From NCBI RefSeq assembly GCF_900167205.1, contig NZ_FUWW01000019.1, positions 1 to 32,771 on the forward strand: a stretch of DNA of 32,771 nt, read 5' to 3'. The notes under the pieces were generated by a model, which searched no databases, had not been told where the DNA came from, and saw only the letters and a list, made by a program, of their open reading frames with translations. The stretch comes from Eubacterium coprostanoligenes (GTDB lineage: Bacteria > Bacillota > Clostridia > Oscillospirales > Acutalibacteraceae). Made by a program: the position numbers and the translations under genes. This document shows positions 1 to 32,771 of the stretch, piece by piece; within the stretch, counting starts at the first letter, position 1; each line of letters starts with the position of its first letter.

Positions 1-286
1 GTATTACAATTTGCCCCTTGCTTCCGATAGTAACTGTTCCCCAAAGATGTTTACCGATAGGCGCAGGTGCTATCTTTGTTTTGCCTATTTTTTCATCAGA
101 GTGAATCAGTGAGTCAATTGTAACGCCATAAAACTTTGCCAGCTTATCGCATTTATCAATATCGGGAAAAGTATCTCCTTGTTCCCATTTGGAATACGAT
201 TGACGAGAAATTCCGACTGCTTCGGCAACTTGTTCCTGCGATAAACCTTTAATGTTTCTTAAGTATAATAAATTATCCGAAAACAT
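1..286 (-). CDS. XRE-family regulator with AbrB-like tail (3' part cut off)
   Basis: The gene starts at ATG 286 behind an AAGGGGGCG ribosome site and runs off the left edge. The first ~65 residues form a classic Cro/C1 helix-turn-helix (LSQEQVAEAVGISRQSYSKW, then DIDKCDKLAKFYGVTIDSL). After a short linker the motif GKHLWGTVTIGSKGQIVI begins, which is the start of an AbrB/SpoVT-type swapped-hairpin DNA-binding fold. XRE plus AbrB-like proteins are known in Clostridia as self-regulating repressors; the target here is unknown. It is probably an independent gene, because it has its own promoter at 312-340. The C-terminus and length cannot be judged. Confidence 0.85.
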   Translation of the reverse strand, partial: MFSDNLLYLRNIKGLSQEQVAEAVGISRQSYSKWEQGDTFPDIDKCDKLAKFYGVTIDSLIHSDEKIGKTKIAPAPIGKHLWGTVTIGSKGQIVI

Positions 287-311
287 AAATACGCCCCCTT
301 AACTATAAATC

Positions 312-340
312 ATTATAGCATTTAGGGAGCGTACTTTCCA
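312..340 (-). promoter_or_regulatory. sigma-A promoter of the XRE regulator
   Basis: Read on the minus strand: TGGAAA, 17-bp spacer, TATAAT. The -10 lies about 25 bp upstream of the regulator's ATG. Confidence 0.6.
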
Positions 341-379
341 CCATATAAACTTGTCAGATAAGTAATTCTCTTGTTAAGT

Positions 380-865
380 TTAACTGCATCGGTCGGCAAC
401 GTTTATTATTTCAAGACCATTTTGTTTTGCATAATCAACAGCATATGCCGTGCCACCCTCGTGCTTTGTCAGAAAGCAAATGCAAGCAGAACTACAATCA
501 ACAAGGTGTCTGTTTCTCTTTTGCATACATCCGTTATAGTAATGCACAGCAAGGACCTTCACCTTATCGGCTCTCAATCTAATATCATTATACACATCAA
601 TATCTTGTTGCTTCCAATATTTCGTTTGATTTTCACATGGCAACACTAAAATAAGTTTAACTTCGGGATGAGTTTCTTTCACCGACAAAACAGCCTGTGC
701 AGCAATGGTATCAAACCCCAAAGCACCGCCTGTGCCGAAGTATTTGAAACCTTTAGAAACAAGCAGGGTAACGATAGCCTTCGTCTGTTCAAAGACCGTG
801 TCGGGCGTATATGGGGCAATGTTGCGATGCCCTGTAAAACAACATGTTTGGCTTTTATAATCCAT
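380..865 (-). CDS. SLOG-family protein (DUF1273/YpsA-like)
   Basis: About 161 residues. The protein has the Rossmann-like SLOG signature: an N-terminal CCFTGHRN strand-loop, then FGTGGALGFDTIAAQAVL (glycine-rich nucleotide-binding loop), KLILVLPCENQ, and a late GGTAYAVDYAKQNGLEIINV. SLOG proteins bind nucleotide-derived ligands and are recurrent in defence and stress loci; the ligand here is unknown. I prefer ATG 865 over GTG 874, because GGTGA sits four bases before ATG 865 and overlaps the GTG. The gene has no promoter of its own that I can see. It lies directly behind a promoter-RNA-terminator unit (880-1096), so read-through of that terminator may control it. Confidence 0.8.
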   Translation of the reverse strand: MDYKSQTCCFTGHRNIAPYTPDTVFEQTKAIVTLLVSKGFKYFGTGGALGFDTIAAQAVLSVKETHPEVKLILVLPCENQTKYWKQQDIDVYNDIRLRADKVKVLAVHYYNGCMQKRNRHLVDCSSACICFLTKHEGGTAYAVDYAKQNGLEIINVADRCS

Positions 866-879
866 TGAAATCACCGCAG

Positions 880-1061
880 AAAAGCAAAAAGAGCGTAGCC
901 GAAGCTACGCTCAAAAAACACTTGCTTCAAACTTTCTGCGACGAAAATTTCATAGTCTGGAAAACCCAAGCGTATGACAAAGAAGCGTGTGTTTTTATCA
1001 AAAGATAAAAAGCCACGCTCGGGTTTTCGAAACTTAAAAATACTATAAAATTTTCGTCGCA
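880..1061 (-). ncRNA. rod-shaped structured RNA upstream of the SLOG gene
   Basis: A sigma-A promoter (1067-1096) places the transcript start at about 1060, exactly at the base of a long hairpin. Tier 1 pairs 1042-1060 with 938-956 (18 of 19 positions). Tier 2 pairs 1015-1027 with 961-973 (12 of 13). The tip pairs 1004-1011 with 992-999 around an AAAA loop. A perfect intrinsic terminator follows at 891-912. A 63-codon open frame covers the same stretch, but it begins inside the stem, ends in the terminator and lacks a ribosome site, so I read this as RNA. It could be a stand-alone small RNA, a leader/attenuator for the SLOG gene, or a palindromic repeat family. Confidence 0.65.
891..912 (-). 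terminator. intrinsic terminator with UUCG loop
   Basis: Minus strand: perfect 9-bp stem GAGCGTAGC/GCTACGCTC around a TTCG loop, followed by TTTTTGCTTTT. It lies about 26 bp before the SLOG start codon, between promoter and gene. Confidence 0.85.
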
Positions 1062-1066
1062 AGATG

Positions 1067-1096
1067 ATTATACCATTAAAGGTATCTGCAAGTCAA
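1067..1096 (-). promoter_or_regulatory. sigma-A promoter of the rod RNA / SLOG unit
   Basis: Minus strand TTGACT, 18-bp spacer, TATAAT; the predicted start falls on the first base of the long stem. Confidence 0.75.
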
Positions 1097-1116
1097 ATAG
1101 ATTGTTAACAAAACAA

Positions 1117-1150
1117 ATTGCTCTCACTCTATTATAGAGCGAGGGCAATT
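1117..1150 (-). terminator. terminator of the type I restriction operon
   Basis: An imperfect 13-bp stem (1138-1150 with 1118-1130, one C-A mismatch and one G-T wobble) starts a few bases after the hsdR stop. On the minus strand it is followed by TTTGTTTTGTT. Confidence 0.7.
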
Positions 1151-1154
1151 ATGC

Positions 1155-4100
1155 TTAGTCTTTTCTAAACTCTTTATAGAAAACGCCAGCCATAACATCC
1201 ATGACATTTTTGTAGAATTCAGCATCAGTAAATAGCTTGTTGTAGGACTCGGTACTCTGTGTGTAACATCGAGTTGCAATCTCTTGAAATTTATCAGGGA
1301 ATAAGCTGTTGACAAACATTTCTGCGTTTGAACCTTTGGCTTGTTCTCTCATTTTTGCTTTAACTTCGGGATCAGCCATAAACATTTCGTAAACCCCTTT
1401 GAGAATGACTCTATCACCTTCAGTGAAATTGCCAAGATATCTCTCGTTAATTTTATCAATAATGCTTTGCAAGGTATCTTTTTTCTTATTCGGCTTTTTC
1501 GGCGCAAGATTACTTGTTGGAATCAGTTCCACACTTGCGTTATCAAGTTTTATTGAGCCACTGAATGTTTCGTTAAGTGAAGCATATTCAAGACTGATTT
1601 TATCATCAATGTCAACAATATCTTTGGAAGTTCTCGGCAGAAACTTAACTAACTGAGAGGTGAAAAGATATTCGTTAAACAGCTCTTCATCATGGAGTTT
1701 AACAAGTTGAGTAACATATGCATATGCATTGTTAAATTTTTTTAGATAATCCCTTGCAGCATATTGCCTGTCTTCTTCAAGCTCAGAAAAGCGATCAACA
1801 ACCGGTTTCAGTATTGCAGAAAGTCTTCCAAGTCCGGTTTGTGTTTGCTTTTGTTTCGATTGAGCGTCCATAAGTGTTCTGTATTTTTGAACATCATCCA
1901 TATTATATAACAAGTAATCTTGAATTTTAGTTCTTAAATCATAAACACGATTTATATCTACCTCACCATTTAGCAATGTACACTCAAAGAAAGGTTGGAA
2001 CGAGTCCTTAATTTCTTCAACTGTGTTTTCAAAGTCCAAAACGAACACTTCATTTTTTCCTGTGCAGGTTCTGTTGAGCCTTGAAAGAGTTTGAACAGCG
2101 TTAACACCCTTTAATTTCTTATCAACATACATTGATTGAAGCAACGGTTCATCAAATCCAGTTTGATATTTGTTTGCTACTACAAGAATATTATACAGAG
2201 GACTATTAAATACTTTTCTGAATTTTTTATCAGTTGTTATGTATTTACCATTCTCGTCAACATTCATCTGTGATTCTCGATAACTAACACCATCAACTTC
2301 AACTGAGCCTGAAAATGCAATCATAACATCCGAGCCGACGCTCTCTTTAGGATGAGATTTCAAATAATCTTTGATTGCAAGATAGTATCTAACCGCATTG
2401 GCACGAGAATCAGATACAATAATAGCCTTACCTTTACCGTCAATAGTAAATCTTCCTTTTGAAAGGAAGTTAGACATTATCATATCGGTTTTTTGTTGAA
2501 TAGTGTAGCCGTGTTGCTTGTAGTATCTAAACAAGGCTTTTGCGGCAGCACCTTCAATAAGCTCAGGATTGTCTTGTGAAATTCTGACAAGTCGAAATGC
2601 TTCTTGAATTGTTGTGTAGTTTTTAAGGACATCAACAATATATCCTTCTTCGATTGCTTGCCTCATTGAATAAACATGAAATGGCGTTCTGCGCACTTGC
2701 ATTTGACCATTCTCATCTCTATATGGATGAGGTGTGCCAAACAATTCAAGCGTTTCAGATTTTGGTGTAGCTGTGAAAGCAAAGAATGATTGGTTGTCGT
2801 GTTTACCTTGACCTACAAGAGTGCCGATATATTCGTTTTGTAAATTAACTTCGTATTCCTCAATATCTTCGCCTTCAGCAATTTCTCTAACAGCAACATT
2901 CAAATCAACAAGAGCTTTTTTCAAAGTTTTTGCACTTTTGCCATTTTGTCCTTGGTGTGCCTCGTCAACTATAATTGCAAACCTCTTGCCTGTGATTTTT
3001 TTCATTTTCTCATAAGCAAATGGAAATTTCTGAATGGTGCAGATAATAATCTTTCTGTCATCATCAATAGCATCTGCCAAATCTTTTGATGTCTTTTTAT
3101 CATCAATTGCGGCAACAAGTCCGGCTTTGTGGTCAAAACTGTTTATGGTTTCTTGCAACTGTCCGTCAAGCACAACTCTGTTTGTAACAACAATAACCGA
3201 ATTAAATATCGGGTTATCGTTATCATCGTGAACAGAAGCAAGTCGGTATGCTATCCAAGCAATCGAATTGGATTTGCCTGAGCCTGCAGAGTGTTCAATC
3301 AAGTAATTGTTGCCCGCTCCGTTTTCTTTAACATTTCTAAGGACCTTTTTGACCACATCATATTGATGATATCTTGGAAAAATCAGCTTTTTGTTTGACT
3401 TGGTATATGACATAAATCTATGCAAAATATCAAGCAATGAATCACGCTGTAATACTTCTTTCCAAAGATATGAGGTTAAATAATCCTCACCATCTTTTAT
3501 AGGATTTCCTGCACCGCCCGGATTTCCTGCTCCGTTTGAACCTTGGTTAAACGGCATAAAGTATGTTTTATCATCTTTAAGAACGGTAGTCATCCATGCT
3601 TCGTAATGGTCAACAGCAAAATACACAAGAAATCTGTGGTTCGGTCTAAAGCAAAATTCTTTTGAACTTCTGTTTTTCTTAAACTGCATTTTGGCATTGT
3701 TTACATCTTGTCCTGTAAACTGATTTTTGAGTTCAAGAGCAACAACAGGAATACCATTGACGGATAAAACCATGTCAATAGTGTTATCAAGTTTAGGGGA
3801 ATATTTGAACTGTCTTGTGCATCCAAGAATGTTGGCATTGTATTTTTCCATGGTCGACTTATTCAGATTGCTTTCAGGTTTGAAATAGCAAATCTTAAAA
3901 TTATGTCCCATATCAGTTACACCGTTGCGCAAAACATAAAGAAGTCCTTCTTCGCTGATAACCTTTTCAAGTCGCATATAGAGTTTGTCCGGTGCAGCTT
4001 CGCCATAGTATTTTTTATATTTTTCCCATACTTTAGGCTGTGTCTTTTCGATAAATTCGATAAGAACATCCATATAAATACATCTTTCCAAATCGTGTTG

Positions 4101-4229
4101 ACGGTTATGTATCCACATAGATATGCCTGACGGGGCATCATGCTTTTGACCTACGAATTGTTCATATCCGCCTTCGGTGATGAGATACTCCTCAATATCG
4201 TATTCAAATCTCTTTTCATTTGTTTCCAT
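1155..4229 (-). CDS. hsdR: type I restriction enzyme, R (motor/nuclease) subunit
   Basis: 1024 residues, the normal size for HsdR. The N-terminal PD-(D/E)xK nuclease is visible around residues 150-170 (DMVLSVNGIPVVALELKNQ). The SF2 translocase follows: Walker A EHSAGSGKSNS near 320, DEAH box (IIVDEAHQG) near 425, FTATPK motif III, and motifs V/VI in VANKYQTGFDEPLLQSMYVD and QTLSRLNRT. The C-terminal helical part contacts the methylase core. HsdR cuts unmodified DNA after ATP-driven translocation, in complex with HsdM and HsdS. ATG 4229 follows AAGG. It is the last gene of the operon, 15 bp after the small 51-aa gene, and a terminator follows. All key motifs look intact. Confidence 0.96.
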   Translation of the reverse strand: METNEKRFEYDIEEYLITEGGYEQFVGQKHDAPSGISMWIHNRQHDLERCIYMDVLIEFIEKTQPKVWEKYKKYYGEAAPDKLYMRLEKVISEEGLLYVLRNGVTDMGHNFKICYFKPESNLNKSTMEKYNANILGCTRQFKYSPKLDNTIDMVLSVNGIPVVALELKNQFTGQDVNNAKMQFKKNRSSKEFCFRPNHRFLVYFAVDHYEAWMTTVLKDDKTYFMPFNQGSNGAGNPGGAGNPIKDGEDYLTSYLWKEVLQRDSLLDILHRFMSYTKSNKKLIFPRYHQYDVVKKVLRNVKENGAGNNYLIEHSAGSGKSNSIAWIAYRLASVHDDNDNPIFNSVIVVTNRVVLDGQLQETINSFDHKAGLVAAIDDKKTSKDLADAIDDDRKIIICTIQKFPFAYEKMKKITGKRFAIIVDEAHQGQNGKSAKTLKKALVDLNVAVREIAEGEDIEEYEVNLQNEYIGTLVGQGKHDNQSFFAFTATPKSETLELFGTPHPYRDENGQMQVRRTPFHVYSMRQAIEEGYIVDVLKNYTTIQEAFRLVRISQDNPELIEGAAAKALFRYYKQHGYTIQQKTDMIMSNFLSKGRFTIDGKGKAIIVSDSRANAVRYYLAIKDYLKSHPKESVGSDVMIAFSGSVEVDGVSYRESQMNVDENGKYITTDKKFRKVFNSPLYNILVVANKYQTGFDEPLLQSMYVDKKLKGVNAVQTLSRLNRTCTGKNEVFVLDFENTVEEIKDSFQPFFECTLLNGEVDINRVYDLRTKIQDYLLYNMDDVQKYRTLMDAQSKQKQTQTGLGRLSAILKPVVDRFSELEEDRQYAARDYLKKFNNAYAYVTQLVKLHDEELFNEYLFTSQLVKFLPRTSKDIVDIDDKISLEYASLNETFSGSIKLDNASVELIPTSNLAPKKPNKKKDTLQSIIDKINERYLGNFTEGDRVILKGVYEMFMADPEVKAKMREQAKGSNAEMFVNSLFPDKFQEIATRCYTQSTESYNKLFTDAEFYKNVMDVMAGVFYKEFRKD

Positions 4230-4244
4230 ATTATGTACCTTAAC

Positions 4245-4400
4245 TTATTTTTTTATAACTTTGCCTACAGCTTTGATGATTTTTGGACCATTTTTCTTTG
4301 CTACTTGTGCTAAGCCTCCAATACCAACTGCAGCTATTCCGCCTACAATGGCTTTGCCGATTTTTCCACCGGCTTTAATTAAATTAATTCCCATCTTCAT
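4245..4400 (-). CDS. 51-aa cationic glycine-rich peptide inside the type I operon
   Basis: A short gene that starts at ATG 4400 behind GGAGG, which lies inside the last codons of the upstream 355-aa gene. The two overlap by 17 bp, so translation is probably coupled. The product begins MKMGINLIKAGGKIGKAIVGG and continues with a hydrophobic GIAAVGIGGLAQVA core and a lysine-rich tail ending in KVIKK. Small-residue repeats (GG, GxxxG-like) flanked by lysines suggest a membrane-active or membrane-associated helix. I do not recognise a family. Its fixed place between the 355-aa gene and hsdR suggests a functional pair with one of them, for example an effector peptide; that is inference. Confidence 0.65.
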   Translation of the reverse strand: MKMGINLIKAGGKIGKAIVGGIAAVGIGGLAQVAKKNGPKIIKAVGKVIKK

Positions 4401-5451
4401 ATGCCTCCAGTAATTCTTTACCCGAAATTTCGATTAACATTGTATCTGTGTTATTGCCGGTGCCTAAACACAATTCTTCTTGTTGAATAATCGGTTCGGT
4501 AAGACTATCACAAATTCCTTCAAATTTAATCTTCTTATCTTTTAGATTTTTAATTGAGCTTATATTTTCTGTGTTAACTTCGCTCAATTCTTGCAAGGAT
4601 TGTTCGTAAACTTGTTTTGCATTATACTTTTCTCCCATAAGCATATAAGCAGACGCCATTAAATCTGTTGAAGCGGCATATAAATCAAAGTATTTCTGAA
4701 GTTTGAAATACTCACTAACAGCTTCTTCAACAAATCCGGTTGGAGAAAATGTTTCTTTGGCTATTTGTAACAGTTGATTCTTTGGTACATTTACAAAGTT
4801 CTCAGACTTTCTTTTGAATGTTGTAAATACTTGTCCTTGTGCAGCAGAAACATCTGCAAGCGCAAGTTGAATCGCCGTTGTTCTTGAAGCATCATCTTTT
4901 TGCGACATAGCAAGATACAATCTTTTTTTAGCAGAAGAAATCAGACCTATTTTATCATCCAAATGTAAGCTGTCTAATTCTTGAACTTGTTTATATGTTG
5001 CTTCTGCAATTTCAGCCAATCTTTGAACTTGACCTTGAAGATACACATTTTGGCATTTCTGTGACAGTTCTTGAATCGGATTGCCTTGAACAATGGCTTT
5101 TTCTTTCAATCCAAGTGGTTTTACAATTTGATTTTTGCCATTGTCAGCCTTTTCCATTATGTTAGGCCAGAATTTTCCATTTTTTTTGGCGTTTTCCATT
5201 ATCCACAAATCGCCATTTTTAAGTCCTTCTCTGAATTCTTTGGGAATTTCCAGAACATACTCTTTATCAATTTGAATATCTCTAATAGTTTCTGCAAAAT
5301 CCAAAACTTGCATCATTTTGTTAGCAAAGCCTTTTACATCAATACGAAATCTTTTCTTTTGATAATCGATAACTTTGCCATATACAACTTCATGTGGAGT
5401 TTCATTTTCAACAATTAACTCATCTTGCGTTTTTTGCAAATCTTCACCCAT
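4384..5451 (-). CDS. unknown 355-aa protein embedded between hsdS and hsdR
   Basis: ATG 5451 lies one base after the hsdS stop; the ribosome site AAGGAGG is inside the hsdS end. The sequence is soluble, with no membrane segment. The first ~120 residues are beta-rich (HEVVYGKVIDYQKKRFRIDV, EYVLEIPKEF). The remainder is strongly helical with Gln/Ala/Leu-rich stretches (QRLAEIAEATYKQVQELDSL; KQVYEQSLQELSEVNTENI) and looks like a coiled-coil or TPR-like bundle. No catalytic motif is visible and I do not recognise the family. Because it sits inside the operon and overlaps the next gene, it is expressed with the restriction enzyme. It could modulate HsdR or act as an independent accessory defence factor. 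Confidence 0.75.
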   Translation of the reverse strand: MGEDLQKTQDELIVENETPHEVVYGKVIDYQKKRFRIDVKGFANKMMQVLDFAETIRDIQIDKEYVLEIPKEFREGLKNGDLWIMENAKKNGKFWPNIMEKADNGKNQIVKPLGLKEKAIVQGNPIQELSQKCQNVYLQGQVQRLAEIAEATYKQVQELDSLHLDDKIGLISSAKKRLYLAMSQKDDASRTTAIQLALADVSAAQGQVFTTFKRKSENFVNVPKNQLLQIAKETFSPTGFVEEAVSEYFKLQKYFDLYAASTDLMASAYMLMGEKYNAKQVYEQSLQELSEVNTENISSIKNLKDKKIKFEGICDSLTEPIIQQEELCLGTGNNTDTMLIEISGKELLEAYEDGN

Positions 5452-5452
5452 A

Positions 5453-6742
5453 TTATGCCTCCTTTTTACCGGTCACATATTCGTAAATGAGCGACTTTTT
5501 ATAGTCGTTTAATTTGTCAATTTTTTCTTGTTTGATAGCTATAAGGCGGTCAATTTTAGCACATTTATTATCAAGATATGTTGCAATTCGCTGTTGCTCA
5601 TTTAATGGTGGTAACGCAATCTTGACATTTCCAATATTGTCAGCTGAAATATGTACTACTTTCAGTTTTGCTTTTCCGTAACTTTTTTGCTTTTGTGAAT
5701 AAATACTGTTCAAAGCATAATTTAGGAAAGCCGGATCTTGATGATGTTTCATAACAATAATATCACCGCCGGCAAGACACTTTTCGTTTCCTAAATAAAC
5801 TACATTCTTACCGATTTCTTCTACCAATTCTCCTGTACCGGCAAATAATATATCACCATGTTCAAAAAACTGATGTGGCTGAATAATTTCCAAGTTTGTT
5901 CTGGAAACACAGTCTGTGAATCCTTGGTTATATTTAGTATAGATTTCACCATATCTTACACACTGTATATCTCCATCGCTTATCACTTCTTCTTTAGTTA
6001 TACCTTTACCTTTTTCAAGAGCGTTCGCAACGAACTTTGTTCTTTTAACAATCCAATGCTTGGGAATCATTCCTATCCATTTAACACCACTATCTTTCAT
6101 TGGCACATCAGGATTAAGTCCTTTTGTTACAACTTCGGTAATAAGTGATTGCTTATACTGTTTCAGTTTTTCAATCTGTGTCTGCTGATTGACAATCAGT
6201 AAGTTAATCTTGGAACAGGCGGTATCGAGATAGTCGACAATACGGTGTTGCTCTATCTCAATAGGATAAGGGATAAGAAAATTTCCCATATCTGAAGAAT
6301 TTAACGCACTTCTAACCCCATCACCGCCGAGGTTATTAAACACACAGTTGTAATACATACTCATGAGAAAGTAGTATATGAATCTCGGATATTGTTTCTT
6401 ATTTTTTGGACAAAATCTAATATACGCAGGCGATACAAGTCCTGTATATGGAGATAGTCCAACACGGCTTGTACTGATGTTTTGTAAATCAATCATTTTG
6501 AAAACAAAGTCGTTTTCATGTAGCACTTGATATGTATCAAATTCTTTTGGCTGAAGTCCATCAGAATCGTCTTTAGGTCTCTTTATAACTCCGTTCAAAG
6601 ACAACGCAAGTCTATCATATGAACGAGATTTATCACCTGCAATTTCTTTTGAATTCTTATATTTATCCTTATATCGAATTAGTCCCCATGCTTTTGGAAT
6701 ATTCCCAATCCAAGCAACTCCGCTGTTTTTCATTTCTCTCAT
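5453..6742 (-). CDS. hsdS: type I restriction enzyme, S (specificity) subunit
   Basis: I place the start at ATG 6742 (MREMKNSGVAWIGNIPKAWG), which overlaps the upstream stop as ATGA and has AGAGGA ten bases before it. The open frame continues upstream for 57 codons, but that part is only the shadow of the membrane-protein gene. The ~429-residue product has two target-recognition domains, each opening with a WIG.IPK.W motif (near residues 9 and 215). Each is followed by a conserved helical spacer: YLDTACSKINLLI..QIEKLKQYKQSLI in the middle and YLDNKCAKIDRLIAIKQEKI at the end. These repeats contact HsdM, and the recognised DNA sequence is bipartite. Length and both TRDs look intact. Confidence 0.95.
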   Translation of the reverse strand: MREMKNSGVAWIGNIPKAWGLIRYKDKYKNSKEIAGDKSRSYDRLALSLNGVIKRPKDDSDGLQPKEFDTYQVLHENDFVFKMIDLQNISTSRVGLSPYTGLVSPAYIRFCPKNKKQYPRFIYYFLMSMYYNCVFNNLGGDGVRSALNSSDMGNFLIPYPIEIEQHRIVDYLDTACSKINLLIVNQQTQIEKLKQYKQSLITEVVTKGLNPDVPMKDSGVKWIGMIPKHWIVKRTKFVANALEKGKGITKEEVISDGDIQCVRYGEIYTKYNQGFTDCVSRTNLEIIQPHQFFEHGDILFAGTGELVEEIGKNVVYLGNEKCLAGGDIIVMKHHQDPAFLNYALNSIYSQKQKSYGKAKLKVVHISADNIGNVKIALPPLNEQQRIATYLDNKCAKIDRLIAIKQEKIDKLNDYKKSLIYEYVTGKKEA

Positions 6743-7101
6743 AATGTTTGTGTCCTCTTTCTTTTGATGACAGTTATCAGTATTGATATTATCACAATTC
6801 CGGCAACGATGCATAATGCTGTTATCCAATTTGATGCAATCCATCTGAACAGCCAAATTGCAACTCTTATTACAGCCCACATAACTACATAGCAAACAAG
6901 GCGTATAGTCCAATGAGCAATCTTGCCGCCGGTTCTCGTATGAATAATATCAAAATCATATAATTCGCCAACAAAACCGTACGCAAGATGATATGCAATT
7001 TCACCAATAACAAGCAAAATAGCCCATTCTTTCCACCAATCAAGTGGCAATCCTAAAGGATCTGTCAGCGATCCAAATAAAAATCTTAAAATTTCTGTCA
7101 T
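6739..7101 (-). CDS. small three-helix membrane protein between hsdM and hsdS
   Basis: About 120 residues from ATG 7101, whose A is also the last base of the hsdM stop (TGATG); GGTAAGGAG precedes it inside hsdM. Three hydrophobic segments are visible: WAILLVIGEIAYHLAYGFVG, WTIRLVCYVVMWAVIRVAIW and WITALCIVAGIVIISILITV, followed by a basic KRKR tail. The family is unknown to me. The gene overlaps hsdM by one base and hsdS by four, so it is translated as part of the operon rather than being a stray insertion. A membrane protein is not a standard type I component. It may anchor the complex at the envelope or act as a separate membrane effector; both are inference. Confidence 0.8.
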   Translation of the reverse strand: MTEILRFLFGSLTDPLGLPLDWWKEWAILLVIGEIAYHLAYGFVGELYDFDIIHTRTGGKIAHWTIRLVCYVVMWAVIRVAIWLFRWIASNWITALCIVAGIVIISILITVIKRKRTQTL

Positions 7102-8882
7102 CAATTCTCCTTACCAAATAATTCTTTCATTAGTGTTGTTTCCTCTTCCTCCAAGGCTTTGATCTCTGCAAATATATCCTCGGACGGAGTAGGCGGTACG
7201 AATTTATAAAATAATCTTGTAAACGGAATTTCGTAACCGATTTTATCTTTCTTCCTATCGAGATAAGCAAATTCATTATAAGGCAAAACATTCTTTTTAA
7301 TGAATTCATCAATGTCTTCATTTAGCGGAATAGATTCTGTATCCGTTTTTGCTTTGTCCGGCTGAGGCTTACCTTTTTTCAAAATCGGCTGTCCGTTTTC
7401 ATCAAGAATAGGAGTTAAAACGGTAACTTTTGTATAACCGAAATAATCATTATCAAATACCTTTGATTCAACAGAAAGGTCACCGTTTTGATAAGTATCA
7501 TTTGAAAAATCGTTATAAGCATTAACGATTAAATCAATGCAGTTTGATGAAAGGTCTACTCGCTTGTTACCGATGTTTTTTCTACGCTTTTCAAAACATT
7601 TAGATGCATCGATAAGTTGAATCTTGCCTTTTCTTTCATCAGACTTGTTTTTTGAAATAAGCCAAATATATGTAGAAATGCCGGTGTTGTAAAACAGGTC
7701 TGTTGGAAGCTGAACAATGGCTTCAACTAAATCCTCGGTAATTACATATCGTCTGATTTCAGATGCACCGGAACCTGCATCACCTGTGAACAACGATGAG
7801 CCATTTTGAATGATTGCCATTCTGCCGGCGCCTTCTTTTAATTTCTTTACGCCGTTAAGCAAAAAGAGCATTTGACCGTCAGAAATTGCAGGAAGTCCGG
7901 GACCGAATCTACCGTCATATCCCAGTTTTGCTTCGTCTTGAACTGCTGTTCTTTCCTTTTTCCAATCGATACCAAACGGTGGATTAGAAATAATATAGTC
8001 GAATTCATAACCACTGAATTTATCATCACTCAAAGTATCGCCATACATCATTCGAGATGCATTGCTTCCTTTGATAAGCATATCAGCCTTAGCGATAGCA
8101 AAAGTTTCAGGATTGAATTCTTGTCCAAAGCAATCAACCGTAGCATTATCGTTAATATCTTTGAGCTTTTCTTCAAGACAACCAAGCATTTGTGAAGTGC
8201 CCATTGTCATATCATAAGCAGTTTTAGAACAACCATGTGCTTTGATATTGTCTTTTTCAGGAGCAACAAGAAGCTCGGTCATAAGATAGATAATATCTCG
8301 GCTTGTGAAATGTGCTCCGGCTTGTTCGTCATAAGATTCGGAAAACTTACGAACAAGTTCTTCAAAAATATAACCCATATCGGCAGATGTAATTTTACCA
8401 AGTGACATATCGCCTTTTTCAGAATTGAACTCTTGAATTACTACATAAAGCACATTACCGCTGTTCATTGTTTTGATTTCATCTGCGAATTTAAAGCGTG
8501 TCAATATATCTTGAACATTCTCTGAAAAGCCGTGAATATAATCCTCAAAATTTTCTTCAATATTGTCAGGCTCTGCAAGAAGTTTTTTGAAATCAAACTT
8601 GCTTTTATTATAAAACTGATAACCGGAAGTTTGAGAAAGAATGCCATCCATAAGAGCAGGAATCATACCTTGTGCCTGAAGTTCCTCAGCTTTTTTAACA
8701 ACGGCTTCTTTGGTAGGGGCAAGAATATCATCAAAGCGTTTAAGTACGGTCATTGGCAAAATAACTTTGCCATATTCGTGTGGCTTATATAAACCGACCA
8801 AATGTGTTGCGATTTCCCAAATCAAATTGGCTTTTGCTCTGATATTTTCTGTGGTCTGCTTTTCGATTTTATCGATATTCAT
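7101..8882 (-). CDS. hsdM: type I restriction enzyme, M (N6-adenine methylase) subunit
   Basis: 593 residues from ATG 8882 (MNIDKIEKQ), which has AAGGAG nine bases upstream; an in-frame TTG ten codons earlier is less likely. The N-terminal helical HsdM domain (IWEIATHLVGLYKPHEYGKVILPMTVLKRFDDIL) is followed by the gamma-class methylase core. The SAM site is the variant YDMTMGTSQMLG rather than DPxxGxGG, and motif IV is SNPPFG in DYIISNPPFGIDWKK. The protein transfers methyl groups to adenine in the HsdS-defined target and is part of the R-M complex. It is the first gene of the operon, with a good promoter at 8977-9005. Confidence 0.96.
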   Translation of the reverse strand: MNIDKIEKQTTENIRAKANLIWEIATHLVGLYKPHEYGKVILPMTVLKRFDDILAPTKEAVVKKAEELQAQGMIPALMDGILSQTSGYQFYNKSKFDFKKLLAEPDNIEENFEDYIHGFSENVQDILTRFKFADEIKTMNSGNVLYVVIQEFNSEKGDMSLGKITSADMGYIFEELVRKFSESYDEQAGAHFTSRDIIYLMTELLVAPEKDNIKAHGCSKTAYDMTMGTSQMLGCLEEKLKDINDNATVDCFGQEFNPETFAIAKADMLIKGSNASRMMYGDTLSDDKFSGYEFDYIISNPPFGIDWKKERTAVQDEAKLGYDGRFGPGLPAISDGQMLFLLNGVKKLKEGAGRMAIIQNGSSLFTGDAGSGASEIRRYVITEDLVEAIVQLPTDLFYNTGISTYIWLISKNKSDERKGKIQLIDASKCFEKRRKNIGNKRVDLSSNCIDLIVNAYNDFSNDTYQNGDLSVESKVFDNDYFGYTKVTVLTPILDENGQPILKKGKPQPDKAKTDTESIPLNEDIDEFIKKNVLPYNEFAYLDRKKDKIGYEIPFTRLFYKFVPPTPSEDIFAEIKALEEEETTLMKELFGKEN

Positions 8883-8976
8883 AATTGAATTCTCCTTGTT
8901 TTCAACTGGCAAATAAGCAATAATCAGATTGCATTTCTAACAAAATCTAATCAATGATTATAATATTACAATTTTA

Positions 8977-9005
8977 ATTATATCGTAGAAAAAGCATAAT
9001 ATCAA
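8977..9005 (-). promoter_or_regulatory. promoter of the type I operon
   Basis: Minus strand TTGATA, exactly 17-bp spacer, TATAAT. It lies about 95 bp upstream of hsdM, leaving a ~90-nt AT-rich leader with no obvious structure. Confidence 0.75.
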
Positions 9006-9065
9006 CAAATAAATAGCAATTGTCCCAAAAACCGAACTATTACAAACAAAAATTCGATAACAACA

Positions 9066-9362
9066 TCAAAAAGGAGCTGCCTTTGCATTTTTGATGGATA
9101 AACAATATAAAAGGCAGAAAACAAGAAAGGCACCGTGAAAAATCACGGTGCCACAGACTGTAGAAAAACCTTGTTCTTTACTTATCACTTTAAGATCACT
9201 ATCTGCGGTATTTATCGCCAAGTTTTTCAGTGCAGAAAGCCGTTCTTGTAGAGTGATGTTTGGTTTATTCCAAATCAACGTAGCTTTTTGAAAATCTGTT
9301 AACTGAAAACCTATTCCCTCATATCTATCTCGTGTGTATTTTGAATCAATCATCTCAAACAT
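9066..9362 (-). pseudogene. C-terminally truncated small unknown gene
   Basis: ATG 9362 (MFEMIDSKYTRDRYEGIGFQ) overlaps the end of the preceding kinase frame by eight bases and has AAGGTGGG upstream. The first ~65 residues look like a normal soluble protein. The frame then runs straight through the hairpin terminator at 9129-9152, giving a meaningless hydrophobic tail. A real gene would stop before its terminator, so I infer that the 3' part was lost by deletion or frameshift. Function unknown. Confidence 0.6.
9129..9152 (-). terminator. terminator of the 9-15 kb gene cluster
   Basis: Perfect 10-bp stem GGCACCGTGA/TCACGGTGCC with a 4-nt loop; on the minus strand it is followed by TTTCTTGTTTTC. 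Confidence 0.8.
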
Positions 9363-9861
9363 AACATTTCCCACCTTCAACAATTATTACATCTGATAAA
9401 AATTCATTTGTTTTAAGTTCGATTTTTTTACATCCCTTTTTCACTTTAAACATACCAATCCAGTAATCCCAATTTGTTATAAAAACCTCTATAAAGTTAT
9501 CGGTATTTCCACGTTTTATATATCTGTTTCTATATTCATCTTTTAATTCATAAACCGGAAAAACAAAAGAAAATGGAATATCATCACAATACAACCAATT
9601 CATTATTTGTATATCGGTTGGAATCACAATTATTTTGTTTAGCTCTGCTACGCAGAGAGATATTAATTTTTCGTAATATTCGTATCACCAGTTTGGGTTT
9701 AAAATCAACTCGGAAACAGCTTTAATGCTCTCATCATCGTAACTATTGCTAATTTCGTTTAAATTAGAATACTTATAAGGCATAACGTGTAGATCGATAA
9801 CATTTTGATATGTTTTAGCAAAGGTTGTTTTACCGACACCAGAAAACCCCGCAATTATCAC
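9355..9861 (-). pseudogene. small P-loop kinase gene split by an in-frame TGA
   Basis: Starting at GTG 9861 (AGGTGA six bases upstream), the frame reads MIIAGFSGVGKTTFAKTYQN, a clear Walker A of a small nucleotide kinase. At 9685-9687 it hits TGA (after LNPNW). The same frame continues without any further stop as YEYYEKLISLCVAELNKI, then the kinase-like FSFVFPVYELKDEYRNRYIKRGN. It ends at 9355 after 169 codons in total. A single TGG-to-TGA-type change would explain the break. TGA is a normal stop elsewhere in the window (for example hsdM), so a Trp-UGA code is not supported. Either a real pseudogene or two peptides; a sequencing error is possible. Confidence 0.75.
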
Positions 9862-9889
9862 TTTTCATCACCTGCCGTTTCGATTTATA

Positions 9890-10798
9890 TTATTTTTCTT
9901 CTTCAAGCAAACTTTCAGGCTCATTTTTTATTCGACGCCAAGTTTGTAGTTCTTTCTCTGTTAGTGTTTTTTCAATGACAATTGGGATTGCCTGCTGATG
10001 CACTTTAATGAACAAGGTGTCATTCAACGTGCATTTTCCACAAGTACGAGGACCTAGCAATCCGAAATAACCGATTCTCGGCGGGTAGTCCCATCCGGCC
10101 TCAAAAGCTTCTTGTGCTGTGCAGAAAGTTTTTGCACCACAAATTTCACAATAGTGCCAGAAACGACGTGAATTCATACTTTCAAGCAATTCTAATCGTT
10201 GTTTTTCTTTATCTTCCTCTTGTTTCATTTGCTGTGCTTCTTCGCTGAGTTCTTTATGTGCCGCATCAACAATTTCAGGTTTGGGAGCATCCATTCGAAG
10301 TCCGATATTGCCATCTATAACTTCATATATCTTATCAAACCCTTCGCTGGGGTTGGGAAAATCTATTTCTTTTGCAATAGATTTTAGTTGTTGGATAGAA
10401 GAATCTAATTTTCGTTCGTTTATATATGTATTCCAAGCAGAATCGCTCGGACACATTACATAAACCTCAATGTAAATATTTTCAACTGCATTACGAATGG
10501 CATCTATGTACGCTATTCTACGCTTTGCCTTGTATAAAGTTTGCTCAACTACTACATCTTTACCTTCTTGCAACGTCTTAATAATGTCAACTAAAAGATT
10601 TTCGTTTGCTTTATATAAGCATTTAAATTCTTGTCTAAATGGAATGTGTTTACCGAACCCTGCTTCCTTATATGCAGCTTGTTGATAATCATATATATTC
10701 AATATCACCGTATTTCGATTGTCAGAAAAATGATTTTTGATAAAAGTTGTTTTTCCGGAAGCTGTAGTCCCTATAACGAAAGTAACTGTTCTATTCAT
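9890..10798 (-). CDS. P-loop kinase / zeta-toxin-like ATPase with C-terminal zinc-finger
   Basis: 302 residues from ATG 10798, which has GAAAGGAG seven bases before it. The N-terminus VTFVIGTTASGKTTFIKNHF is a Walker A. VVVEQTLYKAKRRIAYIDAI is a Walker-B/lid region, as in polynucleotide-kinase or zeta-type P-loop proteins. A Glu/Lys-rich coiled linker (about residues 185-205) leads to a C-terminal part with paired cysteines (CEICGAK and TCGKCTL) that probably bind zinc. Substrate unknown. It sits 28 bp upstream of a second, broken P-loop kinase and in the same cluster as three metallophosphoesterase genes. This one looks intact. Confidence 0.75.
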   Translation of the reverse strand: MNRTVTFVIGTTASGKTTFIKNHFSDNRNTVILNIYDYQQAAYKEAGFGKHIPFRQEFKCLYKANENLLVDIIKTLQEGKDVVVEQTLYKAKRRIAYIDAIRNAVENIYIEVYVMCPSDSAWNTYINERKLDSSIQQLKSIAKEIDFPNPSEGFDKIYEVIDGNIGLRMDAPKPEIVDAAHKELSEEAQQMKQEEDKEKQRLELLESMNSRRFWHYCEICGAKTFCTAQEAFEAGWDYPPRIGYFGLLGPRTCGKCTLNDTLFIKVHQQAIPIVIEKTLTEKELQTWRRIKNEPESLLEEEK

Positions 10799-10871
10799 AA
10801 ATTTACTCCTTTCACTTGCTTGATATTTCATTTATAAAATCATCAATATGTTTTTGCCAAGAACAATAAAT

Positions 10872-11292
10872 TTAAAAGGGGCTTTCATATTGAGAAATGT
10901 ATTTATTAAAAATTGGGAAATACGTTTCTTTAATAAGCAAATGATTTCCGCAACCTGTATAAATGTGTTTCCAGCCTTTTGCGACTCTCGTCAGATTTTT
11001 GTTTTTTGTATCATCATTTACAAATAATACAATTTCTCCGTCAGTTTTTTCATCAGGCATAGGACCATTCCAGAAGAAACCCTCTAATGCCGGAAATTTG
11101 CTTTTTATATCGGAATAAGTGATTTTGCCACTATCAATAGAGTTATAAAATAAAGAAAAGCATTCACCATTTTCTTTCACAAATTCCATTAAGCAGGGTG
11201 CCCCCCATGGCACCGTGTTCGGCAACAGTATATATGACAACACTGTCGAACAAGTCTAATGTTATTTCTTCAAGTTCTTTAAATTTAGACAT
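10872..11292 (-). pseudogene. unknown small gene with a +1 frameshift in a G-run
   Basis: ATG 11292 (AGGAG nine bases upstream) gives MSKFKELEEITLDLFDSVV followed by TVAEHGAMG. At 11202-11207 a run of six G (minus strand) shifts the frame. Removing one G restores AMGAPCLMEFVKENGECFSL, which continues to the stop at 10872 (ending QYESPF), about 139 residues. The downstream part alone has no good start. Possible explanations are gene decay, slippage-based phase variation or an assembly error. The family is not recognised. Confidence 0.75.
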
Positions 11293-11304
11293 TTTACCAT
11301 TCTC

Positions 11305-11402
11305 CTATTTTTCATTTTTATTTAGTTCATCTGATTCTTTGCTTAAATCATTTATTCGAGCCAATCGCTTTTTATTGCTATATAGGCAATTTGTTTAGTC
11401 AT
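11305..11402 (-). pseudogene. fragment of a very small frameshifted gene
   Basis: ATG 11402 starts MTKQIAYIAIKSDWLE and stops; the neighbouring frame continues KKRLARINDLSKESDELNKN to a stop at 11305. A one-base loss near the A-run at about 11365 would join both into a ~32-residue helical peptide. It lies between two genes of the same cluster. Weak evidence, given mainly because neighbours show the same kind of lesion. Confidence 0.35.
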
Positions 11403-11414
11403 TTTTTAACCATG

Positions 11415-12431
11415 TTACCTCGTATAACTATTGTTTCCGATAGAAGTTATAAACCCTCTTTTTTCGCATTTAATTAGTAATTCATCAATTTCATCTTGTT
11501 CGTAACCAAAATCATTTTTTATTTTTGTACTCAACTCAGTTTTTGAAAAAACAGTACCACCGTCAAGGAAATAATCTCCTATTGCTAGAAATTCTTTTTG
11601 GAAGAAAGCAAATTCTTTTATGGACCAATATTTTTCTGCTAAATTCATATATCTCATCAATTCGGTTACGTTTGTTATTGGCATACTCCCTTGTTTTATA
11701 ATTTCATTAATAAAAGTTTTTTCTGTAATAAAGTAGAAAGTGGCACAATATTCGTAAATATCCTTAAAATCATTGAGAAATGAAATTAACGCAGGCTTAT
11801 TATTGGGCGAAGAATATTGTAATATTGAATTAGAAACACCTCGAAAGTATTTATCTAATTCATATACAAAAGTATCTAATCTATCATATCGGTTACTTCC
11901 TTTAAATTTCTGCATATTTCCTATTCCTTGCATTAATGAGAAATTTAATAGATTATGGTGCATTTCTCTACAATTTGCAAGTTGTTGACTAGCATTCGCT
12001 TTTTCCTGTTTTGAAGCCGTTGAATCGCTTTCGATTATTTCTAAAAATAAAGCATATTTTTTTTCGTTAAAATTGAAGTCGCAATCACCGCCAAGACGAT
12101 AAGCGGCAACAATATACTCAGTATTATTAATTTTCTTTATTTTTGTGTCTTTTTCCAACACAAACAAGCGATTATAGCGTGAACCTTTTCTTAAAGGTTT
12201 ATTTAAATAGTTAAACCATTCATAATCCGTGTAAATTCCTCTTTTTAAGCCGAAATCTGTATAGCAATTATAAAAGAAAAGATCACTAAAATCGTAATTA
12301 TTATTCAAGTATTTATTTTTAGAATAAAATTTTTTATAATGTCCCCAAGCAGCTGGAGATGAATCGGGTTCAAATTGCACCTTTGCTTCATTTTTGAATG
12401 TCTGAATACTATCAATTTTATTTTTAAACAT
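11415..12431 (-). CDS. unknown 338-aa protein
   Basis: Intact frame from ATG 12431 behind a strong GGGGGG ribosome site. The protein is soluble and rich in aromatic residues (NYDFSDLFFYNCYTDFGL; EYCATFYFITEKTFINEI). A helical middle segment (ASKQEKANASQQLANCREMHHNLLNF) leads to a C-terminal ~75 residues (FSKTELSTKIKNDFGYEQDEIDELLIKCEKRGFI) that look like a winged-helix fold. No catalytic motif is obvious and I do not recognise a family. It may be transcribed from the promoter at 12727-12754. Confidence 0.7.
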   Translation of the reverse strand: MFKNKIDSIQTFKNEAKVQFEPDSSPAAWGHYKKFYSKNKYLNNNYDFSDLFFYNCYTDFGLKRGIYTDYEWFNYLNKPLRKGSRYNRLFVLEKDTKIKKINNTEYIVAAYRLGGDCDFNFNEKKYALFLEIIESDSTASKQEKANASQQLANCREMHHNLLNFSLMQGIGNMQKFKGSNRYDRLDTFVYELDKYFRGVSNSILQYSSPNNKPALISFLNDFKDIYEYCATFYFITEKTFINEIIKQGSMPITNVTELMRYMNLAEKYWSIKEFAFFQKEFLAIGDYFLDGGTVFSKTELSTKIKNDFGYEQDEIDELLIKCEKRGFITSIGNNSYTR

Positions 12432-12450
12432 ATGATTCCCCCCTGTTATA

Positions 12451-12724
12451 TTAATCTGTTTTTTCTGTTATATTTTTAAACAATATATCTACGGTAGAAA
12501 TTAATTCTCGCTGAAAATAATCGTTTAGATTATAGTGATAATTATTTTTTTGATTATCTTTTTCAAGCTTTGCAAAATATTCTAAAGGATGAATAATTAT
12601 TTGTTATGGGAAAACACAAACCGCAACGAAACATAAGGTCTTTTTCTTCTCCGAATGTCTTGTGACTGATTTTATTTACTTCATCAACAACTTTTTTGAT
12701 GTCATTCGGTGCAAGGTTGCTTAT
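12451..12724 (-). pseudogene. frameshifted remnant of an unknown gene
   Basis: Two adjacent frames give protein-like text: first SNLAPNDIKKVVDEVNKISH, KTFGEEKDLMFRCGLCFP; then, after a frame change near 12595, IHPLEYFAKLEKDNQKNNYH followed by LNDYFQRELISTVDILFKN, to a stop at 12451. The beginning has no start codon (a TAA lies three codons upstream). It looks like a truncated and shifted gene that once preceded the 338-aa gene. Confidence 0.6.
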
Positions 12725-12726
12725 GC

Positions 12727-12754
12727 ATTATATCATAAACAAAAAATTATGCAA
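12727..12754 (-). promoter_or_regulatory. candidate promoter before the remnant / 338-aa gene
   Basis: Minus strand TTGCAT, 16-bp spacer, TATAAT in an AT-rich stretch between the 84-aa gene and the remnant. Confidence 0.5.
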
Positions 12755-12790
12755 ATCAATAAAATAACAATTTATACCTTTTCCCTGCTG

Positions 12791-13045
12791 TTATTCATCT
12801 GACAAAACTATTTCTAAACATATTTCAAAAAGGAGCGGACCGGCTTTTCGATCGGTACAGCAATTATCTCTGCTTACACCGTAAAATTCACTTCTTGTTA
12901 AGCCTACGCCTTTTACTTCCATTTCGTCATAATCAGCGGCTACATCACTTAGTCTGACATAGTTATAGTATTGCAAGGTTTTATAATCGCAAATTGATAA
13001 CAAATCAATGCGTGATAAAACTTTTCGTAACTCTTTAAATTTCAT
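12791..13045 (-). CDS. unknown 84-aa protein
   Basis: ATG 13045 with GAGGCG seven bases upstream; the site overlaps the end of the (read-through) frame of the preceding gene. The sequence has a compact look: MKFKELRKVLSRIDLLSICD, then a DYDEMEVKGVG turn and a cysteine pair in SRDNCCTDRKAGP, ending in an acidic strand LEIVLSDE. No known domain recognised. It is the next intact gene in the minus-strand cluster and probably travels with it. Confidence 0.6.
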   Translation of the reverse strand: MKFKELRKVLSRIDLLSICDYKTLQYYNYVRLSDVAADYDEMEVKGVGLTRSEFYGVSRDNCCTDRKAGPLLFEICLEIVLSDE

Positions 13046-13104
13046 ATTTACGCCTCGTCATTTAAACTGTTATTGTATTTTTTTATAAATTCTTTTACAT
13101 CACT

Positions 13105-13446
13105 TTAATCTTCATTAGTCAAGCAATGTAAAAGAGGCGTAATCAACTGTTCAACTTCTTTTACAGCAACCTTTTTTGCCGTTTCGACATCATCAAAGGC
13201 ATACCTAAATCGACCAAAATTATTTACTGTTAATGCAGCTGAAATTTGACTGTCAGTTTGAATATTTCCAGTATTACACGGTTTAGGTACAATTAGAGGT
13301 TCAGTCAAATCATCAATTTTTAACAAGTGTAGAATATAATATTTAATATCTTCTTTAGGGTGGCTAAGTCCGTTTTCGTCACAACGAGACTGATACTGTA
13401 TTGTGAACTTAATATAAGTGAATTTATTTCCTTTAGGAATATTCAT
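13105..13446 (-). CDS. unknown 113-aa protein, probably truncated by a late TAA
   Basis: From ATG 13446 the frame reads MNIPKGNKFTYIKFTIQYQS and contains DDVETAKKVAVKEVEQLITP near its end, stopping at TAA 13105. The same frame then continues for 18 codons (SDVKEFIKKYNNSLNDEA) to a second TAA at 13048, two bases before the ATG of the 84-aa gene. That spacing is what a coupled operon should look like, so the first TAA is probably a nonsense mutation. No clear ribosome site precedes ATG 13446. Function unknown. Confidence 0.5.
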   Translation of the reverse strand: MNIPKGNKFTYIKFTIQYQSRCDENGLSHPKEDIKYYILHLLKIDDLTEPLIVPKPCNTGNIQTDSQISAALTVNNFGRFRYAFDDVETAKKVAVKEVEQLITPLLHCLTNED

Positions 13447-13464
13447 ATCAGAATATATTCCGTT

Positions 13465-13566
13465 TTAATCCATACTTGAATTATTATTGAAGTAGAGTGG
13501 TTTCCATTCAAACCCTCTTCTTGTGATTGCATATAAACTTTTTATGTATTCAGATAATTCGCTCAT
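13465..13566 (-). CDS. 33-aa peptide gene (or gene stump)
   Basis: ATG 13566 starts two bases after the stop of the metallophosphoesterase gene and reads MSELSEYIKSLYAITRRGFE, then WKPLYFNNNSSMD. The spacing suggests translational coupling. It may be the stump of a longer gene whose remainder was the 113-aa frame, which lacks its own ribosome site. No family recognised. Confidence 0.45.
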   Translation of the reverse strand: MSELSEYIKSLYAITRRGFEWKPLYFNNNSSMD

Positions 13567-13568
13567 AA

Positions 13569-14255
13569 TCAAAATTCTTCTTCGTCATATGGCTGCACTT
13601 CGTACATTCCGTTTGGAGTAACTCGATAATACTTATCCTCATCTGTGTCTACCATCAGCACTGGCAGAACAGAGGTACTGATGACATCACCGTCGATAAA
13701 ATAGTGATTAAAGCCGTCATAATAGACATCGTTATATCTTGGATTGTTTGTAATCTCAGATGTATAAATATGACCTGCTACGACTTTCATATCCAAGCCA
13801 TCTATTTTGCCAATATCGGCAGGATATTTATTTGTTAAGGTATATTCATCTGTTAGTTCCCAGAGTTCTCCTAAACTTTCGTCAATACCTGCATGAACAA
13901 ATATGGTATTACCGGCTACATAATATCTCGGCAGATTTTCTAACCAATATATGTATTTATCATCGTCTGTATAATCATCTTCATATGACGGGTTTTGCTC
14001 TGATATAGTGCTTGAACCGTTTAGTACCCACTCCTCGTGATTGCCTAATAAAGCTACGACTTTTTCAGTACCATAATGATTTTGCAGACTTATTATTTTA
14101 TCAAGTACTTCCTTACTGTTATCACTCCCATGTATATAATCACCAAGAAACATTAACATTGTATTAGGTTTTTCAAGTTCATCAACAATATAGCTAAGTG
14201 CATAATCTAATGCGTCCATATCTCCGTGTATGTCACTTAGGCAGAAAATTCTCAT
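13569..14255 (-). CDS. calcineurin-like metallophosphoesterase (Ser/Thr-phosphatase type)
   Basis: 228 residues with all metal-site motifs in order: DIHGD (residues ~8-12), GDYIHG (~38), GNHEEW (~72), VHAG (~120) and GHIYT (~161). A late acidic C-terminus ends DEEEF. This is the bacterial PP1/ApaH-like layout that hydrolyses phosphoesters with two metal ions; substrate unknown. ATG 14255 lies one base after the stop of the next metallophosphoesterase gene. Intact. Confidence 0.88.
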   Translation of the reverse strand: MRIFCLSDIHGDMDALDYALSYIVDELEKPNTMLMFLGDYIHGSDNSKEVLDKIISLQNHYGTEKVVALLGNHEEWVLNGSSTISEQNPSYEDDYTDDDKYIYWLENLPRYYVAGNTIFVHAGIDESLGELWELTDEYTLTNKYPADIGKIDGLDMKVVAGHIYTSEITNNPRYNDVYYDGFNHYFIDGDVISTSVLPVLMVDTDEDKYYRVTPNGMYEVQPYDEEEF

Positions 14256-14256
14256 T

Positions 14257-14724
14257 CTAATCTTTAAGTCCTTTCAATTCAACATTAAGTTTATCATTAT
14301 CAATAGTTATAATGGCATAATTACCGAGATACGAAACAGAACCGGGGTTAATTATGCGAACACCGTCTACTGTTTCATCTGTTTGAATATGTGTATGTCC
14401 GATAAAAGCAACTGAACAACCCTTAGACTTAGTAGCTTGAGCGATATTTTTAAATGTCAACTTCACGTCATAAAAATGACCGTGAGTAATAAATATATTT
14501 ATGTCTTCTACCTTAATTACTCTTTCGGATGAAATACAATAATCGGTATCACAATTACCTGTTACGGAGGTTATCGGCTTACTTGAAGTCAAAAACGCAT
14601 CTTCAACATCTTCTATTCCATCACCAAGAAATATTACACGATCAAAATTCGGTTCGTTTTTTAAAATTTTGCTTAGTGTTTGTTTATCTCTGTGACTGTC
14701 CGATATCAAGAGAAGTTTTGTCAT
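14257..14724 (-). CDS. YfcE/MJ0936-type metallophosphoesterase
   Basis: 155 residues, the normal size for this small family. Motifs: ISDSHRD (residues 7-13), FLGDGIEDVE (~32), VTGNCD (~56), ITHGHFYD (~79), FIGHTHIQ (~105) and NPGSVSY near the C-terminus. Family members are Mn/Ni-dependent phosphodiesterases. ATG 14724 has AAGGAG eight bases upstream. It is tightly packed with the larger metallophosphoesterase downstream. Confidence 0.9.
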   Translation of the reverse strand: MTKLLLISDSHRDKQTLSKILKNEPNFDRVIFLGDGIEDVEDAFLTSSKPITSVTGNCDTDYCISSERVIKVEDINIFITHGHFYDVKLTFKNIAQATKSKGCSVAFIGHTHIQTDETVDGVRIINPGSVSYLGNYAIITIDNDKLNVELKGLKD

Positions 14725-14739
14725 ATGTAGTTCTCCTTT

Positions 14740-14829
14740 TTATTTATTGCTAAATATATTTTTAGTCCATTTGCCGTTGATTTCATCAAATGAATCAATG
14801 AGTATTTTTTCTATATTATCCACGCTCAT
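14740..14829 (-). CDS. 29-aa peptide between two metallophosphoesterase genes
   Basis: ATG 14829 overlaps, as ATGA, the final TGA of the read-through frame of the upstream broken gene. It reads MSVDNIEKILIDSFDEINGK, then WTKNIFSNK and stops just before the ribosome site of the YfcE-like gene. The tight packing supports translation; no function can be assigned. Confidence 0.4.
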   Translation of the reverse strand: MSVDNIEKILIDSFDEINGKWTKNIFSNK

Positions 14830-15241
14830 TTTTTATATGAATCATCAATTTTAGATTGTTCAATTTAAGCAACTTTTCTTGCTTTTTCTTTTTCATCGAA
14901 AATGCCTATTGGCTCCATAGAACTATATTCTCTATTGCTTAAATCAGTATAATACACCAAGTAATGCATAATATTCAATTTCACTCCCGTTATGTACATG
15001 TCCATCTTTTCACATCCGGCTAATTGAACAAGGTCTTCACGAAGTAAAAACTCATGGTTACCCAAAGTCATATGAACATTATCTCTTGTTATTATGTCTT
15101 GTAGTATTTTTATACCGTCATTACCCTATCAATAACATCACCAATTATATAAAGTTGATCGGAATTCTTTAATGTATTAACTAAAGCGATATATTTTTCG
15201 AACATACCGTGCAGGTCACTGCAAACATAAGTGTATGTCAT
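14826..15241 (-). pseudogene. third metallophosphoesterase gene, frameshifted and with a late stop
   Basis: ATG 15241 overlaps the stop of the 139-aa gene (ATGA) and reads MTYTYVCSDLHGMFEKYIAL, then LYIIGDVIDR. At 15124-15126 a run of three G has lost one base; restoring it gives RGNDGIKILQDIITRDNVHM followed by TLGNHEFLLREDL, which completes the D-H-GD-R-GNHE signature of PP1-type phosphatases. A TAA at 14865 then interrupts; the same frame goes on 12 codons to TGA 14826. The C-terminal half of a normal enzyme (VHAG, GH motifs) is missing, so the gene is dead. Confidence 0.8.
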
Positions 15242-15657
15242 ATTAAAACACTCCATTCATTATTGTTATTAGTGAAAGTTTTTGAATACAGTTGGTTTAA
15301 TTTATTATTTTTCATTTTATAAATATGAACTGTGTATTTGCAGTTATTATAGTGCTGAACATCATCATATCTGTAAGACGGTAAAACATAAAATTCGAAA
15401 TCATCATAGCGTTTCATCTCATATATTTGAGATTCACAAGAATATTTGTCATTATATTCAACTCCGGAAACTGTGAGATAATAATCACTAAATGTTGTAT
15501 TCTTACCCGTAATATGTATCATTGGGACATTTTCGCTAACGATCACTTCTGAATCGATAATTAATCTTGAATTATCCTTAAAAGAAAATATTACACCAAC
15601 TAATATTATAGTAACACATATTGATAATATAGTCATTAACAGTTTTATTCTTTTCAT
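15238..15657 (-). CDS. 139-aa membrane-anchored unknown protein
   Basis: The N-terminus (KRIKLLMTILSICVTIILVG, ending VIFSF) is a signal-anchor helix. The remaining ~110 residues are outside-type sequence, rich in Tyr, Asp and Asn with strand-like text (YYLTVSGVEYNDKYSCESQI; YKYTVHIYK-like region near 105). No ribosome site of quality precedes ATG 15657. The gene ends in an ATGA overlap with the broken phosphoesterase gene. Family not recognised. Confidence 0.55.
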   Translation of the reverse strand: MKRIKLLMTILSICVTIILVGVIFSFKDNSRLIIDSEVIVSENVPMIHITGKNTTFSDYYLTVSGVEYNDKYSCESQIYEMKRYDDFEFYVLPSYRYDDVQHYNNCKYTVHIYKMKNNKLNQLYSKTFTNNNNEWSVLI

Positions 15658-15710
15658 ATTTTTGCCATAAACTGCCCTTTGATGCTATCGCAGGGCATAT
15701 CAATTAAATA

Positions 15711-15806
15711 TCATATTTCTTCTTTTTCGCTGTCCGAATAATTGGATAGCACTTCATCATACCAGTAATTTAGCATTTCTGCTTCTGATTCTTCATATGT
15801 ATTCAA
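15711..15806 (-). CDS. 31-aa acidic peptide, first gene of the cluster
   Basis: TTG 15806 has one of the best ribosome sites in the window (AGGAGGTG, six bases upstream). The product reads MNTYEESEAEMLNYWYDEVL, then SNYSDSEKEEI, and is very acidic. It is the first frame behind the strong promoter at 15911-15939. It may be a real micro-protein, a leader peptide or the stump of a longer gene. Confidence 0.5.
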   Translation of the reverse strand: MNTYEESEAEMLNYWYDEVLSNYSDSEKEEI

Positions 15807-15910
15807 TTTAAACACCTCCTATCAATGTTTGTATCAAAACAACAAATTTGTTTTCACTTATTAGCGATGCGTTAGTCGAGCATTAGTGTATTTCGCTTCG
15901 CTATAGCTTG

Positions 15911-15939
15911 ATTATAACACGGACTAGTTCGAAAGTCAA
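15911..15939 (-). promoter_or_regulatory. promoter of the minus-strand cluster (15.8 kb down to 9.1 kb)
   Basis: Minus strand TTGACT, 17-bp spacer, perfect TATAAT. It is divergent from the plus-strand promoter at 15969-15997, with about 30 bp between the two -35 boxes, so a shared regulator is possible. Confidence 0.75.
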
Positions 15940-15968
15940 GTATTATTCAAATTTCGTTTTATTTAGCC

Positions 15969-15997
15969 TTGACTTTTTCGGTAAAACTTATTATTAT
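15969..15997 (+). promoter_or_regulatory. promoter of the 173-aa gene
   Basis: Plus strand TTGACT, 17-bp spacer, TATTAT, about 34 bp upstream of ATG 16031. Confidence 0.65.
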
Positions 15998-16030
15998 ATA
16001 CTCAGATAATATAATTGAGAGGAAGATAAT

Positions 16031-16552
16031 ATGCATGAATATCAAATAGGTTTAGCATTAGTGAAAGATATTGCAGCAAACCAAAAAGGGCTTGACGAAC
16101 GAAAGAATTTTATTATATCCAAAATCAAGATTTTTAACGAAAAGTCTTTACGTTCAACATTCAATTCGAAACATATTGGCTTAGGTGAGAACGATGAAAA
16201 TAATATCATATTGACTAGAACAACACTTATTATCACCTTATATACACAAGAAGAATTAAACACCCCTGGAAAAGCAATCCGTTTACTAAGTCAATTACTA
16301 ATTACATCCGATGAACAGGATAACTTGTCAGATTTATTGTTCAACAAAAAATTATTCAGAACTTTCAAAGCAGCATCGACAAATGATATCAATGATAATC
16401 AAGAAGCGATAGATCTGTCGAATTTTTCTGATTCGGATTTAATTAAGTCTATTGTTGATTTCGTTTGTGATGAGAAAGACTTTTCTAACGAAAAACGCAA
16501 TGCTATAGATAAAATGAAGCAGATAGCAATTAAATGTGGATTATTACATTAA
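16031..16552 (+). CDS. unknown 173-aa protein
   Basis: ATG 16031 follows GAGAGGAA. The protein is soluble and mostly helical (MHEYQIGLALVKDIAANQKG; SDLIKSIVDFVCDEKDF). A middle segment rich in Thr/Leu (ILTRTTLIITLYTQEELNTP) could be a short strand pair. No membrane segment, no catalytic motif and no family that I recognise. It has its own promoter and a hairpin terminator at 16582-16607, so it is an independent unit next to the NYN nuclease gene. Confidence 0.6.
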   Translation: MHEYQIGLALVKDIAANQKGLDERKNFIISKIKIFNEKSLRSTFNSKHIGLGENDENNIILTRTTLIITLYTQEELNTPGKAIRLLSQLLITSDEQDNLSDLLFNKKLFRTFKAASTNDINDNQEAIDLSNFSDSDLIKSIVDFVCDEKDFSNEKRNAIDKMKQIAIKCGLLH

Positions 16553-16581
16553 ACAATTGTTTAAGTTCCAAATCTAAAAAC

Positions 16582-16607
16582 GGACTGCCTCACTCGTGAG
16601 ACAGTCC
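16582..16607 (+). terminator. terminator after the 173-aa gene
   Basis: Stem GGACTG-CTCAC / GTGAG-CAGTCC (11 bp with one internal mismatch, 2-nt apex), followed by ATTTTAAC on the plus strand; the T-run is weak. Confidence 0.6.
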
Positions 16608-16633
16608 ATTTTAACTAATAAAACTTTTCACAG

Positions 16634-16662
16634 TTTACACATTTCTTTATAACTGTTATTAT
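16634..16662 (+). promoter_or_regulatory. promoter of the NYN nuclease gene
   Basis: Plus strand TTTACA, 17-bp spacer, TATTAT, about 30 bp upstream of the ATG. Confidence 0.6.
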
Positions 16663-16691
16663 TTAAGCACATAAATTAAGGAGGTAAAATT

Positions 16692-18104
16692 ATGTCGAAA
16701 CCTATGCGTTTGGAAGACTTAAAAGACATGGATTTAGACGATGAAATTTTAGAAGACTACTCGGATAAATCCTCATTTAGTAATTACTCAAAATCTATTG
16801 CAATTAAAATAGCATATTTGCTCGGTGTCCGGCAAGATTTTATATTTACAATTGATGAATCTGCCGAAGATATATTTAACGAGCTAACAGGCAACATGGA
16901 TGCCACAATTATACGAGCGTTAAATAACCTAAGAAGCAATATTATTTTAAATTTTAAGCGAATCAGCCGTACAATTAGAATTTCTGCTAATGACTATCAA
17001 CCCATATATAAAATAGATATTTTAGAAAATGATTTTAAAACTTTAAAAAAATATAATATAGAAATTACTACCGGGCGACAGGATTTAAATGAATACTTAG
17101 AGAGAATCAATACTGAAATTCAAAGGCATATAGATTCTGTATCAACACTCTTTCCCGAATGGATTGAATTCAAGTATATTAAATTCATGTTCAATATGCC
17201 TACAAATAAAATAAAGGAAGAATCTGAAAAATACCAAAACAATCAAAATTATTATCCTTATAAGAGATATTTTTATTGGCGCAAGCCTATGGAATACGGA
17301 AATATACTACTCTCTGATGTTAAATTACTTGATATCATATATCAGAATGCAGGAGGATATTTTCAAGATATAGATCGAGTTATTGATGCCAGCGATAATG
17401 TTAAGAACAATATAAATAATTTTATAAATAACGGCAATAAAATACAGATATTTGTTGATGGCGAAAACTGCGATCCTTATCGTTTGGCTGCTATGTTTGA
17501 TAGCCTTAAGGGTTATGAAATACAGAAGATCGATAAAGTCGTTGTTTATTATGATGAACTCAACTCATCAAAGGCTTGGCTGCAACTGAAATTCTTTACA
17601 TATAATGTGGAAGTCAAAACCATTGCTGTTGAGCGTATTAAAGAGGACAAGTCACTTGTAGATCACAAGCTTGTTGCCGGTGTTTCAAAAGCAGTATATA
17701 AGGATGAAGTGGATTCTATAATTCTTGCTTCAAGTGATTCTGACTTTTGGTCTGTTATCGAGGATGTTAATGCAAAATATCTTGTACTTCTTGAAAAAGC
17801 AAAATGTGGTTCTGACTTCAAATCTCTTCTTTGGAATAAAAATATTTTCTATTGCTATCTTGATAAGTTTATGACACCTGAAAAGGACAAGTTCTTTGAT
17901 ACAGTGTTCAAGAAAGAACTTGAAAAAATAATTGCAAGCTCATTTGTTTTGCCAAATGCGGAGCAAATCTTTAGAGAAGCACTTACGCAAACTCGTGCCT
18001 CATTATCGTCTACGGCGAGAGACCACCTTTACAATACTACAATGAACAATCTTAAGTTGGTGCTTAATAGCAATGGTACTTTTTCAATAAAACTTGCAAA
18101 TTAA
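16692..18104 (+). CDS. NYN-domain (PIN-like) ribonuclease with large N-terminal domain
   Basis: 470 residues, ATG 16692 with AAGGAGGT eight bases upstream. The C-terminal half carries an NYN domain: KIQIFVDGENCDP (residues ~251-263, D256), KSLVDHKLVAGVSKAV (D324) and SIILASSDSDFWSVIEDV (D349, D351). These match the acidic triad/tetrad of PIN-like metal-dependent RNases. The N-terminal ~240 residues are helical and contain a Tyr/Asn-rich, possibly RNA-contacting stretch (YQNNQNYYPYKRYFYWRKP). Stand-alone NYN proteins cleave or process RNA, and some act in defence; the target here is unknown. Monocistronic, between a promoter and a perfect 19-bp terminator. Confidence 0.85.
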   Translation: MSKPMRLEDLKDMDLDDEILEDYSDKSSFSNYSKSIAIKIAYLLGVRQDFIFTIDESAEDIFNELTGNMDATIIRALNNLRSNIILNFKRISRTIRISANDYQPIYKIDILENDFKTLKKYNIEITTGRQDLNEYLERINTEIQRHIDSVSTLFPEWIEFKYIKFMFNMPTNKIKEESEKYQNNQNYYPYKRYFYWRKPMEYGNILLSDVKLLDIIYQNAGGYFQDIDRVIDASDNVKNNINNFINNGNKIQIFVDGENCDPYRLAAMFDSLKGYEIQKIDKVVVYYDELNSSKAWLQLKFFTYNVEVKTIAVERIKEDKSLVDHKLVAGVSKAVYKDEVDSIILASSDSDFWSVIEDVNAKYLVLLEKAKCGSDFKSLLWNKNIFYCYLDKFMTPEKDKFFDTVFKKELEKIIASSFVLPNAEQIFREALTQTRASLSSTARDHLYNTTMNNLKLVLNSNGTFSIKLAN

Positions 18105-18170
18105 AAATTCGTCTTATATTTTTCGCATACAAGATAGGATTGCTCATATGATATGACAATAAAACAAAAA

Positions 18171-18210
18171 AAGATGGCTGTATCACAAAACTTTGTGATA
18201 CAGCCATCTT
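18171..18210. terminator. strong bidirectional terminator
   Basis: Perfect 19-bp inverted repeat (18171-18189 with 18192-18210), A-rich on the left and TTTAGTTTT on the right. It separates the NYN gene from the converging small-gene operon and can serve both strands. Confidence 0.9.
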
Positions 18211-18215
18211 TAGTT

Positions 18216-18404
18216 TTAATAATCCGTTTGGTCACTTATGGAATCTAAAGCCAAATTCCTTAAGCCTTCGTCTAACGAATCAAGTTTTGATTCATATTCA
18301 TCTTCGTCCATTTCTTCCCAATTACAACAAATATCTACATAATTAGCATATTGTTCCGGTTCTTCTTCGGACATCATTTCTTCATAGGTTGGATATTCTT
18401 TCAT
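18216..18404 (-). CDS. 62-aa highly acidic protein
   Basis: ATG 18404 with GAAGGGAG seven bases upstream. The product reads MKEYPTYEEMMSEEEPEQYA and continues ICCNWEEMDEDEYESKLDSL, so it carries a strong negative charge with no basic cluster. Acidic proteins of this size can be DNA mimics or antidote-like partners, but nothing here proves it. It follows the hydrophobic 50-aa peptide gene by 28 bp and ends at the terminator, so the two form a mini-operon. Confidence 0.65.
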   Translation of the reverse strand: MKEYPTYEEMMSEEEPEQYANYVDICCNWEEMDEDEYESKLDSLDEGLRNLALDSISDQTDY

Positions 18405-18432
18405 AATTTACTCCCTTCAAATTGTTTAATTA

Positions 18433-18585
18433 TTATATCAACACTAAAAACAGTATTGGTGAAACAATTAGCAGTGTTCTGATTCCTGATAGAACAAGTT
18501 TTAATGCAAATGAAAATAAACTAAATGCGATTTTCAATGTAACTATTCCGAGCATTATTGTTATAAATGACATTAAAATAAACAT
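18433..18585 (-). CDS. 50-aa hydrophobic peptide, two membrane helices
   Basis: ATG 18585 with AAAGGA five bases upstream. The product begins MFILMSFITIMLGIVTLKIA, continues FSLFSFALKLVLSGIRTLLI and ends VSPILFLVLI. Almost the whole length is membrane-type, with lysine or arginine only at three positions. Such peptides occur as type I toxins, holin-like proteins or small regulators. The open frame on the opposite strand here has no ribosome site and is not used. Partnered with the acidic 62-aa gene. Confidence 0.6.
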   Translation of the reverse strand: MFILMSFITIMLGIVTLKIAFSLFSFALKLVLSGIRTLLIVSPILFLVLI

Positions 18586-18604
18586 AAAATTCCTTTCTTG
18601 TTGT

Positions 18605-18850
18605 TAAGAAATAACCCCTAAAAATATGTCAACTTCTTACGAAGATAAACTGCGTTTCTCAGCAGACATGTTATTTGAATGACTACTGCTGAGTAACATG
18701 GGAAAAAGGAAATTTTGTGAACTGATGCTTAAACTCCTATTCACTTGTCATGTACTTTATTTAACTATATGAGCAAGAAACAAAACAGTTTTGCTACAAT
18801 TTATAGGACAAACCTAAAAAACATCTTTATTTCGTCTTCCCAAAGTGACA
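18605..18850. other. ~250-bp gap with competing hairpins
   Basis: No gene seen. The stretch holds an 8-bp inverted repeat (CTCAGCAG at 18658-18665, CTGCTGAG at 18686-18693) interlocked with a perfect 7-bp pair (CATGTTA at 18667-18673, TAACATG at 18694-18700). A 5-bp pair GTGAA/TTCAC lies at 18718-18742. It would be the leader of the hydrophobic-peptide operon if that operon is transcribed from here; a TTGACA box exists on the minus strand near 18630 without a convincing -10. Confidence 0.4.
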
Positions 18851-18852
18851 TC

Positions 18853-19023
18853 TTATTTGTCACTTTGAATTTTGTTTTTTGACTCTTCAATTTTTGAAAA
18901 ATCGATAACACTATCCGATGATGAGATTTCTGCCGGAACTTCGATATCTTCTTCATCGTCATTGAACATCATATATTCGGCAGCACGACCGGTAAGCCGC
19001 CTTTTGATTTCATTATCGTTCAT
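18853..19023 (-). CDS. 56-aa acidic protein downstream of the type III operon
   Basis: ATG 19023 with GAGGTGCG six bases upstream. It reads MNDNEIKRRLTGRAAEYMMF, then an acidic NDDEEDIEVPAEISSSDSV and a Lys/Glu-rich end. The stop lies inside a 10-bp hairpin (18841-18868). It may be the last gene of the type III operon, about 200 bp after res. Function unknown; the start has a short helical basic segment that could contact a partner. Confidence 0.6.
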   Translation of the reverse strand: MNDNEIKRRLTGRAAEYMMFNDDEEDIEVPAEISSSDSVIDFSKIEESKNKIQSDK

Positions 19024-19116
19024 TCAATCGCACCTCGTTTTACAGAACTCATCCAATAATAAAATTTAATTTACAAATCTTGTAAAAACACACAAATTTA
19101 TTGTTATACTCGTAAA

Positions 19117-19224
19117 TTACATTTCTTTTAGCTGATATTTATATTGCAAGTCGTCCACAAAAGAAAATAAATCTTTATCGTTATATAATTCAGAAAGTTC
19201 CCTTAATATGCGGTTTTTACCTAT
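19117..19224 (-). other. in-frame open extension beyond the res stop codon
   Basis: After the res TAG (19225-19227) the same frame stays open for 35 codons (IGKNRILRELSELYNDKDLF, then SFVDDLQYKYQLKEM) and ends at TAA 19117. The text looks like real helical protein, but no start codon precedes it. It may be the rest of a small gene that lost its start, or a read-through tail of res. Confidence 0.35.
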
Positions 19225-22200
19225 CTATATAGAATTCATAATATTAAGCAAACTCTGATAACTGTCAACATCGTGGTAAACCACCTTGCTTGTTGACATT
19301 TCGTTAAACAGCTTTTTGGCACAAGAAATCTTAGCCTGCTCAATTGGTCTCAGTTCGAGACTTTCCATTGTGCCTTTGGTTTCGGCAATAAAGAAAATGT
19401 GTTTTACTGTTCCCTCATAAAAAGCGATTGCCCAGTCGGGAGAATAATTGCCTACCGGAGTAGGAATTTGAAATGTTCTCGGAAGTTTTGCATAAACGCA
19501 CACTTCATCTGCTCTATCCAAATCCTGTGCAAACCTTCGTTCAACGCTTTGTTCAGCAGAGCCATCAGTAAAGACATAATCTTGAATAGCTTTCTTTGCA
19601 AGGAATGCTTTATCAAAACTTTGTGTGTTCTTTTCGGCTGTAAAGATATTACTGTCATACTCACCCTCGATTGTGTCATAGGAAATATGCTCAACAATCA
19701 TTGTAGCCTTCTGCTCATTGATAAGCCTGGTAACCTTTGAGATGAATTCCTCTGGGTTATTCTTAAACATATGAATCTTATCCATACGAATACCCTGTAA
19801 AATTGCAGATACAGTCTTACGGGTAAGCGTGGTACCTTCTGCAACCTTACCGATAAGGTCATATTTAATCTGGCTTGTTTCAACGTGTTTCAAAGTTTTC
19901 GTTCTTGTCTTTTCGCCTGCAAAAGAAGCTCCGCGCTCAACCTCATATTCATTCATTTTGTCTTTCTGACGGCCAATGGTTGTGGTGTATTGAAGTTCAG
20001 AAACAAATAGCTTTTTATCAATGTGAGTAATCGCTTTCTCTATTAGCTCTTTGCTGTCAAATTCAACAGTATAAGCATACTTATGATTGATTTGCTTCCA
20101 CAAAGCTTGGAATTCTTTTTTAGCAAAATTTTCATTGAGTGGATTATCTCTAACCTTTGTTTCGTGACCGTCTGTAAACATATCCTTGAGGACACTGTCA
20201 TCATAAACAGCCTGAATAAGCGTATGTATACCATCTGCCATAGGTTTCAATTCATCAGGAAGCTCAGCAACAGTTCCACTTTTTATATCTTGACGGTATT
20301 TGTCCGTAACCTTACGCTTCATATCGACATAACCGTTCTGTATAAGATAAAATTCAATGGCATTGGCTGTATCGTCATCAATAATCGTAGATACACCGTC
20401 AACATTAATGCATTTACCCTTAAAGTACTCACTCGTAGCAACAGTAGGTCTGTCATACAAAACAGTTTTGATATCCGACTGCAAATCCGTAACAAAAGTT
20501 TTATAGCTTTCACTTGCAATAACCGTAAGCGTGTTAATATCGTGTACGGCTTCTCCGCAGCTTTCAACATCCATACGATTACCGTTTTGATTTACGCACA
20601 AACGCAATCCGCGACCAACCTCTTGGCGTTTTGCAGTGTTGCTGTCGGAATGTTTAAGCGTACAAATTTGAAATACATTTGGGTTGTCCCAACCTTCACG
20701 AAGCGCAGAGTGAGAGAAAATAAATCTCGTTGGCTCATCAAAGGAAAGCAAACGTTCCTTATTTTTCAAAATAAGGTCATAGGCTGAAATATCGTCTGAA
20801 AATTCACTGCCCCTTTTGAGCTTACTGTCAATACTGTGTCCGGTCTTTTTATCAATACTGAAATAGCCCTTATGTACCGCACTAACATCACTGCAAGTAG
20901 ATTTCAAGTATCTCTGATACGGTGTATCAAGCAGGGTTGTGTATTCATTAAGAGCATTCAAATACTCTTCCTCAAACATAACACCGTACTCGCCAAGCAC
21001 TTCATCGCCGTTCTCGTCATATTGACGATACTTTGCGACCTCATCAATAAAGAACAATGAAAGACATTTAATGCCCATATTAAAGAGCTTTTCTTCTTTT
21101 TCAAAATGAGAAAGAATGGTCTCTCTAATCTGAATACGGCGCATATCTTTTTCGGACACATCACCGACAACATCACCGGCTTTGATAACCTCTCCGTTTG
21201 TAAAGGTTACAGTACCTCTTAACGGGTCAATTTCTGAAATTGTATATCCCTTGTACTGTTCCATTTCCTCAGATTTATAATATAGATTATCATCAACACC
21301 CAACAATCTTGTCTCACGATTGATTGACTTATTATATCCGATTTCAAGCTCAATTTTTGCCATAGGTGGCTTTTTACTTGAAAGCACAATCTGTTCAAGG
21401 TACAAATAACTGTCCGTACCTCTGAAATTCTTTACTTCAAAACCTTTGACTTCAATCTTCTTGACCAATTTCTTATTAAATGCGTCTAAAGCATCAAGAA
21501 CATAAATAAGATTATGATGCTTTGCGTGAGTAGCAGAATAATTGAGCGTAAAAAGAGGATTGAAATTTTTCAAAGCCTTTTGTGTAACTGCACCGCCCAT
21601 CTTCTGCGGTTCGTCTAAAATGATAATCGGTCTGTTAGCCTTGATAACATCGATTGGGCGGCGGGAGCCAAATTCATCACGTCTGGAATAAATAATACGA
21701 GCTGCGGCATCGCCTTTTCTACCTTCAACATTCTTTTCTTCGTTTAAGGAAGTAGCAAAAGCCTGCGTATTGATAATCATTACATTTATGCCCGAACTGC
21801 TTGAAAAATTATCAAGCTGGTTCAGGTTTGAACTGTTGTAGATAAAGAAACGAGCCTTTTTGCCATAATGCTCCATAAAGTGGTCGGCTGTAATCTCAAA
21901 GGATTTCTTTACACCCTCACGGATAGCGATACTCGGTACAACAACGATAAACTTGCTCCAGCCGTACTTTTTGTTCAGTTCAAACATCGTCTTGATATAC
22001 ACATAGGTTTTACCTGTACCGGTTTCCATTTCAATATCAAGACTGCATCTGCCCAAATCTTTTACAAGGGACGGAGAAAGTTTAATGTTATTTTGGCTTT
22101 GCAAATTTTGAATATTTTGCAAAAGTTGTTCGTCAGAAAGCTCAACAAGTTCATTCTTGTATCCCGTATCATCCATTATTTCGTTTTCATCAAATGATAC

Positions 22201-22341
22201 TTGAGAAGAAAGATTTTGTTCAGTATTTCCCAAATCACGAATATAGTTAATTTTATCGTGAAAGCCTTGTCCGTTAAAAACTTTTACAACTGCATCAACT
22301 GCGTCAGTTTGGTATTGTTGTATTTTGAAATTAAACTTCAC
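19225..22341 (-). CDS. res: type III restriction enzyme, Res (helicase/nuclease) subunit
   Basis: 1038 residues. SF2 helicase motifs: Walker A METGTGKTYVYIKT (residues ~105-118), motif Ia VVVPSIAIREGV, motif II ILDEPQKMGG (the DEPQ form typical of type III Res), motif III NYSATHAKHH, and motif VI KRQEVGRGLRLCVN. The C-terminal endonuclease is visible as YSPDWAIAFYEG followed by FIAETKGTMESLELR (PD...ExK core). Res cuts about 25 bp from head-to-head Mod sites after ATP use. The start is GTG 22341, eleven bases inside the end of the four-helix-bundle gene, with GGGAGG upstream. Intact. Confidence 0.95.
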   Translation of the reverse strand: MKFNFKIQQYQTDAVDAVVKVFNGQGFHDKINYIRDLGNTEQNLSSQVSFDENEIMDDTGYKNELVELSDEQLLQNIQNLQSQNNIKLSPSLVKDLGRCSLDIEMETGTGKTYVYIKTMFELNKKYGWSKFIVVVPSIAIREGVKKSFEITADHFMEHYGKKARFFIYNSSNLNQLDNFSSSSGINVMIINTQAFATSLNEEKNVEGRKGDAAARIIYSRRDEFGSRRPIDVIKANRPIIILDEPQKMGGAVTQKALKNFNPLFTLNYSATHAKHHNLIYVLDALDAFNKKLVKKIEVKGFEVKNFRGTDSYLYLEQIVLSSKKPPMAKIELEIGYNKSINRETRLLGVDDNLYYKSEEMEQYKGYTISEIDPLRGTVTFTNGEVIKAGDVVGDVSEKDMRRIQIRETILSHFEKEEKLFNMGIKCLSLFFIDEVAKYRQYDENGDEVLGEYGVMFEEEYLNALNEYTTLLDTPYQRYLKSTCSDVSAVHKGYFSIDKKTGHSIDSKLKRGSEFSDDISAYDLILKNKERLLSFDEPTRFIFSHSALREGWDNPNVFQICTLKHSDSNTAKRQEVGRGLRLCVNQNGNRMDVESCGEAVHDINTLTVIASESYKTFVTDLQSDIKTVLYDRPTVATSEYFKGKCINVDGVSTIIDDDTANAIEFYLIQNGYVDMKRKVTDKYRQDIKSGTVAELPDELKPMADGIHTLIQAVYDDSVLKDMFTDGHETKVRDNPLNENFAKKEFQALWKQINHKYAYTVEFDSKELIEKAITHIDKKLFVSELQYTTTIGRQKDKMNEYEVERGASFAGEKTRTKTLKHVETSQIKYDLIGKVAEGTTLTRKTVSAILQGIRMDKIHMFKNNPEEFISKVTRLINEQKATMIVEHISYDTIEGEYDSNIFTAEKNTQSFDKAFLAKKAIQDYVFTDGSAEQSVERRFAQDLDRADEVCVYAKLPRTFQIPTPVGNYSPDWAIAFYEGTVKHIFFIAETKGTMESLELRPIEQAKISCAKKLFNEMSTSKVVYHDVDSYQSLLNIMNSI

Positions 22342-22738
22342 CTTCGGTCGTACCTCCCTTCGTTAGTTTGGAGTGTGCAGAGTTGAGTTTGGAATTCATT
22401 GTCTTTGTAGTAGAAGACATCATTTTTCTTAACTCTTCACAATCATCTTTCATAGACTTGTACTCAATTTCAGATAAGTAATCAGTTTCAAACAACAAGT
22501 CTAACCAATAAATTGTTTCTGCCGACTCTTTTAATGCAATATAAATTTTTGAAAGAAAATCTTTTTCGCTTATGGCACATTCGCTTTCAGCTATATTAGC
22601 GCCAATACTTGTCCCACTGCGTAATAATTGCTTCGACAAAACATATTCTTTCTTTTCGTCACACAAATACTTGTAAAGCCTAACAATTCTCACAGCAAAT
22701 TTCTTACTTTTATATTTAACTGTTTTTTCTCTGCCCAT
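22331..22738 (-). CDS. four-helix-bundle protein (S23 / intervening-sequence family)
   Basis: About 135 residues from ATG 22738 (MGREKTVKYKSKKFAVRIVR). Family hallmarks are clear: SKQLLRSGTSIGANIAESEC, then SEKDFLSKIYIALKESAETI and LSEIEYKSMKDDCEELRKMM. This is the small basic four-helix bundle first known from ORFs in 23S rRNA intervening sequences and related to Avd of diversity-generating retroelements. It forms pentameric barrels that may bind nucleic acid. Here it sits between mod and res, overlapping res by 11 bp. Its borders are rich in repeats of the type ACTCCA/ACACTCC (22740-22760 and around 22365-22380), which suggests a mobile gene inserted into the operon. Confidence 0.88.
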   Translation of the reverse strand: MGREKTVKYKSKKFAVRIVRLYKYLCDEKKEYVLSKQLLRSGTSIGANIAESECAISEKDFLSKIYIALKESAETIYWLDLLFETDYLSEIEYKSMKDDCEELRKMMSSTTKTMNSKLNSAHSKLTKGGTTEGEV

Positions 22739-22769
22739 AACTTCACACTCCACTCTCAAATCTCCACAC

Positions 22770-24752
22770 TCACAGCACCTTCCTTACTGTGTCAGGACTG
22801 TATGTAGCGAAAATCTGTTCAAAGTTAGTTGCGACACTATCGTTAGCCATAGAACTGTCACGCATTACAAAGTAGTACGGTTTCTGCTTTGCAATTTCTG
22901 TAATTACATCTTCGGTTACATTGTCATCAAAGCAAGCAATCAAGTAATTTTCCTCAACATTGAATACTTTCTTTCCGGCGATGGTTGTATCTTCAATCCT
23001 GCTTGAAAGAAGCACACCTAAATCAAGCATAACTTGGAATAACAAATCCTCCGGAGTTCTGTCCTCTTTGATGTTATCTTCAAGACTTGAGAAAAGAGAC
23101 GGCTCATATTCGGCAGGGTTATAATAGACCTCTTTCATATTGGAAGTGTCGCATTTCAACACACGGAAACCGATGTCAGGGATTGGCATTGGTTCATCTT
23201 CCTCAATAGGAATTCCTTTACTGTTTGGGCTATTCATAAGAACTCTAACTTTAGAGTTATACTCATCTATTTTTGCTATACAATCTCCTTTGATTTTATT
23301 ACCTGCTCTGCGAATACGCTCTTTGCCAATTTCGCAAATGTTCTTATATCCGGCTTTATAGGCATCGCTCTTTTCGTCTGTTTCTTCGGGAAGCTGAACC
23401 ATAATAAACTTGCGGTGTCCGCCATCTTCTGCGTTTAGTTGCATAACAGCGTGGGCAGTTGTGGCAGAGCCAGAGAAAAAGTCAAGAATTGTGTCGCCAG
23501 TAGAGGACAACATATTTACCAAGTATACAATCACATCAACAGGCTTAACATTTTCAAAAACACGAATCCCATCAAATAAATCTTGAACGCATTGTGTTCC
23601 GACATTGTAAATGCTCATCATTTCTTTGGGGATGAGCGTTGAGGGGGCACCCATGGCTTCTCCAAGGTATTTTCGAATATAAATATTCCAGTGTGCCTGT
23701 TTGCCGTCTGCTGTAACAAGAGGCCCAGTGTTTGTCTTTTTGAAAGTGACCATATTCTCTTGTAATGCCTCATCAAACTTTGGACGTATGAAGCGATAGA
23801 TACAGCCGTCCTTTGGATATACAACCTCTCCGTCGGGGCATTCAATACCATACTTTTGGTTGTTGTTTGTGGATTTGTTCTTGAAAACAAAGTCCTTATC
23901 ACGATAAAGTCCTTTTTCATCTTTCTGCGTATACATTTTAATGGCATCAGATGACAGTGGAGCATATATCATATCCATTGCATTTTTATTCTTTGCATAG
24001 ACAAGGATATATTCGTGGGTCTTGCTTGCAAATTTAGGTCTAATGCCACCGGCTGTTGAGCAATTCCAAATGAAACAGTTGACGAGATTTTCCTCACCGA
24101 AAATATGATCACAACACTTTCTCATATTTACGATTTCATTGTCGTCAATACTAATAACAAGTACACCTTGTTCGGAAAGCAAATCTTTAGCGAGCCTCAG
24201 CCTCGGATAAATCATATTTAGCCAGTCGGTATGAAAACGGCCATTACTTTCCGTATTTTGTACCATTCGGTTACCGTCATCATCGAACTGTCCGCTGTTA
24301 GCAAGGTATTCATCTGTGCTTTGAGCGAAATCATCCTCATACACAAAGTCATTGCCCGTGTTGTACGGTGGATCTATATAAATCATCTTGATTTTACCAA
24401 GATATGTTTCTTGCAAGAGTTTTAATACTTCAAGGTTGTCGCCCTCAATATAAAGGTTTTCTGTATTATCAAAATCAACGCTTTCTTCCCTGCAAGGACG
24501 GAGGGTTTTATTTATCGGTGCATTAGCAAGAAGAACGGATTTTTTCTTGTCAGGCCAAGTAAACTGATAGCGTTCCTCATTGCCGTCAACAACCTTGCAA
24601 GAAATTTCCTGCATAAGTACATCCTTATCAATAGCACGAACCACTTCGCCGTTTTCATCAATTGTTTCAGTAACAGCATTAGGAAACATCTCCGCTAACT
24701 TCTTAAAATTCTCATCAGCCTTATTTGCCGTTTGCATCTTGAGTTTGTCCAT
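22770..24752 (-). CDS. mod: type III restriction system, Mod (N6-adenine methylase)
   Basis: 660 residues, ATG 24752 with AGGAGG eight bases upstream. The beta-class order is visible: catalytic motif IV DPPYNTGNDFVYEDDF (residues 127-142) comes first, then the target-recognition region, then the SAM-binding motif DTILDFFSGSATTAHAVMQL near residue 420. Mod methylates one strand of an asymmetric site and supplies DNA recognition for Res. The first codons overlap the upstream 295-aa gene by 32 bp. I see no simple repeats inside mod that would suggest phase variation. Confidence 0.95.
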   Translation of the reverse strand: MDKLKMQTANKADENFKKLAEMFPNAVTETIDENGEVVRAIDKDVLMQEISCKVVDGNEERYQFTWPDKKKSVLLANAPINKTLRPCREESVDFDNTENLYIEGDNLEVLKLLQETYLGKIKMIYIDPPYNTGNDFVYEDDFAQSTDEYLANSGQFDDDGNRMVQNTESNGRFHTDWLNMIYPRLRLAKDLLSEQGVLVISIDDNEIVNMRKCCDHIFGEENLVNCFIWNCSTAGGIRPKFASKTHEYILVYAKNKNAMDMIYAPLSSDAIKMYTQKDEKGLYRDKDFVFKNKSTNNNQKYGIECPDGEVVYPKDGCIYRFIRPKFDEALQENMVTFKKTNTGPLVTADGKQAHWNIYIRKYLGEAMGAPSTLIPKEMMSIYNVGTQCVQDLFDGIRVFENVKPVDVIVYLVNMLSSTGDTILDFFSGSATTAHAVMQLNAEDGGHRKFIMVQLPEETDEKSDAYKAGYKNICEIGKERIRRAGNKIKGDCIAKIDEYNSKVRVLMNSPNSKGIPIEEDEPMPIPDIGFRVLKCDTSNMKEVYYNPAEYEPSLFSSLEDNIKEDRTPEDLLFQVMLDLGVLLSSRIEDTTIAGKKVFNVEENYLIACFDDNVTEDVITEIAKQKPYYFVMRDSSMANDSVATNFEQIFATYSPDTVRKVL

Positions 24753-25608
24753 ATTCTTTTCCTCCTGCTAATTTGTTTTGAATCATCTTTACTGCTTCAG
24801 CAACTTTCTTTTCGTCTTCCTTTTTCTTCAGTTCCATATCCAACAAGGAAGTGATAACGTATTTAACGGCGAGGTAGAGCTGCAAGCATTCCTCGTCATC
24901 ATACTCGTGTACGCCTTTACTTAAAATAGCATAGATTTGAGATTTAACTGCCGACAAATTATCGGGAATAATCTGCTCGGTTTTTTCAACCTCTTTGAGT
25001 TTGTCAATAAATTTTTTACCATCTTTATCGGCAATGCGTTTATCAACCAAATCTTCTAAAATTCTTCGGAGATAGATAAATGCCGCTACGCCCATACGTT
25101 GTGAATAAGCAGATACAGATTTTGTGAGTTCTGTATAATACTTTGAAATAATGTTCTTATATTTAACAAGCTCTTTGATTTCAGAAGAAGCATAAGAGGG
25201 ATATTGTCCGATTTTTTGAACCTTATCACCTGTGAATAGAAGCGAATAATAATGAGTCTCGCCACACAAGGCACAATTAAGTTCTAAATTCAAAAAGAAA
25301 GACTTATCTGCAAAGTATTCATCTTGGTTGCTCGATGTTGTTCCATTGGGAACTCTACCAACGGAACGAAAGACATCGTCCGAAAAGGTGTTGTGCATTA
25401 CATCGTCTATATCTCCAGTGAAAACTTTTTCGGAAGCACAGTGCTCACAGTATGAGTTAATAGACAGCTTTGCAATATTATTAAAATCCCGATACCATTT
25501 CATATCAAAAGGGATTTTCTTGTATGGAGGTTCATTCTCCAACACTTGTGCAATAAATGCCTTTTGTTCATCCAAATCATAATTGGCAAAGATGTTATGT
25601 CGAGCCAT
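24721..25608 (-). CDS. 295-aa accessory protein of the type III operon
   Basis: ATG 25608 with GAGGTGA five bases upstream. A likely zinc ribbon is formed by CEHC (residues ~54-57) and CALCGETH (~112-119). A helical region with KNIISKYYTELTKSVSAYSQ follows, and YLRRILEDLVDKRIADKDGK leads into SKGVHEYDDEECLQLYLAVK, the end signature of DUF4145-like proteins found beside restriction genes. It overlaps mod by 32 bp, so it is the first clear gene of the operon. Its exact role is unknown; DUF4145-type proteins are often thought to support DNA restriction. Confidence 0.75.
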   Translation of the reverse strand: MARHNIFANYDLDEQKAFIAQVLENEPPYKKIPFDMKWYRDFNNIAKLSINSYCEHCASEKVFTGDIDDVMHNTFSDDVFRSVGRVPNGTTSSNQDEYFADKSFFLNLELNCALCGETHYYSLLFTGDKVQKIGQYPSYASSEIKELVKYKNIISKYYTELTKSVSAYSQRMGVAAFIYLRRILEDLVDKRIADKDGKKFIDKLKEVEKTEQIIPDNLSAVKSQIYAILSKGVHEYDDEECLQLYLAVKYVITSLLDMELKKKEDEKKVAEAVKMIQNKLAGGKEYGQTQDANGK

Positions 25609-25631
25609 AAGTTCACCTCTTTCGTATGTAG

Positions 25632-25715
25632 TTATCCAAGCTCGGCAAGCTGTTTCTTCAATGCTTTTGCTTGGGAAGCAAGCTCAAATTTCTTTTTTGG
25701 TTGTTTTTCAGCTAT
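25632..25715 (-). CDS. tiny basic open frame with ribosome site but AUA in start position
   Basis: AGGAGA lies four to five bases before an ATA (25713-25715) that opens IAEKQPKKKFELASQAKALK, KQLAELG, and the frame stops 23 bp before the 295-aa gene. The next frame has ATG but only six codons. Either AUA initiates weakly, the gene lost its ATG, or this is a leader. The sequence looks like a basic helix. Confidence 0.35.
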   Translation of the reverse strand: MAEKQPKKKFELASQAKALKKQLAELG

Positions 25716-25746
25716 TCTTCTCCTGATTGCATATTAATATAAACTA

Positions 25747-25775
25747 AATATACCATATTTAGACATCAAATACAA
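25747..25775 (-). promoter_or_regulatory. promoter of the type III operon
   Basis: Minus strand TTGTAT, 17-bp spacer, TATATT, about 140 bp upstream of the 295-aa gene. Confidence 0.6.
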
Positions 25776-25851
25776 ATATTTTTGATATAAGGTACAATTA
25801 ATTATTCAAGAATATAAAATTTAGATCAGCTAAAGCAAAGTTAAATAAATT

Positions 25852-25891
25852 AAACTCACTCAACTCTTAAAAATAAGAGCCAAGTGAGTTT
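25852..25891 (-). terminator. terminator of the HipA-like gene
   Basis: Stem AAACTCACT/AGTGAGTTT (9 bp), a short internal loop, and an inner stem CTCTTA/TAAGAG around AAAA. T-rich on both sides (TTTTTTAATTT on plus, TTTAATTTATTT on minus), so possibly bidirectional. Confidence 0.75.
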
Positions 25892-25935
25892 TTTAATTTA
25901 CCGAAAGAAAAAAATTACAACTGTTCACGCATTTT

Positions 25936-26991
25936 TTAATCAATATGATTTTTTATAATTTTCTGACCGTTAAGTATAAAATTGATGATAAAGTTTTTAT
26001 CAACACTGATTGGAATTTTTTCTAAACAAGTTTCAATCATATCTTTTGTGATAGCAGGAATATCAAGTGACTTAAACATTTGCTTTGCCTGTAAATTATT
26101 ATCAATAAATTCAAAAAAGAATTTCATCAATCCGTCCTTTTCACGAGTAACATCGGACGGATAGCCATTTGCTATTAAAGCAATGTTATTATCATAATTA
26201 GGTGCAAGTGAAATAATATCACCACTGCTGATATCACGAATCAAGCCGTAATTATTTGTATGTCGGTCCATATTATAGCAAACGGTATCAAGATAAATAA
26301 GTTTTAAATAATCAGCTGCTATATCTTTTGAAATCGAATTAAAATAATTAAAATTATCGTTATAATCTTCATTATCACCCATAACAGATGAAATCGGCTC
26401 AAAATTTACTTTACCATCTGTAAAATCTTTAGTGCGAATATATCCGTCTGCATATTGATATTCCGCCATATTAAAACCGATACATTTTCCAAGCTGATAT
26501 ATAAAAAGCTCTGAAAATATTTGATTATCATTACCGCTTTTATACATCCACCAGCTACCGTTTTCAAGTCGCCAACACTTTTCAAAGCTACCGATATTGG
26601 TAAGTTCGGGAGTCCTTGACGGTTTTTTATTAAAGCTATCCGGGTCACCCTTAAGAGCAAGTTTGTCAAAATCATTTTCGTTAAATTTAACATCAGCCCA
26701 GGTAAGATTTTCACCATCAGGCTTAAACCAATAATTATCGGTAATTGTTACTGCATTAACTGCCAGAGCAGTATTAGCGTCATCACGATTTGCAAGTCGC
26801 AATACCTTTTTTAAAAGTCTTGAATTAGCACGATGAGAATCAATGGCTCTGCTTTCAAGCCAAGAGGTAAAATCCTTGTTATTCACAAAGTGAATCGGTG
26901 CAAATTTTTTATCAACGCTTATAACTTCACCGTTTTCAATCCGTACAACTTCCCTGTCGCCCGACATTATATAACCGTTAGAATAAACCAC
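25936..26991 (-). CDS. stand-alone HipA-like protein kinase
   Basis: 351 residues from GTG 26991, with GGGAGG eight bases upstream. The kinase core has the HipA catalytic loop TVCYNMDRHTNNYGLIRD (D242, R243, H244, N247) and the metal-binding SLAPNYDNNIAL (D267). NGSWWMYKSGNDNQIFSELF carries the likely ATP-lysine (about residue 151) and helix-C acid. It lacks the N-terminal subdomain 1 and the HipB repressor partner of classic hipBA. That is the layout of stand-alone HipA/CtkA-like Ser/Thr kinases. Substrate unknown. It has its own promoter and terminator, so it is monocistronic. Confidence 0.85.
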   Translation of the reverse strand: MVYSNGYIMSGDREVVRIENGEVISVDKKFAPIHFVNNKDFTSWLESRAIDSHRANSRLLKKVLRLANRDDANTALAVNAVTITDNYWFKPDGENLTWADVKFNENDFDKLALKGDPDSFNKKPSRTPELTNIGSFEKCWRLENGSWWMYKSGNDNQIFSELFIYQLGKCIGFNMAEYQYADGYIRTKDFTDGKVNFEPISSVMGDNEDYNDNFNYFNSISKDIAADYLKLIYLDTVCYNMDRHTNNYGLIRDISSGDIISLAPNYDNNIALIANGYPSDVTREKDGLMKFFFEFIDNNLQAKQMFKSLDIPAITKDMIETCLEKIPISVDKNFIINFILNGQKIIKNHID

Positions 26992-27022
26992 AGATCAAAC
27001 CTCCCTTGTAAATTGTAACTTT

Positions 27023-27051
27023 ATAGTAACATAATAACGAAATAAATTCAA
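27023..27051 (-). promoter_or_regulatory. promoter of the HipA-like gene
   Basis: Minus strand TTGAAT, 17-bp spacer, TACTAT, about 30 bp upstream of the GTG. Confidence 0.55.
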
Positions 27052-27128
27052 TAAATCATATATTTATTTTAAAAAATATATAGCATTTAAATTCACATAT
27101 TTAATAAATTTTAAAAAGTAAATTTATA

Positions 27129-27203
27129 ACGCCCTTAATCTTTAGGGCAATTTTTTCTATTAAGGCTTATGGGGCTGAAAGCTATATTTAAAGGGTGTTT
27201 TTT
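27129..27203 (+). terminator. two alternative hairpins, each ending in a T-run
   Basis: The strand 27131-27135 pairs with 27144-27148 (GCCCT/AGGGC), followed by TTTTTTC. The overlapping strand 27129-27136 can instead pair with 27191-27198 (8 bp, one wobble), followed by TTTTTT at 27198-27203. No plus-strand gene precedes them. They may end an unseen small RNA or act as an attenuator. Confidence 0.4.
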
Positions 27204-27216
27204 AAGTTTTAAACAA

Positions 27217-27300
27217 GTCAAAAACAAGATGCAGAAAAATCGTTTTCGTTTTTGACAAAAAAATTTTGGATAATCGTCAAAAACTATGTACAGTTTTTCG
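27217..27300. repeat. inverted/direct copies of GTCAAAAAC, operator-like
   Basis: GTCAAAAAC occurs at 27217-27225 and 27276-27284. Its exact complement GTTTTTGAC is at 27248-27256, with a degenerate copy AGTTTTTCG at 27292-27300. The array ends just before the first TGTTATAAT promoter. It resembles binding sites for a repressor, excisionase or integrase arm. Confidence 0.5.
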
Positions 27301-27315
27301 TTTTAATTTTATTTT

Positions 27316-27324
27316 TGTTATAAT
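27316..27324 (+). promoter_or_regulatory. extended -10 promoter P1 (small RNA)
   Basis: TGTTATAAT with the TGn extension and no good -35. Seven bases after it the 19-bp stem of the small RNA begins. Confidence 0.6.
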
Positions 27325-27330
27325 TATATT

Positions 27331-27452
27331 GAAGGGTTATGGGTTTGCTGTAAAGCTCATAAAAAGTCTACCGGACTATAAACATAAGTTAACAATCAAC
27401 GACATTCTGAAAATAAAATAGCAAACTCATAGCCTTTCATTTTTTGTTTTTT
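27331..27452 (+). ncRNA. ~120-nt small RNA closed by a 19-bp stem
   Basis: The predicted start (27331) is the first base of a helix in which 27331-27349 pairs completely with 27420-27438 (16 Watson-Crick and three G-U pairs). The right arm is followed immediately by ATTTTTTGTTTTTT (27439-27452), an intrinsic stop. Inside lies a small hairpin AGTC/GACT (27365-27377) and a ~40-nt AT-rich single strand that could pair with a target. No open frame with a ribosome site. It could be a regulatory RNA of the element or a companion of the large RNA just downstream; class unknown. Confidence 0.65.
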
Positions 27453-27460
27453 AAAAAATT

Positions 27461-27469
27461 TGTTATAAC
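27461..27469 (+). promoter_or_regulatory. extended -10 promoter P2 (large RNA)
   Basis: TGTTATAAC in the same AAAATTTG context as P3 (28040). The predicted start near 27477 lies just before the first hairpin TGGAC/GTCCA. Confidence 0.55.
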
Positions 27470-27476
27470 TATTATA

Positions 27477-28025
27477 TACATGGACAAATGTCCATTCTTG
27501 CTTGGTAAGAAAGATCAAGAAAGTACTGCAGCTATTCCTTATAAATACTGTAGCTACCACTCTTAACATTAGAGTATAAATAATGTGGCGTGGCAAGCCT
27601 AAATAGAAAGTTCAGCTGGCTTAAAGTTGTTACCTAATGATGCTGACAACAATAAGCACTGGGGGTATAAGTGGGCCTTTGACCTTATAGTCTAAGTTAA
27701 ATTTTAACAAATAAGTTAAATTTAATATGACAAACTGGCTCGGAACGACAATGGAAACCTATTGCCGGCGTATAGGGTAAGTCGGGGAGAATATGCATTA
27801 ATCGGAAACGATTATCGGGTAGATGGTAGTGGACGCCTGACAAGCATATCTGTTGAAATACAGAGTCTAAGCATCAGAATACGGATACATATACGGTGAC
27901 GGGGAGTCGCTTTTGGATACCGTGTAAAGGTAAGACTTCTTTTTCTTCGATAGGAGAAGTCTGCCCGAAGCCGTTGCAAACCAGCTCTGAAAAGTCATTT
28001 TTGCACAAAGCTTTAAGATTTTTTT
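27477..28025 (+). ncRNA. large, highly structured non-coding RNA (ROOL-like candidate)
   Basis: About 530 nt with a base composition clearly richer in G/C than its flanks and no translated frame. Local helices: TGGAC/GTCCA (27481-27494), ACTCT/AGAGT (27559-27575), GTTGT/ACAAC (27626-27650), TAATCG-GAAA-CGATTA (27799-27814, a GNRA tetraloop), CTGT/ACAG (27850-27863), ACGGT/ACCGT (27893-27923), GACTTCT/AGAAGTC (27934-27961). Longer pairs: GGCGT/ACGCC (27767-27837) and ATATGC/GCATAT (27791-27849), which interlock like a pseudoknot. A T-run at 28019-28025 may end it. Size, ornate folding and place next to an integrase and tRNA fit the ROOL class of giant RNAs, but I cannot test the match. GOLLD or a new class are alternatives; a group II intron, tmRNA or RNase P do not fit. 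Confidence 0.7.
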
Positions 28026-28039
28026 GAAAATTAAAAATT

Positions 28040-28048
28040 TGTTATAAT
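28040..28048 (+). promoter_or_regulatory. extended -10 promoter P3 (excisionase-integrase)
   Basis: TGTTATAAT. The ~130-nt leader begins with a hairpin (AAGG 28057-28060 with CCTT 28080-28083 and inner TTACAT/ATGTAA). Confidence 0.6.
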
Positions 28049-28185
28049 TATTACATAAGGTTATTTACATATATGTAAGCCTTAATATAAAAATCATTAT
28101 GTATAAAGGAGCGTGATACTCATCAAAAATTATTAATCTTAAAAACATATTCGTTAATGTATAGCAAAGAAAGGAGGCTTAATAA

Positions 28186-28527
28186 ATGCTAAATATTAAT
28201 AACGAATTTAACATAAGCGAAAACAATTATTATATTGATACCATAAACAAACTAAACGATTGTTGCTCAAAGCTTTTGCAAATAATAAATGAATTAGAAA
28301 CTAATACAAACAGTTCAGACATTAAACTGCTAAGCAAAGAGGATGTAAAACGCATTACAGGTTGGTCATCAAGAAGAGTATCACAGACTTTTGACAGTCC
28401 TGAACTAAAAGATAAAGTTATTTATATCGGTAAAAAGATGCAAATTGAAGAAAGCGACTTTAGACGATATTTACAATCAGGTCCTAAAAAAGACAGCAGT
28501 ACATATTGGCTAAAACAAATAAATTAA
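28186..28527 (+). CDS. excisionase-like small DNA-binding protein
   Basis: 113 residues, ATG 28186 with AAAGGAGG eight bases upstream. The N-terminal ~45 residues form a helix (IDTINKLNDCCSKLLQIINE) likely to dimerise. The C-terminal half is a MerR/Xis-type winged helix: LLSKEDVKRITGWSSRRVSQ, then VIYIGKKMQIEESDFRRYLQ. Proteins of this type bind next to att sites, direct excision and often repress the integrase promoter. Directly upstream of the integrase gene, on the same strand and behind the same promoter. Confidence 0.8.
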   Translation: MLNINNEFNISENNYYIDTINKLNDCCSKLLQIINELETNTNSSDIKLLSKEDVKRITGWSSRRVSQTFDSPELKDKVIYIGKKMQIEESDFRRYLQSGPKKDSSTYWLKQIN

Positions 28528-28588
28528 ACGAAAGGATTGAATTATAATAAACAAGAAAAAGAAAAAAGCCTCAAACAACGAAGGCTCC

Positions 28589-29728
28589 ATGACATATGAC
28601 AAGAAAAGACATCAATTTACATATAGAATTACATATTTAGATCATATTGATAATAAGAAAAAGAGAAAAACATTTTACGGACAAAGTGAAAAAATCTGCA
28701 AAAACAAAGCAGATGAATTTTTAAAAATCAAAGCCCGTAATCTTTCAAAAGAGAAAGAAGAAATTACTGTTGCAGACATTTTAGAGGATTTTTATACACT
28801 AAAGCACAATCTTAATCGTATTACAGATTCAACATATTTGAGGAAAAAGTACACATTGGATATTTACAGAAAAAGTAATATAGCAAAAATTCCTATAGTA
28901 AAAATGAATGTAAATGATATTAAAATGTTTTTGAGTAGCCAAAAGAACAAATCAAACAGTGATATTGATAAGATATATTCTTCTTTAAATGCAGCTTTTG
29001 AATTGGCTATCTCTGAAAATATCATTGATAAAAATCCCTTAAATGATAAAACGGTTTTAAAGCCTAAATCAAATAAGCCGGACAAAAAAGTAAGAGGGTT
29101 TACTCAAGAGGAACAGCAAAAATTTCTCGAAACGCTTAAAGACTATAAACCAATAGCTAACAAAAATTATTACAAGCCTCAGTTTCTTATTTCACTAATG
29201 ACAGGAATGAGGATGGGAGAAATAAACGCACTGACTTTAAATGACATTGATTTGGACAAAAAGGAAATTCATATTTACAAAACCATAACTAAAGACACAA
29301 ACGGTAAAGCAAAATTAGGAACTGCAACTAAAACGATTGCAGGACAACGAATTATACCGATTCCTGAAAGTTTAATTCCGATACTAAAAAATGTTATAGA
29401 TAATTATGTACCAAATGAAAACAATCTATTATTTGTAAATAAAAGCAACGGCGGAGTTATATCAACAGGTCAAGTAAATTGTGCATTTAAACGATTGTGT
29501 GAAAAGGCCAATCTTGAGGTTGACGGTCAGCATATGTTAAGACACTCTTATGCAACAAGATGTATTGAAGCCGGGATTTCTGCACCGGTGCTAAAAACAT
29601 ATTTAGGTCATACAGATATATCTACAACTATCAACACATATGTTGACATATTTAACAAATTCCAAAAAGAAGAATTAAAGAAATATGAAGAGTATATGAA
29701 AGATAATTTTGATATGAGTTCTATTTAG
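28589..29728 (+). CDS. int: tyrosine-family integrase
   Basis: 379 residues from ATG 28589. An AP2-like arm-binding segment at the start (YDKKRHQFTYRITYLDHIDN) is followed by a SAM-like core-binding domain (residues ~60-150). The catalytic domain has R208 (LMTGMRMGEINAL), H315 and R318 (GQHMLRHSYATR), H341 (YLGHTDI) and nucleophile Y351 (TINTYVD), so the active set is complete. The frame is open up to 28541, adding INKKKKKASNNEGS-type residues common at the start of relatives. AAAGGA (28531-28536) is well placed for ATA 28544 or ATT 28541, so the real start may be non-AUG. Lies 240 bp from the 3' end of tRNA-Trp. Confidence 0.94.
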   Translation: MTYDKKRHQFTYRITYLDHIDNKKKRKTFYGQSEKICKNKADEFLKIKARNLSKEKEEITVADILEDFYTLKHNLNRITDSTYLRKKYTLDIYRKSNIAKIPIVKMNVNDIKMFLSSQKNKSNSDIDKIYSSLNAAFELAISENIIDKNPLNDKTVLKPKSNKPDKKVRGFTQEEQQKFLETLKDYKPIANKNYYKPQFLISLMTGMRMGEINALTLNDIDLDKKEIHIYKTITKDTNGKAKLGTATKTIAGQRIIPIPESLIPILKNVIDNYVPNENNLLFVNKSNGGVISTGQVNCAFKRLCEKANLEVDGQHMLRHSYATRCIEAGISAPVLKTYLGHTDISTTINTYVDIFNKFQKEELKKYEEYMKDNFDMSSI

Positions 29729-29747
29729 ATTAGAAAATATTTTTAAC

Positions 29748-29785
29748 GGGACAGACTTTCTCACGAGGTCTATCCCCTTTTTTGA
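29748..29785 (+). terminator. terminator of the integrase gene
   Basis: Stem GGGACAGAC / GGTCTATCCC with one mismatch, followed by CTTTTTTG. Confidence 0.8.
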
Positions 29786-29812
29786 TTTCCACCTATGCTA
29801 AAAGTAAAATAA

Positions 29813-29834
29813 ATGAGGGCAAAAATGAGGGCAA
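29813..29834. repeat. tandem ATGAGGGCAA pair near the att end
   Basis: ATGAGGGCAA at 29813-29822 and 29825-29834, period 12 bp. Paired short direct repeats between an integrase gene and its tRNA target are typical arm-type integrase sites; that reading is inference. Confidence 0.5.
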
Positions 29835-29902
29835 TTTCTTAATTAGGTACGATATAGCAACAACACATTAAAATTCATTAAACACCATTTATTGAACGTT
29901 AT

Positions 29903-29918
29903 CCACAATATATTGTGG
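29903..29918. repeat. perfect 16-bp palindrome CCACAATA/TATTGTGG
   Basis: Located between the tandem repeats and tRNA-Trp. Inverted repeats of this size can be integrase core sites. Its left half includes TTATCCACA (29899-29907), identical to a DnaA box, but a single box is not meaningful alone. Confidence 0.5.
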
Positions 29919-29935
29919 TTTATAAACAAAAAAAT

Positions 29936-29961
29936 ACAGATTAACCAATAGATTAATCTGT
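29936..29961 (-). terminator. terminator of tRNA-Trp
   Basis: Minus strand: 9-bp stem ACAGATTAA/TTAATCTGT with 8-nt loop, followed by ATTTTTTTG. Confidence 0.75.
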
Positions 29962-29967
29962 AAAAAT

Positions 29968-30043
29968 TGGCAGGGGCAGAAGGACTTGAACCCTCGGCAC
30001 GCGGTTTTGGAGACCGCTGCTCTACCAACTGAGCTATACCCCT
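29968..30043 (-). tRNA. tRNA-Trp (CCA)
   Basis: Full cloverleaf: 7-bp acceptor stem (AGGGGTA with TGCCCCT), D arm GCTCAGTTGGTAGAGC, anticodon loop CTCCAAA giving CCA, T arm with GGTTCAAGTC, discriminator G and encoded CCA. Its 3' end faces the integrase gene 240 bp away, so it is the likely integration target. I could not find a second copy of its 3' end in the window. Confidence 0.95.
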
Positions 30044-30133
30044 ATGTATTGACCTCTAATAATATAACAGATTGCAACGAAAAAAGCAAGAGTTTTTTTA
30101 TTTTTCTTGTAAATATTTTTCCAAAAAATAAAA

Positions 30134-30149
30134 AGCCGCCGAAGCGACT
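30134..30149 (-). terminator. terminator of tRNA-Met
   Basis: Minus strand: AGTCGC-TTCG-GCGGCT hairpin (one G-T/mismatch) followed by TTTTTATTTTTT; it separates the two tRNA genes. Confidence 0.75.
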
Positions 30150-30153
30150 TTTT

Positions 30154-30230
30154 TGGTGGGCCAACAGGGACTCGAACCCCGGACCGACCGGTTATGAGCC
30201 GGTGGCTCTAACCAACTGAGCTATTGGCCC
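30154..30230 (-). tRNA. tRNA with CAT anticodon (Met, or Ile2)
   Basis: 77-nt cloverleaf: acceptor GGGCCAA/TTGGCCC, D arm GCTCAGTTGGTTAGAGC, anticodon stem ACCGG/CCGGT with loop CTCATAA, T arm GGGGTTCGAGTCCC, CCA encoded. It lacks the initiator feature (an unpaired first base and three G-C pairs at the anticodon stem base). It is therefore elongator Met or the lysidine-type Ile tRNA; I cannot decide between these. Confidence 0.92.
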
Positions 30231-30292
30231 ATAGCTGTCAGTTACGACTGATATATAATATCATTATTTATTGAATAAGTCAATAGTTTTTA

Positions 30293-30985
30293 TTACATAA
30301 ACAGGATAGAAGAAGCAATTAAATACTGTGCTGCATAGTACAAGAAGTGGTTAATGAACAAGTAGAAACTTCCGTCCTTGCCTCTTCCAAAGAAAGTTGA
30401 TGAAAGCACTGCATCAGACAATGTAAAGCATACAGCGCCGATTGTAAGAAGCACATATCTCTTTTCAAAGCCACTTGTAATTGCTGCAATGATTGACAAT
30501 ACCATTGTGATGCTGAGGAAAACTACATAAATAAATACGATTTTTCTATATGCACCAAAATGCACTTTTGTAATTTTTGCCGACCAATTATTACCGAAAG
30601 CAATAATCACTGAAATAACGACTGCAAGAAGCACAAGCCACCACTTCATTTTATTCTGCATAATGATTGCAATTGAATAAAAAACATGGCCAACAAGGAA
30701 GAAAATAAATCCGCCTCTTAAATAAACGCTTTCGTCTTTTTTATAAAGACCTTTCAAATCAAGCAAGATATCGCCAACAAGACCGAGAGCACCGCCAAAA
30801 ATTATCAGCGAGCCATAAGTATAGACATCAGGATTGCAGATAAGAGCAAAAACTGCTGTCAACAAGTAGCACATACTTGAAACTGATTTGAGAATAAGAT
30901 TTTGTAAGCTAAATCCTTTTCGCCTTAAAATGCAAAAAATCATTGACATAATTAAGCCAAAAGGTAGAACGATGTAATAAGTCAT
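30293..30985 (-). CDS. YhhN-family membrane protein (lysoplasmalogenase-like)
   Basis: 230 residues with about eight membrane helices. YhhN/TMEM86 signatures: SLIIFGGALGLVGDILLDLK (residues ~73-92), FFLVGHVFYSIAI (~110), IGAVCFTLSDAVLSSTFF (~183) and NHFLYYAAQYLIASSILF at the end. The conserved Asp residues in the GD and SD motifs are present. Family members cleave the vinyl-ether bond of lysoplasmalogens; bacterial substrates are not settled, but plasmalogens are common in anaerobic Clostridia. ATG 30985 has AAGGGG nearby. Monocistronic, chromosomal backbone. Confidence 0.85.
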   Translation of the reverse strand: MTYYIVLPFGLIMSMIFCILRRKGFSLQNLILKSVSSMCYLLTAVFALICNPDVYTYGSLIIFGGALGLVGDILLDLKGLYKKDESVYLRGGFIFFLVGHVFYSIAIIMQNKMKWWLVLLAVVISVIIAFGNNWSAKITKVHFGAYRKIVFIYVVFLSITMVLSIIAAITSGFEKRYVLLTIGAVCFTLSDAVLSSTFFGRGKDGSFYLFINHFLYYAAQYLIASSILFM

Positions 30986-31017
30986 AACATACCCCTTTTA
31001 AATATATTCTTTAATAG

Positions 31018-31046
31018 AGTATACTATATAAGGCAAATTTTGTAAA
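31018..31046 (-). promoter_or_regulatory. promoter of the YhhN-family gene
   Basis: Minus strand TTTACA, 17-bp spacer, TATACT, about 30 bp upstream of the ATG. Confidence 0.6.
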
Positions 31047-31191
31047 CTATAAAATTTAGACAAAAAAAGTCGGATGTCGAATTTTATTAATAATAATTTA
31101 GACAGTAAATATAAATAATAAAACTGACTATAAAAAGAAAAAAATTGATTAATTTGTATATAATAAATAGTTTAATAACTCAAAATATAAA

Positions 31192-32226
31192 TTAAAAATT
31201 AAAATCATCATCGATTTTATTTTCATCATATGATGAATCTTTCTCGTTCTCTTTATCATCTTTGTTGTTTTCTTTTTTATTGGAAGCCTTACCAAGAGTA
31301 TAACTTATCAAAAGCAAGCCAACAACACCCAAGGCTAATCCCACAGCAGTCGGAGTATTGATATTAATAGAACCCGAGCCGTGTTTTTTATATGTATTCC
31401 AGACAACTTCAGTTGGACCTTGCTCGTTTGAAGCATTTGTTTTAGATTTAGACTCGGTTTTAGACTTCTTTGATTTACTGTTATTCTTTACCGTCGTTGT
31501 ATGATACTTGTTTTGACCAACAAATTTTGTAGATGATTCGGTTTTTGAATTCGATTTTTTACTCTTTTTTGTAGTTGAATCCTCTATTATCACAGTGACA
31601 GGTGGTAAATTTTTGTTATTTCTTTGCGTTGTTGCTCGATTAAAATTTGTTGTATTAATTTTTGTGGTTGTAGGCTTTTTAGTTGTCATAAGTTTATTCA
31701 AAGTTATCCCGTCAATCAATTCATATTTCATACTGTCAACGGAAAAAGAAAGATTAATTCTATTTACATATGCTTTTGTTTTTACATCTAAAGCTGCGAT
31801 ATATGTTCCCGAACCGACATCAGCAGAGGAAATAAAATGACTTTTAGCTTTGAAGAGTTTGCTATAGTCATTAGTACTCTGCAATCCTGATTTATCTACA
31901 TAAAAAGAATACAATTTATTATCTGCAAAAACATCAAAATACAAACGAACATTACTATCTTTTGTAATTCCAAAATTGCTTGCTAATACCTGAAAATATA
32001 CAGTGCTATTCTCTTCATCAACAAGATAACTAATAGCGCAATCCATCACTTTATCACGACCTTCACAGCCAACAATTTTTGTTATAGCAGACTCACTGTC
32101 AACCCAAGAAGTATCGTCCAAATAATCAGAATTATAAGCAAAAGCATTTATACTAAACGAAAGTGAAAATATTATTAAGCACATTGCGAAAATAATAAAA
32201 TGCCTAAACCTTTTAAATATATTCAA
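31192..32226 (-). CDS. secreted, membrane-anchored Ser/Thr/Lys-rich protein
   Basis: 344 residues. TTG 32226 is the start, because AGGTGA lies seven bases before it. Signal peptide: basic MNIFKRFRHF, hydrophobic IIFAMCLIIFSLSFS, then AFA-YN cleavage. Residues ~30-180 form a beta-rich outer domain (YFQVLASNFGITKDSNVRLY). A long low-complexity linker follows with TTKKPTTTKINTTNFNRATT and Lys/Ser repeats (~185-280). A single membrane helix (TAVGLALGVVGLLLISYTLG) and a Lys/Asp/Glu-rich cytoplasmic tail close the protein. The layout fits a surface-displayed protein with a cell-wall-spanning linker. Function unknown; the acidic tail is unusual. Confidence 0.75.
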   Translation of the reverse strand: MNIFKRFRHFIIFAMCLIIFSLSFSINAFAYNSDYLDDTSWVDSESAITKIVGCEGRDKVMDCAISYLVDEENSTVYFQVLASNFGITKDSNVRLYFDVFADNKLYSFYVDKSGLQSTNDYSKLFKAKSHFISSADVGSGTYIAALDVKTKAYVNRINLSFSVDSMKYELIDGITLNKLMTTKKPTTTKINTTNFNRATTQRNNKNLPPVTVIIEDSTTKKSKKSNSKTESSTKFVGQNKYHTTTVKNNSKSKKSKTESKSKTNASNEQGPTEVVWNTYKKHGSGSININTPTAVGLALGVVGLLLISYTLGKASNKKENNKDDKENEKDSSYDENKIDDDFNF

Positions 32227-32269
32227 CAGTTAATCACCTGATTTCAAATTCAAAATCTTACTATAATTT

Positions 32270-32303
32270 ATCGTACTACACTGACAAATTAAAGTCAATT
32301 ATA
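32270..32303 (-). promoter_or_regulatory. overlapping promoters of the secreted-protein gene
   Basis: Minus strand TTGACT, 17-bp spacer, TACGAT (-10 at 32270-32275). A second TATAAT with TGT extension overlaps the -35 (32298-32303). Confidence 0.5.
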
Positions 32304-32400
32304 ACATAAAAAATATGTCGAAAAAAGAATGTGCATAATTTTCACATAAAGAAATATTGTCTGCAAAAGCGACTGTAAAGTCAACACAAATATAAAAAAT

Positions 32401-32422
32401 AAACCACTCGAAAGAGTGGTTT
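32401..32422 (-). terminator. terminator of the tRNA-5S unit
   Basis: Minus strand: perfect 9-bp stem AAACCACTC/GAGTGGTTT with TTTC loop, then ATTTTTTATATTT. Confidence 0.85.
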
Positions 32423-32429
32423 GTTTTTA

Positions 32430-32546
32430 TGTCGGCATCGACCTATTTTCACAGGAGGCTGCCCTCCAACTATTTTCGGCACGCGTGAGCTTAACTACCG
32501 TGTTCGGTATGGGAACGGGTGGACCCTCAGCGTAATAAACACCGAC
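32430..32546 (-). rRNA. 5S ribosomal RNA
   Basis: On the minus strand the conserved 5S core is clear: GAGGGTCCACCCGTTCCCAT, CCGAACACGGTAGTTAAGCT, a TTGGAGGGCAGCCTCCTG arm and closure by GTCGG.../...GCCGAC ends. Boundaries are good to a few bases. It is transcribed after tRNA-Lys and tRNA-Glu and before a strong terminator; no 23S or 16S is within the window. Confidence 0.95.
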
Positions 32547-32607
32547 TATGAACTGTAACTGTTAATCACAGTTATTTTTGTGACCTGTTGGCTTTTCCTT
32601 TAGGTCT

Positions 32608-32682
32608 TGGTGACCCGTAGGAGAATCGAACTCCTGTTTTCGCCGTGAGAGGGCGATGTCTTAACCGCTTGACCAACGGGCC
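32608..32682 (-). tRNA. tRNA-Glu (CTC)
   Basis: 75-nt cloverleaf: acceptor GGCCCGT/ACGGGTC (one G-T), anticodon stem TCGCC/GGCGA with loop CTCTCAC (anticodon CTC), T arm AGGAGTTCGATTCTCCT, CCA encoded. Reads codon GAG. Confidence 0.95.
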
Positions 32683-32687
32683 ATAGA

Positions 32688-32763
32688 TGGTACACCATCA
32701 CGGGCTCGAACCGTGGACACCCTGATTAAGAGTCAGGTGCTCTACCAACTGAGCTAATGGTGC
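32688..32763 (-). tRNA. tRNA-Lys (CTT)
   Basis: 76-nt cloverleaf: acceptor GCACCAT/ATGGTGT, D arm GCTCAGTTGGTAGAGC, anticodon stem CCTGA/TCAGG with loop CTCTTAA (anticodon CTT), CCA encoded. First gene of the small tRNA-5S array as far as the window shows. Confidence 0.95.
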
Positions 32764-32771
32764 ATAGCTCT

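What the first reader, a model, noticed from the sequence alone, without database searches (positions are those of the whole stretch)
27477..28025. Large ornate non-coding RNA next to an integrase
Seen: ~530 nt without a translated frame, G/C-rich relative to its surroundings, with at least seven local helices including a 6-bp stem capped by a GAAA tetraloop, and interlocking long-range pairs (27767-27771 with 27833-27837; 27791-27796 with 27844-27849). It is preceded by an extended -10 promoter and followed by a T-run. Known: ROOL and GOLLD are giant RNAs of 500-800 nt found in mobile elements, often near tRNA genes. Inference: this is a ROOL-type RNA or a new class of similar design.
Basis: partly seen in the sequence, partly recalled or inferred. 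Interest (0 to 1): 0.85.

Follow-up and report, generated by a model that had tools for sequence, protein, structure and literature searches.

The report
Orphan structured RNA candidate beside integrase
A mobile DNA island that carries two restriction systems holds a roughly 550-base stretch, just before its integrase genes, that looks like a folded RNA of no known family; no relative was found, so it remains a candidate.

Summary
A long, non-coding stretch, richer in G/C than its flanks and led by an extended -10 promoter, is there at 27477-28025. It matches no Rfam 15 family, ROOL included, while the same scan recovers a genuine ROOL at 130 bits. No homologue was found by blastn, single-sequence covariance models or motif scans, so covariation cannot be tested. 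The stretch lies at the int/xis end of a 31.7-kb element in a tRNA-Trp gene that carries type I and type III restriction-modification. Best reading: an orphan stand-alone structured RNA gene (0.42); rivals: a leader of xis-int, a non-functional remnant, a DNA-level site. Better supported is a second RNA just upstream: 27331-27438, a 21-bp closed hairpin with its own promoter motif and T-run. A relative elsewhere in this genome has 6 of 13 closing pairs changed on both sides and a 22-nt loop core unchanged.

The parts
27477..28025 (+). RNA-2: the candidate large structured RNA; ends approximate (start from the -10 position, end from the T-run)
   Evidence: composition, promoter motif, fold, no coding frame
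27459..27472 (+). extended -10 promoter of RNA-2 (TTTGTTATAACTAT)
   Evidence: the AAAAAATTTGTTAYAAYTAYTAT context recurs after the RNA-1 relative on contig C14; not listed by the two-hexamer scan
27480..27495 (+). 5' hairpin AUGGAC-AAAU-GUCCAU of RNA-2
   Evidence: pair probability 0.95
27526..27553 (+). hairpin CUGCAG/CUGUAG with inner UAUU/AAUA in the 5' domain of RNA-2
   Evidence: pair probabilities 0.92 and 0.83
27611..27991 (+). predicted long-range closing helix 27611-27619 with 27981-27991 (UUCAGCUGG/CCAGcuCUGAA)
   Evidence: probabilities 0.58-0.72 when 27600-27992 is folded alone; not among the helices listed for the full-length fold
27736..27973 (+). 3' domain of RNA-2, closed by 27736-27743 with 27965-27973 (UGGCUCGG/CCGAAGCCG)
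   Evidence: probabilities 0.47-0.77 depending on the ends folded; composition
27791..27849 (+). predicted three-way junction: AUAUGC/GCAUAU enclosing the UAAUCG-GAAA-CGAUUA hairpin and UCGGGU/GCCUGA
   Evidence: probabilities 0.84-0.89 when 27764-27870 is folded alone; in the full-length fold only the GAAA hairpin stays
27933..27962 (+). long hairpin AGACUUCUUUU/AGGAGAAGUCU at the 3' end of the 3' domain
   Evidence: pair probability 0.87-0.94
27331..27438 (+). RNA-1: small hairpin RNA directly upstream, with its own extended -10 (27314-27327) and T-run; relatives elsewhere in the same genome
   Evidence: fold z -5.9, 0 of 200 shuffles; relative at G000:C14:107565-107648; 6 of 13 closing pairs changed on both sides
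27120..27313 (.). A/T-rich upstream stretch with TTTTTGAC/GTCAAAAA inverted repeats, partly shared with both C14 copies
   Evidence: alignment A3
28038..28051 (+). third copy of the promoter motif, ahead of the xis-like gene
28186..28527 (+). small excisionase-like gene (113 aa)
   Evidence: PHROG 66, excisionase/regulator, E 1.6e-4; no Pfam match; PADLOC type I specificity model at E 8.2e-5
28589..29728 (+). tyrosine integrase (379 aa)
   Evidence: Pfam PF00589, E 9.9e-29
29811..29834 (+). two direct repeats AAATGAGGGCAA (probable integrase arm sites), with near-copies inside the other end of the element
29967..29989 (.). attR core: 3' end of tRNA-Trp (29968-30043, minus strand); 22 of 23 bases repeated at G000:C31:25228-25250
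25936..26991 (-). HipA-like protein, divergent neighbour of RNA-1
   Evidence: Pfam PF07804, E 8.8e-7, 29.2 bits, just under its cut-off of 30.5

Best explanation
RNA-2 (about 27477-28025) is a stand-alone, multi-domain structured non-coding RNA gene. It is the second of three same-strand transcription units (RNA-1, RNA-2, xis-int) at the integrase end of a 31.7-kb tRNA-Trp-inserted element that carries type I and type III restriction-modification. Shown: position, lack of a convincing coding frame, composition, promoter motif, element boundaries. Predicted only: a 5' domain, a long-range closure and a G/C-rich 3' domain. Inferred, with no direct evidence: it is transcribed from its own extended -10 promoter to about the T-run, folds on its own, and acts in trans in maintenance or excision control of the element. 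A guide or template role seems less likely because no reverse transcriptase or RNA-guided nuclease was recognised among the 30 element proteins scanned; repeat arrays were not searched for.
For: A 1,194-nt intergenic stretch between hipA-like and xis holds a G/C island: 47% in 27733-27990 against 21-22% in the flanks, with G 28% over C 19% on the plus strand. Long G/C-rich intergenic regions are where new structured RNA classes have been found (PMC8723152, start of abstract seen in the listing). The extended -10 motif occurs three times in the window, once before each unit, 0.19 expected. The 3' half is as stable as only 4 of 256 background windows. No protein-like content was found in the frames scanned. 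The adjacent RNA-1 shares the layout and has compensatory changes, so this intergenic stretch probably holds at least one RNA gene.
Against: No homologue in any search, so no covariation. blastn: 7 of 80 genus genomes and 3 of 398 family genomes (own included in both) with short chance-like matches. 3' covariance model: 4 of 394 order genomes at E <= 0.1 (own included) and 1 of 391 class genomes at E <= 0.01 (own only). 5' model: 2 of 300 family genomes at E <= 0.01 (own included). Fold z-scores are weak, ordinary for the window, and slightly better on the minus strand (whole -2.87 against -1.9; 5' half -1.62 against -1.46; 3' half -2.57 against -1.27). G+C is not unusual if genes are counted (8% of windows). 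No terminator hairpin was found ahead of the T-run, and the two-hexamer promoter scan does not list the promoter. The long-range helices are only moderately probable and change with the ends folded. In the C14 relative of RNA-1 the same downstream slot holds a short leader and a protein gene, not RNA-2.
Confidence: 0.42

Rival explanations
1. RNA-2 is a long structured 5' leader of the xis-int message: transcription passes the T-run and the leader controls xis and integrase expression by attenuation or processing.
For: Same strand, directly upstream of xis-int; no intrinsic terminator hairpin found at the T-run. In the C14 copy the corresponding slot is a short leader with hairpin-forming sequence and T-runs, ahead of a 241-aa gene.
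Against: A third copy of the promoter motif lies between RNA-2 and xis (28038-28051), giving xis-int a possible start of its own. The strongest structure lies about 200-450 nt before the xis start.
Confidence: 0.2
2. RNA-2 is not a functional RNA: a decayed or recombined remnant of different base composition whose helices are those expected of any such sequence.
For: No relative found in the searches made; fold z modest and ordinary for the window; interlocked helices at the chance level; a related island on C14 shows a deletion between RNA-1 and integrase.
Against: No protein or DNA parent was found. Absolute stability is near the top of the window. The compositional island starts behind a promoter motif and ends before the next one.
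Confidence: 0.23
3. The stretch works as DNA: a transfer origin, replication origin or recombination site of the element, with hairpins formed in single-stranded DNA.
For: Integrase-proximal position in an element in which no transfer or replication gene was recognised among the proteins scanned; the minus strand folds relative to shuffles at least as well as the plus strand.
Against: No similar site elsewhere in the same genome apart from the promoter match, so an origin that mimics a resident helper is unlikely. G exceeds C on one strand and a promoter motif points into the stretch.
Confidence: 0.1
4. It is a very divergent ROOL or GOLLD that the Rfam models miss.
For: Length near the 574-position ROOL model, mobile-element setting.
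Against: No match to these families at E up to 10 (ROOL) while a genuine ROOL scores 130 bits.
Confidence: 0.03

Closest known systems
ROOL RNA (Rfam RF03087)
   Same: Length class (model 574 positions), setting in a mobile element, no protein product.
   Different: No sequence or covariance match. [quoted passage not shown] here the tRNA is the insertion site.
GOLLD and OLE RNAs
   Same: Large structured bacterial RNAs; for GOLLD a mobile-element setting (recalled).
   Different: No Rfam match at E up to 10; OLE is usually chromosomal (recalled).
raiA motif RNA (ModT)
   Same: Structured RNA of Bacillota, C. difficile included (PMC11706538, start of abstract in the listing).
   Different: Shorter and chromosomal (recalled); no match.
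pemK RNA (Rfam RF02913)
   Same: Structured RNA found within 8 kb of related integrases in elements of the same genus (4 of 10 loci scanned).
   Different: No match in the window; those loci show nothing like RNA-2 by nhmmer or by the R1 and R2 models.

Membership tests
ROOL (RF03087) | Match to the ROOL covariance model at or above its cut-off (99.1 bits) | tested here: not met
   positive control 130.4 bits
ROOL (RF03087) | Conserved helices and pseudoknot supported by covariation | tested here: inconclusive
   no alignment to the ROOL model was reported and there are no homologues for covariation of its own
ROOL (RF03087) | Assembly into an RNA-only octameric cage (PMC12286853) | not testable with these tools
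   needs cryo-EM or mass photometry
GOLLD | Match to the GOLLD covariance model | tested here: not met
   whole Rfam 15 scan; no positive control run for this family
OLE | Match to the OLE covariance model | tested here: not met
   no positive control run for this family
raiA | Match to the raiA covariance model | tested here: not met
   no positive control run for this family
Large structured non-coding RNA (general kind) | Long intergenic stretch without coding frame and with G+C raised over the intergenic flanks | tested here: met
   G+C is not unusual if genes are counted (8% of windows)
Large structured non-coding RNA (general kind) | Folding stability beyond shuffled sequence | tested here: inconclusive
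   z -1.9 to -2.0, halves ordinary for the window; a true ROOL gives -1.28
Large structured non-coding RNA (general kind) | Compensatory base changes among homologues | tested here: inconclusive
   no homologue found
Large structured non-coding RNA (general kind) | Discrete transcript | not testable with these tools
   no RNA-seq available

The most novel reading that the evidence does not exclude
RNA-2 is the first seen member of a new class of large ornate RNA carried by integrative defence islands, made together with a small hairpin RNA (RNA-1), and, like GOLLD and ROOL, able to assemble without protein.
Probability: 0.12. Interest if true: 0.8.

Novelty: new variant of a known kind. Interest (0 to 1): 0.37.

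Why it matters
If transcribed and structured, it would extend the list of large RNAs of unknown function from phages and megaplasmids to a restriction-carrying integrative island with known element ends. RNA-1, which has compensatory changes between two copies, gives a concrete handle: relatives of RNA-1 can be used to find further islands and to see whether RNA-2 travels with them.

Tried and rejected
ROOL, GOLLD, OLE and raiA: rejected on the Rfam scans (ROOL), with a working positive control for ROOL only.

Homologues by DNA: phages and plasmids, blastn with short words, no match. Genus and family genomes gave short matches to the promoter, to A/T-rich arms, or (L005, L013) inside open reading frames. 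Single-sequence covariance models R1 (3' domain) and R2 (5' domain) gave at most 22.1 bits against 318.1 and 316.4 for the sequence itself. The best R1 hit, L174, lies inside an open reading frame. L175, L176, the G006 hit (14.8 bits) and the G162 hit (21.4 bits over 76 nt, between open reading frames) were not followed further.

Motif scans of viral contigs (0, 12, 103, 120, 107 and 36 stretches) and of genome contigs (2) gave nothing that nhmmer with RNA-2 supports on 451 loci (best E 3.2).

Homologues by neighbourhood: integrase and xis queries in viral contigs confirmed no relative. The xis query found 2 of 200 family genomes, own included. 21 integrase matches outside the own genome, 37-45% identical, were found in the genus; upstream stretches of 20 of them were fetched and hold no RNA-2 (blastn gave two short matches, E 0.025 and 0.49, not supported by nhmmer). 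Integrase relatives listed in plasmid and phage records are 26-32% identical; one phage record in the 60-80% band was not among the ten listed and was not looked at. The G/C-rich stretches in L036, L042 and L043 looked promising; pemK RNA lies inside all three (L036 after turning it round), and they show nothing like RNA-2.

Protein-coding remnant: an open 57-aa frame (27726-27896 +) looked repeat-like but matched nothing in Pfam or PHROGs, and phages and plasmids only at E 3 or worse.

Papers: listings (two returned none). PMC12286853: outline with abstract, sections 6 and 8 read. PMC5643018: passages only. PMC8723152 and PMC11706538: start of abstract in listings. No paper describing this sequence was met in those five searches; that is not proof of absence.

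Full report
What was checked. The stretch 27477-28025 has no convincing coding frame: one 66-aa ORF on the minus strand overlaps its 5' part, and stop-to-stop frames reach 57 aa plus and 65 aa minus in 27440-28185. Seven of the eleven frames of 35 aa or more gave no Pfam match and PHROGs matches only at E 0.11 and 0.18. It is G/C-rich for its place: 39% overall and 47% in 27733-27990, with 21-22% in the intergenic flanks; against all 549-nt windows, genes included, it is in the top 8%. It follows an extended -10 motif that appears three times in the window and nowhere else there: before RNA-1, before RNA-2 and before xis (27314, 27459, 28038; 0.19 expected). A scan that asks for both sigma-70 hexamers does not list it.

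Structure. The full-length fold is -142.2 kcal/mol, z -2.0 with 2 of 100 shuffles as stable, or -1.9 with 1 of 60. The minus strand folds less stably but with the better z (-2.87), so z does not point to a strand. The halves score -1.46 and -1.27, ordinary for this window, whose 256 background windows have mean -0.73 and lower quartile -1.54. A true ROOL, taken as control, gives -1.28 with 8 of 60 shuffles as stable, so a weak z does not speak against an RNA of this kind either. The 3' half (-74.0 kcal/mol) is reached by 4 of 256 background windows: the 5S/tRNA cluster and the region 769-1024, each on both strands. Probable helices in the full-length fold are the 5' hairpin, 27526-27553, 27626-27650, 27696-27726, 27749-27764, 27799-27814 and 27933-27962. 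The long-range helices 27736-27743/27965-27973 and 27611-27619/27981-27991 are moderately probable and depend on the ends folded.

Both complementary pairs are present. Such interlocked pairs are common in shuffled sequence: 2 in the real 3' half, mean 5.6 in shuffles, 238 of 300 shuffles with at least 2; for the whole stretch 28 against 31.4, 82 of 150. They are not evidence of a pseudoknot.

Known families. Rfam 15 at gathering thresholds finds only 5S and four tRNAs in the window. At E up to 10 the stretch gives four sub-threshold hits to unrelated families. The ROOL model finds nothing in the whole genome; that search also rang in none of its control genomes. Control: cmscan finds the pMP118 ROOL at 130.4 bits.

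Homologues. None was found: see Tried and rejected for each search with its counts. The samples are a small part of known diversity and metagenome contigs could not be scanned, so "orphan" means orphan in these searches only.

Setting. The window is contig C35 of a 1.82-Mb genome in 35 contigs. The 3' end of tRNA-Trp is repeated, 22 of 23 bases, at C31:25228-25250. AAATGAGGGCAA-type repeats lie inside both ends. The end of C31 overlaps the start of C35 by 138 bases, so the element runs from C31:25228 to C35:29989, 31,742 bp by subtraction. It carries type I restriction-modification (HsdR, HsdS, HsdM), type III Mod and Res, a HipA-like protein, phosphoesterases, a NYN-domain protein, a MazE-like gene, an excisionase-like gene and a tyrosine integrase. 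No conjugation, phage structural or replication gene was recognised among the 30 element proteins scanned (29 with Pfam, HsdM with PADLOC only; 85 mechanical ORFs of 60 aa or more were listed in the window).

RNA-1. Directly upstream, 27331-27438 folds into one long hairpin (21 closing pairs, z -5.9, 0 of 200 shuffles; the minus strand of 27332-27437 scores -2.76) with its own extended -10 motif and a T-run after the stem. A blastn search of the 80 genus genomes matched 2 of 80 at E <= 0.01: the own genome with two further places on contig C14, and one short match in G067. At C14:107.5k a complete relative (fold z -2.5, 2 of 200 shuffles as stable) keeps ACCGGACTATAAACATAAGTTA unchanged. In its 13 shared closing pairs, 6 are changed on both sides, 5 on one side and 2 not at all, all 13 being standard pairs (the two folds were compared in the register given by folding each alone, and MAFFT did not align this stem). 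Two sequences are few, but the pattern is that of a conserved structure. At C14:79k the first half of a third copy is joined to the last 66 or so codons of an integrase 79% identical to the window's, next to another HipA-like gene. These C14 copies lie in an island with Eco57I-, Schlafen- and Shedu-type genes. RNA-2 is in neither copy; at 107.5k the second promoter is followed by a short leader and a 241-aa gene without Pfam match.

How it most likely works. Shown: an element module with three same-type promoter motifs, of which two precede non-coding stretches. Inferred: RNA-1 and RNA-2 are separate transcripts, and RNA-2 folds into a multi-domain RNA acting in trans for the element. A leader role for xis-int is the main functional rival; a non-functional stretch is about as likely as that. 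These are judgements, not measurements.

Verdict. The most solid new item is RNA-1.

Noticed in passing
window 27331-27438; L002 1371-1477 (G000:C14); L456 from about 1475: RNA-1: a hairpin RNA family with its own promoter motif, a conserved 22-nt loop core and compensatory changes in the closing stem; three copies in this genome, one truncated by a deletion into an integrase gene.
   Followed up: partly
window 1-29989 with G000:C31:25228-27118: A complete 31.7-kb integrative element in tRNA-Trp with both type I and type III restriction-modification and no recognised transfer genes; its two contigs overlap by 138 bases.
   Followed up: partly
L042 5623-6225, L043 583-1079, L036 5716-6213 (all with the integrase on the plus strand; L036 turned round): Non-coding G/C-rich stretches of 500-600 nt upstream of related integrases in other genomes of the genus, alike by eye; Rfam calls pemK RNA over only about 100-200 nt of each.
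   Followed up: no
window 937-1061: Inverted repeat, 20-nt arms 95% complementary with 85 nt between, in a window of z about -4.3 on both strands, near the left part of the element.
   Followed up: no
window 22331-22759: A 23S rRNA intervening-sequence-type protein gene lies between the type III Mod and Res genes.
   Followed up: no
window 25936-26991 and L457 7763-9046: HipA-like proteins (23% identical to each other) lie divergently beside RNA-1 copies in two of three cases; HipB-like partners were not searched for.
   Followed up: partly
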